A stretch of 64,000 bases of DNA, from the NCBI RefSeq assembly GCF_002005225.1, contig NZ_CP019724.1:5597501-5661500 (forward strand), in the 5' to 3' direction. This stretch comes from Streptomyces pactum (lineage in GTDB: Bacteria; Actinomycetota; Actinomycetes; Streptomycetales; Streptomycetaceae). A program made the translations under genes and the position numbers. The notes below the pieces were generated by a model, which saw only the letters and a program-made list of their open reading frames with translations, was not told where the DNA came from and did no database searches. Below are positions 1-64,000 of the stretch, one piece after another; the stretch's first letter is position 1; each line of letters begins with the position of its first letter.

Positions 1-1335
1 CACGGCCTCCTCGACGCGTTCCCGTACCCCGCCGCGCGCTGGGACGTCCTGCTGCTCGCCGCCGGCCAGTGCCCACCACGCCGCGAGCCCCAGGCCCATG
101 GCGGTCAGCACGGTCGAGGGGCCGCCGATGTCGCCGTACACGAAGTCGGTCAGCAGCCAGACCAGTAGCCCGCAGGCGACGAGCGCGCAGTCGAGTCCCG
201 GTCCGCGACGGCGGACGCGCAGCAGTCCGAGCACCGCGCGGACCAGCAGCGCCAGCCAGCTTCCGGCGAGCGTGAGCAGTCCGATCAGGCCCTGCTCGCT
301 CAGCAGCAGCAGGTACATGCTGTGCGGCGACAGCAGCGGCTGCCGCTGGTACTCCGCTCCGGCGCCCTCGATGTCGCTGCCCGACGACAGGGCCAGCGTG
401 GCGTGTCCGTCGCGGTACGCGGGGAAGTTCTTCAGACCCACGCCGGTCAGTGGGTGTTCGCGCCACATGCCGGTGGCCGACGCCCACAGGGTGTACCGGT
501 CGATGACGGACTGGTCGGGGGTGTCGGTGACCTGCGCGATGCTGCCGATCCGCTCCTGTAGTTGTGCCGTGCCGACGCCGAACCCGCCCATCAGGATCAC
601 CCCCGCGGCGGCCAGGGCCGCGGACACCTTCAGCGCGCGCCGCGGCCCGGCCAGCGCCAGTTGCACGGCGCACGTCAGGACGGTCGCGATCCAGGCGCCC
701 CGGCTGAAGGAGAACGCGAGCGGCGCCAGCAGGGCCAGGGCGCAGCCCGCGGCGGTCACCCGCTGCCACACCGGTGCCCGGCCCAGCGCGATCCCGACCG
801 CGCACACCAGGCCGAGGGAGACCGCCGACGCCATGCCCATCACGTCCTGGGCCCCGAAGGTGCCGACCGCCCGGATGTCCTCGCCCTGGTAGGAAGCGCC
901 GCTCCGGGTGACGTACTGGTGCACGCCGATGGTCCCCTGCCACAGCGCGAGCCCCACGAACGACCAGGCCAGCACCCGGAAGTCGGCCCGGTCGCGGACC
1001 AGCAGCAGCACGGCCGCCGGGACGAGCACGAAGAGTTGCAGATAGCGGCCCATGCCGGTGAGCCCGGCCGTCGGCGAGGACGCCCCCAGCGCGGCGAGCG
1101 CGATCCCCACGACCGGAAGGCCCAGCACCAGGACCGCGGCGGCCGACAGCGGGCGGCGCCGCTCGCGCAGCAGACGGATCACGCAGTACGCCACCACCAG
1201 CCCGGAGACCACGTCGGCGGGCCCCGCACCGTCCCCCGTCGACGGCACCGCCAGCAGGGCGAGCACCGCCACCAGGGGCAGGACCGGCAGCACCGCGACG
1301 GCCCGGGGCGGCAGTGGTGCGTGGGCGTGGCTCAC
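1..1335 (-). CDS. O-antigen ligase/Wzy-like polysaccharide polymerase, 3' end outside window
   Basis: This polytopic membrane protein probably polymerises or ligates surface-polysaccharide repeat units. The reading frame is open from a GTG at 1333-1335 to the window edge (445 codons seen). The N-terminal part is a series of hydrophobic helices. Around positions 320-520 the minus strand encodes a large loop with LTGVGLKNFPAYRDGH and then SPHSMYLLLLSEQGLIGLL, which is the PHN-x-YL-x(n)-E-x-G-LIG signature of the Wzy_C/O-antigen ligase family. It starts 5 bp after the stop of the sugar transferase, so it is the last visible gene of a four-gene polysaccharide operon. No strong Shine-Dalgarno precedes the GTG, which fits translational coupling. 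Whether it acts as a polymerase or a ligase cannot be decided from sequence. Confidence 0.8.
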   Translation of the reverse strand, partial: MSHAHAPLPPRAVAVLPVLPLVAVLALLAVPSTGDGAGPADVVSGLVVAYCVIRLLRERRRPLSAAAVLVLGLPVVGIALAALGASSPTAGLTGMGRYLQLFVLVPAAVLLLVRDRADFRVLAWSFVGLALWQGTIGVHQYVTRSGASYQGEDIRAVGTFGAQDVMGMASAVSLGLVCAVGIALGRAPVWQRVTAAGCALALLAPLAFSFSRGAWIATVLTCAVQLALAGPRRALKVSAALAAAGVILMGGFGVGTAQLQERIGSIAQVTDTPDQSVIDRYTLWASATGMWREHPLTGVGLKNFPAYRDGHATLALSSGSDIEGAGAEYQRQPLLSPHSMYLLLLSEQGLIGLLTLAGSWLALLVRAVLGLLRVRRRGPGLDCALVACGLLVWLLTDFVYGDIGGPSTVLTAMGLGLAAWWALAGGEQQDVPARGGVRERVEEAV

Positions 1336-1340
1336 GTCGG

Positions 1341-2768
1341 TCAGCTTCCCGTCGGACGGACCAGCGTGGCCGCGGTGCGCCACAGGATGCAGATGTCCAG
1401 CCACAGGGACCAGTCGTCGATGTAGGCGTTGTCGAACCGGCAGCGGTCCTCGATCGAGGTGTCGCCGCGCAACCCGTGGACCTGGGCGAGGCCGGTGATG
1501 CCGGTCTGCATGCGGTGGCGGGCCGCGTAACCGGGGTAGGTCTGGCTGAACTGCGTCACGAAGTAGGGGCGTTCGGGCCGCGGCCCGACCAGGCTCATGT
1601 CGCCCCGGAGCACGTTCCAGAGCTGGAGCAGCTCGTCGAGCGAGGTGCGCCGCAACATACGGCAGAACCCGCGCATCTCGTTCTCGTTGGCGACGCTCCA
1701 CCGGGTCGCCGACTCGTGCTCGTCGACCGGACGGTGGGTACGGAACTTCAGCAGTATGAACGGCTTCCCGTTCCTGCCGACGCGCTCCTGCCGGAACACC
1801 ACGCCCGGGCCGTCACTGAGTCGCAGCGCCGTCGCACACGCGAGCAGCAGCGGGCCGGCCATCAGCAGCAGCGTCCCCGCAGCGAGGATGTCGAGCATCC
1901 GCTTGCCGACGCCGCCGCGCCGCGTCGGGGACAGGACCAGACGCCGGCAGGGGAACCCGGCCAGCCGCTGCCCCGTGGCGTACGACGGGGAGTCGGCGTC
2001 GATCTCCCAGATCACGCAGCCCGACTCGGCCAGCGTGCGCAGCAGCGGCCCCCGTTCGGCGCGTACCGAGGGGTGAACGGCCAGCACCGCCCGCACCCCG
2101 TTCTGGATGACCGCCCGCTCGATCTCCTCGACCGTCCGCAGCACCGGGATCCTCTCGGTGCCGTCCGGCTGCTCGGCGACGATCCCCACCGGGCGCACGC
2201 CGCACGGTGGATGGCGCAGCACGGCGTCGGCGACGCGCTGCGCGGTCGCGGCCGGGCCGATGACGAGTGCGGCGCGCGGGTGGCGCAGCAGTGCGGCGCG
2301 CCGCCGTCCGTGCACGGCCGCCCGCAGCACACAGCCGGCCGTCGCCTGCAGGGCGAGGCCCGTCAGCACGGTGTCGGCGGACAGTGCGTGCTCGGGCCGG
2401 TACGCCGCCCAGAGCGCGGCGGACGCCAGCCAGGCGACGGCGATGCGCCCGCACACGGCGGGCAGTTCCTCCAGCAGCCCCGGCACCGGCGGCCGCCTGT
2501 CCCGCGGACGCAGCAGCAGCGATGCGGCGACAAGCAGGGCGATGAGCAGCGGGTGGCGCTGGGCGTCGGTGAGCGCCAGCGTGCCCAGCAGCGCGGCGAC
2601 GGCGTCCGCGGCGATCAGCGGGAGGGGCGAAGCCGGCCGGGCCGGGGACCGCGGGGCGGGGGACCGGGAACCGGTGGCGGTGCCGAGCGGCGGCATGACG
2701 GAGACGGACGAGAGTTCGTGGTCCCGTGGCGTTACGCCCAGGGAGGGCACGGTACGTTCGGCAGTCAC
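1341..2768 (-). CDS. polyprenyl-phosphate sugar-1-phosphate transferase (exopolysaccharide initiating enzyme)
   Basis: The protein (475 aa) should transfer a sugar-1-phosphate from a nucleotide sugar to a membrane polyprenyl phosphate, the first step of exopolysaccharide repeat synthesis. The N-terminal half carries hydrophobic helices and a Rossmann-like segment (PRAALVIGPAATAQRVADAV). The last ~190 residues are a bacterial sugar transferase domain: KRMLDILAAGTLLL helix, VVFRQERVGRNGKPF, LKFRTH, DELLQLWNVLRGDMSLVGPR, then GITGLAQVHG. The GTG start overlaps the stop of the upstream glycosyltransferase in a GTGA arrangement, so this start is preferred over the in-frame ATG 25 codons later. The sugar specificity is unknown. 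The stop lies 5 bp before the Wzy-like gene. Confidence 0.85.
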   Translation of the reverse strand: MTAERTVPSLGVTPRDHELSSVSVMPPLGTATGSRSPAPRSPARPASPLPLIAADAVAALLGTLALTDAQRHPLLIALLVAASLLLRPRDRRPPVPGLLEELPAVCGRIAVAWLASAALWAAYRPEHALSADTVLTGLALQATAGCVLRAAVHGRRRAALLRHPRAALVIGPAATAQRVADAVLRHPPCGVRPVGIVAEQPDGTERIPVLRTVEEIERAVIQNGVRAVLAVHPSVRAERGPLLRTLAESGCVIWEIDADSPSYATGQRLAGFPCRRLVLSPTRRGGVGKRMLDILAAGTLLLMAGPLLLACATALRLSDGPGVVFRQERVGRNGKPFILLKFRTHRPVDEHESATRWSVANENEMRGFCRMLRRTSLDELLQLWNVLRGDMSLVGPRPERPYFVTQFSQTYPGYAARHRMQTGITGLAQVHGLRGDTSIEDRCRFDNAYIDDWSLWLDICILWRTAATLVRPTGS

Positions 2769-4078
2769 GAGTGGATGGACTCCCTGTTCTGGGTGGACTC
2801 GACGTGCTGTGTTGTCCGGTTCGCCTCGGTGCCACAGCCCGTGCCGAGCGGCTGACCATGCTCGGCGCCGCGGGACGGGCACGCCCCTCGTGCGGCGGAC
2901 CAGGTGCCGAGCAGGTCGCGGTAGACGTCCGCGATCTGCTCGGCGGTGTGCCGTACGTCGTGGAGGGACAGCACGTGCCGGCGGCCCCGGTCGCCGAGGA
3001 ACTCGCGCAGCGGCGGGTCGAGCAGCAGTCCGGCGACGGCCTCGGCCAGCTCCGCCGGGTCCTCCGGCCGGACCAGGCACCGCCCGGTGAGGGAAGGCGG
3101 CAGGCTCTCGCGGGCGCCGTCGACGTCCGTGACCACCACGGGCCGTCCGCAGGCCATCGCCTCCAGCGGGGCCAGCGCCATGCCCTCCCAGCGAGACGGC
3201 AGGACGACGAGGTCGGCGGCCTGGTACCAGGGGGAGGGTTCGGTGACGGCTCCCGTGAACAGCACGGACCCGGGGGCGACCCGGCGCAGCCGGTCGAGGT
3301 CCGGTCCGTCGCCGACCAGGACGAGGCGGGCGCCGGGCACCCTGCGCACTACGGCGTCCCACGCCCGCAGCAGGACGTCCTGCCCCTTCTGCCGGCACAG
3401 CCGTCCCACACAGACCGCCAGCGGCACCGCCGGGTCGACGCCGGCCAACGGAGCGAGCCCGGCCCGTACGGTGCCGGCGGCGGCCGGGTGGTAGTGCTCG
3501 GGATCGATGCCGTTGGGGACGACGGTCCACCGGCCGGAGATCCCGGCGTGCACGCCGGTCTCGCGTTCGGCCTTGCTCACGCACACCACCCGCGTGGCCC
3601 AGCGGGCCGCCCACCGCTCCCACACGAGCGCGAGGGCGGCGGTGCCCTCGCCGGCCGCCTCGAACGACCAGGCGTGCGGCTGGAAGACCGTCGGAATCCG
3701 CCCGCGCACTGCGAGCCGCCCGGCGAGCCCGGCCTTCGCGCTGTGCGCGTGCACCACGTCGGGGCGCACCTGGTCGATCAGGCGCGCGAGCTGCCGTACC
3801 TCCCGCACGAGCGAAGGACCCGGCGACCGCGTCGCCTGCCAGTGCCGTACCTGCGCGCCGAGCGCCCGCAGCCGGGTGGTGAGCGCGCTGTCGGGGCAGG
3901 CCACGGCGACGTCCAGGCCGTGCGTCCGCTGTTCTCGGACCAGGTCCGTCACGACGCGCGCGACCCCGCCGTCCACCGGTTGGGTGATGTGCAGGACCCG
4001 CGGCCGACGGCCGGGGGGCGACAGGGCCACGGATTCCTCGCTCGGGTAGGCGCCGGGGACGGGGTGCGGCGTGTTCAC
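2765..4078 (-). CDS. glycosyltransferase family 4 (GT-B fold)
   Basis: This cytoplasmic or membrane-associated glycosyltransferase (437 aa) probably adds a sugar to the lipid-linked repeat unit made by the neighbouring sugar transferase. The N-terminal half has the donor-side GT4 pattern ITQPVDGGVARVVTDLV and the DVVHAHSAKAGLAGRLA segment. The C-terminal half has VVPNGIDPEHY, VGRLCRQKGQDVLLRAW, VLVGDGPDLDRLR and the E-x7-E motif of retaining GT-B enzymes (SRWEGMALAPLEAMACGRPVV). The GTG start at 4078 overlaps the stop of the secreted-protein gene (GTGA), so the genes are probably coupled. The ~50 C-terminal residues are low-complexity and polar. Donor and acceptor are not predictable. Confidence 0.85.
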   Translation of the reverse strand: MNTPHPVPGAYPSEESVALSPPGRRPRVLHITQPVDGGVARVVTDLVREQRTHGLDVAVACPDSALTTRLRALGAQVRHWQATRSPGPSLVREVRQLARLIDQVRPDVVHAHSAKAGLAGRLAVRGRIPTVFQPHAWSFEAAGEGTAALALVWERWAARWATRVVCVSKAERETGVHAGISGRWTVVPNGIDPEHYHPAAAGTVRAGLAPLAGVDPAVPLAVCVGRLCRQKGQDVLLRAWDAVVRRVPGARLVLVGDGPDLDRLRRVAPGSVLFTGAVTEPSPWYQAADLVVLPSRWEGMALAPLEAMACGRPVVVTDVDGARESLPPSLTGRCLVRPEDPAELAEAVAGLLLDPPLREFLGDRGRRHVLSLHDVRHTAEQIADVYRDLLGTWSAARGACPSRGAEHGQPLGTGCGTEANRTTQHVESTQNRESIHS

Positions 4079-5163
4079 CGCCGGGCGTCGACCGCGGCGA
4101 AGAGCACACCGGCCCACGCCGCGTCCCGCTCGGAGCTGAGCCGGAAGGTCGCCTCGTCACCGGCGTGCGGCAGGCGTCCTGCGAGATCGAGCACGTCGGA
4201 GTCGTAGCCGAGGGTGTTGGCGTACGCCGGCACACGGGCCGGGGAGGACTCCCCGGGCCCGCTGATGGTGGAGTTGAGGATGTCGCCCGGGGGGTTGGTG
4301 GGATCGGAGAGGCGGAAGGAGTCGGCTGCGGGCCCGCCGGTGGTCACGGTGAGCGAGTCGCCGCTGGTGCCGCGGTCGCCGTCGTACGCCACCAGGCCCA
4401 CGCTGCCCCCGGCGCCCGCGGGGAAGCGCAGGCCGCGCATCCGGAGTTCCGCCGCGCGGGACCGCAGGGGCGCGAAGCCGTCCCAGAGCGCGAGGTGCCG
4501 CAGGGGTTCCGCCGGGTTCTCGTACGCCACCACCAGCGTCCAGCCGCCCCATGCCCCGGCCGCCGACCTGCCGGCGGCCACGTTGACCTGGGCCACGGTG
4601 TAGTGGCCCGGCCCGCTGTCCCGCACCAGCCGCGTCACGTCCGCCGAGGCCTGGAAGGCGTCCGCGCTGTCGGTCACGCGGTGTCCGACGACCGTGTCCG
4701 CGAGGAGTTCCTTGTACTCCCCGCCGGGTTCGGCGATCAGCACCCGCCCGTTGTCCTCCGGCGGCTTCTGCTCGCCCACGCGCAGGTTGCCGCCCCAGTA
4801 CAGGCGTGCGTACGTCACCCGCGAGCCGGCGGGCAGGCGGACCTCCGCGCGGGAGGAGTTGTAGGTGTTCGGGTCGCGGTCGCCGTCCACGTAGAACATG
4901 TCGAAGCCGCCGTTCACACCGGCGCCGCCCGCCTGCACGTCCGGGCACGAACGTGCCTGGTCCGTGCGGCAACTGATGGCGGTGTTGGCCGCGCGCACGA
5001 TGTCGCCGTGCTGGAGCGCGGCGTACCGCTGGGCGAACGCGAGGTCGGCCGCCTCGGGTGCGGGCGGTGCCGCCGCCGCGGAACCGGCGGGTGCCCACAT
5101 CGTGGTGAGGGCGAGGACGCCCACCGTTGCACTGCGAAGCCGCTGACCCAGGGAATGGCGCAT
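4075..5163 (-). CDS. secreted beta-rich protein of unknown function (first gene of polysaccharide operon)
   Basis: The protein (362 aa from this start) has a clear Sec signal peptide: RLRSATVGVLALTTMWAPAGSAAAA. The mature part is rich in beta-type segments and Gly/Asp/Asn (GVNGGFDMFYVDGD, RVTYARLYWGGNL, GAWGGWTLVVAYE). It has one close Cys pair (SCRTDQARSCPD) that could form a disulfide. A related family appears in other actinobacteria as large secreted or adhesin-like domains, but I do not recognise a defined activity. I chose the ATG at 5161-5163 because AAAGGG lies about 11 nt upstream and it sits directly at the signal peptide. An upstream start at 5214 would add 17 residues. Its position at the head of the operon suggests that it is exported with, or binds, the surface polysaccharide; this is inference. 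Confidence 0.7.
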   Translation of the reverse strand: MRHSLGQRLRSATVGVLALTTMWAPAGSAAAAPPAPEAADLAFAQRYAALQHGDIVRAANTAISCRTDQARSCPDVQAGGAGVNGGFDMFYVDGDRDPNTYNSSRAEVRLPAGSRVTYARLYWGGNLRVGEQKPPEDNGRVLIAEPGGEYKELLADTVVGHRVTDSADAFQASADVTRLVRDSGPGHYTVAQVNVAAGRSAAGAWGGWTLVVAYENPAEPLRHLALWDGFAPLRSRAAELRMRGLRFPAGAGGSVGLVAYDGDRGTSGDSLTVTTGGPAADSFRLSDPTNPPGDILNSTISGPGESSPARVPAYANTLGYDSDVLDLAGRLPHAGDEATFRLSSERDAAWAGVLFAAVDARR

Positions 5164-5538
5164 GACCGTCGATGCCCTTTCGGAGCAGGTGGTGGCGGGC
5201 AGCGGCACGAGCACGATGCATCCGCCTGTAGTGCGTCAGGAGGTTCGCAACTCTAGCCATCAAGTGGGAGAATTCACCGAAATTCAGGCATAAGGAAAAC
5301 TGTGTTGGGAATGTGAAGGCCCCTGCGGTCGGTCGTCCCGCCCTGAGGACCGGCCCAGTGCGGCACCTGCCGTTCCGCCGGACGGGGAGGGGTGCGGCCG
5401 GCCCGGCGTAGCGCCTGATCAGGCATGTCGGGGCAGCAGGGTGAAGGGCGGGACGGCGAACGACGCACGGCCGGTTGCGGGGCTCCATGGGCGCGTTCAC
5501 GGTGAGCTCAAGCTCCGAGCTCCGTCGAAAGGAACCCC
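5164..5538. other. intergenic region between divergent secreted-protein genes
   Basis: About 375 bp without a convincing gene. The stretch near 5265-5325 is notably A/T-rich for this genome and is the likely site of the promoters for the minus-strand polysaccharide operon and possibly for the plus-strand gene at 5539. I could not assign a definite -35/-10 pair or operator. Confidence 0.4.
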
Positions 5539-6213
5539 ATGCCCACTCTGTCTGCACGGCGCATCGCACTCGGCGCACTGTGCGCCGCCCTCCTGGCCGG
5601 GACCACCGGCCCCGCCGCCATGGCGGCCGACTCGACCTCCGACCGCGTCCGCGTGGTGCCGGCCGACGCCCCGCTCACCGGCGCCGACGCGCTTCTCACG
5701 CAGGTCAGAAACCTCGAGGCCCGCGGGGTCGAGCTCGGAGCGGTCGCCGACCTGCTGACCGCCGTGATCAGGACGGACGACGGCCAACTGCCCCCGGACG
5801 AGGCCGAGGAGCTGGGTGAGGCCGCGAAGGAGGCCTTGGAAGAGGCGGCGGCAGAGACTCAGGCGGCCACGGCCACGGCCACGGCCACGGCCACGCCGAC
5901 CCCGGCGACGGAGCCGCTGCCCGTCACCGGGGCCGAGCTCACGAGCGACGCGCTGGACGCCGTGCGGGAGGCGGTCGACCGCCTCCTGGAGTCGCTCCTG
6001 CCCGGCAACGCCGCCGACCAGGTGCTTTTCTCGGTCGACGACCTGCTGACCGAAGTGGGCAGGCTCGTCGACGCGCTCACCCCCGGCGACCCGCAGGCGT
6101 CGACCTTGCCCGCTCCGGCGACGCTGCCGGGCATCTCGCTCCCGGTGCCCTTGGTGCCGGGCGTCACCCTTCCCGCGATTTCGCCGCTGGGATCGGTGCT
6201 CCTGCCGTCGTAG
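5539..6213 (+). CDS. secreted low-complexity protein of unknown function
   Basis: The 224-aa protein starts at an ATG preceded by GAAAGGA at 7-8 nt. It has a Sec signal peptide (RRIALGALCAALLAGTTGPAAMA, cleavage after AMA). The mature part is acidic and predicted helical (EAEELGEAAKEALEEAAAE). It then has an Ala/Thr microrepeat (TATATATATPTP) encoded by acggcc-type hexamers near 5865-5895, followed by a second acidic helical segment and a Pro/Leu/Val-rich tail ending in PLGSVLLPS. There are no cysteines and no anchor signal. I recognise no family. The location upstream of melC, among other small exported proteins, suggests an envelope role only. Confidence 0.7.
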   Translation: MPTLSARRIALGALCAALLAGTTGPAAMAADSTSDRVRVVPADAPLTGADALLTQVRNLEARGVELGAVADLLTAVIRTDDGQLPPDEAEELGEAAKEALEEAAAETQAATATATATATPTPATEPLPVTGAELTSDALDAVREAVDRLLESLLPGNAADQVLFSVDDLLTEVGRLVDALTPGDPQASTLPAPATLPGISLPVPLVPGVTLPAISPLGSVLLPS

Positions 6214-6353
6214 CGAGCGCCGCACGAGTGTGAGTACGGCGCCGGGCCGTTTCGTCGTGGCGGGTCTTCGGGGGCGATTCCACGACCGACGTTCTTTCCG
6301 GCCTTCTCCGCTCCTTCTCGCGGGCGTCCCCCTCTCGGGGGCCGGTCTTTCAT

Positions 6354-6371
6354 AGTTCTCATATGAGAACT
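6354..6371. promoter_or_regulatory. perfect 18-bp palindrome upstream of small secreted protein
   Basis: The sequence agttctcatatgagaact is identical to its reverse complement over all 18 bases. It lies about 100 bp upstream of the ATG at 6473, in an A/T-rich island inside GC-rich DNA. This is the expected form of a dimeric repressor or activator site, but the protein that would bind it is not apparent. Confidence 0.45.
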
Positions 6372-6472
6372 CGGCAATCTCCGGTCCTCCCGGTTCCGTT
6401 CCGCCGCTGGGCTCGTTGGACAGGCGACAGAAAAAGCCTCCGGCGACCTGCGTTGCCGAAGAAAGGAACACG

Positions 6473-6757
6473 ATGAAGCCCCTGAAAGTCGCCGCCGTCA
6501 TCGTCGGGTCCGTGATCGCCTCTGGTGCCGCCGCGCCCGCGTTCGCCCACAACGCCGGTGACCTGGCGCCCACCAGCCTCAACAACGGCACGGCGACCCC
6601 GTTCAAGAACGTGTCCGTCCTCGACATCCCGCTGGACGACCCGATGAACGTGATCGACAACCGGAACGGCGACTCGCCGCTCTACACGGTGGCGGACGCC
6701 AAGAACGCGCTGAACGGCAACGAGTCGCTGCAGCGCGGTCTGTCGCTGCAGGGCTGA
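6473..6757 (+). CDS. small secreted protein, 94 aa, unknown function
   Basis: The ATG at 6473 is preceded by GAAAGGA at 5-6 nt. Residues 1-25 form a Sec signal peptide (MKPLKVAAVIVGSVIASGAA, then PAFA|H). The mature ~68 residues are short, polar and cysteine-free (FKNVSVLDIPLDDPMNVIDN). They include a helical segment (TVADAKNALNGNESLQRG). A strong terminator follows at 6771-6806, and a perfect palindrome lies upstream, so it is probably a monocistronic, highly expressed gene. It resembles chaplins and rodlins only in size and export; it has neither their sequence nor their cysteines. Confidence 0.75.
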   Translation: MKPLKVAAVIVGSVIASGAAAPAFAHNAGDLAPTSLNNGTATPFKNVSVLDIPLDDPMNVIDNRNGDSPLYTVADAKNALNGNESLQRGLSLQG

Positions 6758-6770
6758 GACCACGCCTTCG

Positions 6771-6806
6771 AAGGACGGCCCTCGACGGAGTCCGAGGGCC
6801 GTCCTT
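6771..6806 (+). terminator. factor-independent terminator
   Basis: A 14-bp perfect stem (aaggacggccctcg pairing with cgagggccgtcctt) with an 8-nt loop starts 13 bp after the stop of the small secreted protein and runs into a short T-rich tail (tttcgt). Confidence 0.8.
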
Positions 6807-6895
6807 TCGTGTGCACGGCCGGTGACTCCGGCTCGCTTCCCGTGCCGGGCCGGTGAGCCGGGGGACGCGTCCGTATCCCCGAACCGGTCGCGGAT

Positions 6896-6925
6896 GGTCA
6901 CCGGTGCGGCCGCACGGCGGTGACC
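6896..6925. promoter_or_regulatory. 30-bp near-perfect dyad upstream of melC1 (candidate operator)
   Basis: The arms ggtcaccg (6896-6903) and cggtgacc (6918-6925) flank the perfect inner palindrome gtgcggccgcac (6904-6915). Only the two bases after the inner palindrome break the symmetry. The dyad lies about 57 bp upstream of the melC1 ATG, in the position expected for an operator or an attenuator-type hairpin of the tyrosinase operon. Confidence 0.5.
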
Positions 6926-6981
6926 GCGAGGGACGTTCGGCGGTTACGGCTGCGAAGAGCCGAACGGACGAGGAGTGCACC

Positions 6982-7488
6982 ATGGTCATCAGCAGTGGCG
7001 ACGTACCGGTGGGGGCGGAGGAGGCGGCACCGGCCCCGGCGCTGCCCGGACCGGAGGGCAGAACACGGCGGGACGTGGCGCGCGGTCTGCGCGCCTGTGC
7101 GCTTGTCGCCGCCCTGACTCCGGTGGTCGCCGCATCCCGGCCGCCACGCTCCCGGTCCGTGCCCACGGACGCTCCCGGCGGTCCCGACTTCGACCAGACC
7201 TACCGCGGCCGCCGCGTCCGAGGTGTGTGGATCCCCGCGCGCGGCGCAGCCGGTGGCGGCCGGTGGCACGTCACTGTCGACGGGCGCCCCCTGCACCTGA
7301 TGCGCCGCGCCGACGGCACCTGGCTGAGCATGGTCGACCACTACTGCTCGTACCCGACAGCGCTCGACACCGCCCGCGCCGCCGTCGACGCGCTCGGCCC
7401 GGGGCAGCGGCTGCGGGCCGCCCCGGCTTCGGCGCCGCTGGGCCAGGGGCACCCGCACGAGGGGGGCCGGCATGGCGTACGTGCGTAA
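6982..7488 (+). CDS. melC1: MelC1-type tyrosinase cofactor/copper chaperone
   Basis: MelC1 binds apo-tyrosinase, helps load copper and carries it through export. The 168-aa protein starts at an ATG with GAGGAG 6-7 nt upstream. A twin-arginine motif (RTRRDVARG) precedes a hydrophobic core (LRACALVAALTPVVAA), after an unusually long n-region of about 28 residues. The C-terminal half holds the conserved caddie core: FDQTYRGRRVRG, WHVTVDGRPLHLMRRADGTW, LSMVDHY and a terminal helix (ALDTARAAVDALGPGQRL). Unlike classical MelC1 it lacks the His/Gly-rich linker and has CSYPT after the HY pair. It overlaps melC2 by 17 bp, so the two are translationally coupled. Confidence 0.9.
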   Translation: MVISSGDVPVGAEEAAPAPALPGPEGRTRRDVARGLRACALVAALTPVVAASRPPRSRSVPTDAPGGPDFDQTYRGRRVRGVWIPARGAAGGGRWHVTVDGRPLHLMRRADGTWLSMVDHYCSYPTALDTARAAVDALGPGQRLRAAPASAPLGQGHPHEGGRHGVRA

Positions 7489-8338
7489 GGACGCCGGCAC
7501 GCTCACGGGGGCCGAGAGGCGCAGATTCGTCAAGGCGCTGCTGGAGCTCAAACGGCGCGGCGAGTACGACGAGTTCGTGCGGATGCACGTCGACCACTAC
7601 TCCTCCGACGGCGAGCGCGGACTGCGCACCGCGCACCTGGCGCCGTCCTTCCTGCCTTGGCACCGCCGGTTCCTGCTCGACCTGGAGAACGCTCTGCGCC
7701 GGGTGGATTCCTCGGTGACCGTCCCGTACTGGGACTGGACCCGCGATCGCACGACGACCTCCGCCCCGTGGACGGCGGATCTCCTCGGCGGCAACGGGCG
7801 CCGCTCCGACCTCCGGGTGACGACCGGTCCGTTCGCCCACCGGGAGGGCAACTGGACCATCAGGGTGGGCGTGACCGAGGGCGAGTTCCTCACCCGGGAC
7901 CTCGGCAGGCGACGCGCCCCGATCGACCTGCCCACGAAGAGCGATCTGGAGTGGGCGCTGAAGGACACCGCCTACGACGTGTCGCCCTGGGACTCGACGG
8001 TCACCCGGGGCTTCCGCAACAAACTCGAGGGCTGGGGCACCGGCCGGGGCAGCGCCTCATGGCGCAACCACAACCGGGTGCACCGCTGGGTCGGCGGAGA
8101 GATGCTCACAGCCACCTCCGTCAACGACCCCGTCTTCTGGCTGCACCACGCTTTCGTCGACCTGCAGTGGTACCGCTGGCAGCGCCGGCACCGCGGCGCC
8201 GCCTACCTTCCCGCGACACCGCCGGGCCGCGGCGACGATCAGCACGGCCGGGTCGTGGCACGGCACGAGAAGCTGCCGCCGTGGGGCGTGACACCGGGCG
8301 AGCTGGAGAACGTCGACCGGATCTACCGGTACGCATGA
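7472..8338 (+). CDS. melC2: tyrosinase (type 3 copper monooxygenase)
   Basis: The enzyme (288 aa) hydroxylates monophenols and oxidises o-diphenols to quinones, which leads to melanin. All six copper-ligand histidines are recognisable. CuA has H39, H55 and H64 (VRMHVDHY, RTAHLAPSFLPWHRRF). CuB has H200 and H204 (WRNHNRVHRWVGG) and H225/H226 (VFWLHHAFVDLQW). The length fits Streptomyces MelC2. It has no signal peptide of its own, consistent with export as a complex with MelC1. The ATG lies inside the melC1 3' end with GGGGGG upstream. The C-terminus ends at the usual IYRYA-type tail. Confidence 0.95.
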   Translation: MAYVRKDAGTLTGAERRRFVKALLELKRRGEYDEFVRMHVDHYSSDGERGLRTAHLAPSFLPWHRRFLLDLENALRRVDSSVTVPYWDWTRDRTTTSAPWTADLLGGNGRRSDLRVTTGPFAHREGNWTIRVGVTEGEFLTRDLGRRRAPIDLPTKSDLEWALKDTAYDVSPWDSTVTRGFRNKLEGWGTGRGSASWRNHNRVHRWVGGEMLTATSVNDPVFWLHHAFVDLQWYRWQRRHRGAAYLPATPPGRGDDQHGRVVARHEKLPPWGVTPGELENVDRIYRYA

Positions 8339-8604
8339 GATGAAAACGCATGAGACGACGCGGTACGGGGGAGCCCCGGCGCCGGAGGGCGCGCCAGGGC
8401 TCCGGGTGCTGTCCCCGCGCCGGGACCCCGACACGCCGGTCTCGGCCGTCCGATTTCTACACAAGAGCTACACAACGCCTGATGCGAAGAAAATTTACGA
8501 AGTCGGGTGTTTCGTCGCGCGAAGTCAGGAGATGTCGTCTAGAGTGAACACCGTAAGTGACCAGCCCAGCACGGGCTGTGTTGCCCAGAGGAAACGGAGA
8601 GGTA

Positions 8605-8886
8605 ATGCGCAAGATCCAGAAGGCTGCCGTCGTCGTCGCGATGCTCGGCAGTGTCAGCGCCCTCGGCGCCGGAACCGCGATGGCCGGCGAGGCCGACACG
8701 AGCTTCGACGTCAAGGGTGGCGGCTGCTCGGTGTCCGGTGACTCGAACCAGCTCATCGGCAACGTCGGCGTTCTGAACGGCGTCGTCGGTGGCATTCTGA
8801 CCTTCGGCAACGACGGTGACCACGGGACCCAGGGCAACGAGCAGGGCCACAAGGTCGACTGCTCCACCCGCGGGTTCACCGGCTGA
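8605..8886 (+). CDS. small secreted two-cysteine protein, 93 aa
   Basis: The ATG at 8605 has GGAGAGG immediately upstream. The signal peptide (KIQKAAVVVAMLGSVSALGAGTAMA) ends at AMA|GEA. The mature ~65 residues contain two Cys (GGGCSVSG and KVDCSTRG) at the ends. Between them is a Gly/Asn/Val-rich hydrophobic stretch (QLIGNVGVLNGVVGG), and the tail is hydrophilic with HG repeats. The layout (two terminal Cys around an aliphatic Asn/Gly/Val core) recalls chaplins, but the sequence does not match the chaplin domain. It is probably monocistronic: a hairpin terminator follows at 8909-8933, and a possible -10 (tagagt) lies near 8540. Confidence 0.75.
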   Translation: MRKIQKAAVVVAMLGSVSALGAGTAMAGEADTSFDVKGGGCSVSGDSNQLIGNVGVLNGVVGGILTFGNDGDHGTQGNEQGHKVDCSTRGFTG

Positions 8887-8908
8887 CGCCGAGTAGACGC
8901 ATGAGGAC

Positions 8909-8933
8909 AGGTCCCGGGGCTCGCCCCGGGGCC
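8909..8933 (+). terminator. hairpin terminator after small secreted gene
   Basis: The inverted repeat cccgggg/ccccggg around a ctcg loop, extended by agg/cct, begins about 22 bp after the stop codon and is followed by a pyrimidine-rich run. Confidence 0.6.
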
Positions 8934-9060
8934 TCTCCCCGACCTTTCTCACAATCCCGAGCGTTGATCTCGCGCCAACTCGTCAAGGGGCACGCAGGCA
9001 GTGGCCGCACGGTTCGAGACGCCCAGCGCCTGGGGGGACCTACCGCAAAGGACAAAGCGG

Positions 9061-9315
9061 ATGCAGAATTTGAAGAAGATCGCAGTGGTGGCGGGTTTCC
9101 TGGGAGGCTCCGTTCTGATGGGCCTCGGTACTGCCCAGGCCCAGAGTTTCGACATCCCCGTCTGTGACGAGAAGGCCAGCGACGGGCACTGCGGGCAGAA
9201 GCGTGAATATCAGTACACCACTGAAAACGGTCAGCACGTCCATGTTGTCGTCGCGCGTGAAGGCTGTGCGATCAAGGGGAACAGCACCGTCGACTGCTCC
9301 ATTCACCACCCCTGA
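9061..9315 (+). CDS. small secreted four-cysteine protein, 84 aa
   Basis: The ATG at 9061 follows AAAGGA at ~10 nt. The signal peptide (NLKKIAVVAGFLGGSVLMGLGTAQAQ) ends at AQA|QS. The ~56-residue mature domain has four Cys (IPVCDEK, GHCGQK, REGCAIK, VDCSIHH), enough for two disulfides, and alternates polar and aromatic residues (REYQYTTENGQHVHVVVA). Its size and Cys pattern suggest a small stable extracellular domain such as an inhibitor, toxin or signalling peptide, but no family was recognised. It is followed by a terminator at 9415-9454. The signal peptide architecture is very similar to that of the gene at 8605, so the two may be functionally paired. Confidence 0.7.
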   Translation: MQNLKKIAVVAGFLGGSVLMGLGTAQAQSFDIPVCDEKASDGHCGQKREYQYTTENGQHVHVVVAREGCAIKGNSTVDCSIHHP

Positions 9316-9871
9316 CCCGCTCGAGGCAATGGCGCCCGCTCGACGCAGCCGTGATTCCTGCTGAGGTACGCCTGGCTCCCGCCGCAGCGTCATGGGCAGC
9401 GGCTGCTCCACAAGCCTGATGGCCGGACCCGCCTTTCCGGGGCCGGCCATCAGGCGTGTACGCGGCGCGATGGACGCGGAACTGCTCCGCCATGAGTGCG
9501 CGGTTTTGCCGACCGGCCTTCGTGATCTAGCTTCGTGATCTTCGACGTTACGCTGACGCCGGTCCATCGGATGGCCGCTGACATCCCGTACCACTCCGGG
9601 GACACGCGCCACGGTATGCACGTCCGGATCCTTGCCGCCCCGTTCGGCCGTCCGCCGAGGGCTTCACCGGCCTTGCCCGGTTCCGTTCACGAGTGGGCCG
9701 CTGTAGCGCAGACCGGATGACCGGCCTCGTGCGGTCCGTCCTCACCCCTCCCCTCCGAACGGCCCCGCGCCGGCCTTGGCCGGTCGCCGAGGGCGCCGCC
9801 CGCCATGCGGGGCGTCCGGCCTGCGGCCGTCACTGACCTGCCGAGTGCGGCCAAGTGAACGAAGCGGTGCC
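9316..9871. other. gene-free intergenic region, 556 bp
   Basis: Apart from the terminator at 9415-9454, I see no supported gene. The short open frames here lack ribosome-binding sites and Streptomyces codon bias. The 3' ends of the plus-strand secreted gene and the minus-strand hydrolase face each other here. Confidence 0.5.
9415..9454. terminator. strong hairpin terminator (probably bidirectional)
   Basis: A perfect 12-bp stem (cctgatggccgg with ccggccatcagg) encloses a 16-nt loop containing ttt. It lies between convergent transcription units. Confidence 0.7.
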
Positions 9872-10843
9872 TCAGCGACACCCCGCCGCCGCGACAGGGC
9901 CTGTGCGCGGTGACTCCATCGGGGTGCAGTACGGCAGATCGTCGATGGGGTCGTCCGTGCAGAACCGGCCGATCAGGTCCGCGGACTCCTGCCTGCGTTC
10001 GACCGTGACCAGGTGGTCGGCCTCTTTGATGGTCGTGAACCGCGCTGCGGGCATCGCCGCGGCGAGCTCGCGGCCCATCTGCGGGGTGCACAGGGTGTCG
10101 TACTCTCCGGTGAACACCAGGGACGGCACGTCGGGGACGGGCAGAGGCTGGTAGCAACCGTGCGTCAAAAGCCTCGTGTTGTGCTCGACCGCCTTCGTGA
10201 TCTCATCCGGCGTCTGGTCCAGGAACTGCCGCTGGAGGAGACGCGACACGGCCGCGTGCTTGCGAACCCGACCGGCGCTCGGGTTCGACATGAACAACCG
10301 CACCAGCCCGTCGGCGGCCTCTTCGATCCTGCCGCGTTCGAGTGCGTGCGACAGGCGCGGTACGGCGGCGGTGTAGATCTCGGGAAGGCGCTTCGCCGCG
10401 CCGCAGAAGATGATGCGACTGACGAACTCGGGGTAGAGCTGCGCGAAGCGGAGGCCGACGACCTCACCGAAGCAGCCGCCGAAGAGGTTCACTCGCGGCA
10501 TTTTGATCTCCACCAGCATGTGCTTGACCGCGGAGGCGAGGAAGTCGATGCCGTATCGAGCGGGCAGGAAGTCCGCGGTGCCGTAGCCGGGAAGATCCAT
10601 CGTGATCAACGTGCACAGCGGTGCCAGGTACTTCTCGTGACCCTGCCATGAGTACTTGTTCTGGGACGAGCCGCCGAGAAGCAACAGCGGTTCCGTCCGC
10701 GGCGCACGCTGATGGACAATGCGGCAGTCGTACGCGAAACCGTCGACAACGAGGCCGCGTTCCTCCACGCGTTCCGGCGGTGCGGCAACAGGCCGGGAGC
10801 GCTCTGCGGTGAGTTCCTGGGTGTCGGTGACGGCAGTGCGCAT
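9872..10843 (-). CDS. alpha/beta hydrolase with cysteine nucleophile
   Basis: The 323-aa protein has the alpha/beta-hydrolase fold order: LLLLGGSSQNKYSW (oxyanion region), LITMDLPGYGTAD, nucleophile elbow NLFGGCFGEVVGL, acid D249 in FTGEYDTLCTP, and H277 in IKEADHLVTVE. The elbow reads G-G-C-F-G, so the nucleophile is Cys124 instead of Ser. This occurs in PHA synthases, dienelactone hydrolases and some biosynthetic cyclases or thioesterases. There is no signal peptide. The ATG start has GGAG at about 6 nt. It stands alone between the secreted-protein group and tRNA-Arg. The substrate is unknown; a thioester or acyl-transfer reaction is plausible given the Cys. Confidence 0.75.
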   Translation of the reverse strand: MRTAVTDTQELTAERSRPVAAPPERVEERGLVVDGFAYDCRIVHQRAPRTEPLLLLGGSSQNKYSWQGHEKYLAPLCTLITMDLPGYGTADFLPARYGIDFLASAVKHMLVEIKMPRVNLFGGCFGEVVGLRFAQLYPEFVSRIIFCGAAKRLPEIYTAAVPRLSHALERGRIEEAADGLVRLFMSNPSAGRVRKHAAVSRLLQRQFLDQTPDEITKAVEHNTRLLTHGCYQPLPVPDVPSLVFTGEYDTLCTPQMGRELAAAMPAARFTTIKEADHLVTVERRQESADLIGRFCTDDPIDDLPYCTPMESPRTGPVAAAGCR

Positions 10844-11196
10844 GGAGACTCCGGTAAAGACGAAGGGCAGCGAGCCGTTCCATCATTACCAAGAGTCCCA
10901 CCAACCTGATGTAATCACTCAATTGTGGGCGATCCCGGCTGAAGTCGCTTACCTGCGCAGTGGTTACCGCCAGTGCTGTGGGTCTGCTGAGGTCTCACGG
11001 CATCGAGACAGTGACCGGTTTCCGGGGGTCGGGGGCCGGAGTCGACCGCCACGGGCCGAAGCGGCGTTGCCGGGAACGACGGACCGCGCGGTGGCGGACT
11101 GGCGGGAACGGCGGACCGCGCGGTGGCGGACTGGCGGGACCGCCGAAACCGGTCGAGGCCCGGCGGGGCGCGGTATCCCGCGCTTTCGGGTGTAGG
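10844..11196. other. intergenic region with a 32-bp tandem duplication
   Basis: Roughly 350 bp without a gene. The AT-richer stretch at 10870-10930 probably holds the hydrolase promoter. Two adjacent copies of a 32-bp unit (beginning ggaccgcgcggtggcggact at 11081 and 11113) lie just downstream of the tRNA 3' end. Nothing else is recognisable. Confidence 0.45.
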
Positions 11197-11269
11197 CGCC
11201 CCCGGCAGGACTCGAACCTGCGGCCAAGCGCTTAGAAGGCGCCTGCTCTATCCACTGAGCTACGGGGGC
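11197..11269 (-). tRNA. tRNA-Arg (anticodon UCU)
   Basis: The minus strand folds as a complete tRNA. The acceptor stem is GCCCCCG/CGGGGGC. The D arm is gctcagtggatagagc. The anticodon stem-loop has loop CTTCTAA (anticodon TCT, reading AGA). The T arm is gcaggttcgagtcctgc. CCA is not encoded. AGA is a very rare codon in Streptomyces. I see no duplicated tRNA 3' end or integrase gene nearby, so the site looks unoccupied. Confidence 0.95.
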
Positions 11270-11590
11270 CAGGTGTGGTGGCCTCGGTCGTGGTGCCCGG
11301 GTGTGGGCTGAACCGTGACACTGCCGGGGACAAGGATAGGGCTCCCGGCTCCATGTCCCTGATGCTTCGCTTCCGTGCCTCGATGTGGAGGTTCAGTGAA
11401 GCGATCCTGATAATCGCAGGTAGGTACGAATCGTGCATCGCTTTTGGCATCTCGCGCATCGGGTGTTGTCCACTCGTTATGCCTGGACTGCTCACGCGTC
11501 CCAGTAGTCCCTTCCGTCTGGAGTGTCCGGTCGGCGCGCAGGCATACTCATATGCTTCAAAATTCCCCTAAAATTGGGCATTCTTCACAT
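11270..11590. other. intergenic/leader region upstream of dynA
   Basis: About 320 bp between the tRNA 5' end and dynA. It is noticeably lower in GC near 11390-11590 (for example cgatcctgataatcgcagg and atatgcttcaaaattcccc), as expected for promoters of both the tRNA and the dyn operon. No specific operator could be assigned. Confidence 0.4.
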
Positions 11591-13198
11591 GTGGTGACCT
11601 TGGACGTACGGCCTCAGCTGCTCGACGCACTCTCCGCCCTGCGCGACCGTGTCGCGGCCGCACGCTTCCCGCTGCCCCTGGCGGGGGCCCCACGCGCGCG
11701 TGCCAACCGCGACGAACTGCTCGCACAGCTCGACGACTACTTGGTGCCCCGGTTGAAGGAGCCCGAAGCGCCCTTGCTGGCCGTGGTGGGCGGCTCCACC
11801 GGCGCCGGGAAGTCCACGCTGGTGAACTCCCTCGTGGGGCGGCGGGTCAGCGAGGCGGGGGTGCTGCGGCCCACGACCCGGACGCCGGTGCTGGTGTGCC
11901 ATCCGGAGGACCACCACTGGTTCAGCGGCATGCGGGTGCTGCCCGACCTCACGCGCGTGTGGGTGCCCCACCGGGAACCGGACGACGACCTGCTCCTGCC
12001 GGGCGAGAACCCCGCGCGCGTACTGCGCGTCGAGACCGCCGAGACCCTGCCGCCCGGCATCGCCCTCCTGGACGCGCCCGACATCGACTCCCTCGTCGCC
12101 GACAACCGCGTCCTGGCGGCCGAACTGCTCTGCGCCGCCGACATCTGGGTGATGGTCACCACAGCCGCCCGGTACGCCGACGCCGTGCCCTGGCACCTGC
12201 TGCGCACCGCCAAGGAGTACGACGCCACCCTGGTCACCGTGCTCGACCGGGTGCCCCACCAGGTGGTGTCGGAGGTGTCGCGGCAGTACGGGGCGCTGCT
12301 CACCAAGGCCGGGCTCGGCGAGGTGCCCCGCTTCACCGTGCCCGAGCTGCCGGAGTCGGCCTGGGGCGGCGGGCTGCTGCCGGCCAGCGCGGTGGCGCCG
12401 CTGCGGTCCTGGCTCGTGCACCGCGCGCAGGATCTCGACGCCCGCCACCACGCCATGGCCCGTACGGCGCACGGCATCCTGGACTCCCTCAAGTCCAGGA
12501 TGCCCGAGCTGGCCGGCGCCGCCGCCGCGCAGTACGCCGCCGCGCTGCGCCTCACCGCCGCGGTCGACGGCGCGTACGACGGCGAGCACGCGCGCGTGCG
12601 GGGGCGGTTGCAGGCGGGTGCCGTGCTCGCCGGGGACGCGCTGAAGCGGTGGCGGGCCTTCCCCCTCGACTGCTCCCCCGAGGAACTCCTCGACTCGCTG
12701 GTGGAGAGCCTGAGCGCCCTGCTGCTGTGCGCCGTCACCGCCGCCGACGAACGCGTCGACGAGGTCTGGCAGCGCGAACCGGCGGGCGCCGCCCCGGAAC
12801 TCGTGCACCGCGACCCGGCGCCGGAAAGCGCCGAGCACCGCATCGGGATGGCCGTACGGCGGTGGCGCCGGGAGCTGGAGGAGTACGCCGAGGAGGAGGT
12901 GCGCGAGCTCGACCGGAACCTGGCACCGGACCCGGCGGTGGTCGCCGCCCTGGTCGCCACCGTCCTGCTGGGCGGGCGGCGGGCGCGCGTCGCCGGGGAG
13001 CGGCTCGCCGAGCGGATCGGCGCCCGCGGCGCGCTGCGGCTGCGCGACCGGGGCGGGCGGCTGCTCGACGAACACGTGGACCGGGTCGTGCACGTCGAGC
13101 GTGAACGCCGACTAGCGCCGCTCGACGGGCTGGAGGTCCATCCCGAGCCGCAGGCCGAACTCATCGCCGCGCTTTCCGTACTGCAGAAGGAGAGGTGA
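11591..13198 (+). CDS. dynA: dynamin-like GTPase DynA (sporulation-septum protein)
   Basis: DynA and DynB are bacterial dynamin-like GTPases that stabilise FtsZ rings at Streptomyces sporulation septa. This 535-aa protein has a P-loop [10 protein letters not shown] (residues ~67-76), a G2 threonine region ([11 protein letters not shown]) and a G3 motif LLDAPDID (~159-166). A long helical middle and stalk follow ([37 protein letters not shown]) with a short hydrophobic segment ([13 protein letters not shown]). I chose GTG 11591 because conserved sequence starts at [11 protein letters not shown] 11594 is equally possible and an ATG at 11552 is in frame, and no clear ribosome site separates them. 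The gene is followed 3 bp later by dynB. The dynA/dynB assignment follows the order I recall from other streptomycetes. Confidence 0.75.
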
Positions 13199-13201
13199 CC
13201 G

Positions 13202-15439
13202 GTGACCGCCGTCACTGACCAGGACCACACCGAGCACACCGACCAGACGAGGGAGGAGGCGGAACCGGCGGACCCGGCGGACCCGGCGGGCCCGGCAGAC
13301 CGGGCAGGCAGAACGGCAGACCCGGACGGCCGGGCAGACCGGGACGGCCGGCCGGGCCGTACGGGCTCCGGGGACGGCCGGGGCCCGGAGCAGGGCACCG
13401 AGCAGGACACGAGTACACGCTCGGATGGCTCCCCCGCGCGTGTGCCGTACGGCGGGTCGTCCCGCCGTACGGACGGAGACCGGGGCACGGACCGGGACCG
13501 GGACCGAGATCGAGATCGAGAGAGGAACCGTGACCGGGACGGGCGCCCGAACCGCGAGGGCGACCGGGGCCGCGACCGCGACCGCGGGGGCGAGCGGGGC
13601 CGGGACCGCGACCGCGGGGGCGAGCGGGGCCGGGACCGGGACCGCGGGTGCGAGCGGGGGAAGCGGACGGAAGCCGGCGAGCGTACGAAGGGCACGGCCG
13701 GCGGCACGTCCGGGGCCGGGTCCGGGGGCGGGGAGGAGGGCGTCTGGGGCGACGGGCTGATCGCGCGGCGGGTGGACGAGAACAGCGGGGCCGAGCAGTT
13801 CACCGTCGTGCCGAGCAGGCCCGCCAGTTCCTCGGCCCTGATGCCGCTGGCGTACGACGGGCACCTCAGGTCGCGGCTCGACGCGCTGCGCGAGCTGGTG
13901 GGGCTCTCCCGTACCCGGCTCGACAGCGGGACACTGGCCGAGGCGGGCCGGGTCCTCGACGAGGCCGCCGCGCGGCGCCGGCTCTCCGGCCAGCACACGG
14001 TGGTGGCCATCGCGGGCGCGACCGGCAGCGGCAAGTCGCAGCTCTTCAACACGCTCGCCGGGGTGGCGATCTCCGAGACGGGCGTCCGCCGGCCGACCAC
14101 CGCGGCGCCCATCGCGTGCAGTTGGAGCGACGGCGCGGCCAGTCTCCTGGACCGCCTCGGCATCCCCGGCCGGCTGCGCCGCCGCCCGCTGGGGCATCCG
14201 GACGCCGAGTCACCGCTGCGCGGACTGGTCCTGATCGACCTGCCCGACCACGACTCGGCGGCCGTGCAGCACCGTGAGCAGGTGGACCGCATCCTGGCGC
14301 TCGTCGACGCCGTCGTCTGGGTCGTCGATCCGGAGAAGTACGCCGACGCCGTGCTCCACGAGCGCTATCTGAGGCCGATGGCAGGCCACGCGGAGGTCAC
14401 CTTCGTCGTCCTCAACCAGGTCGACCGGCTGCCCGGGGAGGCCGCCGAGCAGGTCCTCGACGACCTGCGGCGCCTGCTCGACGAGGACGGCATCGCGCTG
14501 GGGGAGTACGGCGAACCCGGCGCCACCGTGCTGGCCCTGTCCGCGCTCACCGGGGACGGCGTCGGCGAACTGCGCGAGGTGCTCGGCCAGTTCGTCGCCG
14601 AGCGGCAGGCCCCGGCGCGGCGTATCGCGGCTGACGTGGACGCCGCCGCCTGGCGCCTGCGTCCCGTGTACGTCACCGGGCGGCGGACCGGGCTCAGCGA
14701 GGAGGCCCGGGACGAGTTCGCGGACCGGCTCGCGGACGCGGTGGGTGCCACCGCGGCGGGCGAGGCGGCCGAACGGGCCTGGCTGCGCAACGCCAACCGC
14801 GCGTGCGGCACGCCCTGGCTGCGGCTGTGGCGCTGGTACCACGACCGGCGCGAACCCGCCACGGGACGCCTCCCGCTGCGCGCCCAGGCGGACGAGGAGG
14901 CCACGGCCCGTCAGCGCGTCGAGCAGGCGGTGCGTACGGTGTCCGACCGCGCGTCGGCCGGGCTGCCGGCCCCCTGGGCGCAGGCGCTGCGCGAGGCTGC
15001 CGTCCGCGGCGCCCAGGGGCTGCCCGAGGCCCTGGACGAACTGACGGTGCGCACGGGGCTGCCGCCGGGCCGGCCGCCGCGACCGGGCTGGTGGCCGGTG
15101 GCCGTGCTGGCCCAGGCGTCCATGACCCTGCTGCAAGTGGTGGGCGGCCTGTGGCTGCTGGGCCAGATCGTCGGCTTCCTGCCGCCGAACCTGGGCGTGC
15201 CGGTGCTGCTGATGGTGGCCGGCATCGTCGGCGGCCCCCTCATCGAGTGGAGCTGCCGCATCGCCGCACGCGGACCGGCGCGGCGCTACGGCCACGAGGC
15301 GGAACGCCTGCTGCGGGAGGCGGCCGCCGGGTGCGGCCGGGCCAGGGTGCTGGATCCGCTGGCGGCGGAACTGCTGCGGTACCGGGAAGTGCGGGAGCAG
15401 TACGGGCGCGTCACGGGGGCGGGGGCGGCGGCGAGGTAG
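13202..15439 (+). CDS. dynB: dynamin-like GTPase DynB with long charged N-terminal extension and two C-terminal TM helices
   Basis: The 745-aa partner of DynA starts at a GTG with GGAGAGG upstream, 3 bp after dynA. Residues 1-~190 are disordered and highly charged: a DPADPAGPAD run, then Arg/Asp dipeptide runs and three near-identical 10-residue units of type GRDRDRGGER (DNA ~13570-13665). The GTPase domain has P-loop AGATGSGKS (~270), LIDLPDHDS (G3, ~344) and NQVD (G4, ~404). The C-terminus carries two membrane helices (VAVLAQASMTLLQVVGGLWLL and LGVPVLLMVAGIVGG, ~630-685), giving membrane anchoring at the division septum. A small tail (ELLRYREVREQYG) is conserved-looking. The operon context with ssbB fits a role in sporulation. 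Confidence 0.8.
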   Translation: MTAVTDQDHTEHTDQTREEAEPADPADPAGPADRAGRTADPDGRADRDGRPGRTGSGDGRGPEQGTEQDTSTRSDGSPARVPYGGSSRRTDGDRGTDRDRDRDRDRERNRDRDGRPNREGDRGRDRDRGGERGRDRDRGGERGRDRDRGCERGKRTEAGERTKGTAGGTSGAGSGGGEEGVWGDGLIARRVDENSGAEQFTVVPSRPASSSALMPLAYDGHLRSRLDALRELVGLSRTRLDSGTLAEAGRVLDEAAARRRLSGQHTVVAIAGATGSGKSQLFNTLAGVAISETGVRRPTTAAPIACSWSDGAASLLDRLGIPGRLRRRPLGHPDAESPLRGLVLIDLPDHDSAAVQHREQVDRILALVDAVVWVVDPEKYADAVLHERYLRPMAGHAEVTFVVLNQVDRLPGEAAEQVLDDLRRLLDEDGIALGEYGEPGATVLALSALTGDGVGELREVLGQFVAERQAPARRIAADVDAAAWRLRPVYVTGRRTGLSEEARDEFADRLADAVGATAAGEAAERAWLRNANRACGTPWLRLWRWYHDRREPATGRLPLRAQADEEATARQRVEQAVRTVSDRASAGLPAPWAQALREAAVRGAQGLPEALDELTVRTGLPPGRPPRPGWWPVAVLAQASMTLLQVVGGLWLLGQIVGFLPPNLGVPVLLMVAGIVGGPLIEWSCRIAARGPARRYGHEAERLLREAAAGCGRARVLDPLAAELLRYREVREQYGRVTGAGAAAR

Positions 15440-15656
15440 GGAGCCGGGAGTCCCACCCGTCAGGGTGACGGAGTTCTCCACAGGCGGGAGGGCGGTCCAC
15501 AGCCCGCAGCGGGCCTGCCCCGGACGGAGGCAGTCTGGCTTCGCGGCGATCGCGACGGACGCGATCGTCACGGCAGCGGCGGCGTACGGGAACGCGACGC
15601 CGGCCGCGCCAGACGCAGCCGTACGGGACGCACCCGTGCGGGAGGGAGGACTCGCG
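15440..15656. other. dynB-ssbB intergenic region
   Basis: About 217 bp with no gene; it probably contains the ssbB promoter. Two sequences resembling the 3' half of a DnaA box (tccaca in ttctccaca and ggtccaca, 15472-15500) are present but do not match the full consensus. GGGAGG lies just before the ssbB start. Confidence 0.35.
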
Positions 15657-16130
15657 ATGAACGAGACGATGATCTGCGCCGTGGGCAACGTGGCCACACA
15701 GCCGGTCTTCCGGGAGCTGGCGAACGGGCCGTCGGCGCGGTTCCGGCTGGCGGTCACCGCGCGCTACTGGGACCGCGAGAAGAGCGCGTGGACGGACGGC
15801 CACACCAACTTCTTCACGGTCTGGGCCAACCGGCAGCTCGCCGCCAACGCCTCGGCGTCCCTGGCCGTGGGCGAACCCGTCATCGTCCAGGGCCGGCTGA
15901 AGGTGCGCACGGACTCGCGCGAGGGGCAGAACCGGACCTCGGCGGACATCGACGCGGTGGCGATCGGCCACGACCTCGCGCGCGGCACGGCGGCGTTCCG
16001 GCGCACCGGCAGGGCGGAGACGGCGGCCTCCCCACCGCAGCCGGAGCCCAACTGGGAGACGGCGGCGGGGGAGCCGGGCGACGCGGAGTCCACCGGACAG
16101 CGGTCGGAACCCGCCGCCGCGGTGGCATGA
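15657..16130 (+). CDS. ssbB: single-stranded DNA-binding protein SsbB (paralogue)
   Basis: The protein (157 aa) has a canonical OB-fold SSB domain: MNETMICAVGNVATQPVF, RFRLAVTARYWDREKSAWTDG, TNFFTVWANRQLAANASASL, GEPVIVQGRLKVRT. The usual acidic SSB tip (DDDIPF-type) for partner proteins is absent; the C-terminus ends ESTGQRSEPAAAVA. That marks it as the secondary SsbB type, not the essential SsbA. In S. coelicolor the SsbB paralogue affects chromosome segregation in spores, which fits its position just after dynAB. The ATG has GGGAGG about 9 nt upstream, and initiation further upstream is unlikely because those codons lack SSB similarity. Confidence 0.88.
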   Translation: MNETMICAVGNVATQPVFRELANGPSARFRLAVTARYWDREKSAWTDGHTNFFTVWANRQLAANASASLAVGEPVIVQGRLKVRTDSREGQNRTSADIDAVAIGHDLARGTAAFRRTGRAETAASPPQPEPNWETAAGEPGDAESTGQRSEPAAAVA

Positions 16131-16393
16131 CGCCGGTGGCTCGCCGGAACTGACCGAAGAGTGGCTTATCGGTGAGTACGCCCCGCGCACGCCCGGGTGG
16201 ATTTGTCGATAAGCCCTGCTCACCGGTCCTGTCGGCGATAACGATTCCGATTCGGATCACCGCGTGGGCGGACATCACCGGCAAGCACGGTGTGTCAGGT
16301 CCTTAGGATGCCGAACGAGCCCTGTGGGGCTGGTGATTCTGCTGGTGGGACCGCGCCCCCCACGCCAACGGGTCCTGCTCGAAGGGGAATTTG
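16131..16393. other. intergenic region with interlocking inverted repeats
   Basis: About 260 bp. The 9-bp inverted repeat ggcttatcg (16163-16171) / cgataagcc (16207-16215) is interleaved with ggtgag (16171-16176) / ctcacc (16219-16224). It may be an ssbB terminator, an RNA structure or an operator for the following gene. An AT-rich element (cgataacgattccgattcgg, ~16230-16255) probably lies in the promoter of the TQXA gene. Confidence 0.4.
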
Positions 16394-17806
16394 GTGTTTT
16401 CTTCGCTCACCGCGTCGTCTCTGCCCGGCCGAGGCGCGGCGCGTCTCGCCACCACTGCGCTGGTGTCCGCGCTCGCCGCGGCGGGCGTGGTGGCCGGTGC
16501 CGGTCCGGCAGCCGCCGCCCAGGACGCGGCGGCGCGGGGCCAGGGCGGAGCGACCGCCACCATAGGCGGCCTCAAGACACACGGCACCGCGGTCATCCAC
16601 GGGGAGGGCGGCGACCAGGAGGTGCCGGCCGGCCTGTTCGAGATGTCCGTCGAGGGCGGCGGCATGCTGCAGACGTACTGCGTCGACATCCAGAACCCGA
16701 CGCAGAAGGACGCCAAGTACCACGAGACCCCGTGGAGCGGCACGTCGCTGGGCACCAACAAGGACGCCGGCCGTATCCGCTGGATCCTGCAGAACTCCTA
16801 CCCCCAGGTCAACGACCTGGCCGCGCTCGCCAAGAAGGCGGGCGTCCGCGGCGGGCTCACCGAGCAGGACGCGGCGGCAGGCACGCAGGTCGCCATCTGG
16901 CGCTACTCGGACGACACCGACGTCGACGCCGTCGACCCCCAGGCCGAGCGGCTCGCCGACTACCTGGAGAAGAACGCCCGCGACCTCGCGGAACCCGCGG
17001 CCTCCCTCACCCTGGACCCGCCCGCGGTCTCCGGCCGCCCCGGTGAGCGGCTCGGTCCGGTGACGGTGCGCACCAACGCCGGCGGGGCGACGGTCACGCC
17101 CCCGGTGGACGCCACCGCGGGCGGCGTGCGGATCGTCGACAAGAAGGGCGAGCCCGTCACCTCCGTCACCAACGGCACCCAGATCTTCTTCGACGTGCCC
17201 GAGGAAGCGGCGGCCGGCACCGCGGAACTGGCGGTCCAGGCCTCGACCACCGTCCCGGTCGGCCGCGCCTTCGCCTCCGAGAGCCGCAGCCAGACCCAGA
17301 TCCTGGCCGGCTCCAGCGAGTCCACGGTCGTCGCGACGGCGACCGCCGGTTGGGCCGGACAGGGCGCGATACCCGCCCTGTCCGCGAGGAAGAACTGTGC
17401 CGAGGGCGCGCTGGACATCACCGCGCTCAACAAGGGCGACGAGCCCTTCACCTTCGAACTCCTGGGCACCGAGTACACCATCGCGGCCGGCGAGACCCGG
17501 ACGGTGACGGTCCCGCTGCCCGAGGACCGCGCCTACGACTTCACCGTCCGCGGCCCGGCCGGCTTCGAGCAGCGCTTCTCCGGCGTCCTCGACTGCCGCA
17601 CCCGGAGCGCCGCACTGGCCGACACCACCCGCCCCCTCGGCGAACCGGCCCCCACCACGGTCGTCGCCCCCAGCCCCACCCCGAACACCAACCTCGCCGA
17701 AACCGGCAGCTCCGGAGTGACCCCACTGATCGGCGGCGCGGCCATCGGCCTGGTCGTGATCGGCGGCGCGGTCCTGCTGTTCCTCCGCAGGAAGAACGAA
17801 CAGTGA
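16394..17806 (+). CDS. sortase-anchored thioester (TQXA) domain surface protein
   Basis: This 470-aa cell-wall protein has a signal peptide (ARLATTALVSALAAAGVVAGAGPAAAA). It then has a thioester domain with the reactive Cys in LQTYCVDIQNPTQ (C96) and its partner Gln in GTQVAIWRYSD (Q165, the TQxA motif). This pair forms an internal Cys-Gln thioester that can couple covalently to surfaces in the related Gram-positive adhesins. Beta-sandwich segments follow (~200-420). The C-terminus has LAETG (434-438), a hydrophobic helix and RRKNEQ, a class E-type sortase signal. I chose GTG 16394 because GAAGGGGA lies 5 nt upstream; the adjacent in-frame TTG is too close. No sortase gene lies in the window. 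Confidence 0.85.
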   Translation: MFSSLTASSLPGRGAARLATTALVSALAAAGVVAGAGPAAAAQDAAARGQGGATATIGGLKTHGTAVIHGEGGDQEVPAGLFEMSVEGGGMLQTYCVDIQNPTQKDAKYHETPWSGTSLGTNKDAGRIRWILQNSYPQVNDLAALAKKAGVRGGLTEQDAAAGTQVAIWRYSDDTDVDAVDPQAERLADYLEKNARDLAEPAASLTLDPPAVSGRPGERLGPVTVRTNAGGATVTPPVDATAGGVRIVDKKGEPVTSVTNGTQIFFDVPEEAAAGTAELAVQASTTVPVGRAFASESRSQTQILAGSSESTVVATATAGWAGQGAIPALSARKNCAEGALDITALNKGDEPFTFELLGTEYTIAAGETRTVTVPLPEDRAYDFTVRGPAGFEQRFSGVLDCRTRSAALADTTRPLGEPAPTTVVAPSPTPNTNLAETGSSGVTPLIGGAAIGLVVIGGAVLLFLRRKNEQ

Positions 17807-18296
17807 CCGCGACGTCGCCATCCGTACGCACCGGCCACCGCCCGTAGCAGCGGCCCTGGGCACGGGATTCCGTCAGGGGGTGGCGGTGTGGCAAGGACGG
17901 GGGTCGCTTACCGCGGGAGGGCCTCGAAAGCCCGGCACGACCGACTTGCACCCGCTGACCGTCTGCCCGGACACCCTCAGCCGGGCCGCGACCCCCGTGA
18001 CGGTGTAACCCGCCGGCACCTCAAACACAGCCCGGCGTCTCTGCTCGGCCGACCGACAACTCCACCGGCGGCACTCCGGGCCTCCTCTCGTCTCCCGAAG
18101 GGGACCGGCCGGTCCCCCGGCATGCCCTGACGGCGGCCTCGCGGAGGTCCGGTCGGGCGCCTCGGGTCGCGGGCTCGGCGAGCTTCCCCGTGGTGCGCGG
18201 CCCGCGGGTCCAAGCTCGGACGGATGTCCAGTACGACTTCGCGGGGAGGCGTTACATGCCCGGTGCTCTGCTTGGTCCCGGTCATTCGGGGCGGGC
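17807..18296. other. gene-free region of ~490 bp containing an IS remnant
   Basis: Contains the eroded transposase N-terminus described separately (17890-18065). The rest shows no supported coding sequence. The stretch after 18215 probably carries the leader of the ClC gene. Confidence 0.45.
17890..18065 (-). pseudogene. eroded transposase (OrfA-like HTH) fragment
   Basis: A minus-strand frame without a start reads SAEQRRRAVFEVPAGYTVT, then GVAARLRVSGQTVSGCK. This is the pattern of an insertion-sequence helix-turn-helix N-terminus (basic helix, then V-x-x-VA-x-RL-x-VS-x-QTV). It degenerates into SVVPGFRGPPAVSDPRP and stops near 17880. No second ORF, inverted repeats or target duplication could be found. 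It is either an IS relic or a decayed regulator; the call rests on the HTH pattern only. Confidence 0.4.
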
Positions 18297-19586
18297 TTGA
18301 CGGCCGGCCGGGTCCGGGCGGATTCCCGCGCCTACCTCGTCGTGGTGCCGGCAAGCTGTCTGGTGGGGCTGGTCGGCGGGGCGTTCCGGTGGTCTCTGGA
18401 GCGCGCCGACCGGCTGCGCGTCGCGGTACTGGAGGCCGCCGCCGGCTTCGGTGGCCCGGGATGGCTGATTCCGGTGGCGCTCGCGGCGGTGGGCGCGGCG
18501 GTGGCGTGCGCGATCGCGCGGCGGGTGCCACACGCGGCGGGCAGCGGGATCCAGCACGTGGAAGCGGTGTGGCGTGAGGAGGTTGGGTCCGGACCCCGTT
18601 CGCTGCGGCTGTTGCCGGCGAAGTTCTTCGGCGGTCTGATCGCCATGGGCTCGGGCCTGGTGCTCGGGCGGGAGGGCCCGATCGTGCACATGGGCGCCGT
18701 GATCGGGTCCGAGGCGGGCCGCCGTTGCCGACTGGGTGCCGAGGACGCCCGGCTGCTGCACGCCGCGCTCGGCGGTGCGGGCCTGGCCGCGGCGTTCACC
18801 GCCCCACTCGGCGGGCTGCTGTTCGTCTGCGAGGAGCTGACCCGCACGGTCCGGCCCCGCCTGGTGCTGCTCACTCTCCTCGGCACGGCCACCGCAGTCG
18901 CGTGCTGCGGGTTCGTCGTGGGCGACGCGCCGGTCTTCCCGGTATCCGCCGTACCGGTCCCGCCGGTGTGGCTGCTGCCCGTCTTCCTCCTGTTCGGCGC
19001 GGTGGCCGGGGCGCTGGGCGCTGCCTACAACGGCCTCGTCGTGGGGATGCTGACCGTGTGCGACCGGCTCACACGGGTGCCGCTCGTGGTCCGGGCGGCC
19101 GCCATCGGTGCCGTCATCGGTGTGCTGATGGCGTCCGGCCCGCTGCTGGCCGGGGGCGGCGATCCGCTGAGCGAGCGGCTTCTGGTGGGCGAGAGTCCCG
19201 CCTTGGCGGTGCTGGCGGTCTATATCGCCGTCCGGTTCGTGGCGGGGCCGTTGAGCTACGCGGCCGCGACCCCTGGCGGGCTGTTCGCTCCGCTTCTGGC
19301 CCTGGGCGCCCTGTGGGGGACCTTCGCGCACGCGGTCGCGGCGCCGCTGCTGCCGGAGCAGTCGGCCGGCCCGGGCGCGTTCGTGGTCGCGGGGATGGCC
19401 GCCTTGTTCGCCGGGGTCGTACGGGCGCCGGTCACGGGCGTCGTACTGGTCGTGGAGATGACCGGCACCCTCCCGCTCCTCATCCCGCTGCTCGTCGCCA
19501 CTTTCGCCGCGACACTGACCGCGGACCGGCTGGGGAGCGAGCCCATCTACGACACTCTGCGGCGGCGGATGCCGGCACACCCCTGA
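18297..19586 (+). CDS. ClC-family chloride channel/H+ antiporter
   Basis: The integral membrane protein (429 aa) has the CLC selectivity-filter motifs in order: GSGIQHVE (~82-89), GREGP with gating Glu126, and GGLFAP near residue 325. The APLGGLLFVCEELT segment keeps the proton-glutamate position (E179/E180) typical of 2Cl-/H+ antiporters instead of channels. There is no C-terminal CBS domain. About 11 hydrophobic helices cover nearly the whole length. The TTG start at 18297 has only a weak purine-rich site upstream, and the true start may lie a few codons downstream. It stands alone in its orientation; the substrate could be chloride, nitrate or fluoride, but the fluoride-type motif is not evident. 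Confidence 0.85.
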   Translation: MTAGRVRADSRAYLVVVPASCLVGLVGGAFRWSLERADRLRVAVLEAAAGFGGPGWLIPVALAAVGAAVACAIARRVPHAAGSGIQHVEAVWREEVGSGPRSLRLLPAKFFGGLIAMGSGLVLGREGPIVHMGAVIGSEAGRRCRLGAEDARLLHAALGGAGLAAAFTAPLGGLLFVCEELTRTVRPRLVLLTLLGTATAVACCGFVVGDAPVFPVSAVPVPPVWLLPVFLLFGAVAGALGAAYNGLVVGMLTVCDRLTRVPLVVRAAAIGAVIGVLMASGPLLAGGGDPLSERLLVGESPALAVLAVYIAVRFVAGPLSYAAATPGGLFAPLLALGALWGTFAHAVAAPLLPEQSAGPGAFVVAGMAALFAGVVRAPVTGVVLVVEMTGTLPLLIPLLVATFAATLTADRLGSEPIYDTLRRRMPAHP

Positions 19587-19766
19587 TCCGGCGGCGCGCA
19601 GGGGAAGCGGCCCTGCCCCACTCGCCGGGGTGATCTCCTCCTGCCGGGCCTCGGTCCGGGCGCCGCCGGCCGTCCGTACGGGGCCGCGTCCCGCGGTCTC
19701 CCCGTGCCGCACGCGGTCTGCTCGGGCGGTCCCGGCGGTCCGGTCGATCGAGCCTTGCGGTGGTGC

Positions 19767-20282
19767 TCATCTCGGCGCGACGGCATCGACCCATCCGGCG
19801 AGCGCGCGGAAGTCGGCGTCTTCGAGGCCCTTGGCCGGCTCGACGTGGTGCAGCAGTGAAGGCCCAGGGTGGCCGGCGTCGACCCAAAGGCGGTCCATGT
19901 CGCCGATCTCGTCGTCGACCCAGATGAAGGGTCGGCCGGCGGCCCACTCGACCATGGGGCGAGTCTTCCAGTGGAGACCCCGCGGGGTCCCTCCCGCGTC
20001 GGCGTCCGGCCACTCCAGCACGGGAAGCCTCGGCAGGCCGATGCGCGGGGCGACGACATCGTTCGCCTCTTCCATCCACGTCGTCGCCCAGACGAGCCGG
20101 CAGCCCAGAGCCGTGAGGCGCGCCCCGATCCCGGGGTCGAGTCGGGCCAGCAGCGGGTTCCCCTGATCGACGGTCGTCGAGGAGGCGGCCGCGACCTCCT
20201 TCTGACCGGCCGAAGACCCGAACGGGATCAGTGGGCCGTCCACGTCGAGGAAGAGGAGAGGGCGCTCCGATGCGCTGGTCAC
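19767..20282 (-). CDS. HAD-superfamily protein (putative phosphatase)
   Basis: The 171-aa protein begins with the HAD motif I (LLFLDVDGPLIPFG, with the D-x-D nucleophile pair). Motif II-like sequence is CRLVWATTWMEEAN. A motif III/IV-like WKTRPMVEWAAGRPFIWVDDEIGDMD follows with the DD pair. The cap is very small, so it belongs to the minimal capless type, which often acts on macromolecules or phosphorylated tails. The substrate is unknown. It is a single gene on the minus strand between ClC (convergent) and ettA (divergent). Confidence 0.7.
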   Translation of the reverse strand: MTSASERPLLFLDVDGPLIPFGSSAGQKEVAAASSTTVDQGNPLLARLDPGIGARLTALGCRLVWATTWMEEANDVVAPRIGLPRLPVLEWPDADAGGTPRGLHWKTRPMVEWAAGRPFIWVDDEIGDMDRLWVDAGHPGPSLLHHVEPAKGLEDADFRALAGWVDAVAPR

Positions 20283-20522
20283 GGCCGCACCGTAGCCCAG
20301 CGCGGTGGGGGAGCGGCACCCTCGGGCTGGGCCGTCTGTGGGCCGTGCGAGGGGGCCCGAGGCCGATCGACGGCGACCGACAGTGACAGGTGAGGCTCAG
20401 GCGGCGACCAGGAAAGGCCTGGTCAGAGCCCCCGCAGGGAACGCGTTTCCTCCCAGGGGTGGCGGTGCGGCAAGATGGGGTGTATCTGCCCACTGCCTGA
20501 TCAAGCTGCCGGACGGTTTCTC
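20283..20522. promoter_or_regulatory. divergent upstream region of the HAD gene and ettA
   Basis: 240 bp shared by the divergent HAD and ettA genes. No gene is visible and no operator was identified; it is likely to hold both promoters. Confidence 0.3.
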
Positions 20523-22187
<1,665 letters not shown>

Positions 22188-22193
22188 TCGATC

Positions 22194-22604
22194 TTGCGGC
22201 ACATCTACCGCTGCCCACTGCGCTGGGCGGACATGGACGCGTACGGCCACGTCAACAACGTGGTCTTCCTCCGCTACCTGGAGGAGGCGCGTATCGACTT
22301 CCTGTTCCGCCCGGAGAAGGACTTCAAGCAGGGGTCCGTGGTGGCACGCCATGAGATCGACTACAAGCGGCAGCTCGTCCACCGGCACCACCCGGTCGAC
22401 GTCGAGCTGTGGGTCACGGAGATAAGGGCCGCCTCCTTCACGCTCACCTACGAGGTCAAGGACGGCGACGAGGTCTACGTCCGCGCCTCGACGGTGATCG
22501 TGCCGTTCGACTTCGAGACGCAGAGGCCGCGCCGGATCACCGCGGAGGAGCGGGAGTTCCTCCAGGAGTACACGGACGACAAGGAGGGGGCCGTCGCCGC
22601 ATGA
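22194..22604 (+). CDS. acyl-CoA thioesterase, 4HBT/YbgC-like hotdog fold
   Basis: The 136-aa protein has the hotdog thioesterase signature WADMDAYGHVNNVVFLRYLEEAR, where the first Asp pair and the HVNN are the active-site region. It continues VVARHEIDYKRQL and a beta-rich core. It should hydrolyse a small acyl-CoA or acyl-thioester; the chain length is not predictable. The start is TTG, 6 bp after ettA, with poor Shine-Dalgarno, consistent with coupling. Its stop overlaps the ATG of the next gene (ATGA). Confidence 0.8.
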   Translation: MRHIYRCPLRWADMDAYGHVNNVVFLRYLEEARIDFLFRPEKDFKQGSVVARHEIDYKRQLVHRHHPVDVELWVTEIRAASFTLTYEVKDGDEVYVRASTVIVPFDFETQRPRRITAEEREFLQEYTDDKEGAVAA

Positions 22605-23287
22605 CGGTCCTCCACCTGGCCGACGAGGGGGAGGCCGCGGATCTCGCGGCCTTCCTCTCCCGCCTGCTCCACTACGACCGTTCGGCGGCGGTGCGCCTGC
22701 AGGCGGCCGGCACCGCCCTCGCCGTCTTCGGCCGGCCGCCCTCCTTCGAGGTGCTGGCCGTGCGCGCGGTGCGGCTGGCCAAGCCGTACGAGAACGGGCT
22801 CGACGTCACGCTGGACGTGACCGTGTCCGCCGGTGAACTCCTGGAGGCGGTGGACGAGCCGGCGGCCACCGCGGGCGTTCCCGGCGCGGTGACCGGGCCC
22901 CCGTGGGCCGGTGTGCTGCCCCCGCGCGGCGGCTGGCGGCCCGAGCCGGGACTGCCCGCCCCGGACGCCCTGCGCGCGCTGGTCGCCGCGGCGGTGGCGG
23001 AGTTCCGCTCCCGCACCGGGGAACTGGCGCCCGAGCGGCGCACCCGGACCGAGCTGGACGCGATCGGGCGGGAGATATGGTCCCGGACGGTCGGGGACAC
23101 CGGGCTGCCGGTGCGGGCCGTGCACGCGGCCCAGTCGCTGGGGTTCCTGCGGCTTCCCGGGGTGTCCGGAGAGCCCGACGCGCCGAAGCTGTTCTCCTCG
23201 GGCGCGTGGCTGCGGCTGCGCACGCCCTACGGGTCCGTCGCACTGCGCCGGGCGGGGTCCGGGGCGCTGGGTATCAGCGTGCGCTGA
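22601..23287 (+). CDS. conserved hypothetical protein
   Basis: The 228-aa protein starts in an ATGA overlap with the thioesterase. It is Ala/Leu/Arg-rich and soluble, with segments LADEGEAADLAAFLSRLLHYDRSAAVRLQ and FEVLAVRAVRLAKPYENGLDVTLDVTVSAGELLEAV. A proline-rich middle follows and then a predicted helical C-terminal half (IGREIWSRTVGDTGLPVRAVHAAQSLGFL). No motif or known domain was recognised. Tight coupling to the ABC-F/thioesterase pair suggests a shared operon, not a shared function. Confidence 0.65.
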   Translation: MTVLHLADEGEAADLAAFLSRLLHYDRSAAVRLQAAGTALAVFGRPPSFEVLAVRAVRLAKPYENGLDVTLDVTVSAGELLEAVDEPAATAGVPGAVTGPPWAGVLPPRGGWRPEPGLPAPDALRALVAAAVAEFRSRTGELAPERRTRTELDAIGREIWSRTVGDTGLPVRAVHAAQSLGFLRLPGVSGEPDAPKLFSSGAWLRLRTPYGSVALRRAGSGALGISVR

Positions 23288-23387
23288 CCCCGACGCCCCG
23301 CCCGATCGACCCCGACGCCTCGCCCGGTCGACCGCCGGACCGATCCCGCGGTCGACCGCCCGACCCGCCATCCGGTCGACCGTGGGA

Positions 23388-23801
23388 TCAGTCAGGGGTG
23401 TTGACCATCGAGGCCGCGGCGTACGTCAGGTACTTCCACAGCGTCTGCTCGTGCTCCTCGGAGAGCCCCAGCTCGTCGAGGGCGACCCGCATGTGCTTCA
23501 GCCAGGCGTCGTGCGCCGCCCGGTCGACGACGAAGGGCGCGTGGCGCATCCGCAGCCGCGGGTGGCCGCGGTTGTCGCTGTACGTCGTCGGGCCGCCCCA
23601 GTACTGCATCAGGAAGAGCGCGAAACGCTCCTCGGCCGGGCCCAGGTCCTCCTCCGGATACATCGGCCGCAGGATCGGGTCCTGAGCGACCCCCTGGTAG
23701 AAACGGTGGACGAGCCGGCGGAAGGTCTCCTCCCCACCGACCTGCTCGTAGAAGGTCTGCTCCTGAAGCGTGCCGCGCCGAATCTCATTCACGTCGTCCA
23801 T
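23388..23801 (-). CDS. glbO: truncated haemoglobin, group II (GlbO-type)
   Basis: The 137-aa protein fits group II truncated globins. It has FYEQVGGEETFRRLVHRFYQGVAQDPILRPMYP (helices A-B/E), then FALFLMQYWGGPTTYS (with the group-defining Trp region) and the proximal His in HPRLRMRHAPF. Such proteins bind O2 or NO and help against nitrosative or oxidative stress. I chose the ATG of MDDVNEIRRG because homology starts there. The gene is convergent with the hypothetical at 22601 and divergent from the methyltransferase. Confidence 0.9.
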   Translation of the reverse strand: MDDVNEIRRGTLQEQTFYEQVGGEETFRRLVHRFYQGVAQDPILRPMYPEEDLGPAEERFALFLMQYWGGPTTYSDNRGHPRLRMRHAPFVVDRAAHDAWLKHMRVALDELGLSEEHEQTLWKYLTYAAASMVNTPD

Positions 23802-23919
23802 GGTCTCAGACGCGGGGACATAGGACTTGAGGCTTAGGACCGCCCACCGCCCACCGTCCGCTGCCCACCGTCCCCGCCACCGCGCCCACCACCCGCGGCG
23901 GGGCCCGTACTGTGGAGGT

Positions 23920-24894
23920 ATGGGCGGGCACCGGGATCTGGACGGCCTCGCCGCCTCCGCGCGGGCGGAGCTGGTGCGGGAGATCGAGCTGAGCGGAGCC
24001 TGGGCGGCCGACCCGGTGTGGCGGGAGGCCTTCGCCACGGTCCCGCGCCACCTCTTCGTCCCCTACTACTACGTCGGCGTCCTGGGCGGCTACGAACGCC
24101 GGTGGGGTGAGCACCCCGACCGGCACGCCCGCGAGCGCTGGGTGCACGGAGCCTACGCCGACGCCCCGCTGGCCACCCGGCTGCGCGACGGCGAGCTGGT
24201 CTCCTCCAGCAGCCAGCCGTCGCTGATGGCGATGATGCTGGTGGAGCTGGGCGTGAGAGAGGGCGACCGGGTCCTGGAGATCGGCGCCGGCACCGGCTAC
24301 AACGCCGCCCTGCTCGCCCACCGGCTCGGCGACGACGACCTGGTCACCACGGTCGACCTGGACCCCGAGATCACCGAGTCGGCCCGCAGTCACCTGGCCA
24401 CCGCCGGGTACCACCCGGTCGTCGTCACGGGCGACGGAGCCCGGGGGGTGCCCGAACGCGCCCCCTACGACCGGATCCTCGCCACCTGCACGCTGCCCTC
24501 GATCCCGCGCGCCTGGCTCGCCCAGTGCCGCCCGGGCGGCAGGATCCTGACGCCGCTCGCCACCGGCCTGGTCGTCCTCACCGTGCACGGCGCCGGGCAC
24601 GCCGAGGGGCGTTTCCTGCACACCCCCGCGTACTTCGTGCCGCTGCGCGGCGCGGAACGGCACGAGCCGGAGACACCGGGCCTGGGCGGGGTGCCGCGCC
24701 GCGCCCGGGAGGACGACCTGTTCCGCTTTCTGCTGGCGCTCGGCCGGGGGAGCCTCGACCCGCAGGAGGCGTACGCCCTGTGGGACCGCGAGGACGCGCC
24801 GCGGCGCGAGCGCTACGGCATCACCGTCCGCGGCGAACGGGCCTGGGCGTGGCTGGACGACCCGGAGGGCCCGTACGCCTGGCCCTTCACCTGA
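23920..24894 (+). CDS. PCMT-like SAM-dependent methyltransferase
   Basis: The 324-aa protein has the protein-L-isoaspartate O-methyltransferase architecture. An N-terminal segment (VPRHLFVPYYY) is followed by SSSSQPSLMAMMLVELGV, SAM motif I VLEIGAGTGYNAALLA, motif post-I VTTVDLDPEI, VTGDGARGVPERAPYDRILATCTL and RPGGRILTPL. Residues after ~230 form an extra C-terminal domain absent from the 210-aa Pcm enzymes, which is common in actinobacterial maturation or repair methyltransferases. It could repair isoaspartate or modify a peptide. The ATG has GGAGG at 4-5 nt. Confidence 0.8.
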   Translation: MGGHRDLDGLAASARAELVREIELSGAWAADPVWREAFATVPRHLFVPYYYVGVLGGYERRWGEHPDRHARERWVHGAYADAPLATRLRDGELVSSSSQPSLMAMMLVELGVREGDRVLEIGAGTGYNAALLAHRLGDDDLVTTVDLDPEITESARSHLATAGYHPVVVTGDGARGVPERAPYDRILATCTLPSIPRAWLAQCRPGGRILTPLATGLVVLTVHGAGHAEGRFLHTPAYFVPLRGAERHEPETPGLGGVPRRAREDDLFRFLLALGRGSLDPQEAYALWDREDAPRRERYGITVRGERAWAWLDDPEGPYAWPFT

Positions 24895-24908
24895 CGTAGG
24901 AGTGGTGC

Positions 24909-26414
24909 CTAGCCCCGGCGGATCGTGATCGTCGTCCAGGCGCCGACGTGCACTCGGTCGCCGTCCTGGAGCGGCACCGGCACGAAGGGCTGGATCGGCT
25001 CGTCGCCGCCGTTGACCGTCGTCCCGTTCGTCGAGTTCTGGTCGACGACGGCCCAGCTCCCGTCCGGCTGCTGCACCAGCACCGCGTGCTGGTGCGAGAC
25101 GCCCGGGTCCTCCGGCGGCACCGCCAGGTCGATGTCCGGGGTGTCGCCGGTGGAGTGCCGGCGGCGCCCGATGGTGATCTGGTTGCCGGTGAGCGTGCGC
25201 TGCTGCTCGGGCGAGTACGCGGGCAGGTTCAGACCCGCGGCCTCGGGGCCGGAACGCTGCATCATCGCCATGAAGTAGTCGCGGTCCGGGCCGATGGTCA
25301 CCGACCAGGTCGTCGGCTGCTGGGGCCGCTGCGGCTGCTGTGGTTGCTGCGGGAACCCGTAGCCGCCGCCGGGCGGGGGCGGCGGGGCCTGGGTGGCGCC
25401 GGGCTGCGGGTAGCCGTAGCCGCTGCCCTGGGCCGGGCCGGGGCCGCCGGGTCCGCCCTGTCCGGTGGACGACGGCGGGGAGAGCACCCAGTCGTCGTCA
25501 CCGCCGCCGAAGGACGGGCCGCCCTGCTGCGGGCGGTTGGTCTCCTGCGGGAAGGCGGGCGGGGCCGGCGGACCGGACTGCTGGTAGCCCTGCGGGGCAC
25601 CCCCGGGTCCACCGGGCCCGGGCGGCGGCGGAACCGGCCGCGACGGGTCGGCACCGAAGTTGGGCGGTGGCGGCGGACCGCCGGGACCACCGGAGTTGAA
25701 GGGGCCGGCGGGTCCATGCGGACCGCCGGGACCGCCGCCCGGACCGCCGGGACCGCCGCCCGGGCCGCCGGGACCGCCGCCCGGGCCGCCGGGACCGCCG
25801 CCCGGACCGCCGGGACCACTGCCCGGACCACCGGGGTTGAAGGGACCAGAAGGCCCATTGGGACCGCCCGGGCCCCCCGGACCGCCCCCCGGACCACCGG
25901 GACCGCCCGGACCACTACCCGCACCGCCCGGCCTCGACGGGTCGCCGCCGAAGGGCGGGCCCGGCGGGATCGGCTCGGCGGGACGGTTCATCTGGGACGG
26001 GCGCGAGCCCTGGTAGTCGTACGAGTCGCCGCCGCCGTACGACGGACCCGCCGGCGGCTGCTGGAAGTGCGGTGCCGGGCCACCGGACGCCGGCGGGCGC
26101 GGGGCGGCCGGGGTGTACGAGGTGGCGGTGTTGGTGAGGAAGTTCCACCGGCACTCCTCGCAGAACGGCGCCCCGCCCTCACGCGGCGTGCGGCACTGCG
26201 GGCACAACTGCGGTTCGGCACCGGGACGGCCGGGGCCACCGGGACCGCCGCCCGGTCCACCGGGACCGCCCGGTCCACCGGGCGGCGGGAAGCCGTAGCC
26301 GCCGCCCGGGGGCGGAGGCGGGGGAGGGGGCGGGACGGCACCGGCCATGCGGTGACCGCAGACCTCGCACCAGTCGTCGGAACCCGACTGGTGTCCGTTC
26401 GGGCAGGTCGGCAT
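24909..26414 (-). CDS. zinc-ribbon/FHA-domain phosphoprotein reader, Gly-Pro-rich linker
   Basis: The 501-aa protein ends a seven-gene signalling operon. The N-terminus is a small zinc ribbon (CPNGHQSGSDDWCEVCGHRM), and a second one lies near residue 100 (LCPQCRTPREGGAPFCEECRW). A ~250-residue Gly/Pro/Gln linker has many GGPGGGP units. The C-terminal FHA domain (~400-500) has ITIGRRRHSTGD, VSHQHAVLV and NSTNGTTVNG, the phosphothreonine-binding Arg, Ser-x-x-His and Asn signatures. In mycobacteria the PknG substrate GarA/OdhI is an FHA protein, so this is the best candidate effector of the kinase encoded upstream. A short phosphorylatable N-terminal motif of the GarA type was not found, so it is not simply GarA. 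Confidence 0.85.
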   Translation of the reverse strand: MPTCPNGHQSGSDDWCEVCGHRMAGAVPPPPPPPPPGGGYGFPPPGGPGGPGGPGGGPGGPGRPGAEPQLCPQCRTPREGGAPFCEECRWNFLTNTATSYTPAAPRPPASGGPAPHFQQPPAGPSYGGGDSYDYQGSRPSQMNRPAEPIPPGPPFGGDPSRPGGAGSGPGGPGGPGGGPGGPGGPNGPSGPFNPGGPGSGPGGPGGGPGGPGGGPGGPGGGPGGPGGGPGGPHGPAGPFNSGGPGGPPPPPNFGADPSRPVPPPPGPGGPGGAPQGYQQSGPPAPPAFPQETNRPQQGGPSFGGGDDDWVLSPPSSTGQGGPGGPGPAQGSGYGYPQPGATQAPPPPPGGGYGFPQQPQQPQRPQQPTTWSVTIGPDRDYFMAMMQRSGPEAAGLNLPAYSPEQQRTLTGNQITIGRRRHSTGDTPDIDLAVPPEDPGVSHQHAVLVQQPDGSWAVVDQNSTNGTTVNGGDEPIQPFVPVPLQDGDRVHVGAWTTITIRRG

Positions 26415-26461
26415 GTCGGAGCTTCCCCCTCTTGCGGGCTTGTGGAGTGTGTTGTCCTGCG

Positions 26462-27844
26462 TCACTTCTTCACACGAACAGTCTTCGTCGACCGGGTCTC
26501 GAGAGTCATCTCGTCGGCCTCCTCGACCTTCGCTTTCAGTCGCACAGTACCTTCCGCCGCGTCGACGACGTCCACCACCTTCGCAAGCAGTTTCGCGGTA
26601 TCCGCGTTTCCGGAGGCCCCGGCGAGCTGAACCGCACGGCCCAGTTTGGCCGTTGCTCCGTCGATGTCTCCCGCTTTGCGCAGATCCAGCCCCTGTTGGA
26701 TGACCTGTGCCAGTTCGGCCTGCCCGGTGTAGTGGGCCACTTGCGGGTTGATCGACGTGGAAGCGGCCATGTCGTCCGTCCACACGGCCCGTACGAGACC
26801 CTGCGCGCCGAGGTTTCGGACGCTGCCTCCGCCACTCTCGGCTTCGCTCGAGCGGGAGGTGCCCCCAGGCTCCGGAATGACCAGGGAGACGCGGGCGGCC
26901 AGCATCTCCTGGCCGAGGCCGGCGGCCGGTACCTCCACGCAGACGTGGTAGTCACGGGACTCGTCGCCCCAGGAACCGGTGGGGTAGTCCCCGGCGCGCG
27001 GGCCCGCCTCGGTGCGGCGGCCGGTCAGCTCCTCGACCGTGGGAGCGACCTGCTTGACGAACTTCACGGTGGTGCCGACGGGGGTCCACAGGCGCAGGCC
27101 GACGTCCGCGACCTCCTTGCCCATGGCCGTCTCCATCATCCGCGTGAAGTCGGCGGCGAGGCCGGCCGGGTCGGCGACGATGTCGGCGGTGCCGAGCAGG
27201 GCGGAGGCGATCCCTGTGACTTCTTTCACTTCCCAGTCGGTGCCCACGCCGCGGGCGTCGCAGGTGAACCGCCCGGCGCAGGAGTCGAGCGCCGCCTTCA
27301 GATCCTCCGGCGACTCGTGCTCGTTGCGGCCGTCGGTGAGCAGGATGCCGTGCCGGATGGCGACGTCCGCGGTGGACAGCAGCCGGTCGGCCAGTCGCAG
27401 CCAGGTGCCGATGGCGGTGCCGCCCCCCGCGCTCAGCCTGCGCAGCGCCTGCTTGGCCTGCTCCCGGGTGGTGGCGTCGGCGACCGCGAGCCGGCCGTCG
27501 CCCGGGTAGACCTCCTTGGCCACGTGCGTGCCGCCGACCACCGCGAAGCGCACGCCGTCGCGCAGGGTGTCGATCGCGGCGGCCGTCGCGTCGCGGGCGT
27601 TGCGCATCTTGGTGGGCGGGTAGTCCATCGAGCCCGAGCAGTCGACCAGGACGGCCACGGCCGCGGACGGACCCTGGCCCGGCGAGTACAGGTGGGGCGC
27701 GGCGACCGCGCTCCCGATCGTGCCGCCGCCGGTCGCGGTGACCGTCACGATGGCGTTGACCTCGCGGCCGCCCTCGGGCAGGTACTCGTTCTGGTAGACG
27801 TCCACCGAGAACTGCGGCACGTTCGACTTCGAGAAATTGGCCAT
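26462..27844 (-). CDS. VWA-domain protein (TerY-like)
   Basis: The 460-aa cytoplasmic protein has a beta-rich N-terminal region (FSVDVYQNEYLPEGGREVNAIVTV). A von Willebrand factor A domain follows with an intact MIDAS motif (VLVDCSGSMDYPPTK, D68-x-S70-x-S72), GGTAIGTWL and ILLTDGRNEH. The C-terminal half is beta-rich, then ends in a helical TPR-like segment (QVIQQGLDLRKAGDIDGATAKLGRAV). In TerY-P triads a VWA protein is encoded with a PP2C phosphatase and a kinase, as seen here. Its role would be metal-dependent scaffolding. The ATG of MANFSKS is preferred, as the four earlier residues are not conserved-looking. Confidence 0.85.
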   Translation of the reverse strand: MANFSKSNVPQFSVDVYQNEYLPEGGREVNAIVTVTATGGGTIGSAVAAPHLYSPGQGPSAAVAVLVDCSGSMDYPPTKMRNARDATAAAIDTLRDGVRFAVVGGTHVAKEVYPGDGRLAVADATTREQAKQALRRLSAGGGTAIGTWLRLADRLLSTADVAIRHGILLTDGRNEHESPEDLKAALDSCAGRFTCDARGVGTDWEVKEVTGIASALLGTADIVADPAGLAADFTRMMETAMGKEVADVGLRLWTPVGTTVKFVKQVAPTVEELTGRRTEAGPRAGDYPTGSWGDESRDYHVCVEVPAAGLGQEMLAARVSLVIPEPGGTSRSSEAESGGGSVRNLGAQGLVRAVWTDDMAASTSINPQVAHYTGQAELAQVIQQGLDLRKAGDIDGATAKLGRAVQLAGASGNADTAKLLAKVVDVVDAAEGTVRLKAKVEEADEMTLETRSTKTVRVKK

Positions 27845-27961
27845 GCCGGATCGCATCCCCCTCTACGTCCCCACGGTGGTGGGTCGATGGCTGCTGGCGC
27901 GGACCGCCCCCTGCGGCCCGCGAGACCGCCGCGCGTGCGTGCCCGTACCCGTGCGGGGGCC

Positions 27962-29416
27962 TCAGGCCGATCCTGCCCCCTGCGGCGGGGCCGGGAACGG
28001 CAGGAGGGCCACTGTTACGTTGTCGTGGCCCCCGCCGTCCAGGGCGTGGCCGACCAGAACGCGGGCGCTGTGCAGGGGGCGCGTGGCGGCGTCGAGGGGC
28101 ACGGCCTCGGCCATCTCCTCGGCGGACTCGGCGTAGTTCCACAGGCCGTCCGTGCAGACCACGACCACGCCCGGGCGGTCCGGCTTGAACGACGCGGTGT
28201 GCGGCTCCAGTTCGTAGGCGTCGGCGCCGAGCCAGCCGGTGATCGCGTGGGCGCGCTCGTCGGCGTACGCCTCGGCCTCGCTCATCAGCCCGGCGGCGAC
28301 CATCTGCGCGGCCCACGAGTCGTCCTCGGTGAGCCTGGCGGGCGGGGTGCTGCGGTCGACCGGAACCCAGTAGACGCGGCTGTCGCCGACCCAGCCGACG
28401 ACCAGCAGCCCGGACGTCACCACGGCGCCGACCAGGGTGCAGGCGGGCGCGTTCTGGTGCGGGGCCTGCTCGCGGGCGGTGGCGGGCTCGTCCGCCAGCG
28501 CGTCGACGGCGTGCGAGGCGGCGATGATGGCGTCGTGCATGGCCTGCTGCGGGTGGGTGCCGCGCGGCAGGGCAGCGAGCAGCGAGTCGCCGGCCGCCCG
28601 GGACGCGGCGAGCGAGGCGTCGTCGGGACGGGTCGCGGAGGACACGCCGTCGCAGACGATCGCCACGGACGCCGGGGCGCCGTCGGGCAGCGCGGTGCAG
28701 CCGACGGAGAACGCGTCCTCGTTGCGGTGGTGGCGCAGGCCGCGGTCACTGACGGCGGCGACGGGGCCCGACTCCTGCTCCATGTGGTCGCGTTCGCGGG
28801 GCTGGGCGTGTCCGCAGTTCTCGCAGTAGCCGTCGTCGTCGACCCGGCCCGCACGGCAGGCCACGCACACCTTGTCGCCCGCGGCCGGTGCCGCCGGCCG
28901 GGCGGGTGCCTGCGGCCCGGCGGCCAGCCGCGGGTCGGGTGCCTGAAGCGGGTACTCCTCGGGCTCCCGCGGCCGGTCGGGACCGTCGGGCCGGTCGGGC
29001 CGGTCGAACCGTACGCCGGGCGCGGGTGACTCCGGCGGCGCCGCCGGCATCGGCGGTGCGGCAGGCGGGGCCGCTGCCGGGGGTGCGGTCGGCGGAGCCG
29101 GTACCGAGGGTGCGGCCGGCGGGGTCGGTGGCAGCGGGGAGCCGCCCGAGTCGGTGCCCGGCACCTCGGCCGCGTGCGCCGGGGCGGTCCGGCCGGAGCC
29201 GTCCGAGTCCCGGGCCACGGGCCAGTCCACGCCGTCCGGCGGCGAAGACGGCGCGGGTACCGAGCCGTTCATGGCGATCGTCGGGCTGTCGTCGGGCCGC
29301 GCGGGCACGGCGGACAGGTCGTATCCGCACGCACCGCAGAAACGGTCGCCCGACTCGAGGGGTTCCTCGCAGCTCGGGCACTTCGACACAGCGGCCTGCT
29401 GGGGCATCTGCGACAT
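27962..29416 (-). CDS. PP2C-family Ser/Thr protein phosphatase with two zinc ribbons
   Basis: The 484-aa enzyme should dephosphorylate substrates of the adjacent PknG-like kinase. Residues 13-31 are a zinc ribbon (CPSCEEPLESGDRFCGACG), residues ~40-180 a Pro/Ala-rich linker, and residues 184-202 a second ribbon (CVACRAGRVDDDGYCENCG). The PP2C domain (~217-475) keeps the metal-binding motifs: SDRGLRHHRNEDAF, VCDGVSS, VVVCTDGLWNYAE and GGHDNVTVAL. There is no membrane segment. The ATG at 29416 lies 3 bp after the kinase stop; an adjacent in-frame TTG is ignored. Confidence 0.9.
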   Translation of the reverse strand: MSQMPQQAAVSKCPSCEEPLESGDRFCGACGYDLSAVPARPDDSPTIAMNGSVPAPSSPPDGVDWPVARDSDGSGRTAPAHAAEVPGTDSGGSPLPPTPPAAPSVPAPPTAPPAAAPPAAPPMPAAPPESPAPGVRFDRPDRPDGPDRPREPEEYPLQAPDPRLAAGPQAPARPAAPAAGDKVCVACRAGRVDDDGYCENCGHAQPRERDHMEQESGPVAAVSDRGLRHHRNEDAFSVGCTALPDGAPASVAIVCDGVSSATRPDDASLAASRAAGDSLLAALPRGTHPQQAMHDAIIAASHAVDALADEPATAREQAPHQNAPACTLVGAVVTSGLLVVGWVGDSRVYWVPVDRSTPPARLTEDDSWAAQMVAAGLMSEAEAYADERAHAITGWLGADAYELEPHTASFKPDRPGVVVVCTDGLWNYAESAEEMAEAVPLDAATRPLHSARVLVGHALDGGGHDNVTVALLPFPAPPQGAGSA

Positions 29417-29419
29417 CAA

Positions 29420-32158
29420 CTACACCCACGTCCGGGGGCGGTAACGATTGGCACGTTCCACCAGGTCGATCCTCTCCTCGCCGCCCCGCGCCAGCCGAGC
29501 CAGCGTGCGGTACGAACGTTCCAGCCCGAAACGCAGGCCGCGTTCGTCCAGGCCGCTGCCGAGCAGCGTCCGTCCCCCGGCGGCGGGTGGGACGGAACCC
29601 CGACCTCCGGAGAGTACCCAGTCCAGCGCGCAGCCGAGGACCTCGGCCGACAACCGCTCGCGCCGTGCCGGATCCAGACCGTACACGTCCAGGGCCTCGA
29701 CCTGCCGCGCGGCGGCGACCAGATCGTCCAGGAACGCCACGTCGCCCGCGCTCGCCGTGCGCTGCCGCAGCCGTGCCCGTACGGCCGCCACGCGCGCGGC
29801 CGTGCAGTGTACGGACGACTCCGGCACCGACTCCAGCGTCCGTACGGCACCGGTCCGGTCGCCGCCGCCGAGCTGTACCCGGGCCAGTCCGAAGGCCGCG
29901 CTCACATGGCTCGGGTCGGTCGACCACACCAGGCGGTAGTACTCGGCCGCGTTGTCGAGCTGTCCCAGCACCTCCGCGCACAGGCCGAGCGCCAGCTTGG
30001 GCGCGATCTCGCCCGGGAAGGCGTCGTAGACCGCGTCGAAGGCCAGCGCGGCGACCTCGTGGTCCCCGGTCACCAGCGCGGCCAGCCCCCGGTACCAGAC
30101 CACCCGCCAGTCGTCGGGCCGCTCGTCCTCCAGGCTCTCCAGTTCCGCCAGCGCGCCGGGCGCGTCGCCGCTCTCCAGGCGGGCCCTGATCTGCCGCAGC
30201 CGGGACTCGGTCGACGGGGCCGGCGCGGCGGCCAGCGCGGTCAGCAGCTCACCGGGCGCGGACGCCATGAGGCCCGCCAGGAAACCCGCGTTGGGGTCGC
30301 CCGCGTCGACCCGGGGCACCGGAAGCGCCAGGGCGGCGGTGGGCGCGTCGGCCGGTTCGACCAGGCCGGAGGAACCGGCGCCGAGCTCACCGGCGGCACC
30401 GGGCCCGCCGATCGCGCCGACCGTGCTCACCGCACCCGGCAGCGTGGCGCTCGCGCCCGTTCCACCCGGCCCCTGCCCGGGTCCTGCGCCCGTCCCGCCA
30501 AAGGCTCCGAGCGCCGTGCCGCCAGGCGCCCCGAAACCCGTCCCGCCCGGCGCCCCGACCGCCGCGTTCGTCCCGCCCGGCAGCGCGGGGCCGGTGCCCG
30601 CGCCGCCGGGCCGCCGAGCCGGCGACGAGGCGGCGCCGCTTTGTCTCGTGCCCGGCGCCCGGGCCCCCAGCCGCGACACGTTGCCGTCCAGCCGCGGGAA
30701 CAACTCGGTGTCCGTCACCCTGACTTCCGGCCCGAACAGCGTGGACACGGCGGGCCGGGCGCGGCCCGACTGGAGCGAGACCACCTCACGCAGCACGCCC
30801 GTCAGTTGCTCCGCCATCTCCTGCGCGGAGGCGAACCGGCGGGCCGGGTCGGGGTCGGTCGCGCGCACCAGCAGCCGGTAGAACGACTCGTACCGGTGGA
30901 AGACGTCGATCGTGTCGGGATCCGGCAGGGAGTCGGCGTAGACGTTGGTGTAGCCCTGGAAGTCGAAGGTCAGCACGGCCAGGGCGCGGCCGACGGTGTA
31001 CAGGTCGGACGCCACCGACGGTCCGACGTCGGCGACCTCCGGCGCCTGGTAGCCCACCGTGCCGTAGATGGCCGACTCCTCGTCGTCCATCCGGCGCACC
31101 GCGCCCATGTCGATCAGCTTGAGCTGGTCCTCGGTCTGGATGGCGTTGTCGACCTTGAAGTCGCAGTACAGCAGGTTGCGGCTGTGCAGGTGGCCGAGCG
31201 CCTCCAGCGCCTCGATGCCGTACGCGCAGGCCTGCTCGACCGGCAGCGGGTCGCGCCGGCCCTCGGGGGAGCGCCGTGCGTTGGCGATCTCCTTCAGCGA
31301 CTTGCCGCCGACGTACTCCATGACGATGTAGCCGTCGAGGGAGCCGGTGCGCTGGTCGAGGTGCTCGACGAAGTTGTAGATCCGCACGATGTTGGCGTGC
31401 TCGATCTCGGCGAGGAAGCGGCGCTCGGAGATGGCCGCCGCCATCGCGTCCTGGTCGCCGGTGTCCAGCAGGCCCTTGAGGACCACCCAGCGGTCGGAGA
31501 CCGCCTTGTCCACGGCGAGGTAGATCCAGCCGAGCCCGCCGTGCGCGAGGCAGCCCACCACCTCGTACTGGCCGTGCACGACGTCTCCGGCCTTCAGCTT
31601 GGGCACGAACGAGTACGGGTGGCCGCACTTGGTGCAGAAGCCCTCCGTGCGCCCCGGCCGCTCCCCGCGGGCCCGCCCGACCGGCGCCCCGCAGTCCGAG
31701 CGCGAGCAGAATCGCTTCCGCTCGGGTACCTCCGGATGGTCCAGGACCATCGCGCGCGGGTCGGGCCGCGGGATCGCCGGGACCTCGACCAGGCCGGCAC
31801 CGAGGCGCCCGCGCGCGGAGGAACCGGCCGGGGAGCCCGAGCTGCGCACCGACACCGACCGGCCCGTCGACCGGCCCGACACCGACCGCGAGAGCCGCCC
31901 CGACACCGAGCGCCGGGACTTCGACGACTGCGACGACGTACGCGAACTGCGGCTGCCGGAGCGGGAACCGCCGCTGCCCGCCGAGCCGCGCGAGCCCCGG
32001 CCGCCGCCGGTGATCCCGGTCGGCGTCGAGCCCACCATGCCGTTGGAGGCGACGACCGGCGCGAGACCGCACGTGTCGCAGTACAGCTCGCCGCCGCCCA
32101 TGTCCTCGTAGGCCCCGCCGCAGCCGGGACGCTGACACGTCCGCTGTGCCTCACTCAT
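29420..32158 (-). CDS. pknG: PknG-type Ser/Thr protein kinase (rubredoxin-kinase-TPR)
   Basis: The 912-aa kinase has the PknG layout. A small zinc site (C8, C13, C27, C30) is followed by a Ser/Arg-rich linker (~50-118), a rubredoxin-like site (CSRSDCGAPV...FCTKCG, C151/C156/C175/C178), then the kinase: GCLAHGGLGWIY glycine loop, K228 in VVLKGL, the atypical catalytic loop YCDFKVDN (D333, N338), LIDMGAV (D350) and GTVGYQAPEV. A C-terminal region follows a Gly/Pro/Ala linker and reads as tetratricopeptide repeats (ALAELESLEDERPDDWRVVWYRGL). The catalytic loop CDF instead of HRD is a hallmark of PknG. The ATG at 32158 was chosen; a 24-residue extension is possible but unsupported. Confidence 0.92.
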   Translation of the reverse strand: MSEAQRTCQRPGCGGAYEDMGGGELYCDTCGLAPVVASNGMVGSTPTGITGGGRGSRGSAGSGGSRSGSRSSRTSSQSSKSRRSVSGRLSRSVSGRSTGRSVSVRSSGSPAGSSARGRLGAGLVEVPAIPRPDPRAMVLDHPEVPERKRFCSRSDCGAPVGRARGERPGRTEGFCTKCGHPYSFVPKLKAGDVVHGQYEVVGCLAHGGLGWIYLAVDKAVSDRWVVLKGLLDTGDQDAMAAAISERRFLAEIEHANIVRIYNFVEHLDQRTGSLDGYIVMEYVGGKSLKEIANARRSPEGRRDPLPVEQACAYGIEALEALGHLHSRNLLYCDFKVDNAIQTEDQLKLIDMGAVRRMDDEESAIYGTVGYQAPEVADVGPSVASDLYTVGRALAVLTFDFQGYTNVYADSLPDPDTIDVFHRYESFYRLLVRATDPDPARRFASAQEMAEQLTGVLREVVSLQSGRARPAVSTLFGPEVRVTDTELFPRLDGNVSRLGARAPGTRQSGAASSPARRPGGAGTGPALPGGTNAAVGAPGGTGFGAPGGTALGAFGGTGAGPGQGPGGTGASATLPGAVSTVGAIGGPGAAGELGAGSSGLVEPADAPTAALALPVPRVDAGDPNAGFLAGLMASAPGELLTALAAAPAPSTESRLRQIRARLESGDAPGALAELESLEDERPDDWRVVWYRGLAALVTGDHEVAALAFDAVYDAFPGEIAPKLALGLCAEVLGQLDNAAEYYRLVWSTDPSHVSAAFGLARVQLGGGDRTGAVRTLESVPESSVHCTAARVAAVRARLRQRTASAGDVAFLDDLVAAARQVEALDVYGLDPARRERLSAEVLGCALDWVLSGGRGSVPPAAGGRTLLGSGLDERGLRFGLERSYRTLARLARGGEERIDLVERANRYRPRTWV

Positions 32159-32180
32159 GACGCTGCCTCCCCCTCGTCGC

Positions 32181-33515
32181 TCATGCGCCGGGCCCCGTGC
32201 GGTCCACCGGCCCGCCCTGACCGGGCACACGCGGGGCGGAGCCGAGCAGGGCGGCCGCCGCGTGCTGGTAGCGCAGCACCGCCTGCTCGGCGACGCGCAG
32301 ATCGCAGGGCGCGCTCCACAGCATGCGGCGCGCCTTCTCGTACTTCTCGACCAGCTCGGGATCCTCGGCGAAGCCGAGCCGGGCCATTTTCGCCTTGTAC
32401 GCGTCGAGCCGGCCGCGCAGCTCCGCGCGGACCGCGAGTGGCGCGGTGACCGCCGTCAGCGACTCGCGGGCCCGCAGCAGTTCGTCCTCCGCCTTCTCCT
32501 CCAGCGACTCCAGGAGCGGGGACAGGCGGTGCCACTGAGCGTGTCTGCGGTACTCGGCGGCCGCCGCGAGCTGCTCCTGCAGCACGGTGGGCGGTCCGCT
32601 GACGACCGGCACCTCCGTCGCGGCGATCTTCGCCAGCACCTCGCCGCGTGCGGTGCGGGCCTCGGCGAGCGTACGGTCCGCGCGGGAGAGCACGTCCCGT
32701 AGCCGCACGATCCGCTGCTCCGCGTCCTGGCGCACCGCCAGCACGGCGTCGATCTCGCGGCGCACGTCCTCCAGGGCGCGCGCCTCCCGGTCGTACACCG
32801 TGGTGTCCGGCCGGCCGCCGCCCGGCGCCGAACTGCCCTCGGCGGGCAGCCAGAAGGCGAGCGGGTCGGACACCACCCGCTCGCGCAGCTTCGTCAGGGT
32901 GCGGGTGATCCGCTCCAGGTCGTCACCGGCCGGGTGCTCGCCGGGGCGGACGCCCACGGAGTGCGCGAGGCGGCGGGTGCGCTGGAGTTCGGCGGCGAGT
33001 AAATCGATCCGCGCGGGCAGCGCCGACCACACCGCGTCGGCGGCGACCACCATGTCGAGGGAGGCCGCGTAGAGCTGGTTCATCCGGTCCACCAGCGCCG
33101 CCAGCGAATAGCGCTCGCTGAGCCGGCCCGGTCCGCCGTTCAGAGTGGGCGCGCCGGCCGTGGCGGTGGCGCCGCCGGCCACCGTGACGGCCTCGCCGCG
33201 CAGCAGCTCGGTCAGCTCGGCCAGGTCCTCGCGGCTGGACCAGCGGCGCCGGGAGCGGATCTCCCGGGCCGTGCGCAGCGCGCCCGTGTACGCGTCGAAG
33301 TACGTCCACAGCAGCGTGATCGACGCCTCCGCCGCTGCCCAGCGCTCGCCGGTCACGCCCGTGAGCTCGGCGCCTTCGAGGAGTCTGCGGCCCGCGTGGT
33401 CCTGGAGGGCGAGGAGCGAGGTCTCGACGGCCTCGTGCTCCGCGCCGAGCCGCGCCAGCGCACGGTCCACCTCGTCCCGGTCCATGACCGGCCCGGTGGG
33501 TCCCGTGTCGCCCAT
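32181..33515 (-). CDS. coiled-coil protein of unknown function in the pknG operon
   Basis: The 444-aa protein is almost entirely helical and charged, with coiled-coil stretches (DRDEVDRALARLGAEHEAVE, REIDAVLAVRQDAEQRIV, LDAYKAKMARLGFAEDPELV). It has no signal peptide, membrane helix or zinc motif. It lies between the solute-binding protein and pknG, 22 bp upstream of the kinase. That position suggests a scaffold or adaptor linking the membrane receptor to the kinase; this is inference. A Gly/Ala/Thr loop (GGATATAGAPTLNGG, ~115-130) interrupts the helices. Confidence 0.7.
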   Translation of the reverse strand: MGDTGPTGPVMDRDEVDRALARLGAEHEAVETSLLALQDHAGRRLLEGAELTGVTGERWAAAEASITLLWTYFDAYTGALRTAREIRSRRRWSSREDLAELTELLRGEAVTVAGGATATAGAPTLNGGPGRLSERYSLAALVDRMNQLYAASLDMVVAADAVWSALPARIDLLAAELQRTRRLAHSVGVRPGEHPAGDDLERITRTLTKLRERVVSDPLAFWLPAEGSSAPGGGRPDTTVYDREARALEDVRREIDAVLAVRQDAEQRIVRLRDVLSRADRTLAEARTARGEVLAKIAATEVPVVSGPPTVLQEQLAAAAEYRRHAQWHRLSPLLESLEEKAEDELLRARESLTAVTAPLAVRAELRGRLDAYKAKMARLGFAEDPELVEKYEKARRMLWSAPCDLRVAEQAVLRYQHAAAALLGSAPRVPGQGGPVDRTGPGA

Positions 33516-33573
33516 CGATCACCCCTCGCTGTCGCGGACTTGTAGTGCTCGTTCCCTGCGGTGCGGCGGTCCT

Positions 33574-34623
33574 TCAGCTCGTGCGCAGATACTGCGGCGG
33601 GCTCGGTGGCTCCGACTTCGCCGCGTCGTCCATCGTCTCCGACAGCCACTCGTCGTACGAGTGCTGCCACCCCCCGGCCTTGTCCGCGCGCCACTCCACG
33701 AGGATCTGGTTGACCCGGCGTACCAGATCGTCGGCGTCCTTCTTCATCGCCACGCCGTAGTACTCGGTGGTGAAGGCGTCGCCCTTCAGTTCGACCGTGG
33801 GGTCCTGTGCGGCCTGGCTCGCGGCGAGCGCGCCGTCGGTGACGACCGCGTCGACCTCGCCGAGCTGGAGCCGCACCAGGCAGTCCAGTTGGTTGGGCAC
33901 GGTGGTGCCGAGGTCGGCGTCGGCGGCCAGTTCGCCGTCCGACTGGTCCTGTTCGAGGGTGCTCAGCGCCGTCGAACCCGCCGCCGTGCAGATCTCCCGG
34001 CCGGCCAGCGTGCCGTCGTAGCCGGTGATGTCCGAGGACTTGGGCGCCAGCACCTGCTGGCCGGTCCTGAAGTAGGGCGCGGAGAAGGCGACGTCCTCCA
34101 GGCGGTCGCAGTTGATGGTCATCGTGCGGACCACCATGTCGACCCGGCCGTCCTGGATCGCGGGGATGCGCTGGTCGGTGGGGATCGCCTTGAACTGCAC
34201 GGCGTCCGGGTCGCCGAGGATGTCCTCGGCGATGCGGTGCACCAGGTCGATGTCGAAGCCCGCCAGCTCGGCGTCGCCGCCGTTGTTCGGGTCGCGGTAG
34301 CCCCAGCGGTAGCTGTTCTGGTCGACGCCGACGACCAGTTGGCGCTTCTCGCCCTCGCGGCTCTGGATCTCGTCGATGGTGGGGCCGTCGGCGTCGTCCG
34401 GGGACAGGGTCTGCTTCTCCGGGTCCGTGCACTCCTCGGCGGCGCGCGCCCGGCTGCCGTGGGCGACGCCGTGGCCGCCGCCGGTCCCCGTGCCGCCGTC
34501 CTCGCCGTGCGAGCGGACCACCGGCAGGAGCAGGGCGAAGAGCACGGCGAGGACGCAGGCGACGGCCATCGCCCCCACCCCGCCCCAGCCCCTCAGGCCG
34601 GCCCGCAGTCGTCGTGCACGCAT
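33574..34623 (-). CDS. membrane-anchored amino-acid-binding protein (GlnH-like, SBP_bac_3)
   Basis: The 349-aa protein has one N-terminal membrane helix (VGAMAVACVLAVLFALLLPVV) and no C-terminal lipobox, so it is a signal anchor, not a lipoprotein. The extracytoplasmic part is a family 3 solute-binding domain: RQLVVGVDQNSYRWGYRDP, GFDIDLVHRIAEDILGDPDAVQF, MVVRTMTINCDRLEDVAFSAPYF, then EVDAVVTDGALAAS. In mycobacteria, GlnH senses aspartate/glutamate and acts through GlnX on PknG. Here the same three families occur in the same operon. The ATG at 34623 has GGAAGGAGGAG upstream; no ABC permease or ATPase is encoded nearby, supporting a sensing role. Confidence 0.85.
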   Translation of the reverse strand: MRARRLRAGLRGWGGVGAMAVACVLAVLFALLLPVVRSHGEDGGTGTGGGHGVAHGSRARAAEECTDPEKQTLSPDDADGPTIDEIQSREGEKRQLVVGVDQNSYRWGYRDPNNGGDAELAGFDIDLVHRIAEDILGDPDAVQFKAIPTDQRIPAIQDGRVDMVVRTMTINCDRLEDVAFSAPYFRTGQQVLAPKSSDITGYDGTLAGREICTAAGSTALSTLEQDQSDGELAADADLGTTVPNQLDCLVRLQLGEVDAVVTDGALAASQAAQDPTVELKGDAFTTEYYGVAMKKDADDLVRRVNQILVEWRADKAGGWQHSYDEWLSETMDDAAKSEPPSPPQYLRTS

Positions 34624-34682
34624 CCTCGCTCCTCCTTCCACGGGTACTCCTCCCCACCCGTCAGCCGGTTCGGCGCCCCGCC

Positions 34683-36149
34683 TCACCGGTACTCCGAGAG
34701 CCTGCGGCCGATACCCAGCAGAGCGCCGGCCGCGCCGAGCCCGGCGAGGACGCCGGCGCCCTGCGGCAGGTAGCCCATCGCGTCCAGGCCGTCACCCGCC
34801 GCCCGCTCGAACTCCCGCTCCTCGTGGGCGAGGGCGGCGGCCAGCGAGGAGTCGACGCCGTCGAAGCACTCGACCGTGGGCTCCACCCCGCTGTCCCCGC
34901 CGCCGATCACCAGGTCCAGCGCCTGCTGGTAGTTGCCGTTCGCGTCCTGCTCGCGGGCCGCCGAGTGGCGCTTCTTCCACTCCGCCATGTCGCCGTTCGC
35001 CGCCGCGACCGGCCGCTCGCCCGCCTCGTCGTCGGCGAGCCGGGCCGCCTGGGCCAGGCCCTTGCCGAGTGCGTCCATGTTCTTCTCGAACTCGAAGTCG
35101 TAGGCGTCGAACGTCTCGTCGCCGACCTTCGTGGTCTCCGCGCCGCGCGCCACCAGCGTGAGGTTCTCGTTGCCCCGGGCCTTGAGGGAGGCGATGCGCG
35201 CGTCGTGCAGCACGTTCAGCGAGCGCACGCCGTGGTCGTAGGAGTCGCCCAGGTTCGACCGCGCGACGCTGTGGCCGACGACCAGCCAGAGCAGGACGAC
35301 CGTGGCGGCGGCCGTGGCGGCGACCAGGCCGTGGTTCAGTACCCGGTTGGTGCGCCGGTAGTTGCGGTGCTGCGCCCAGGCGAGGGCGGCGAGCGCGAGG
35401 ACGCCGAGGGCCAGCGCGGCCCAGGGGTAGGGCCTGGCGTCCGCGTAGTCGGCGCGCAGTCGCCTGTTCTCCGTCTTGTAGAGGTCCTCCGCCGCCGGGA
35501 GCATCTCCTTCTGCATCTTCTCGTTGGCGTAGCGCAGATAGGCGCCGCCGACCGGGAAGCCCTGGCGGTTGTAGGTGCGGGCGCGCTCGACGAGGCCCTT
35601 GTACTCGGGCAGGAGACGGTTGAGCTTGGTGATCGTCGCCGTGGAGGAGGAGTCGGCGTCGGAGTCGGCGGCGGCCTTCACGAGCCCTTCGGCGGCCGTG
35701 CGGACGCCCTTCTCGTACCGGTCCCGGGACGCCTCGGTCTCCTGGCCGCCGGCCAGGAACCCGCTGGAGGCCGCGGTGTTGGCGTCGGCGAGGGAGCGGT
35801 AGATGTCGGCCGCCTCCGAGGTGAGCGGCTGGCTGCGGTGCAGCACGTCGTCGGCGGCCTGGGACCGCGCGTTCATCTGCCAGGCGGTGACGGTGCCGAA
35901 GGCGACGACGAGCGCGGCGAGCAGCGCGCCGATGATCCGCAGCCGCCCGGGCTCGGTGACGGCCGCCGCGCGCAGCCGGTCCAGGCCCTCGGCGAACGCG
36001 GTGCGGCGGGGCTCCGAGGGCGGCGGCCCGGCGGGGGCGCCGCCCGGCCGCCGCCGGGGCACCGGTCCGGCCTGCGGCGGTACGGCGGGCAGGGTGGGCG
36101 AGCCCGTGCCCGGCGGTGGCGCCGCGCTGCCCTTCGGCGGTTGAGTCAC
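34683..36149 (-). CDS. four-helix membrane sensor protein (GlnX-like)
   Basis: The 488-aa protein begins at a GTG with GGGGGAGG 6 nt upstream. After a Pro-rich cytoplasmic N-terminus (~60 aa) it has TM1 (IIGALLAALVVAFGTVTAW). An extracytoplasmic helical domain follows (~100-250; QAADDVLHRSQPLTSEAADIYRSLADANTAAS), then TM2 (WAALALGVLALAALAWA) and TM3 (LVAATAAATVVLLWLVVG). A second extracytoplasmic helical domain precedes TM4 (GAGVLAGLGAAGALLGIG). Two four-helix-bundle sensor loops fit GlnX. It is the first gene of the signalling operon and lies 59 bp upstream of the GlnH-like gene. There is no kinase or HAMP output domain, so the signal must pass to a partner, plausibly PknG. Confidence 0.8.
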   Translation of the reverse strand: MTQPPKGSAAPPPGTGSPTLPAVPPQAGPVPRRRPGGAPAGPPPSEPRRTAFAEGLDRLRAAAVTEPGRLRIIGALLAALVVAFGTVTAWQMNARSQAADDVLHRSQPLTSEAADIYRSLADANTAASSGFLAGGQETEASRDRYEKGVRTAAEGLVKAAADSDADSSSTATITKLNRLLPEYKGLVERARTYNRQGFPVGGAYLRYANEKMQKEMLPAAEDLYKTENRRLRADYADARPYPWAALALGVLALAALAWAQHRNYRRTNRVLNHGLVAATAAATVVLLWLVVGHSVARSNLGDSYDHGVRSLNVLHDARIASLKARGNENLTLVARGAETTKVGDETFDAYDFEFEKNMDALGKGLAQAARLADDEAGERPVAAANGDMAEWKKRHSAAREQDANGNYQQALDLVIGGGDSGVEPTVECFDGVDSSLAAALAHEEREFERAAGDGLDAMGYLPQGAGVLAGLGAAGALLGIGRRLSEYR

Positions 36150-36462
36150 TGCTGACCTCCCCCTGGTCATCCGTCGCCGCAAGTATCGCTGCCCGCACCG
36201 GCATTCGCACCGGCCTTCACCCGATCTTGATCCGAGGCCCGGTGCCAGGACCCGACGCCAAGACCCGGTGCCACGAACCGGTGCCGGGACCCGCTGTCCG
36301 GACCCACCGCATGGATCCGGTGTTCCGAACCGGTGTGCCGACCCGGTCCCTCCGGTCCGGCGTCCCGATCCGGTGCAACGCACCACCCCTGCCCATGAAT
36401 ACGCCACCGGAACCGGTTCGGTTCCCGGAGTCCGGACTTCCGGGGCCGGACCTCACGGCACC
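36150..36462. repeat. upstream region of the pknG operon with degenerate CCGGTG repeats
   Basis: The 313-bp gap between the GlnX-like gene and csnK-like gene is packed with short imperfect repeats of type (ga)(t/c)CCGGTG(c/t), about ten copies spaced 11-25 bp between ~36205 and 36430. It should contain the operon promoter, and the repeated half-sites could be regulator-binding or simply slippage products. Confidence 0.45.
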
Positions 36463-37434
36463 TCAGCCGGCGAAGTGCGCCCGCACCCGCGCGTGGGCCC
36501 CGGGCGCCGCCCCCGCCCGGTCGAGGCCCAGCAGCACCGCGCCCAGCACGGGCCGTTCCGTCACCACCCGCGGCACGGCCTCGGGGGCCCGGGCCGCCAG
36601 CAGCTCCCGTATCCGGTCGTCGAGGTGCGGATGCCGCGCCGCCAGGACGCTGCCGCCCAGCAGGACCGGGGTCTGCTCCGCCAGCAGGTCCAGCCGGGTC
36701 AGCGCGACCGTGGCCATGGCCACCACCTCGTCCGCCTGCCGGTCCACGATCGACCGCGCGACCGGGTCGCCGCCGGCCGCCGTGGCGAACAGCACGGGGG
36801 CCAGCTCGTGGCGCCGGACGGCCTCGACGCGCCGCAGGTGCAGGGCCTCGATCAGGGCGTACATCGTGCCGAGCCCGAAGTGGGCGGGCAGGGCACGGGC
36901 CAGTTCCGTAGGCTCCCCGCGCCCGTCCTCCGCCCGCGCCGCGTGCCACAGCGCCTCCTCGGCCAGCCCCCAGCCGCCGCCCCAGTCGCCGGAGAGACGT
37001 CCGATGGCGGGGAAGCGGGCGGTGCGGCCGTCGGGACGCATGCCGACGCAGTTGACGCCGGCCCCGCACACGACGGCTACGCCGCGCGGCTCGTCGACGC
37101 CCGCCCGCAGGACGGCGAACGTGTCGTTGCGCACCTCCGTACTCGCACCCCACCCGCGCGCGTGGAGCGCGGCGGCCAACTGCTCCTCCTCCACCGGCAG
37201 GTCGGCGTTGGCCAGACACGCCGAGACGTGCTCGACGGAGCTGACGCCCGCCGCCGCGAAGGCCCGCGCCACCGCCTCCCCGAGGGCGTCCACGGCCCGC
37301 TCGACGCCCACCGCGGGCGGCCGGAAGGCGCCGCCGCGGGCCGTGGCGAGGACCTCCCCGTCACCGGTCACGACCGCCACGTCGGTCTTGCTGTTGCCCG
37401 CGTCGACGGCGAGCAGGCTCGCGGTCAGGCCCAC
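36463..37434 (-). CDS. csnK: BadF/BadG-type N-acetylglucosamine/glucosamine kinase-like protein (CsnK)
   Basis: The 323-aa protein has an ASKHA ATPase fold: LLAVDAGNSKTDVAVVTGDG (phosphate-1), CLANADLP, then RGVAVVCGAGVNCVGMRPDG (phosphate-2), LSGDWGGGWGLAEEALW and LLGGSVLAARHPHL (adenosine motif). It should phosphorylate an aminosugar after uptake. It is the last gene of the csn-like operon; the GTG start overlaps the end of the GH4 gene by 10 bp, indicating coupling. Assignment to CsnK follows gene order ROK regulator-transport-GH4-kinase, as recalled from the S. coelicolor csnR-K operon. Confidence 0.75.
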   Translation of the reverse strand: MGLTASLLAVDAGNSKTDVAVVTGDGEVLATARGGAFRPPAVGVERAVDALGEAVARAFAAAGVSSVEHVSACLANADLPVEEEQLAAALHARGWGASTEVRNDTFAVLRAGVDEPRGVAVVCGAGVNCVGMRPDGRTARFPAIGRLSGDWGGGWGLAEEALWHAARAEDGRGEPTELARALPAHFGLGTMYALIEALHLRRVEAVRRHELAPVLFATAAGGDPVARSIVDRQADEVVAMATVALTRLDLLAEQTPVLLGGSVLAARHPHLDDRIRELLAARAPEAVPRVVTERPVLGAVLLGLDRAGAAPGAHARVRAHFAG

Positions 37435-38690
37435 GCCAGGTGCTCCCGGTTGTGCGCGACCAGCCGGTCGGTGAGCCGCTCGGCGTACGCGTACTGGCCG
37501 ACCAGGGGGTGGGCGAGCAGGGCGCGGAACACCCGTTCCCGGCCGCCGCGCAGGGCCGCGTCCAGGGCCAGGTCCTCGTACGCCGTCACGTTCGCCATCA
37601 GTCCCGCGTACAACGGGTCCACGGCCGCCACCGGCAGCGGAGCGGCCCCCTTCGGGCCCACCGCGGCCGGCACCTCGATCACCGCGTCGTCGGGCAGGAA
37701 GGGCAGTGTGCCCCGGTTGTACGTGTTCACCACCTGGTACGGGGAGCCCGAGCCGCCGAGCAGGGCGGCGGCCAGGTCCACGGCCGCCTCCGAGTAGTAG
37801 GCGCCGCCCCGCCGCGCCAGCAGGGCGGGCTTCTCGTCCAGGGCCGGATCGCCGTACATCTGAAGCAGTTGCCGCTCCATCTCCGCCACCTCGGCGGCCC
37901 GGGACGGCTTGGTGCGCAGCTCGTCGACGACCTCGTCGTGCGCGTAGTAGTAGCGCAGGTAGTAGGAGGGGACGACGCCCAGGCGGTCCAGGAGGGGCCG
38001 GGGCAGGCGGAGGTCGGCGGCGACCGTGTCCCCGTGCTCGGCCAGCAGCCGGGGCAGGACGTCCTCCGCCTCGGGGCCGCCGAGGCGGACGCCGGTCTCC
38101 CAGGTGAGGTGGTTGAGGCCCACGTGGTCCAGGTGGACGTCGGCGGGCGCCACCCCGAGCAGCGCGGCGAACTTGCGCTGCAGCCCGATCGCCACGTTGC
38201 ACAGGCCGACCGCCCGGTGCCCGGCCCGGAGCAGGGCGCGGGTCACGATGCCGACCGGGTTGGTGAAGTCGATGATCCAGGCGTCCGGGTTGGCCCGGCG
38301 GACCCGATCGGCGATGTCCAATACCACCGGCACGGTGCGCAGCGCCTTGGCCAGGCCGCCCGCGCCGGTCGTCTCCTGGCCGACGCAGCCGCACTCCAGC
38401 GGCCAGGTCTCGTCCCGCTCGCGGGCCGCCTGACCGCCGACGCGGAGCTGGAGCAGTACGGCGTCGGCGCCGTCCACGGCCGCGTCCAGGTCGGAGGTGG
38501 TGACGATCCGGCCGGCGTGTCCCTGCCGGGCGAAGATGCGGCGGGCGAGGCCGCCCACCAGGTCCAGCCGGTCCGCCGCCGGATCGACGAGGACCAGTTC
38601 CTCGACCGGCAGGGTGTCCCGCAACCGGGCGAAGCCGTCGACGAGTTCGGGCGTGTAGGTCGAACCGCCGCCGACCACGGTGAGTTTCAT
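37425..38690 (-). CDS. csnH: glycoside hydrolase family 4 (6-phospho-beta-glycosidase-like, CsnH)
   Basis: The 421-aa enzyme is a GH4 NAD+/Mn2+-dependent glycosidase. The N-terminus MKLTVVGGGSTYTPEL is the NAD-binding GGGS. Metal-binding C164 in LCNVAIGLQ and H194 in HVGLNHLTW are present, as are ERDETWPLECGCVGQETTGAGG and RGGAYYSEAAVDLA. It hydrolyses a phosphorylated or aminosugar disaccharide by an oxidation-elimination mechanism. It starts 7 bp after the truncated transporter gene and overlaps the kinase. The intact GH4 and kinase genes contrast with the broken transporter upstream. Confidence 0.85.
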   Translation of the reverse strand: MKLTVVGGGSTYTPELVDGFARLRDTLPVEELVLVDPAADRLDLVGGLARRIFARQGHAGRIVTTSDLDAAVDGADAVLLQLRVGGQAARERDETWPLECGCVGQETTGAGGLAKALRTVPVVLDIADRVRRANPDAWIIDFTNPVGIVTRALLRAGHRAVGLCNVAIGLQRKFAALLGVAPADVHLDHVGLNHLTWETGVRLGGPEAEDVLPRLLAEHGDTVAADLRLPRPLLDRLGVVPSYYLRYYYAHDEVVDELRTKPSRAAEVAEMERQLLQMYGDPALDEKPALLARRGGAYYSEAAVDLAAALLGGSGSPYQVVNTYNRGTLPFLPDDAVIEVPAAVGPKGAAPLPVAAVDPLYAGLMANVTAYEDLALDAALRGGRERVFRALLAHPLVGQYAYAERLTDRLVAHNREHLAWA

Positions 38691-38697
38691 GCAGTCA

Positions 38698-39573
38698 TCA
38701 ACCCTTTACTCCAGTCAGCGTGACGCCCTCGACGAACGCCTTCTGCGCGAAGAAGAACACGAGGATCACGGGGGCCATGACCAGCACGGTCGCGGCCATG
38801 GTGAGGTTCCAGTCGGTGTGGTGGGCGCCCTTGAAGGACTCCAGGCCGTAGGACAGGGTCCAGGCGCCGGGGTTCTCGGAGGCGTATATCTGCGGGCCGA
38901 AGTAGTCGTTCCAGGCGTAGAAGAACTGGAAGAGGGCCACGGCCGCGATGCCCGGCTTCGCCATCGGCAGGACGACCCGCAGCAGGGTGCGCAGTTCCCC
39001 GCAGCCGTCCACCTTCGCCGCGTCCAGGTACTCGTCCGGAATGGTCAGCAGGAACTGCCGCAGCAGGAAGATGGAGAACGCGTCGCCGAAGGCCATCGGG
39101 ATGATCAGCGGCCAGAGCGTGCCCGACAGGTCGAGCTGCTTCGCCCAGAACAGGTACATCGGGATGATGACCACCTGCGGGGGCAGCATCATCATCGAGA
39201 TCACCAGCATCAGGGACAGGTGCCGGCCCCGGAAGCGGAACTTGGCCAGCGCGTACGCCACGGGGATCGAGGAGGCGACGGTCAGGGCGGTGCCGAGCCC
39301 CGCGTAGAGCAGCGTGTTCTTCCACCAGGTGAGGAAGCCGGGCGTGTCCAGGACCGTGCGGTAGTTGCCCCACTCCCAGGTGTGCGGCCACAGGTCCCGG
39401 GTGACCTTCACCTCGGCGGGCGCGCTCCAGCCGTGCCAGAAGGTGATGGTCGTCTCGGCGTCAGGGTCGTCCGTGGCGCCGGTGCCGGACTGACCGGTGC
39501 AGGCGCCGACGAGGAGGGTGAGGGAGACGGAGGCGGCGACCGCGAGGGCCGCTTTTCTCGATATTCCGCGCAT
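38698..39573 (-). CDS. in-frame fusion of csnE lipoprotein N-terminus to csnG permease C-terminus (deletion product)
   Basis: Residues 1-~58 are the start of an ABC sugar-binding lipoprotein: signal peptide, lipobox LLVGAC, TGQSG linker, then TTITFWHGWSAPAEVK, the first strand of family 1 binding proteins. The next residues switch abruptly to VTRDLWPHTWEWGNYRTVLD, the periplasmic pre-TM segment of a MalG-type permease. That permease continues to its normal end with the EAA loop (EYLDAAKVDGCGELRTLLRVVLP). So most of the binding protein (~390 aa), a whole first permease and ~60 residues of the second permease, including TM1, are absent; these sizes are estimates from family lengths. The product is 291 aa and cannot form a normal importer. 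The frame is intact across the junction at ~39405-39412. Confidence 0.85.
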   Translation of the reverse strand: MRGISRKAALAVAASVSLTLLVGACTGQSGTGATDDPDAETTITFWHGWSAPAEVKVTRDLWPHTWEWGNYRTVLDTPGFLTWWKNTLLYAGLGTALTVASSIPVAYALAKFRFRGRHLSLMLVISMMMLPPQVVIIPMYLFWAKQLDLSGTLWPLIIPMAFGDAFSIFLLRQFLLTIPDEYLDAAKVDGCGELRTLLRVVLPMAKPGIAAVALFQFFYAWNDYFGPQIYASENPGAWTLSYGLESFKGAHHTDWNLTMAATVLVMAPVILVFFFAQKAFVEGVTLTGVKG

Positions 39574-39627
39574 GACGGATCTCCCTGATGGCGGAGGTGG
39601 GAAGGAGGGGAGCGGGAGCGGGGTGCT

Positions 39628-40839
39628 TCAGCGCGAGGTGTCGAAGACCTCGTCGCGGGTGGTCGCCAGCGCGCTCTCCAGCGCGCCGCGCAGTACGGGA
39701 TGCTCGGTCACGTCACCGACGACGAGCCGGGGCCTGGACGCGGCCAGCTCCTCCAGCTCGTCCTGGACCAGGGTGCGCAGCGCCTCACCACCCGCGGTGA
39801 GCGAGGTGCCGCTCAGGACCACCAGCTCGGGGTCCAGTACGGAGACGAGGGAGGCGAGACCGGTGGCCAGGCGGGTGGCGTACGTCCGGAGCAGCCGGCG
39901 GTGCGGGTCGTCCTCGGCCCGCGCCGCCCGGGCGACGAGGGCGGCGGCGGCCTCGTGGTACACGCCGGTGGGTACGGAGGTGACGCCGAGGTCCCGGGCC
40001 AGTTGCGGCAGGGCCTGGGAGCCGGCCAGCTCCTGGAAGCCGCCGCTGCCCGTACGGCTGACCTTGCGGACCAGCGGGGCGCCCGGCACCGGCAGGAACC
40101 CGACCTCGCCCGCGCCGCCGGTCCAGCCGCGGTGCAGCCGGCCGCCGAGGACCAGGGCGGCGCCCAGGCCCTCCTGGTTCCACAGCAGGACGAAGTCCTC
40201 GTGGCCCCGGGCCGCGCCGAGGCGCTGCTCGGCCACGGCGGCGAGGTTCACGTCGTTCTCGTACTCCACCGGCATCGGCAGGGCGGCGGCGAGTTCGCCG
40301 AGGAGGGCCGGGGAGTGCCAGCCGGGCAGGTGGGAGGCGTAGCGCAGCCGTCCGGTGCCCGGGTCGAAGGCGCCCGGGGTGCCGATGACGAGGCGGTGGA
40401 CGTCGTCCCGGACGAGTCCGGCCGCCTTGACCGCGCCGTCGAGGGCGTCGGTGACCTGCCGGACGACGGGGGCGGCGGCGCGCCGGCCCGGGGTGGGCAG
40501 CTCGAACCGGCCGACCGTGCGCCCGGTGATGTCGGCGACCGCGGCGAGGACGCGGTCCGGGGTGACGTCGAGTCCGGCGGCGTGGGCGGCGGCCGGATTG
40601 ACCTCGTACAACTGGGCGCCCGGGCCCGGCCGGCCCTCCGTGGTGCCGCCGGCCAGCACGAGCCCCGCCGCCTCCAGGCGGGCCAGCAACTGGGAGGCGG
40701 TCGGCTTCGACAGGCCGGTGAGCTTGCCGATCCGGGTGCGGGACAGCGGCCCGTGCTCCAGCAGGAGGTCCAGGGCGGCCCGGTCGTTCATGGCGCGCAG
40801 GACGCGCGGGGTGCCCGGCGTGCCGGCGGTTCCTGCCAT
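39628..40839 (-). CDS. csnR: ROK-family transcriptional repressor (CsnR-like)
   Basis: The 403-aa protein has an N-terminal winged HTH (LDLLLEHGPLSRTRIGKLTG, LSKPTASQLLARLEAAGLV). A ROK domain follows: GLDVTPDRVLAAVADITG, VIGTPGAFDPGTG, EYENDVNLAAVAEQRLGAA and GLGAALVLGGRLHRGWTGGAGEVGF. The ROK zinc motif C-x-CG-x-x-GC is missing (FLPVPGAPLVRKVSRTG instead), as in several regulatory ROK proteins. In S. coelicolor CsnR represses chitosanase and its own operon. Here it is the first gene of the operon, 54 bp upstream of the fusion. An AT-rich palindromic operator precedes it. Confidence 0.85.
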   Translation of the reverse strand: MAGTAGTPGTPRVLRAMNDRAALDLLLEHGPLSRTRIGKLTGLSKPTASQLLARLEAAGLVLAGGTTEGRPGPGAQLYEVNPAAAHAAGLDVTPDRVLAAVADITGRTVGRFELPTPGRRAAAPVVRQVTDALDGAVKAAGLVRDDVHRLVIGTPGAFDPGTGRLRYASHLPGWHSPALLGELAAALPMPVEYENDVNLAAVAEQRLGAARGHEDFVLLWNQEGLGAALVLGGRLHRGWTGGAGEVGFLPVPGAPLVRKVSRTGSGGFQELAGSQALPQLARDLGVTSVPTGVYHEAAAALVARAARAEDDPHRRLLRTYATRLATGLASLVSVLDPELVVLSGTSLTAGGEALRTLVQDELEELAASRPRLVVGDVTEHPVLRGALESALATTRDEVFDTSR

Positions 40840-40937
40840 GCGTGTCCACACCTGCCTCTCGGCCGCTCAGCTTTTCAGTGTGCGGTGGGGGAAGTCCACC
40901 GACCGCCCGCAGGCCGCGGGAGAAGCCTGTCAGGAGG

Positions 40938-40960
40938 TCTGTTAGGAAAGTTTTCTGTTG
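40938..40960. promoter_or_regulatory. csnR: candidate CsnR operator
   Basis: The sequence ctgttaggaaagttttctg is a highly AT-rich imperfect palindrome (AGGAAA/TTTTCT around GT) about 100 bp upstream of csnR. It resembles, from memory, the ROK-type operators described for csnA and csnR in other streptomycetes. Confidence 0.55.
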
Positions 40961-41003
40961 GCTGAGAAACGTAGGGCCGCCGGGGAGTGGCCGTCAAGAG
41001 AAG

Positions 41004-41037
41004 GCCCCCGAGGCGACGCGGTCGTCACCTCGGGGGC
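41004..41037 (-). terminator. terminator after mscS-like gene
   Basis: A 10-bp perfect stem (gcccccgagg with cctcgggggc), extended by cgac/gtcg inside, lies 20 bp beyond the 3' end of the minus-strand MscS gene. Confidence 0.75.
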
Positions 41038-41056
41038 GCGAGGAGCGCGGGGCCCG

Positions 41057-42151
41057 CTACTTGGTGGTGCTCGTCGGCGGGATCGGGGACGCCGCGATGG
41101 ACTGCGGCGACACGGTGCTCGCGTACGCCGACGGGGCCGCCACGCCCGCCGTCGGGTCGGGCGCCCCGGTCGTCTGGCCCGGGACCTCGGGGCCGCCGAC
41201 GATCTGGATGTCGGCGGCGTCGAAGGCCCGTTTGACGCGCCAGCGCAGTTCGCGCTCGACGGTGAGGGACTTGCCGGGCATGGTCTTGGCGGACACCCGC
41301 ACCACCATGGAGTCGAGCAGCACGGAGTCCAGGCCGAGCACCTCGATCGGGCCCCAGAGCATCTCGTTCCAGGGCTCCTCCTTGCTCATCCGCTCGCCGA
41401 CGGCGGCGATGGTCCGCTTCACCTTGTCCAGGTCCTCGTCGGAGCGGACGGTCACGTCCACGCCGGCCGTCGACCAGCCCTGGGAGAGGTTGCCGATCCG
41501 CTTGACCTCGCCGTTGCGGACGTACCAGATCTCGCCGTTGTCGCCGCGCAGCTTGGTCACCCGCAGCCCGACCTCGATGACCTCGCCGGAGGCTACGCCC
41601 GCGTCGATGCTGTCGCCGACGCCGTACTGGTCCTCCAGGATCATGAAGACGCCGGAGAGGAAGTCGGTGACCAGGTTGCGGGCGCCGAAGCCGATCGCGA
41701 CGCCCGCGACACCGGCGGACGCGAGCAGCGGGGCCAGGTTGATCTGGAAGGTGCCGAGGACCATCAGGGCCGCGGTGCCGAGGACGAGGAAGCTGGCCAC
41801 CGAGCGCAGTACGGAGCCGATGGCCTCCGAGCGCTGCCGGCGCCGCTCGGCGTTGACCAGCAGGCCGCTCAGCGCGGTACTGGCGCCCGTCCCGGCCCTG
41901 CGGTTCATCCGGTCCACCAGCTTGGTGATCGACCGCCGCACCACCGCCCGGAGCACCACCGCAATCACCACGATCAGCAGCACCCGCAGCCCGATCGCGA
42001 GCCACGTCGACCAGTTCTCCTCGACCCAGCCGGCGGCGTTCGTCGCGCTCTTCTGGGCGTCCTGGAGCGAGGGCACCACCGGGGCCGTCGGGGACGGCGA
42101 CGGGGACGGCGACGAACCGGCAGCCGCCAGGACGGCGTCGGACAGGGACAC
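41057..42151 (-). CDS. small-conductance mechanosensitive channel, MscS family
   Basis: The 364-aa protein has an N-terminal Ser/Pro region and three membrane helices: WLAIGLRVLLIVVIAVVLRAVV, VASFLVLGTAALMVLGTF, and the pore-lining TM3 LLASAGVAGVAIGFGARNLVTDFLSG with the Gly/Ala pattern. A beta domain (VGDSIDAGVASGEVIEVGLRVTKLRGDNGEIWYVRNGEV) and a C-terminal cytoplasmic alpha-beta domain follow. It releases solutes on hypo-osmotic shock. It starts at GTG with GGAGG upstream and is followed by a terminator. The disordered C-terminal tail (PTAGVAAPSAYASTV) is not typical of the core family. Confidence 0.88.
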   Translation of the reverse strand: MSLSDAVLAAAGSSPSPSPSPTAPVVPSLQDAQKSATNAAGWVEENWSTWLAIGLRVLLIVVIAVVLRAVVRRSITKLVDRMNRRAGTGASTALSGLLVNAERRRQRSEAIGSVLRSVASFLVLGTAALMVLGTFQINLAPLLASAGVAGVAIGFGARNLVTDFLSGVFMILEDQYGVGDSIDAGVASGEVIEVGLRVTKLRGDNGEIWYVRNGEVKRIGNLSQGWSTAGVDVTVRSDEDLDKVKRTIAAVGERMSKEEPWNEMLWGPIEVLGLDSVLLDSMVVRVSAKTMPGKSLTVERELRWRVKRAFDAADIQIVGGPEVPGQTTGAPDPTAGVAAPSAYASTVSPQSIAASPIPPTSTTK

Positions 42152-42491
42152 GGCGGATACCTCCAGGTGCGACGGCCCGTCCTCTGGGCTCCGGTGCGGG
42201 GCCGGTCCAGGACGCGGCCCGCGCTCCGGCCAGAGGTCACGGAAAGGTCACCGGACGGGCAGAGGCACCACACTAACGGGGCACCGGACCCGGATCGGCC
42301 CGAAACGGGCGGAAGAGACGGCGCTCACGCGCGCTTGAACAGGTCACGGTCCCGGGGAAGCATCGCGTGTGGTCGAAAACACTTCCAGCCCGTTACCGGG
42401 ACATGGTGGCGCTTCCACCAGGCATGAGGGGAGACTGACTACGGATCGTCCCGGCGCGAGCCACGCGCCGCCGGCGTACAAGGAGGCATCC
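42152..42491. promoter_or_regulatory. divergent region between mscS and the HNH nuclease gene
   Basis: 340 bp with the promoters of both genes; no ORF with coding signs. No operator was recognised. Confidence 0.35.
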
Positions 42492-43028
42492 GTGCCGCAT
42501 GTCCTGGTTCTCAACGCGTCGTACGAGCCACTCGGCGTCGTACCGCTCCGCCGCGCGCTCGTCCTCGTCCTCGAGAACAAGGCCGTGTGCCTTGAGGAGT
42601 CCGGCGCCTATCTGCACAGCGCGACCGTCACCGTGCCCGCACCCAGCGTGGTCCGGCTCAAGCGGTTCGTGCGGGTTCCCTACCGAGGGCCCGTCCCGCT
42701 CACCCGCCGGGCGCTCTTCGCCCGCGACGGAGGCCGCTGCATGTACTGCGGCGCCGTCGCCACCAGCGTCGACCACGTCATCCCGCGCAGCCGCGGGGGC
42801 CTGCACGCGTGGGACAACGTGGTGGCGTCCTGCCGCCGCTGCAACCACGTCAAGGCCGACCGGCACCTCGGTGAGATCGGCTGGCGCCTGCGTCACAAAC
42901 CCGCCCCGCCCACCGGCCTGGCCTGGCGCATCATCGGCACGGGCCACAGGGATCCCCGCTGGCTGCCGTACTTGCAGCCGTACGGCGCGGAGGACGCCAT
43001 GGCCCGGATCGACGGCATTTCCGCCTGA
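42492..43028 (+). CDS. HNH endonuclease domain protein
   Basis: The 178-aa protein starts at GTG with AAGGAGG at 7 nt. Its N-terminus (VPHVLVLNASYEPLGVVPLRRALVLVLENKAVCLEESG) is typical of the actinobacterial HNH family. The HNH domain has CMYCG, DHVIPRSRGG, DNVVASCRRCN, so the zinc and catalytic residues are complete. Its role is unknown; it is one of the very common standalone HNH genes of actinomycetes. The next gene lies on the opposite strand. Confidence 0.85.
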   Translation: MPHVLVLNASYEPLGVVPLRRALVLVLENKAVCLEESGAYLHSATVTVPAPSVVRLKRFVRVPYRGPVPLTRRALFARDGGRCMYCGAVATSVDHVIPRSRGGLHAWDNVVASCRRCNHVKADRHLGEIGWRLRHKPAPPTGLAWRIIGTGHRDPRWLPYLQPYGAEDAMARIDGISA

Positions 43029-43064
43029 CGGTCCGGGCCTTCGCACACCCTGGCGCCGGGCCGC

Positions 43065-43649
43065 TCAGCGCACCCAGTTCTTCAGCGGCTCGGTGTCCAG
43101 CGTGATCCCGACCGGCTCGGGCAGGACGACCTCCTTGCCGAAGGGCAGCGTCTGCACGGTCTCGTACCGTCCGCCGTCCGGCCGGCTGTGCACCTTGACC
43201 TCGCAGGTGTCCCGGTCGATGAGGAGGTACACCGGGATGCCGGTTCCGGCGTAGGCCCGGGGCTTGTCGACGCGGTCGCGCCGGTCGGTGTCGGAGTCGT
43301 ACGAGGTGACCTCGACGACCATGAGGACGGGGGTGGGGTCGGCCCATTCGCCCTGGCCGACGAAGGCCTCCGCCGGGGCCAGGGAGCCGTCCGGCCGGGC
43401 GCGGCCCCCCCGGTACGCCTCGACCATGAGTCCCTGTGTGGGATCCAGCCACAGGTCGGGCCGGTGCTGCGTGCAGATGCGCGTCAGCCACTGGACGACG
43501 CGTCCGTGATCGCCGTCGGGCTCGGCCTTTCCCCCAAGGTGTCCGTTGATGAACTCGAGCCGCGCGCCTTCTATGCTCCGGTCGGCGTGGCGGGCGAGTT
43601 CCTCGAACTCGGTGACGAGCATCTGAGGCCTGTCGGCGGTCACGGTCAC
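43065..43649 (-). CDS. Uma2-family (DUF820) putative restriction-like endonuclease
   Basis: The 194-aa protein has the PD-(D/E)XK-like Uma2 pattern. The segments are RLEFINGHLGGK, RARPDGSLAP, VLMVVEVTSYDSDTDRRDRVDKPRAYAGTGIPVYLLIDRD (acidic D...EV...K core) and a beta-rich C-terminus. Its function is unknown; such genes are highly multiplied in streptomycetes and cyanobacteria. It starts at GTG, overlapping a short upstream frame by GTGA. Confidence 0.8.
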   Translation of the reverse strand: MTVTADRPQMLVTEFEELARHADRSIEGARLEFINGHLGGKAEPDGDHGRVVQWLTRICTQHRPDLWLDPTQGLMVEAYRGGRARPDGSLAPAEAFVGQGEWADPTPVLMVVEVTSYDSDTDRRDRVDKPRAYAGTGIPVYLLIDRDTCEVKVHSRPDGGRYETVQTLPFGKEVVLPEPVGITLDTEPLKNWVR

Positions 43650-43735
43650 AGGGCTCCTCCGGATCTGCGGGGGTCCGCATGCTCAGAGTAGGGGAAATCC
43701 GGCATGTCAGGCGGGGCATCCCACTCGGCGTACAC
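43646..43735 (-). CDS. possible 29-aa upstream peptide or C-terminal remnant, coupled to Uma2 gene
   Basis: A short frame from GTG 43735 reads DVYAEWDAPPDMPDFPY, then SEHADPRRSGGAL, and ends in a GTGA overlap with the Uma2 start. Its composition (Pro/Asp/aromatic) is protein-like, unlike random GC-rich frames. It could be a leader peptide that couples translation or the remaining 3' end of a decayed gene. There is no strong ribosome-binding site. Confidence 0.3.
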   Translation of the reverse strand: MYAEWDAPPDMPDFPYSEHADPRRSGGAL

Positions 43736-43875
43736 GTCTTGTCGGCGCTCCGCGGCTCCCGTCCCCACCGGCCGGTCGGCGCCCCGACCGGAACAAGTCC
43801 CCGCCCGGACCGCTCGTCGACGTCCGCGACCGGGCGCGGGCGGGGCGGCCGTTCGCCCCGGGCCATCAGTCGCCG

Positions 43876-45237
43876 TCACGCGTACCGCAGCTCCCCCGGC
43901 CGTACCGAGCGGCCCAGCAGTGGCAGCGCCGTCGCCGCCGCCAGCAGGCAGGACGCGTACACCGCGGGTGCGACCAGCAGGGCCGTCCACGGGATCGAGC
44001 CGTCGCTGCTGAGGGCGGAGTACCAGACGCCGATCGCCAGGCCCCCGGCACCGGCCAGCAGCAGGGCGGGCGCGAGCGGGACGGCGGTTTCCAGCAGCAG
44101 GGCGCGGTTCAGGACCGTGCGCGGCACGCCCGCCGCGACCTGGGCGGCCAGGGCCCGGCGGCGGGTGGTCAGAGACTCGGCGGTGCCCACGGCCAGGCCG
44201 GAGAGGGTGATCGCGAGGGCGACGAGGACGGCGGCGCCGGTCAGGTCGAGGCCGGTGGTGTAGTACTCCAGGTCGGCGCCGAGGTGCTCCGTTCGGGAGT
44301 GCAGCTCGGTGAGCATCGCGTGCCGGACGCACAGGAAGGCCGTACCGGCGACCGTCACCAGCAGGACGGCGGCGTGCGTGCGGGCCGGGGCCCACGGGTC
44401 GGCGCGCAGCCGTTCCGCCGCGATCAGCGGCGCCGCGGTCCGGGCCCGGCCGGCGAGTAGCCGCCCGGTGAGCCGCGCCATCGCCCCGGACAGCCACACC
44501 GCACCGGCGCCGACCGCGATGACCAGGGCGAACACGGTCAGCGGGCCCTGCCGGTAGTCCCGTCCGCCCGTACCCGAGCCGGTCGTGGCCACGGCGAGCG
44601 GCGCCATCACCGCCACCAGCAGCAGCGCGGCCAGGAAGAGCAGCCCCGGCCCGCGCCCCGTCGTCGGCCGTGCCCGGCGAACCCAGCCCAGCGGCGACGC
44701 CACCACCCGGCGCAGCGCCAGCGCCCCCGCCACCGCGCCCAGCACCGGCATCCCCACGGCGACCAGTGCGATGCCCGCCCAGGTCAGCGCGGTCGGCCGG
44801 CTCCACAGGCGCAGCAGGAGCAGCACCGAGAAGACGCTGACCACCGCCGAGCCCGCCAGACACGCGAGCCCGGTCTCCAGCGCCGCGATCCGCCGCACCT
44901 GCCAGGGGGTCGCCCCGGCGAGCCGCAGCCCGGCCAGCCGCCGGTCGCGGTGGACGGCGCCGATCCGGGCGCACTGGCCGAGGAAGCCCAGCACCGGGAC
45001 CAGCAGCATCAGCAGAGTGACGATCACTCCGGCCCGGGTGCCGGGCTCGTCCAGCAGGCCGTGGCCGACGGAGACGGTCAGGCCTCCCCGCAGGGACGCG
45101 AGCGTGACGGCGGCCAGCGCGAAACCCGTCGCCAGCGCCGCGCCCGCCGCCGTCAGCGTGATCCGCCACCACTCCCGCCGGTCCGACCCGCGCACGAGCT
45201 GCCGGGCCAGCCGGACGTCCGAAGCCACCGTGCTCAC
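43876..45237 (-). CDS. ABC transporter permease, FtsX-like
   Basis: The 453-aa protein has about eight membrane helices. Two FtsX-type parts are visible, with the small loop VHRDRRLAGLRLAGATPWQVRRIAALE after TM3 and the C-terminal counterpart LTTRRRALAAQVAAGVPRTVLNRALLLE. It lacks the large periplasmic MacB domain. It forms an exporter with the ATPase encoded immediately upstream; the start overlaps the ATPase stop (GTGA). The substrate is unknown, and such PadR-linked exporters often respond to antibiotics or peptides. Confidence 0.8.
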   Translation of the reverse strand: MSTVASDVRLARQLVRGSDRREWWRITLTAAGAALATGFALAAVTLASLRGGLTVSVGHGLLDEPGTRAGVIVTLLMLLVPVLGFLGQCARIGAVHRDRRLAGLRLAGATPWQVRRIAALETGLACLAGSAVVSVFSVLLLLRLWSRPTALTWAGIALVAVGMPVLGAVAGALALRRVVASPLGWVRRARPTTGRGPGLLFLAALLLVAVMAPLAVATTGSGTGGRDYRQGPLTVFALVIAVGAGAVWLSGAMARLTGRLLAGRARTAAPLIAAERLRADPWAPARTHAAVLLVTVAGTAFLCVRHAMLTELHSRTEHLGADLEYYTTGLDLTGAAVLVALAITLSGLAVGTAESLTTRRRALAAQVAAGVPRTVLNRALLLETAVPLAPALLLAGAGGLAIGVWYSALSSDGSIPWTALLVAPAVYASCLLAAATALPLLGRSVRPGELRYA

Positions 45238-45941
45238 GCCGTCACCTCCAGCGGCGCCACGGCACCGTCCCGGAGCTGGACCTCGCGGTCCGCGTACGCC
45301 GCCACCTGGGCGTCATGCGTGACCAGCAGCACCGCCGTGCCCGACTCCCGGGCCGTGCGCGCGAGTGCCGTCATCACCTGCTCGCCCGCCAGCGAGTCCA
45401 GCGCCCCGGTCGGCTCGTCCGCGAAGACCACCTTGGGCCCGGTGACCAGCGCGCGGGCCAGCGCCGCCCGTTGCGCCTGCCCGCCGCTCATCTCCCCCGG
45501 CCGCGACTCCTCCTGCCCACGCACCCCGAACCGCTCCAGCCACTCCCCGGCCCGCGCCCGCGCCTCGGTGCGGCCGGTGCCGGCCAGCATCAGCGGCAGC
45601 GCCACGTTGTCCAGCGCCGTCAGCTCCGGGATGAGCTGCCCGAACTGGAAGACCACCCCGAAGTCGGTGCGGCGCAGCTCGCTCAGCCGCTTCTCCGGCA
45701 GGTGGTCCAGCCGCTCCCCGCCGTACGTCACCGAACCGGCGTCCGGCCGGACGATCCCGGCCAGGCAGTGCAGCAGCGTCGACTTACCGCTGCCGCTGGC
45801 CCCGCTGACGGCGAGGATCTCGCCGGCGCGCAGTTCGACACGGGCGCCGCGCAGGGCCTCCGTCCTGCCGTGGGACTTCACCAGGTCGTGGGCCGCGAGC
45901 AGCGGCCCCGCCGTGGTCCCGTTCGTGTCCCCGTTCGTCAT
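45234..45941 (-). CDS. ABC transporter ATP-binding protein (MacB/LolD type)
   Basis: The 235-aa ATPase has Walker A SGASGSGKST, the Q-loop region VVFQFGQLIPELTALDNVALPL, signature MSGGQAQRAALARALV, Walker B VVFADEPTGALD and H-loop LLVTHDAQVAAYAD. The GQLIPELTAL Q-loop and PTGALDS signature are typical of the MacB/LolD exporter class. It starts in an ATGA overlap with the PadR gene, making a three-gene operon (regulator-ATPase-permease). Confidence 0.88.
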   Translation of the reverse strand: MTNGDTNGTTAGPLLAAHDLVKSHGRTEALRGARVELRAGEILAVSGASGSGKSTLLHCLAGIVRPDAGSVTYGGERLDHLPEKRLSELRRTDFGVVFQFGQLIPELTALDNVALPLMLAGTGRTEARARAGEWLERFGVRGQEESRPGEMSGGQAQRAALARALVTGPKVVFADEPTGALDSLAGEQVMTALARTARESGTAVLLVTHDAQVAAYADREVQLRDGAVAPLEVTA

Positions 45942-46471
45942 GCTGCGCAGACCTCCGCGGTCAGGGTGGTGAGCCGGGCCGCCGTGGTGGTCATCCAACG
46001 AAGGTCGGCGTCCAGGTGGTTGAGGGCGTAGTCGGCCGAGAGCACGGTCGTCAGATCCGTGCCCGGGGCCGTCTTGACCGCCGTGAGCTCCCGCATCCGC
46101 CCCATGTGGGCGGCGCGCTGGGCCAGCAGATAGGCGCCCGCGTCGCCGCCGGTGAGGATCGAGACGACGACCTTGGCGAAGATCTCGTTCGTCACGAACG
46201 GCGCGGGCGGGGCGATCTCGCCCGCCCACCGTGCCAGTTCACGCGCGCCCCCGTCCGTCGCGCGGTACGCGGTCCGCTCGGGGCCGCCGTCCGACGCGGT
46301 GCCGTCGACCTCCGCGAGACCGTCCCGGACCAGGCGTTGCAGGGTCGTGTAGACCTGCCCGTAGGCCAGCGGACGGGCCTGGGGGAAGCGTTCGTCGTGG
46401 CGCCGCTTCAGGTCGTAGCCATGGCTCGGCCCCGAAGCGAGCAGCCCCAGGAGGATGTGACGGGTGCTCAT
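45938..46471 (-). CDS. PadR-family transcriptional regulator
   Basis: The 177-aa protein has a winged HTH of the PadR type (RHILLGLLASGPSHGYDLKRRH, QVYTTLQRLVRDGLAEVDGT, RTAYRATDGGARELARWAG). The C-terminal dimerisation part is helical and includes LLAQRAAHMGRMRELTAVK. It should repress its own operon through the 30-bp palindrome immediately upstream of its start, with the ligand likely exported by the ABC pump. Confidence 0.88.
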   Translation of the reverse strand: MSTRHILLGLLASGPSHGYDLKRRHDERFPQARPLAYGQVYTTLQRLVRDGLAEVDGTASDGGPERTAYRATDGGARELARWAGEIAPPAPFVTNEIFAKVVVSILTGGDAGAYLLAQRAAHMGRMRELTAVKTAPGTDLTTVLSADYALNHLDADLRWMTTTAARLTTLTAEVCAA

Positions 46472-46481
46472 GGTGATCAGT

Positions 46482-46511
46482 ATTCACCAAGTACATGTAC
46501 TGAGTGAATAG
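46482..46511. promoter_or_regulatory. 30-bp palindromic operator of the PadR-ABC operon
   Basis: Arms tattcac (46482-46488) and gtgaata (46505-46511) surround the perfect core agtacatgtact (46491-46502). Only the two bases on each side of the core break the symmetry. It begins 10 bp upstream of the padR start codon, so the regulator probably autoregulates here. AT-rich sites of this kind are typical of PadR repressors. Confidence 0.75.
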
Positions 46512-46549
46512 CCGGACGGGGATTCCCCGGTGGCGGCCGGTGCCGTCGT

Positions 46550-49500
46550 TCATTTCTCGACCGCGTACGCCTCCACCGACCACAGCGAGTACCCGTACCG
46601 CGTGGCCCGCTTCTCGCCTTGCACGCGTACGTACCGCACGTCCTTCTCGTCCATCCGGAGGGCCTCCCGGCCGCCCCGCCCGTCCCGCACCGACGCCGCC
46701 GTCCGCCAGGTGCGGCCGTCCGCCGAGACCTGGATCCGGTACGCGGACGGGTACGCGTCCTGCCAGCGCAGCACGACCTGCCCGAGCCGCACCGGCCGCG
46801 CCAGCTCCACCTGCCACCAGGCGCCGTCGTCGGCCGGGGACGACCAGCGCGTCGCGGGGTCGCCGTCGTTGGCCGCCGACGCCGGGAAGTCCGGCGTCTC
46901 GTCGGCCGAGGAGCGTGCCGTGCCGGTGCGGGCCAGGTCGGGGCCGCCGGTGCGCGGGAAGGCGCGGACGGTGAGCGTGCGGGTCGTGCCGCCGAACGCG
47001 AGCCGGACGTCGTACGACCGGGCCGGCGTGTCCGGTGCCACCTCCACCTCCACCGGGACGTCCACCTCCTGGCCGCGGGGCAGGGTCAGCGGGCCCTCGG
47101 GCACCCGGACCTCCACGCCCTCGGGCGCCTTCGCCGTGAGCGTGCCGCGGACGTCCGCGGGCCGCAGGGAGCCGAGCCGGGCCGTCAGCCGCTCGGTGCC
47201 GCCGATCTCCGCGTCCGTCGCTGTTCTCGTGCCCGCGTCCCCCTCCGTATCCCGCTCCGGGGCCGGCTCCGCGCCCGGCTCCGCGCCCGGCTCCGCGCCC
47301 GGCTCCGCGCCCGGCTCCGTGTCCGAGTCCGTCTTCTCCTCCGGCAGTTCCAGCGACGCGTCCGCCGTGTCGTCGAACCACGGCACCAGGTGCCGTACCC
47401 GGGCGGCGTCCGGGCCGCTGACGCGGACCGCTCCGGCGTCCTGGCGCACGGTCAGTTCCGTGGCGCCGCTCGCGTCCAGCGTGCCGATCCGCCGCCAGTC
47501 ACCGCCGGGGACGCGGATCTCGACCTCCCCGCGTGTGCCGGGGTCCGCCAGGACCGTCACCGTCGCCAGGGGACGGGCGCGCGGGAAGCGCAGCGTACGG
47601 CCGTCGTCCGCGCCGGCCGTGCTTCCGGCCGGCTCGTGGTCCAGGCCCGCCCACGCCTCGTACGCCTTCTGCGCCCGCCGCAGGAAGGGCTCCAGCACGC
47701 CCTCGCCGACCGTCGCCCGGGCCGAGCCCAGCCGCTCGCGCAGCGCACCGAGGTCCCGGTACGCCGTCCAGGCCGCCGCCGGGTCACCGGTGCGCTGGGC
47801 GCGCAGCATGTCGAGTGCGGCCGTGCCGGCCTCGCCGTAGCGGGCCAACTGCTCGGACCAGGGGGCGACCTCGGCGGCGAGGCCGGTGGCGCGCCCGTCG
47901 CCGGGGAGCCGGTCCGGCAGCCCGCGCAGTACCCCGAACTCCTCGCGCAGCCGCTTCGCCGCCGTGTCGCGGCCCGTGGCGCGCTCGTCCCAGAACGCCT
48001 CGATCAGCGGTCGCAGGTACGCCGACTCCTCGGTGCCGAGGACCGAGGACGCGTCGTTGCCGGCCAGCGCCGTGAGCGCCTCCCGCTCTTGGCGGCCACC
48101 GTCGGCGGCGAGGTCGTCGATGGCGGCCCGCCAGGACTCCCCGGGGCGGTAGGCGCGCGGGTTCCAGGCGTAGTCGGCGCTGGTGAACAGCGGGATGCGG
48201 GACGCCGTCGGCTGCTCCATCGCGTTGGCGAGGAGCGCCGCCGATCCGGTGGCGACCGCCGGTTCACGGCCCTGGTAGGGGCCCAGGAAGAGACGGCCGG
48301 GGGCGTAGTCGTTGACCGGGTAGTTGTCCACGGTGACGAGGGGGTGCCCGAACACCTCCCGGGCCTTCGCCAGTTCGCGTCCCGTGATGGTCCGGGGCAC
48401 CACGCCCACGCCGGTCCACGCCACCCGGACCCGCCGGTCCAAGGCGCCGGCCAGCGCACGGCGGTAGGCGGTCGTCCCGTCCTGGTAGTACTCGGTCGGC
48501 ATCACCGTCAGCTCGGGGGTGCCGTCCGGGTGGCGCCCGGCGAGGTGCCTGGCCACCGCGTTCGCCACGTGGGCCTGCGCCCGCGCCGCCGCCGCGGGTC
48601 CCGACCCGAACCGATCCGCGTCGGCGTCGCAGTGCCACTCGCTGTAGCTGACGTCCTGGAACTGGAGCTGGAAGGCGCTGAAGCCCAGCTCCCGCATCCC
48701 GTCCAGCTTGCGTGCCAGCGCCCGCGCGTCCGTGTCCGAGGAGAAGCACATCGCCTGGCCCGGCGACACCGCCCAGGCGAGCCCGACGTGGTTGCGGCGG
48801 GCCCGCTCGGCCAGCTCCCGGAAGCGCGCCCGCTGCCCGTCCGGGTAGGGCTCGCGCCAGCGGGCCTGCCGGTGGAGGTCGTCACCGGGGGCGTAGAGGT
48901 AGCGGTTCTGCTTCGTGCGGCCCAGGAAGTCCAACTGCGACAGGCGTTCCCGGTGCGTCCAGGGGGTGCCGTAGAAACCCTCCGCGATGCCGCGCACGGC
49001 GGTGCCGGGCCAGTCCCGGACCACCACCGCCGCCAGGGTCCCGTCGTCCGGCCGCACCAACTGCCGCAGCGTCTGCACGGCGTGGAACAGCCCGTCCGGG
49101 CCGGCCCCGGCGAGGGTGACGGCCCCGCGGCCGACGTTCAGTCGGTACCCGCCGGAGGGCAGCCCGTCCGGGGAGCCGCCCGCCGGTGCGGGCCCGTCCG
49201 GGGAACCGCCCGCCTGCGGGTCCTGCCGGGAGCCGCCCTGGGGTTCCTCCGTCGTCGCGCGCACCACCAGCGCCCCCGCGGGCGGGCGCTCGCCGGCCGC
49301 CGGGGTCGTGATCCGGCGCGCGCCCGCCTTCCGCAGCAGCGCGTCCAGGGCCTCGACGGCGTACGGGTCCGCCGCCGCGTCGGTGATCAGTGCGACCTCG
49401 TCGGTGACCGGCACCGGGGCGCCGTTCGCCCGGAGGGACTGCGGGCGCGGCCAGAGCGCCACGTCGCCGCCGCCCTCCCGGCCGGGAGGCGCCGAATCCG

Positions 49501-49633
49501 CCCCCGCACCCGGGCCGGGAACGGCCAGCGCGACGGGCGCCGCCGCCAGGGCGCCGACGGGACCCAGCGTTCCGGCCAGGACGGCGATGGCGAGTGCGGC
49601 CGCCCTCCTCCTGCGCCGCGGCTGCACGGGCAC
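46550..49633 (-). CDS. secreted GH84-like beta-N-acetylhexosaminidase with CBM32/F5-8C domain
   Basis: The 1027-aa protein has a signal peptide (RRRRRAAALAIAVLAGTLGP). A GH20b-like N-terminal domain (~58-205) follows, then a GH84 catalytic barrel (~208-500: VRGIAEGFYGTPWTHRERL, KQNRYLYAPGDD, LAWAVSPG). A helical linker is next. A region near 760-790 has repeated GAEP, then a CARDB-like segment and an F5/8C-type CBM (~895-1025, DGDPATRWSSPADDGAWWQVEL). The usual catalytic D-D pair is replaced: FQLQFQDVSY has Gln326-Asp327. Hyaluronan or glycoprotein GlcNAc would be candidate substrates. It starts at GTG with GGGAGGG upstream. Confidence 0.8.
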   Translation of the reverse strand: MPVQPRRRRRAAALAIAVLAGTLGPVGALAAAPVALAVPGPGAGADSAPPGREGGGDVALWPRPQSLRANGAPVPVTDEVALITDAAADPYAVEALDALLRKAGARRITTPAAGERPPAGALVVRATTEEPQGGSRQDPQAGGSPDGPAPAGGSPDGLPSGGYRLNVGRGAVTLAGAGPDGLFHAVQTLRQLVRPDDGTLAAVVVRDWPGTAVRGIAEGFYGTPWTHRERLSQLDFLGRTKQNRYLYAPGDDLHRQARWREPYPDGQRARFRELAERARRNHVGLAWAVSPGQAMCFSSDTDARALARKLDGMRELGFSAFQLQFQDVSYSEWHCDADADRFGSGPAAAARAQAHVANAVARHLAGRHPDGTPELTVMPTEYYQDGTTAYRRALAGALDRRVRVAWTGVGVVPRTITGRELAKAREVFGHPLVTVDNYPVNDYAPGRLFLGPYQGREPAVATGSAALLANAMEQPTASRIPLFTSADYAWNPRAYRPGESWRAAIDDLAADGGRQEREALTALAGNDASSVLGTEESAYLRPLIEAFWDERATGRDTAAKRLREEFGVLRGLPDRLPGDGRATGLAAEVAPWSEQLARYGEAGTAALDMLRAQRTGDPAAAWTAYRDLGALRERLGSARATVGEGVLEPFLRRAQKAYEAWAGLDHEPAGSTAGADDGRTLRFPRARPLATVTVLADPGTRGEVEIRVPGGDWRRIGTLDASGATELTVRQDAGAVRVSGPDAARVRHLVPWFDDTADASLELPEEKTDSDTEPGAEPGAEPGAEPGAEPAPERDTEGDAGTRTATDAEIGGTERLTARLGSLRPADVRGTLTAKAPEGVEVRVPEGPLTLPRGQEVDVPVEVEVAPDTPARSYDVRLAFGGTTRTLTVRAFPRTGGPDLARTGTARSSADETPDFPASAANDGDPATRWSSPADDGAWWQVELARPVRLGQVVLRWQDAYPSAYRIQVSADGRTWRTAASVRDGRGGREALRMDEKDVRYVRVQGEKRATRYGYSLWSVEAYAVEK

Positions 49634-49989
49634 GGGTCCCTCCCGGTGGTCGCCCGGCGTCCGCGTCCGCCTGGGTCACGTCCGGGTCACGTCTGTGTCA
49701 CGAGTGAGCCCACCACCCGTGTGGTGAACGTGTCAACGACACTCGCCCTGGTGACCGGTTTGCGTGATCGCCGAATGGGTTAGGTGACTGTTTTGCCCGA
49801 ATTCGGAGCGAGTTCTCGGGAGAGGAGTGTGACCAGGAGCACGTTGTCGGTGTTGGGGCGTCTGTCCTCGCGCGGACTGGGTAGGGCTGCCGTGACCCGC
49901 CAAAAGCGTGCTCGGCGAACGTCGGCGAAGCTCGACAGGGCCCGGCGACGCTCGACGACGATCCACAAAGCCTCACGAAGGAGACCCCC
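49634..49989. other. intergenic region upstream of the hexosaminidase and malQ units
   Basis: About 356 bp between the divergent hexosaminidase and the small Pro-rich gene. A TTGACA hexamer (minus strand, near 49735) could be a -35 element of the hexosaminidase, without a convincing -10. Nothing else is supported. Confidence 0.35.
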
Positions 49990-50295
49990 GTGGCTGCACT
50001 CGCACCGCTTCTGCTCCCGGCCCCGTCCAAACCCGTGGCGGAGCCGTCCACCCCTTGGGCGGAGCCCTCCGCCGCCTCCGACACCCCGCACTACTGCGTC
50101 TTCGGCGCCACCGGAAGCTGTGCCGAGGCCCCGCTCACCAGCGAGCCGCCGCTGCCCGACGCCGAGCCCCTCACCAGCGAGTCGCCGTTCGCCGACGCCG
50201 TTCCGCTGACCAGCGAGTCCTCGCCCGAACTCACGGCGGACGTGCCGGAGCAGGGCGGCCCCTCCTTCGCCGTCCCGGAACCCACGAGGTCGTAG
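49990..50295 (+). CDS. small Pro/Ser/Glu-rich protein upstream of malQ
   Basis: The 101-aa frame starts at GTG with AAGGAG about 8 nt upstream, which supports translation. It is acidic and Pro-rich with an imperfect repeat: APLTSEPPLPDAEPLTSESP, FADAVPLTSESSPE. One CVFGATGSCA Cys pair follows an N-terminal Ala/Leu segment too short and polar to be a certain signal peptide. No family is recognised. It ends 10 bp before malQ, so it may be a leader peptide or an operon partner of glucan metabolism. Confidence 0.5.
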   Translation: MAALAPLLLPAPSKPVAEPSTPWAEPSAASDTPHYCVFGATGSCAEAPLTSEPPLPDAEPLTSESPFADAVPLTSESSPELTADVPEQGGPSFAVPEPTRS

Positions 50296-50305
50296 AGGTC
50301 CACCG

Positions 50306-52408
50306 ATGCCAGCAGACCGGCCGGCCGAGCCACCCGCCGAGGACCTTTCCGAGGACCTGACCCGGCTCGCCGACCTGCACGGCGTCGCCACCTCCTACCG
50401 CCCGTCCCCGGACCGCACCGTCGCGGCCTCGGCCACCGCCGTCACCCTGGCACTGGCCGCTCTCGGTGTGGACACGGGCACGCCGCAGGCCGTCCGCGCC
50501 GCGCTCGCCGCCCGCGAGTGCGTGCTGCGCGAACGCCTGCTGCCGCCCACCGTGGTCGCCTGGAGCGGCGGCGCGCCACCGGCCGCCCTGACGGCGCTGC
50601 CCGAGGGCACCCGGCTGCGCGTCGACACCGAGCGGGGCGAGACCCGCGAGGGCGCCGGACAACTGCCGCCCGGCGTCCACCGGCTGACGGCCACCGCGCC
50701 CGACGGCCGGACCGCCCGGGCCCACCTGATCGTCGCCCCCGCCCGGCTGCCCGTCCCCGCGGGACGCTCCTACGGCCTCCTCGTCCAGCTCTACTCGCTC
50801 CTCTCCCGCCGCTCCTGGGGCATGGGCGACCTCGGCGACCTCGGCGAACTGGCCACCTGGGCCGGACGCGCCCTCGGCGCCGGGTTCGTCCAGGTCAACC
50901 CGCTGCACGCGGCCGTGCCCGGCGCCCCCGCCGACCCCTCCCCGTACCGGCCCTCCTCGCGCCGCTTCCCCGACCCCGTCCACCTGAGGATCGAGGACGT
51001 GCCCGAGTTCGCGTACGTCACCGACCACGAGCGCGCCCGGGCGCTGCGGGAACAGGGCGGACGGCTGCGCGAGGCCGTGCTGGGCGAGGACGCCCTGATC
51101 GACCGGGACGCCGTGTGGGAGCTCAAGCGCGAGGCCCTCGAACTGCTCCGCGAGGTCCCCCTCGGACCCGGCCGCCGTGCCGCCTACTGCGACTACCTCG
51201 CCGAACAGGGCACCGCCCTGGAGGACCACGCCACCTGGTGCGCGCTCGCCGAGGTCCACGGCTCCGACTGGCACCGCTGGCCCGAGGGCCTGCGCGATCC
51301 CCGCTCGGCCGACACCGAGCGGGCCCGCGGCGAGCTGATGGACCGCGTCGACTTCCACTCCCGCCTCACCTGGCTCACGGACACCCAGCTCACCGACGCC
51401 CAGCGCGCCGCCCGCGAGGCCGGCATGCCGGTCGGGATCGTGCACGACCTCGCCGTGGGCGTGCACCCGCGAGGCGCCGACTCCTGGGCGCAGCAGGAGT
51501 ACTTCGCCGCCGGCATGTCGGTGGGCGCGCCGCCGGACGCCTTCAACGCGCGGGGCCAGGACTGGGGCCTGCCGCCCTGGCGCCCCGACCGCCTGGCCGC
51601 CGGTGGCTACGCGCCGTTCCGGCGCCTGCTGCGGGGCCTGTTCCGCTACGCCGGAGCCCTGCGCATCGACCACGTCATGGGTCTGTTCCGGCTCTGGTGG
51701 GTCCCCGAGGGGCACCCGCCCACCGAGGGCACCTACGTCCGCTACGACGCCGAGGCGATGCTCGCCGTCCTCGTCCTGGAGGCCACCCGGGCCGGCGCCG
51801 TGGTGATCGGCGAGGACCTGGGCACCGTGGAGCCCGGCGTGCGCGAGGCGCTGCGCGAACGCGGGGTGCTCGGCACGTCGGTGCTGTGGTTCGAGCGCGA
51901 CTGGGCGGGCGACGGCCGCCCGCTGCCGCCCGAGCGGTGGCGCGCCGACTGCCTGGCCACCGCCACCACCCACGACCTGCCGCCCACCGCCGCCCGCCTC
52001 ACCGGCGAACACGTCGAACTGCGCGACCGCCTCGGCCTGCTCGCCCGCCCGCTGGAGGAGGAGCGGGCCGAAGCGGCGGCGGACATCGCGGAATGGCTGG
52101 ACGTACTGGCCCGGCTCGGCCTGCTGCACGGCACCGGCGGCGACACCGGCGCCCCCTCCGAGGAGGCCGGCATCCAGGCCGTCCACCGCTTCCTGCTGCG
52201 CACCCCCGCCCGCATGGCGGGCGTCTGGCTCCCGGACGCCGTCGGCGACCGCCGCCCGCAGAACCTGCCCGGCACCTGGGACCAGTACCCGAACTGGCGC
52301 CTGCCCGTCGCCGACGCCGAGGGCCGCCCCGTGACCCTGGAGGACCTGGCCGCCTCGCCCCGGCTGCACGCCCTGTTCGACGTCGTACGGGACCGCGCCG
52401 GCGACTGA
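50306..52408 (+). CDS. malQ: 4-alpha-glucanotransferase (amylomaltase, GH77)
   Basis: The 700-aa cytoplasmic enzyme transfers alpha-1,4-glucan segments between maltooligosaccharides. After an N-terminal beta-rich extension typical of actinobacterial MalQ it has LLVQLYSLLSRRSWGMGDLGDLGELATWAG and VNPLHAAVPGAPADPSPY. The nucleophile Asp is in ALRIDHVMGLFRLW, the acid/base Glu in VVIGEDLGTVEPGVREAL, and the transition-state Asp in TTHDLPPTAAR. The ATG has GAGGTCC upstream at ~8 nt. The length fits the long actinobacterial type. Confidence 0.92.
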   Translation: MPADRPAEPPAEDLSEDLTRLADLHGVATSYRPSPDRTVAASATAVTLALAALGVDTGTPQAVRAALAARECVLRERLLPPTVVAWSGGAPPAALTALPEGTRLRVDTERGETREGAGQLPPGVHRLTATAPDGRTARAHLIVAPARLPVPAGRSYGLLVQLYSLLSRRSWGMGDLGDLGELATWAGRALGAGFVQVNPLHAAVPGAPADPSPYRPSSRRFPDPVHLRIEDVPEFAYVTDHERARALREQGGRLREAVLGEDALIDRDAVWELKREALELLREVPLGPGRRAAYCDYLAEQGTALEDHATWCALAEVHGSDWHRWPEGLRDPRSADTERARGELMDRVDFHSRLTWLTDTQLTDAQRAAREAGMPVGIVHDLAVGVHPRGADSWAQQEYFAAGMSVGAPPDAFNARGQDWGLPPWRPDRLAAGGYAPFRRLLRGLFRYAGALRIDHVMGLFRLWWVPEGHPPTEGTYVRYDAEAMLAVLVLEATRAGAVVIGEDLGTVEPGVREALRERGVLGTSVLWFERDWAGDGRPLPPERWRADCLATATTHDLPPTAARLTGEHVELRDRLGLLARPLEEERAEAAADIAEWLDVLARLGLLHGTGGDTGAPSEEAGIQAVHRFLLRTPARMAGVWLPDAVGDRRPQNLPGTWDQYPNWRLPVADAEGRPVTLEDLAASPRLHALFDVVRDRAGD

Positions 52409-52502
52409 GCCGCCCGCCGGGAGGCCGCTCGCGGACCCCGTACGGCACCTCGTACGGCACCCCGGGCGCGCGGCCCTTCCGGCCGTTCGCTAACTTTGCA
52501 CC

Positions 52503-52784
52503 GTGGACAAGAAGAACGCCCTGCGCGCCGGCGCCCTGGCAGCCGGTACGACGCTGATGATGCTGCTCATGTCGTCCCCCGCGCTCGCGCTGACCCGCGA
52601 CGACGGCGACGACCCCGGTCCGGGCCTGAGCGTCGTCGAGACGCTGGGCCTCTACGTCGTGGCCCCGATCGCGCTGTTCGCGGTCATCGCGGTCCTGGTC
52701 ATGGTCCTGGACAGGTCCAAGGAGGAGCACCGCGTGACCTCCCGCAACATCAAGACCCGGCCCAAGGCCGACGCCAAGGCCTGA
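52503..52784 (+). CDS. small membrane protein, 93 aa
   Basis: The protein has an N-terminal signal/anchor (ALAAGTTLMMLLMSSPALAL). A short acidic loop (TRDDGDDPGPG) and a second membrane helix (GLYVVAPIALFAVIAVLVMVLD) follow, then a basic cytoplasmic tail (SKEEHRVTSRNIKTRPKADAKA). It starts at GTG 52503. The function is unknown; such two-helix proteins are common in streptomycetes and this one is probably monocistronic. A large hairpin follows at 52834-52906. Confidence 0.75.
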   Translation: MDKKNALRAGALAAGTTLMMLLMSSPALALTRDDGDDPGPGLSVVETLGLYVVAPIALFAVIAVLVMVLDRSKEEHRVTSRNIKTRPKADAKA

Positions 52785-52833
52785 CGGGTCGCAAGCCCGA
52801 CGGGTCCGACGCCCCGACGGCTCGCCTCAGCTT

Positions 52834-52906
52834 CACCGAGGGCGCCGGCCCCACCGCACGTACGCACGTCAGCGCGGGTACGTACGGGGGGCCGGCGCCC
52901 TCGGTG
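52834..52906. terminator. large hairpin between small membrane gene and marR, overlapping the marR 3' end
   Basis: A 19-bp perfect stem (caccgagggcgccggcccc with ggggccggcgccctcggtg) has a 35-nt loop. The right arm lies inside the last codons of the marR gene (encoding the APRAPAPRTYPR tail), so coding and terminator functions overlap on convergent genes. Confidence 0.7.
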
Positions 52907-53426
52907 CGTCCTGCGCCTGCTTCTCGGTCCCGGCGAGCAGGTCCCGCAGCAGGCCGGCCAGTTGGGCGGCCCGTTCGTCGTCGAGGGCGGACAGCGCCTC
53001 CGTCTGGGCGGCGAGGCCCGCGCCGACCGCCTCGTCGATCAGCTCCAGGCCCCGGTCGGTGAGCGTGACCTGCAGTCCCCGGCGGTCGTGCGGATCGGGG
53101 GAGCGGCGCAGCAGTCCCGCCCGTTCGAGTTTGTCGAGGCGGCCGGTCATGCCGCCGGTGGTGAGCATCAGCGTGGCCGAGAGCTGCCGCGGGGAGAGCG
53201 TGTAGGGCTCGCCGGAGCGGCGCAGAGTGGCCAGGGCGTCGAACTCCCCGCGGGAGATACCGAAACGCGCGTACGCCTTCTCCATCCGGTCGCCCATCGC
53301 GCGGGCGAGCCGGAAGACGCGGCCGAACACCTCCATGGCCGCCGTGTCCAGGTCGGGCCGCACCGCCGCCCACTGGTCGATGATCGCGTCGACGGGGTCC
53401 TTGCGCGGCTCGGGGCGTTCATTCAT
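52869..53426 (-). CDS. MarR-family transcriptional regulator
   Basis: The 185-aa protein has the MarR winged HTH (ISRGEFDALATLRRSGEPYT, SPRQLSATLMLTTGGMTGRLDKLERAGLLRRSPDPHDRRGLQVTLTDRG). N- and C-terminal dimer helices are present. It faces the EamA transporter gene across a shared promoter region with an inverted repeat, so it likely represses that transporter and itself in response to a small molecule. I chose the ATG of MNERPEP; upstream frame continuation lacks coding signs. Its last codons form one arm of a terminator hairpin. Confidence 0.88.
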   Translation of the reverse strand: MNERPEPRKDPVDAIIDQWAAVRPDLDTAAMEVFGRVFRLARAMGDRMEKAYARFGISRGEFDALATLRRSGEPYTLSPRQLSATLMLTTGGMTGRLDKLERAGLLRRSPDPHDRRGLQVTLTDRGLELIDEAVGAGLAAQTEALSALDDERAAQLAGLLRDLLAGTEKQAQDAPRAPAPRTYPR

Positions 53427-53461
53427 GGCACGAGTATCGAGACGGTTCCGCTCGGCCGCAA

Positions 53462-53504
53462 GAAAGTAGCTTGATGGAAACTTGCTTACAGCTAAGCTAC
53501 TTTC
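53462..53504. promoter_or_regulatory. inverted-repeat operator between marR and eamA genes
   Basis: The arms gaaagtagctt (53462-53472) and aagctactttc (53494-53504) form a perfect 11-bp inverted repeat with a 21-bp spacer. It is AT-rich, in the divergent control region, 35 bp from the marR start and 67 bp from the transporter start. Confidence 0.7.
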
Positions 53505-53570
53505 CACTGAGCTTCTGCTGGGCTTCTGCTGAGCTTCCGCTCCTCCCGTCTTCCGGAAAGGGGGCCCGCC

Positions 53571-54521
53571 ATGGCCGCCGGCCGCCCCGCCCTCATCGCG
53601 CTCACCGCCCTCGCCCCCGTCTCCTGGGGCACCACCTACGCCGTGACCACCGAGTTCCTGCCGGCCGACCGGCCCCTGTTCACCGGGCTGATGCGTGCAC
53701 TGCCCGCCGGTCTGCTGCTGCTCGCCCTCGCCCGGGTGCTGCCGCGCGGCGCCTGGTGGTGGAGGGCGGCGGTGCTGGGCGCGCTGAACATCGGGGCCTT
53801 CTTCCCGCTGCTGTTCCTCTCCGCGTACCGGCTGCCGGGCGGTATGGCCGCCGCGGTCGGCTCGGTCGGCCCGCTGTTCGTCGTCGGGCTCTCGGCGCTG
53901 CTGCTCGGGCAGCGGCCCACCACCCGGTCCGTGCTCACCGGCGTCGTCGCCGCGTTCGGGGTCAGCCTGGTGGTGCTGAGGGCGGCCGGGGCGCTGGACA
54001 CGCTCGGCGTGCTGGCGGCGCTCGCGTCCACCGCCTCCATGTCGGCCGGCACCGTCCTCACCAAGCGGTGGGGCCGCCCGGACGGCGTCGGCCCGCTCGC
54101 GCTCACCGGCTGGCAGCTCACCGCGGGCGGCCTGCTCATCGCGCCGCTCGCCCTCCTGGCCGAGGGGGCGCCGCCCGCGCTGGACGGCCCGGCGGTCGGC
54201 GGCTACCTCTACCTGGCGCTGGCCAACACGGCGGTGGCGTACTGGCTCTGGTTCCGCGGCATCGGCCGGCTCTCCGCGACCCAGGTCACCTTCCTCGGCC
54301 CGCTCTCGCCGCTGACCGCCGCCGTCGTCGGCTGGGCGGCGCTCGGCCAGGCGCTGACGCCGCTGCAACTGGTGGGCATGGCGCTGGCGTTCGGGGCGAC
54401 GGCGGCGGGCCAGCTCGCACCGCGCGCGGCGGCGGCCGAGCCTGCCCGATCTTTCGGTTCCGCTTCGAAGAACGGTCGAAAGGATGCGATGGACCTGACG
54501 GGTCCGGCGCTGCGACGGTAG
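53571..54521 (+). CDS. DMT-superfamily (EamA) transporter with fused downstream tail
   Basis: The 316-aa protein has ten membrane helices in two EamA repeats (LAPVSWGTTYAVTTEFLP and LASTASMSAGTVLTKRW starts). It exports small metabolites or drugs. It should end near QLAPRAAAAEP (~residue 292). Instead the frame runs on through ARSFGSASKNGRKDAMDLTGPALRR, reading into what was the start of a LysR gene (MDLTGPALRR). The fusion probably results from the deletion that destroyed that gene. It is divergent from marR with a shared operator. Confidence 0.8.
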   Translation: MAAGRPALIALTALAPVSWGTTYAVTTEFLPADRPLFTGLMRALPAGLLLLALARVLPRGAWWWRAAVLGALNIGAFFPLLFLSAYRLPGGMAAAVGSVGPLFVVGLSALLLGQRPTTRSVLTGVVAAFGVSLVVLRAAGALDTLGVLAALASTASMSAGTVLTKRWGRPDGVGPLALTGWQLTAGGLLIAPLALLAEGAPPALDGPAVGGYLYLALANTAVAYWLWFRGIGRLSATQVTFLGPLSPLTAAVVGWAALGQALTPLQLVGMALAFGATAAGQLAPRAAAAEPARSFGSASKNGRKDAMDLTGPALRR

Positions 54522-54872
54522 GCGCACCGTTCGCGGGCGACGCACCCCGGGATCGCGGTGCGGGTGCGGGTGCGGGTGCGGGAGGCCGAGGCGCAGGAGG
54601 CGTACGAGCTGCTGGCGGACGGTGCGGTGGACCTCGCGCTGTCGCTGGCCGCGCAGGCGCCGAGCGCCGTCGACCCGCGCTTCACCCGCGTCCCGCTCCT
54701 CGCCGACCCGCTGGACGTCGCGCTGCCCCGCGACCACCCACTGGCCCGCGCGGGTCGAGCCCCTGCGGGGGTGGTCGCCGAGCGTGCGCGGGGCTCGCCG
54801 CCGGCATCACCCGGGGGTGTTGGAGGACATGCGCGGGGCGCGGCGCTGCGCCCCTGCGGGGGTGGTCTTTGA
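54489..54872 (+). pseudogene. gutted LysR-family regulator pseudogene
   Basis: An ATG at 54489 with the usual LysR-type N-terminus MDLTGPALRR is followed at once by TAG. After it, in the same frame, comes the middle of a LysR effector domain: THPGIAVRVRVRVREAEA, EAYELLADGAVDLALSLAAQ, DPRFTRVPLLADPLDVALPRDHPLARA. The whole DNA-binding and linker region (about 100 residues) is missing, and the effector domain breaks off where GC-rich repeats begin. The hexamer gtgcgg is repeated four times near 54556-54581. So both an internal deletion and a 3' disruption have occurred. Confidence 0.8.
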
Positions 54873-54895
54873 GCGTGCGCGGGGCTCGTCGCCGA
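54759..54895. repeat. two 45-bp direct repeats 91 bp apart
   Basis: The segments from 54759 and 54850 both read gcccctgcgggggtggt, then four variable bases, then gagcgtgcgcggggctcg. They lie directly after the broken LysR sequence and before the 54-bp array. They may be fragments of a dispersed repeat that replaced the gene's 3' end. Confidence 0.55.
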
Positions 54896-54947
54896 GCCGC
54901 CCGGGCACGTCGCCGCAGGCGTACCCGACCGCGCCGAGGCCGACCGC

Positions 54948-55305
54948 CCCGTGGTACGGCGTCCGCGCGTGCGCCTTGGGAACGCCTCCGGGGCCGACTG
55001 CCCCGTGGTACGGCGTCCGCGCGTGCGCCTTGGGAACGCCTCCGGGGCCGACTGCCCCGTGGTACGGCGTCCGCGCGTGCGCCTTGGGAACGCCTCCGGG
55101 GCCGACTGCCCCGTGGTACGGCGTCCGCGCGTGCGCCTTGGGAACGCCTCCGGGGCCGACTGCCCCGTGGTACGGCGTCCGCGCGTGCGCCTTGGGAACG
55201 CCTCCGGGGCCGACTGCCCCGTGGTACGGCGTCCGCGCGTGCGCCTTGGGAACGCCTCCGAGGCCGACCGCCCCCTGGTACGGCGTCCGCGCGTACACCG
55301 CCGAA
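54948..55305. repeat. 54-bp tandem repeat array (six complete units plus a divergent seventh)
   Basis: The unit gtccgcgcgtgcgccttggg ... gggccgactgccccgtggta recurs exactly every 54 bp at 54961, 55015, 55069, 55123, 55177, 55231 and (diverging) 55285. Copies 1-5 are identical; the sixth has two transitions at its end. Because 54 is divisible by 3, each frame reads as an 18-residue repeat (for example PWYGVRACALGTPPGPTA), but there is no start signal. The last copy merges into the left arm of the terminator at 55306. There are no spacers, so it is not CRISPR. Confidence 0.9.
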
Positions 55306-55349
55306 CGCCTCCGGGGGCGCCCCGCACCGTGCGGGCGCCCCCGGAGGCG
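55306..55349. terminator. strong bidirectional terminator downstream of pepN
   Basis: A 17-bp perfect stem (cgcctccgggggcgccc with gggcgcccccggaggcg) encloses gcac/gtgc. It lies 18 bp after the pepN stop and marks the end of the 54-bp array. The repeat unit contains a copy of the left arm (gaacgcctccgggg), so the array probably grew from this hairpin. Confidence 0.8.
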
Positions 55350-55366
55350 TACTCGTGAGGTACGGG

Positions 55367-57949
55367 CTACTCGGCCGCCGCCGCGTCCGCCGCCTGCGCA
55401 CGCAGCGCGCGCTCGACGCCCGAGCGGGACTCCGAGACCAGTCGCCGCAGGGCCGCGTTCGGCTCGGCGGCGGCCAGCCAGGCGTCCGTGCGGTCCAGCG
55501 TCTCCTGGGACACCTGCACCGCCGGATACAGGCCGACCGCGATCTGCTGGGCCATCTCGTGCGAACGGGACTCCCAGACGCCCTTCAGCGCCTCGAAGTA
55601 CCGCTCCGTGTACGACGCCAGCAGCTCGCGCTGATCGGTCTGGACGAAGCCGGCGATGACCGCCTCCTGCACGGCGTTCGGCAGTTGGTCGGACTCCACG
55701 ACCGACTCCCAGGCCTCCGCCTTGGCCGCCTCGGTCGGGCGGGCGGCCCGCGCGGTGGCGGCGTGCCGCTCACCGGCTGCCGTCCTGTCCCGCTCGTACT
55801 CGCTCTGGATCTCCGAGCCGCCGAACCGGCCCACGGCCGCCAGCCGCTGCACGAACGCCCAGCGCAGCTCGGTGTCGACGGCCAGGCCCTCGATCGTCCG
55901 CGTGCCGTCCAGCAGCGCGTCCAGCAGGTCGAGCTGCTCCGGCGTCCTCGCCGTCGCCGCGAACGCGCGCGCCCACGCCAACTGGTGGTCGCTGCCCGCC
56001 TCGGCGGCCCGCAGATGGGCCAGCGTGGCCTCCGTCCAGCGGGTGAGCAGTGCCTCGCGGGCGGTCGGCGCGGCGTACTGGTCGATGGCCAGCTTCACCT
56101 GGCGGTGCAGCGACTGCACGACGCCGATGTCCGACTCCTTGCCGACGCCGGACAGGACCAGGGACAGGTAGTCCCGGGTCGGCAGCTCCGCGTCCCGGGT
56201 CATGTCCCAGGCGGAGGCCCAGCACAGCGCGCGCGGCAGCGACTCCGTGAAGTCGCCCAGGTGCTCGGTGACGACGGCCAGCGACCGCTCGTCCAGGCGG
56301 ACCTTGGCGTACGACAGGTCGTCGTCGTTGAGCAGCACGACCGCCGGGCGGCGCTTGCCGACGAGCTGCGGCACGGCCGTCAGCTCGCCGTCCACGTCCA
56401 GCTCGACCCGGTCGCCGCGCACCAGTTGGCCGCCCGCGTCCAGGTCGTAGGCGCCGATCGCGATGCGGTGCGGGCGCAGCGTCGGCTCGCCCTTGGCGCC
56501 CGCGGGGAGCGCCGGGGCCTCCTGGCGGATCGCGAACGACGTGATGACGCCGGCCCCGTTTTCGCCGTCTGTCTCGATCTCCGGGCGCAGCACGTTGATG
56601 CCGGCCGTCTCCAGCCACGCCTTCGACCACGTCTTCAGGTCGCGGCCGGAGGTCTCCTCCAGGGCGCCCAGCAGGTCGGACAGGCGGGTGTTGCCGAACG
56701 CGTGGCGCTTGAAGTAAGCCTGCACGCCCTGGAAGAACGCGTCCTGGCCGACGTACGCGACGAGCTGCTTGAGCACCGAGGCGCCCTTGGCGTACGTGAT
56801 GCCGTCGAAGTTGACGAGCACGTCGTCCAGGTCGCTGATGTCCGCCATGATCGGGTGCGTCGACGGGAGCTGGTCCTGCCGGTACGCCCAGGTCTTCATC
56901 TGGTTGGCGAACGTGGTCCACGAGTGCGGCCACTTCGAGCCGGGCGCGTCGGCCTGGCAGGCGGCCTCGGCATAGGTGGCGAACGACTCGTTCAGCCACA
57001 GGTCGTTCCACCACTCCATGGTGACCAGGTCGCCGAACCACATGTGCGCCAGCTCGTGCAGGATCGTCGCCGCCCGCACCTCGTACGCGGCGTCCGTCAC
57101 CTTCGAACGGAACACGTACTGGTCCCGGATGGTCACCGCGCCCGCGTTCTCCATCGCGCCCGCGTTGAACTCCGGCACGAAGAGCTGGTCGTACTTGGCG
57201 AAGGGGTACGGGTAGTCGAACTTCTCCTGGAACCACTCGAAGCCCTGCCGGGTCACCTCGAAGATGGCGTCCGAGTCCAGGTGCTCGGCGAGCGAGGGGC
57301 GGCAGTAGATGCCGAGCGGCACCGACTGGCCGTCCTTCTCGTACACGCTGTGCACCGAGTGGTACGGGCCGACGATCAGCGCCGTGATGTACGACGAGAT
57401 GCGCGGGGTCGGCTCGAAGACCCAGATGTTGTCCTGGGGCTTCGGGGTGGGCGAGTTGGAGATGACCGTCCAGCCCTCGGGCGCCTTCACGGTGAACTGG
57501 AAGGTCGCCTTGAGGTCCGGCTGCTCGAAGCTCGCGAAGACCCGGCGCGCGTCCGGCACCTCGAACTGGGTGTACAGGTACGCCTGGTCGTCGACCGGGT
57601 CGACGAACCGGTGCAGGCCCTCGCCGGTGTTGGTGTACGCGCAGTCGGCGGCCACGCGCAGGATGTTGCGGCCCGGCAGCAGCCCCGGCAGGGCGATGCG
57701 GGAGTCCTGGAACACCTCGGCGGCGTCGAGGGCGTCGCCGTTCAGCGTCACCTCGTGGACCGCCGGCGCGACCAGGTCGATGAAGGACTCGCCGCCGCCC
57801 TCGGCGACGTCGAAGCGCACCGTGGTCACGGACCGGTAGGTTCCGCCCTCCTGCGCGCCGGTGAGGTCGAGATCGATCTCGTACGAGTCAACGGTCAGCA
57901 GCGTCGCCCGCTGCCGCGCCTCTTCGCGAGTCAGGTTTGTGCCAGGCAC
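55367..57949 (-). CDS. pepN: aminopeptidase N (M1 metallopeptidase)
   Basis: The 860-aa cytoplasmic enzyme removes N-terminal amino acids. It has GAMENAGAVTIRD (exopeptidase motif), the zinc site HELAHMWFGDLVTMEWWNDLWLNESFA (HEXXH-x18-E) and the catalytic Tyr region after it. An ERAP1_C-type helical C-terminal domain follows (~530-850). The GTG start has GAGGAG at 8 nt upstream. It is monocistronic and followed by a terminator. Its length and motif order match the Streptomyces PepN. Confidence 0.95.
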   Translation of the reverse strand: MPGTNLTREEARQRATLLTVDSYEIDLDLTGAQEGGTYRSVTTVRFDVAEGGGESFIDLVAPAVHEVTLNGDALDAAEVFQDSRIALPGLLPGRNILRVAADCAYTNTGEGLHRFVDPVDDQAYLYTQFEVPDARRVFASFEQPDLKATFQFTVKAPEGWTVISNSPTPKPQDNIWVFEPTPRISSYITALIVGPYHSVHSVYEKDGQSVPLGIYCRPSLAEHLDSDAIFEVTRQGFEWFQEKFDYPYPFAKYDQLFVPEFNAGAMENAGAVTIRDQYVFRSKVTDAAYEVRAATILHELAHMWFGDLVTMEWWNDLWLNESFATYAEAACQADAPGSKWPHSWTTFANQMKTWAYRQDQLPSTHPIMADISDLDDVLVNFDGITYAKGASVLKQLVAYVGQDAFFQGVQAYFKRHAFGNTRLSDLLGALEETSGRDLKTWSKAWLETAGINVLRPEIETDGENGAGVITSFAIRQEAPALPAGAKGEPTLRPHRIAIGAYDLDAGGQLVRGDRVELDVDGELTAVPQLVGKRRPAVVLLNDDDLSYAKVRLDERSLAVVTEHLGDFTESLPRALCWASAWDMTRDAELPTRDYLSLVLSGVGKESDIGVVQSLHRQVKLAIDQYAAPTAREALLTRWTEATLAHLRAAEAGSDHQLAWARAFAATARTPEQLDLLDALLDGTRTIEGLAVDTELRWAFVQRLAAVGRFGGSEIQSEYERDRTAAGERHAATARAARPTEAAKAEAWESVVESDQLPNAVQEAVIAGFVQTDQRELLASYTERYFEALKGVWESRSHEMAQQIAVGLYPAVQVSQETLDRTDAWLAAAEPNAALRRLVSESRSGVERALRAQAADAAAAE

Positions 57950-58062
57950 GCGGTCATCTCCTCGTTATGTGTGGGTTGCGCCATCCTTCCACGTGGCGCG
58001 CACGGAACGCGATGTCCATTTCCCGCCGGTGGGCGGGCCGGGCGCGCGCGAGTCTGGAGGGC

Positions 58063-58557
58063 ATGGACAGTCACACCGCACGGCCCATCGGGCCGGTCGC
58101 GCTGTGCGAACTGCGCGCCGCCGACGACGCGGGCCGCGTGCCCGCCCCGTTCACCGACGACGAGGGCGGCGCGCCCCTGCGCTGCTGCCTGCGCCGCAGC
58201 CGCCCAGGCGAGCGGATCGCCCTGGTCTCCTACGCCCCGCTGCGCCGCTGGGCGGCCGAGACGGGCGCCGACCCGGGCGCGTACGACGAGCGGGGACCGG
58301 TCTTCGTCCACGCCGAGGAGTGCGCCGGACCGGACCGGGAAGGCCTCGCCTTCACCCAGGCCCACCGCGTCCTGCGCCGCTACTCCGCCGAGGGGCGCAT
58401 CCTGGGCGGGCGGCTGGTCGGGGGCGGCGACGGGGCCGGCGCGGCCGACGGCTTCGGCTCCGCCCTCCGGGAAGCGTTCGACGACCCGGCCGTGGCGTTC
58501 GTCCACGTCCGGGCCGTCGAGTACGGCTGCTTCCTCTACGAGGTCACCAGGGGCTAG
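58063..58557 (+). CDS. DUF1203-type protein
   Basis: The 164-aa protein has the pattern of the DUF1203 family: LRCCLRRSRPGERIALVSYAPL, YDERGPVFVHAEECAG, FTQAHRVLRRYSAEGRILGG, then VAFVHVRAVEYGCFLYEV. The Cys/His-containing segments suggest a metal or haem-like site, but the function is unknown. The ATG has GGAGGG at 2-6 nt, and the gene is convergent with asd. Confidence 0.75.
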   Translation: MDSHTARPIGPVALCELRAADDAGRVPAPFTDDEGGAPLRCCLRRSRPGERIALVSYAPLRRWAAETGADPGAYDERGPVFVHAEECAGPDREGLAFTQAHRVLRRYSAEGRILGGRLVGGGDGAGAADGFGSALREAFDDPAVAFVHVRAVEYGCFLYEVTRG

Positions 58558-58564
58558 CCGGGGC

Positions 58565-59938
<1,374 letters not shown>

Positions 59939-60469
59939 GTGCTGCGCAGAAAGGCCCGCCGCGGGCAGGGGGACCACGTACACGACGACCCTCTGGACGC
60001 GGCCCAGGAACGCCGGGTGCGGGCGGTGCTCGCGCTCGGCGGGGTGCCGCAGGCGGACCTGCCGGACGGGGTGCAGCAGGTCCGCCTGCGGCTGCTGGAG
60101 CGGACGGCGAGCGGACGCGAGGCGCCGCGCGACGTGTCCGCGTGGGCGGCGGTCGTCGCCTCCAACCTGGCCATGGACTGGCACCGGGCCAGGCGCCGCC
60201 AGGACCGGCTCGGCGAGCGGCTGGCCGCGCTGCGCCAGACGGAGCACCCCTCGGGGGAGGACACCAGCCTGCTCTCCCTCGCCGTCGCCCAGGGGCTGGA
60301 CGAGCTGCCCGACGCCCAGCGCCAGGTCCTCGTCCTGCGGTTCTACGCCGACCTGCCGGTGCGCGGCATCGCCGAGGAGCTGGGCATCCCCGAGGGCACG
60401 GTCAAGAGCAGGCTGCACACGGCGGTACGGGCGCTGCGGGCCCGCCTGCACGAGGACGAGGTGGTGTGA
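59939..60469 (+). CDS. RNA polymerase sigma factor, ECF-like (sigma-70 regions 2 and 4)
   Basis: The 176-aa sigma factor has a shortened region 2 (LPDGVQQVRLRLLERTA, VSAWAAVVASNLAMDWHRARRRQDRL) and a good region 4 (LPDAQRQVLVLRFYADLPVRGIAEELGIPEGTVKSRLHTAVRALRARL), the HTH for the -35 element. I chose GTG 59939, with GGGGGAGG about 8 nt upstream. Another in-frame GTG lies 2 codons earlier. It is followed 1 bp later by a membrane protein that may be its anti-sigma factor. Confidence 0.8.
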   Translation: MLRRKARRGQGDHVHDDPLDAAQERRVRAVLALGGVPQADLPDGVQQVRLRLLERTASGREAPRDVSAWAAVVASNLAMDWHRARRRQDRLGERLAALRQTEHPSGEDTSLLSLAVAQGLDELPDAQRQVLVLRFYADLPVRGIAEELGIPEGTVKSRLHTAVRALRARLHEDEVV

Positions 60470-60470
60470 G

Positions 60471-61226
60471 ATGGCCGCCGAACAGCATCCCGGTGGGCAC
60501 GACGCGCTGATGGCCGCGATCACGGGCGAGCCGCTGCCGCCCGGCTCCGGTGCGGACGCCCGCGGCGAGTACCGGTCGGCGACGGCCGACGTGGCGCTGC
60601 TGCGGGAACAACTGGACGTCCTGGGACGCGCCCTGAGCGAGCCGCCCCCCGGGCCGCGGGCCGCCGGGGCGGTGCGGCGCCCGTCCGCGGGCCGTCCCCG
60701 GCGCCGTCCGCTCCGCGTCGCCCTCGGCGCCCTCGCGGCGGCGTGCGCGGGTGTCGTGGTGACCGGCCTGGGGTGGCTGGTGGTGCAGGGCGCGGGCGGT
60801 ACCGCGCAGGACGCGGCGAGCGGCAAGGCCGCGGCCGGGACCGAGCAGGACGCCTCCGCCCCCGGGCAGGAGGCCGCACCGGTCTTCGGTACCCCCCGCT
60901 ACCTCGCCTGCGCCCGCCTGGTCGCCGAGGGCACGGTGACCGGCGCCGAACCGGTGCCGGGGGCCGCGCGGCACCGGGTGACGCTCGAGGTGACCCGCTC
61001 GTACCGGCCGGAGAAGGGCACCGCCAAGCCGGAGCCCCCCGAGCGGACGACGTTCGTCCTGGACGACGCCACCGCCCGGCTCCGCCCCGGCGACCGGGTG
61101 CTGATCGGCATCCTGCGGGACCGGCCCACCCCGGACACGGTGATCACGGGCGAGCGGCACATCGCCACCGCCCGCACCCGGGTCACCGGCTCCCTCCCCG
61201 AGTCCCGCACCCTCACCTGCGACTGA
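60471..61226 (+). CDS. single-pass membrane protein, probable anti-sigma/regulatory partner
   Basis: The 251-aa protein starts one base after the sigma factor stop. Residues 1-80 are cytoplasmic and helical (EYRSATADVALLREQLDVLGRAL). One membrane helix (LRVALGALAAACAGVVVTGLGWLVV) follows, then an extracytoplasmic region with a beta-type domain (RYLACARLVAEGTVTGAE ... RVTLEVTRSYRPEKG). It has no ZAS zinc motif (H-x3-C-x2-C), so anti-sigma activity is inferred from position only. The operon ends with a terminator at 61259-61290. Confidence 0.65.
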   Translation: MAAEQHPGGHDALMAAITGEPLPPGSGADARGEYRSATADVALLREQLDVLGRALSEPPPGPRAAGAVRRPSAGRPRRRPLRVALGALAAACAGVVVTGLGWLVVQGAGGTAQDAASGKAAAGTEQDASAPGQEAAPVFGTPRYLACARLVAEGTVTGAEPVPGAARHRVTLEVTRSYRPEKGTAKPEPPERTTFVLDDATARLRPGDRVLIGILRDRPTPDTVITGERHIATARTRVTGSLPESRTLTCD

Positions 61227-61258
61227 CGGGAGACGGGAGACGGGCCCGAGGCACGAGA

Positions 61259-61290
61259 AGGGGCGGGCGCCCCGCGGAGCGCCCGCCCCT
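61259..61290. terminator. bidirectional terminator
   Basis: A 12-bp perfect stem (aggggcgggcgc with gcgcccgcccct) with an 8-nt loop sits between the convergent sigma operon and the subtilase, flanked by gaa/ttc tails. Confidence 0.75.
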
Positions 61291-61310
61291 CCCCTTCGCG
61301 CCGCACCGGA

Positions 61311-64000
61311 CTACGGCACGACCTTCCCGATCCGTACGCTGCCGAGGCCCGCGGCCGTGCCGTGGGCGTTCACCAACTGGACCCGGCCGAAGAACTCACG
61401 GCCCTCCGGGGCGGCGGCCAGCGCGGTGACGCTGCCGGACACCGTCGCCGACTCGCCCGTGCCGAGCCGCACCGGCGCCGAGCCGTCCACGGTGACCGAG
61501 CCGAGGGACGCGGCGAAGTACACGTCCCGGTAGTCGTACTCCGTGGTGCCCGACGGCACCGAGTAGCCCACGACCTCGACGGTGTAGGCACCGGCGGCCG
61601 GCTTCGGCACGGAGACCGACTCCTCCGAGTCGCCGTCGGCGGACTGGCCGACGACGTTGCCGTCCTTGTCGTAGACCGTCAGGTCCAGGTCGGAGGCCGC
61701 GTCGGAGACGCCCCCGATGGCCACGTCGAGCGACGTGGCGCCCTCGGGCACCTCTACCGTGGACGTGGCCGTCTCGCCCTGCCCGATCGACGGGCGGGAC
61801 GTCTCGGCCGAGCCGAGCGGGCCGCCGACCAGTTGGCCCTCGATCGGGCCGTACCGGTTCGTCACCTTCCAGGAGGCGGCGGCCGGGGTGCCGACCTTGG
61901 CCTCGGGCACGGTCACGACCTCCGGCTCGAAGGCCGCGCCGAGGACGGTGACGTCCAGCTCGTACGGGTTGTCCAGCCGCGGCGAGGTGCGCCGCGACTC
62001 GACCTCGATCTCCCACACGCCGGGCTGCGGGTCGGCGTACGCGCGCACGTCGGGCCGGCAGCCGTTGCCGTCGAGGTAGTTGTGGTAGCAGTACGGCGTG
62101 GAGGTGGTGTCGACCGGGACGCCGTACGGGTGGATGGCGATGAACCGGGTCTGGCTCTCGCCCTTCAGCCCGCTCATCGCCACCTCCAGCGCCTTGGCGC
62201 CCTCGGGGACGGTCACGAAGTACGACTCGGTGCTGTTGCGCTGCACAGAGTCCTTCGCGGAGAAGTCGTACTCCAGCGGGGCCGAGGCCACGACCGTGGT
62301 CAGGACCAGTTGGTCGGTGCCCTCGGTGCGCGGGTCGTCGACCTCGAGGATCGCGCTCTTGATGCCCTCGGAGCGCGGCTTGGCCTGCACCTTGACGGTC
62401 ACCGGCTCGTTCAGCGGCAGCCGCACCTCGCCGGAGCCGACGATCCGGAAGGTGCGGCCGGCGTTGTTCTCGAAGTGCAGCTCGTGCCGGATCGCCCGGT
62501 CCGCGCCGGACGTGCGGGTGAGGGTGATCTCGTAGGTCTTCCGCTCGCCCGCCTCCAGGCCGCCCTCGCGGTCGTAGAGGCCGGTGCCGTAGCCCGGGGT
62601 CTTCAGGAACTGGTCGATCGCGGTGTCGACCGGCGCCTTGACCGTGTACTCGTGGGCGGTGGCGCCCTTGCGGATCGCGCGCCAGGCGTCGGGGATGTTG
62701 ATCAGACCCGCGCCCTCCTCGTACGCCTGCACACCCTTGATGTGGTCGGCGGTGGAGGTCAGCGCCGTGCGCAGCGTGGCGGGAGTGAGCTCGACGTCCG
62801 CCTGCTTCGCCGCGGACAGCAGCAGCGCCGAGGCGCCGGCGGCCTGCGGGGAAGCCATCGAGGTGCCCTGGAGCATGCCGTAGCCGGCCGGGAGGTCGTA
62901 GCCCGCCTCCGGGACCGGGGCGCCGGGCATCCAGGTCTGGATGGTGTTGACGGCGGCGCCGGGCGCGGTGAGCGTCGGCGTGAAGCCGCCGTCCTCACGC
63001 GGGCCGCGCGAGGAGAACGGCATCATCGCGTACTTCTTCCTCACCGCGGAGCCGTAGTTGGCGGCCCAGGTCTCGCGGGAGACGGACGCGCCGACGGAGA
63101 TCACCTTGTCGGCCAGCGACGGATCGCCGATGGTGTTGGCGCCGGGGCCCGAGTTGCCCGCGGAGATGACGAGCTGGACGCCGTAGGTGTCGATGAGCCG
63201 CGTGTACAGCTCGGCCCGCGCGTTGTTGCCGTCGTTGAGGGCGGGCAGGCCGCCGATCGACATGTTGACGATGTCGACGCCGCGGTTGACGACGAGGTCG
63301 ATCATGCCCTCGGTGAGCGCGACGTTGGTGCAGCCGCCGCTCCAGGTGCAGGCACGCGAGGAGACGATCTTCGCGCCGGGCGCGGCGCCGTCCATCCGGC
63401 CGCCGAACAGGCCGTTGGCGGCGGCGAGGCCGGCCACGTGCGTGCCGTGCTCGGACTCGATGACGCCGATGTTGACGAAGTCGGCCTTCGCGCCGGCCGC
63501 GTTGTGGACGACGTCCTCGCGGATCTCGACCACGAACGGCTGGCGCTCGGCCACGTCCGTCTTCGGGTCGTCGGTGCCGAAGTACCCGACCTGGAAGCCG
63601 TCCTTGTACGGCTTCATCGGGGTGTCGTCGGCGAAGTCGTGGTTGTTGTTCAGGTCGACGCGGACCGTGCCGGCCTCCGCGTCGTACAGGACGCCCCAGG
63701 AGTCGGTGGTGTCGCCGTCCCGGTTGGCGTCGCCGGCGGCGTCACCGCCCATGGTGTACGACTCCAGGAAGGCGCTCACCCGGTACGAGCCGGCCGGTGC
63801 CGTCCACGTCCGCCCGCCGTAGGTGAAGGTGGGCCCGGAGACCGAGGTGAGCATCGGGCGCCAGGTGCGGTCGCCGTCGACGACCGGGTCGGTCGCGGTC
63901 ACCCAGTCGACGATCTTGCGCTCGCCGGTGGTGGTCTTCCGCAGCGCCGGGTGGCCGAGGTCGACGCCCGAGTCGAGGATGCCGATGGTGACACCGCGGC
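61311..64000 (-). CDS. secreted subtilisin-family (S8) serine protease, 5' end outside window
   Basis: The frame is open to the right edge, so the signal peptide and prodomain are not visible. The catalytic triad is complete: Asp in GILDSGVDLGHP (near 63960), His in ESEHGTHVAGLAAANG and Ser in QGTSMASPQAAGASALLL. The S8 domain has a long insertion between Asp and His (VTATDPVVDGDRTW ... DDTPMKPYKDG) of the PA/insert type. Downstream are three beta-sandwich PPC-like regions (LEVAMSGLKGESQTRF, SLDVAIGGVSDAASDLDLTVYD) of about 450 residues. It is probably a large extracellular protease of more than 1000 aa. A terminator follows. Confidence 0.9.
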   Translation of the reverse strand, partial: RGVTIGILDSGVDLGHPALRKTTTGERKIVDWVTATDPVVDGDRTWRPMLTSVSGPTFTYGGRTWTAPAGSYRVSAFLESYTMGGDAAGDANRDGDTTDSWGVLYDAEAGTVRVDLNNNHDFADDTPMKPYKDGFQVGYFGTDDPKTDVAERQPFVVEIREDVVHNAAGAKADFVNIGVIESEHGTHVAGLAAANGLFGGRMDGAAPGAKIVSSRACTWSGGCTNVALTEGMIDLVVNRGVDIVNMSIGGLPALNDGNNARAELYTRLIDTYGVQLVISAGNSGPGANTIGDPSLADKVISVGASVSRETWAANYGSAVRKKYAMMPFSSRGPREDGGFTPTLTAPGAAVNTIQTWMPGAPVPEAGYDLPAGYGMLQGTSMASPQAAGASALLLSAAKQADVELTPATLRTALTSTADHIKGVQAYEEGAGLINIPDAWRAIRKGATAHEYTVKAPVDTAIDQFLKTPGYGTGLYDREGGLEAGERKTYEITLTRTSGADRAIRHELHFENNAGRTFRIVGSGEVRLPLNEPVTVKVQAKPRSEGIKSAILEVDDPRTEGTDQLVLTTVVASAPLEYDFSAKDSVQRNSTESYFVTVPEGAKALEVAMSGLKGESQTRFIAIHPYGVPVDTTSTPYCYHNYLDGNGCRPDVRAYADPQPGVWEIEVESRRTSPRLDNPYELDVTVLGAAFEPEVVTVPEAKVGTPAAASWKVTNRYGPIEGQLVGGPLGSAETSRPSIGQGETATSTVEVPEGATSLDVAIGGVSDAASDLDLTVYDKDGNVVGQSADGDSEESVSVPKPAAGAYTVEVVGYSVPSGTTEYDYRDVYFAASLGSVTVDGSAPVRLGTGESATVSGSVTALAAAPEGREFFGRVQLVNAHGTAAGLGSVRIGKVVP

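Follow-up and report, generated by a model that had tools for sequence, protein, structure and literature searches.

PknG is of interest both as a virulence kinase and as a control point of glutamate production; its output reported in the accessible literature is GarA/OdhI, and ETTS is the motif surrounding the PknG site in GarA (PMC8546545, accessible text). In mycobacteria and Corynebacterium this kinase belongs to the GlnX-GlnH-PknG-GarA/OdhI pathway, with which the locus described here has in common GlnX, a GlnH-type solute-binding protein (SBP), a rubredoxin/TPR PknG and the relative order of these genes. The locus differs from that pathway in adding a coiled-coil protein, a PP2C phosphatase, a VWA protein and a zinc-ribbon FHA protein, in an additional N-terminal zinc ribbon on PknG, and in an SBP that is not an evident lipoprotein and has Gln in place of GlnH Trp232. 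Within the accessible text of the open-licence PMC literature, we found no description of PP2C, VWA or FHA genes in a pknG operon. The other system of immediate relevance is the ArnA/ArnB switch of Sulfolobus, in which, according to the accessible parts of PMC12852372, PMC6509490 and PMC7472852, the TPR-bearing kinase ArnC phosphorylates ArnB, PP2A removes the phosphates, and ArnA, a zinc-finger FHA protein, reads the phosphorylated C-terminal region of ArnB according to nutrient state. We tentatively propose that the operon is a nutrient-controlled threonine-phosphorylation switch, in which PknG and PP2C act on the VWA tail and the FHA protein reads it, a proposal that we regard as quite possible if still short of probable.

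The window, a stretch of 64,000 nucleotides from Streptomyces pactum, holds the seven genes as one minus-strand block (24909..36149), which Pfam and NCBIfam matches place in the order GlnX, GlnH-type SBP, coiled coil, PknG, PP2C, VWA and zinc-ribbon FHA. Gene coordinates rest on likely start codons, and the successive gaps are 59, 58, 22, 3, 117 and 47 bp. The gene calls and domain matches bear out the original prediction of seven minus-strand genes spaced by 3–117 bp, and the HMM searches that it suggested, with GlnX, SBP_bac_3, PknG_rubred, PP2C_2, VWA_3 and FHA, all scored over cut-off. The 313-bp stretch 5′ of GlnX (36150..36462, minus strand) should carry the operon promoter and contains 12–13-bp repeats; a sigma-70 consensus site was not found in it by a scan that is uninformative at this G+C, and promoter and terminator consensus scans gave background levels.

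This arrangement is widespread. Among the PknG matches listed, which occupy 140 places (10 rows that were second fragments or weak matches, all below ~45 bits, being left out of the count), a VWA gene lies within 15 kb in 64, and in 64 of these 64 it is downstream on the same strand. The VWA is missing from 30 of the 31 mycobacterial-type PknG places among the matches listed, where family f3 is called mycobacterial from its GarA and PknG scores. Gene order is retained in Streptomyces, Nocardioides, Catenulispora and further families and permuted in one, in which GlnX-GlnH has shifted to the opposite end of the operon with the association kept. Of 80 named Streptomyces loci, 67 have the complete seven and the remaining 13 are interrupted by contig ends; the Catenulispora family f101, which has 10 genomes with a VWA_3_C match, was sampled at 6 loci, and all 6 are complete. 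The PknG and VWA families were both present in at least 29 of 31 sampled Streptomyces genomes. These orders are based on stop-to-stop frames, and the apparent swaps in 7 of the 67 Streptomyces loci arise because such frames overlap. A set of 34 loci (33 of 60 fetched, plus the window), selected for the presence of PknG, PP2C, VWA and FHA, was kept for comparison; of these, 33 have GlnX, 33 GlnH and 32 the coiled coil, and the sequence of one, L087, ends before GlnX-GlnH. The original prediction had joined a GlnX-GlnH-PknG module to a TerY-P-like triad. The two constitute one gene cluster conserved across several families, so the lack of order conservation that was to count against their union is not what was found, and the label TerY-P-like holds as a parts list only.

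At the sensor end, GlnX (34683..36149, minus strand) is a GlnX-family transmembrane signal-transduction protein (NF058618, 497 bits, cut-off 250; the narrower equivalog NF041460 gave 170 bits, below its cut-off of 780), and four hydrophobic stretches recognised by eye agree with its description as a four-TM sensor. The next gene (33574..34623, minus strand) encodes the membrane-anchored family-3 SBP that had been predicted, with a match to SBP_bac_3 (93.5 bits, E 1.2e-26), M. tuberculosis GlnH 6h1u as top PDB match (142 bits) and a hydrophobic N-terminal stretch, seen by eye, as anchor. Its AVAC is a poor lipobox at best, and a lipobox was absent from 4 of 4 other operon SBPs tried; the mycobacterial SBP compared carries LAGC. 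In the numbering of M. tuberculosis GlnH of PMC6069109, mapped via alignment to 6h1u, the pocket residues Arg147 and Ser/Thr164 are each found in 38 of 38 aligned SBPs, Arg169 and Asp250 each in 34, Thr162 in 31 and Trp232 in only 3. The coiled-coil protein (32181..33515, minus strand) matches no Pfam or NCBIfam family over cut-off; homologues, present in 32/34 kept loci, share a conserved C-terminal ELRGRLDAY..KA...APCDL segment, and its model is mostly helical (mean pLDDT 66; best PDB match E 0.3).

PknG (29420..32158, minus strand) has the rubredoxin-kinase-TPR architecture ascribed to it, preceded by an N-terminal zinc ribbon, with PknG_rubred (105 bits), Pkinase (88 bits) and PknG_TPR (286.5 bits) all over cut-off and a score of 554 bits against M. 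tuberculosis PknG 2pzi. The sequence CDF, which had been taken as a hallmark of the PknG catalytic loop, is not one: M. tuberculosis PknG reads YNDLKPEN and the window kinase YCDFKVDN, and the pattern Y.D[FLYM]K.[DE]N matches 24 of 34 PknG orthologs. The phosphatase (27962..29416, minus strand), correctly recognised as a PP2C (PP2C_2, 49.6 bits, cut-off 24), bears two N-terminal zinc ribbons (Zn_Ribbon_1, 30.1 bits); the patterns [CS].DG[LVI]W and DN[VIA][TA] occur in 34/34 orthologs, and two additional hand-made PP2C patterns in 29/34 and 5/34. The last gene (24909..26414, minus strand) encodes a zinc-ribbon FHA protein, as had been claimed, with an FHA domain at approximately 24942–25178 (61 bits, cut-off 20.7) and CxxC/CxxxH ribbons seen by eye, DZR falling below cut-off. 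Kinase, PP2C and FHA protein thus all carry zinc ribbons, but the single CxxC...CxxC form suggested for them does not hold, the PknG ribbons being C-x4-C...C-x2-C and the first ribbon of the FHA protein C-x3-H...C-x2-C by eye.

The operon FHA reader differs from GarA of the known PknG pathway: it reaches only 20–23 bits against the OdhI/GarA model, whose cut-off is 200. As in the mycobacterial and Corynebacterium pathway, a GarA with ETTS and an FHA core is encoded in the S. pactum genome (P0241, G000:C1:7117605; 188 bits, just short of that cut-off), ~1.49 Mb from the operon. A zinc ribbon on GarA was considered as a marker of the extended operon and rejected, since genomes that lack PknG also have the ribbon on their GarA. 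It is missing in mycobacterial-type loci, f99 (L200) and f6 (L243). The comparison covered 71 loci by means of a fixed pattern that missed 10, of which 9 were inspected and L202 was left out.

The VWA protein (26462..27844, minus strand) belongs to the 4FX5 family and has an ArnB-related fold consisting of vWA, β-sandwich and C-terminal helix bundle, with VWA_3 and VWA_3_C both over cut-off (Pfam/NCBIfam). Its MIDAS is intact, as predicted, D68, S70, S72, T143 and D171 being unchanged in 20/20 aligned VWAs. Its closest described relatives are Catenulispora 4FX5 and archaeal ArnB: Foldseek ranks the orthologue 4fx5 first, followed by ArnB itself (chains of 8s05) and its paralogue 5a8j, and among the VIA matches listed only those to 4fx5 (386 residues) and 8s05 (344) start at the N-terminus and reach almost to the C-terminus. 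The 4FX5 entry is the Catenulispora acidiphila orthologue of the operon VWA and serves as a structural comparison in the accessible ArnAB literature; its gene sits within the same seven-gene operon in that species, so that this PDB entry gains a genomic setting. Identity in the Foldseek match to ArnB is 14%, and ArnB_C (PF18677) gave 0 matches in the S. pactum genome, with a positive S. acidocaldarius control, and a domain scan of 20 VWAs detected it in none of them; the VWA is therefore not classed as an ArnB, only as a protein that may work like it. With ArnA/ArnB the operon has in common a vWA, β-sandwich and helix-bundle protein adjoining a zinc-finger FHA protein, a Hanks kinase with a TPR-like part, a phosphatase, a nutrient input and a Thr-rich C-terminal region. 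It differs in having PP2C where Sulfolobus has PP2A, two ribbons on the FHA protein where ArnA has one RanBP2 finger, a membrane sensor encoded alongside, and a VWA tail that is predicted to be disordered, whereas ArnB phosphosites lie mainly in the helix bundle/helix pair. A bacterial gene cluster is thereby linked to the ArnAB switch, although the authors of PMC12852372, in its accessible text, judge most ArnB-like architectures to stand outside multi-phosphorylation processes.

The C-terminal Thr tail of the VWA (residues 444–457, DEMTLETRSTKTVR; 26474..26515, minus strand) is a candidate PknG site and FHA ligand, and its motif constitutes a precise prediction. This motif, DEMxL[DE]TxSTxT, is predicted to be disordered (pLDDT under 50) and was found in 34/34 kept loci and 80/80 named Streptomyces VWAs. 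D444, L448, S452 and T455 are unchanged in 20/20 aligned VWAs, and T450, the counterpart of the GarA site, is Thr in 16 of the 20; the 4FX5 tail has Val at this position. The tail sequence ETRSTKT is similar to ETTSTIS of GarA from the S. pactum genome. A strict pattern, [DE]T.ST.[ST], matched 23/34 VWA tails and 3 of 6 VWAs of the Catenulispora family f101. For the remaining six operon proteins, with 32–34 orthologs compared per protein, it matched none, and it arose in 12 of 5000 shuffled versions of the window VWA; a looser one, [DE][TA].S[TV].[ST], matched 34/34 tails but also 114/5000 shuffles. Both patterns were picked after the tail had been inspected, and the Fisher test run with these counts ignores kinship. 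By the synteny and pattern counts, the PknG/VWA association and the tail motif apparently exceed chance.

The switch proposal draws directly on the gene set, its synteny, the VWA-ArnB fold relation, the conservation and predicted disorder of the tail, and the presence in the genome of a GarA with its motif; we infer every phosphorylation and binding step, as well as which way the response runs and what it leads to. GlnH would bind an amino acid on the outer side of the membrane, and GlnX, by homology and on the model put forward for mycobacteria and C. glutamicum, would relay the state of GlnH inward and shift PknG activity. PknG and its dedicated PP2C would then determine phosphorylation of the disordered VWA tail. 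The zinc-ribbon FHA protein would hold the VWA loosely via its ribbons and tightly via FHA-phosphothreonine contact, as in ArnA-ArnB, and the output would be the VWA/FHA complex, assembled or released; PknG may in parallel still phosphorylate the GarA encoded elsewhere. A phosphatase, a VWA and a second FHA protein from the same operon would supply the PknG pathway with an eraser of its own and with another output besides GarA/OdhI; the organisms concerned include non-pathogenic antibiotic producers. The conservation of the seven-gene operon in Streptomyces and its relatives suggests, more doubtfully, that an older actinobacterial system, with the VWA/FHA complex rather than GarA as its main output, may have been pared down to give the tuberculosis/Corynebacterium PknG pathway. 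Such a complex, of ArnAB type (Sec23/24-core-like), would be assembled via the phosphorylated, GarA-mimicking tail, with outside amino acids controlling assembly and the system's own PP2C resetting it. If so, the archaeal and actinobacterial switches would follow a common plan of nutrient-gated TPR kinase, phosphatase, tripartite VWA and zinc-finger FHA reader.

The operon might instead be an enlarged GarA control unit, in which GarA is the sole protein phosphorylated by PknG and dephosphorylated by PP2C. The VWA tail would then have no regulatory part, and the coiled-coil, VWA and FHA proteins would serve as scaffolds that position PknG and GarA. The intact ETTS of S. pactum GarA is consistent with this, as is the standing of GarA/OdhI as the PknG substrate reported in the accessible literature on mycobacteria and Corynebacterium, and a dedicated phosphatase would close the GarA loop. 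Yet across the class GarA was found in 266 of 296 genomes and PknG in at least 110, so GarA is not dependent on the operon, and the conserved tail and separate FHA protein are left without explanation; we consider this account unlikely, though deserving of weight. Comparison with type VI secretion leads to another account. The threonine-phosphorylation pathway of that system includes the phosphatase PppA and the FHA protein Fha. Its PpkA consists of a kinase and a VWA domain (PMC1262709, accessible text), so that kinase, VWA, PP2C and FHA are common to pathway and operon, and with an outside input the VWA/FHA pair could act as an envelope switch that assembles a membrane or cell-wall machine. 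The operon VWA, however, is a separate 4FX5-type protein rather than one fused to the kinase, and its FHA protein is not of the TagH type (TIGR03354, 31 bits, cut-off 120), which makes this quite improbable.

Still less can be said for a TerY-P-type triad for metal stress or phage defence that happens to adjoin a PknG operon, which we judge very improbable. TerY-P combines a TerY-like VWA with PP2C and with a kinase whose zinc ribbon is C-terminal (PMC11090510, accessible text), and related kinase-PP2C-vWA sets occur in actinobacterial conflict systems (PMC7159879, accessible text); VWA, PP2C, kinase and zinc ribbons are all shared with the operon. The operon kinase, however, has its ribbons at the N-terminus and TPRs at the C-terminus, and TerY_C was detected in 0/20 VWAs by Pfam domain scan at E 0.01, so the parts list behind the name TerY-P-like stands while its domain and kinase architecture do not. 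A TerY_C profile search of 61 relatives gave 0 matches but is uninformative, since its control genomes gave none either. Nothing in the present results points to a role in stress. PADLOC gave no specific match, its hits being kinase-domain matches (25 of 30 of the matches listed) and one weak PP2C match of 13.8 bits, and the presence of the key families in at least 29 of 31 Streptomyces genomes contrasts with the patchiness of defence genes. That some families permute or lose members could also mean that the genes are neighbours with separate jobs, held together by chance or a common promoter; against this, same-orientation association recurs in several families and survives the GlnX-GlnH permutation, and we rate such an explanation as equally remote.

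Several departures from the full gene set weigh against the proposed switch, as do the incomplete conservation of T450 and, in f101, of the strict pattern, the position of the ArnB phosphosites, the PP2A of the archaeal system, the lack of ArnB_C and the view of the PMC12852372 authors. Among VWAs that adjoin PknG without PP2C, the strict tail was found in 0 of 7 (L042, L043, L050, L057, L083, L084 and L085), and L084 and L085 nevertheless possess an FHA gene. Some loci have FHA without VWA and others VWA without FHA; in L052, PP2C and FHA accompany a divergent VWA (131 bits) from which the tail motif is absent. L073 and L081 each carry a PP2C-VWA-FHA set, beside which a scan of 5 proteins gave no kinase. 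Family f78, of Thermomonospora type, retains PP2C and FHA, but a VWA was not found in L068 or L070, that of L067 is without its vWA domain, and that of L064 is a weak remnant, which indicates that the FHA protein works there without an intact VWA.

The seven minus-strand genes claimed in the original prediction are all present, separated by gaps of 59, 58, 22, 3, 117 and 47 bp (gene starts were chosen by the best purine run upstream), in an 8.55 Mb single-contig genome whose VWA protein has its closest relatives among Streptomyces proteins. In the domain scan GlnX matched NF058618 (497 bits against a cut-off of 250), the solute-binding protein (SBP) carried SBP_bac_3, PknG combined PknG_rubred, Pkinase and PknG_TPR, the PP2C protein had PP2C_2 plus zinc ribbons, the VWA protein VWA_3 and VWA_3_C, and the last protein an FHA domain; the coiled-coil (CC) protein matched no family over cut-off. 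The kinase aligned with M. tuberculosis PknG (2pzi) at 554 bits, and M. tuberculosis GlnH was the best solved-structure match of the SBP. Judged by its conserved pocket, the SBP probably senses an amino acid; Asp or Glu is a candidate only, because Trp232 of the GlnH pocket is replaced. Imperfect direct repeats of 12-13 bp lie upstream of GlnX, at 36194-36347 of the window.

VWA_3_C and PknG_TPR, both searched in the same 296 genomes of the class, matched in 76 and 110 of them, respectively. Both families occurred in 72 genomes, VWA only in 4, PknG only in 38 and neither in 182 (Fisher p 2.7e-35, relatedness ignored), and VWA_3_C was found in 0 of 14 control genomes. Among the matches listed, VWA_3_C lay within 15 kb of PknG at 64 of 140 PknG places, every time downstream and in the same orientation. 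Of the 92 VWA places, 28 were without a PknG at that distance, and 27 of these belong to family f79. Streptomyces genomes held both families in 29 of the 31 sampled and neither in the other two (G515 and G547); one of the 29 (G295, 6.1 Mb) carries a decayed operon, L040, with GlnX, GlnH, PknG and VWA in broken pieces. When gene order was mapped over 60 loci with profiles built from the window proteins, GlnX-GlnH-CC-PknG-PP2C-VWA-FHA was found in Streptomyces, Nocardioides (f7), f74, f95, f79 and locus L089 of a mycobacterial-type (f3) genome, and the permuted order CC-PknG-PP2C-VWA-FHA-GlnX-GlnH in f78, which includes Thermomonospora. The proposed synteny across Streptomyces was borne out, all seven genes being present in 67 of 80 named loci and contig ends cutting the other 13. 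Among the 11 genomes searched in the order of f101, the family that holds Catenulispora acidiphila, VWA_3_C was found in all 10 f101 genomes and was absent from the single f100 genome, and all seven genes were present in each of the six f101 loci taken. L245, a locus from a different class within the phylum, carries CC-PknG-PP2C-VWA-FHA, and its GlnH-GlnX pair is encoded on the other strand. Beside the operon of genome G322 (L069:1219-5278) stand two extra opposite-strand ORFs similar to the kinase part of PknG.

In f3, VWA occurs at 1 of 31 PknG places, and the two plain loci mapped (L090, L247) hold GlnX-GlnH-PknG only. The position of the seven-gene L089 in the PknG tree (64 rows), sister to all eight other f3 rows with SH-aLRT 99, together with the spread of the full set through other families, suggests that the three-gene form is a reduced one. 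The reverse history, in which it is not a reduction of the full set, may also apply, as the tree was built by a quick method with a midpoint root and an f99 row (L051) is likewise minimal.

Over its full length the VWA protein is related to 4FX5 (461 bits). 4FX5 is identical over all 440 residues to the VWA of C. acidiphila (G593) and is encoded there inside a seven-gene operon. Foldseek ranked 4fx5 first for the AlphaFold model (25 sequences, mean pLDDT 69), followed by the 8s05 chains of ArnB, the VWA partner of the FHA protein ArnA in Sulfolobus, and then by the ArnB paralogue 5a8j; among the matches listed, 4fx5 and 8s05 alone matched from the N-terminus to near the C-terminus. With full-length rmsd values as high as 17 A, the model is no reliable guide to how the domains are placed, and in a sequence search with the VWA profile the match to 8s05 (E 2.8e-7) is confined to the vWA domain. 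A 2026 paper (PMC12852372) mentions the vWA protein of Catenulispora among structural relatives. The ArnB_C family has no match in the window genome, while the control S. acidocaldarius does match, and it was found in none of 20 VWAs; for this reason we propose an ArnB-like mode of working without claiming the protein to be ArnB.

The VWA protein ends in DEMTLETRSTKTVRVKK, and the tail pattern D[EATS][MI].L[DE][TA].S[TV].T recurs in 34 of 34 loci kept for having PknG, PP2C, VWA and FHA together and in 80 of 80 named Streptomyces VWAs. Across 20 diverse sequences D444, L448, S452 and T455 never vary. Mean entropy over residues 442-456 is 0.95 bits, as against 1.25 for the whole protein; of the other low-confidence stretches, loop 40-59 has 2.38 bits but 267-293 only 1.08. 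Residues 442-460 have pLDDT below 50 and no regular structure, and crystalline 4FX5 probably has a disordered tail, since the structure library holds 426 residues of the 464-residue chain and the alignment stops at 425. Strict fit drops to three of six in f101, where L248, L250 and L252 carry V, M or S substitutions, and in L076 S replaces T450.

ArnB is phosphorylated near its C-terminus by ArnC, and the ArnA/ArnB complex, tight when nutrients are plentiful, dissociates with PP2A, as described in parts of PMC12852372, PMC6509490 and PMC7472852. As the favoured reading, we tentatively propose that the operon encodes an ArnAB-like switch in which PknG and PP2C would set the state of the VWA tail. 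The main rival, judged less likely, holds that control of GarA, the FHA substrate of PknG encoded outside the window, is the sole output. The GlnX-GlnH-PknG amino-acid sensing path is published as conserved in actinobacteria, including Streptomyces (parts of PMC6069109, PMC8546545 and PMC9769921). At its site, GarA of the same genome reads ETTSTIS, and the VWA tail reads ETRSTKT. PMC12852372 places ArnB-like architectures mostly outside multi-phosphorylation processes. Bearing on the tail switch, seven loci in which VWA adjoins PknG without PP2C (L042, L043, L050, L057, L083, L084, L085) lack the strict motif in every case, with a looser S/T-rich end remaining in L043 and L050 and an FHA gene in L084 and L085. 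The tail thus accompanies PP2C in well-conserved loci, in small numbers and with exceptions such as L052, which has PknG, PP2C and FHA and a divergent VWA (131 bits) without the motif; this pairing is expected if PP2C acts on the tail.

No VWA match was found in L065, L066, L068 or L070, although L068 and L070 keep FHA, and L064 has a weak VWA remnant. Between PP2C and FHA, L067:7479-9245 encodes a VWA relative from which only the vWA domain is missing, with beta-sandwich pieces and a Thr-containing C-terminus remaining. Because the ArnAB zinc finger touches the beta-sandwich and C-terminal domain (from parts of PMC12852372), this single locus, by analogy, would have kept the parts that bind. 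PP2C-VWA-FHA sets (L073, L081) and a PP2C-FHA pair (L078) stand with no PknG match alongside, and no kinase was found among five upstream proteins scanned beside L073 and L081; these sets suggest that PP2C-VWA-FHA is a portable cassette.

A second kind of locus (L042, L043, L050, L057, L083) has PknG followed by VWA, without PP2C, and in four of the five a long protein also follows that resembles GlnX weakly and has no Pfam match above the cut-off; a ribbon-like CxxC pair closes the VWA frame in L042, L043 and L050. GarA of the window genome (L091:1318-1851; near 7117605 of G000:C1) has an N-terminal zinc ribbon, as do most non-mycobacterial GarAs examined; those without it are mycobacterial-type or belong to f99 and f6.
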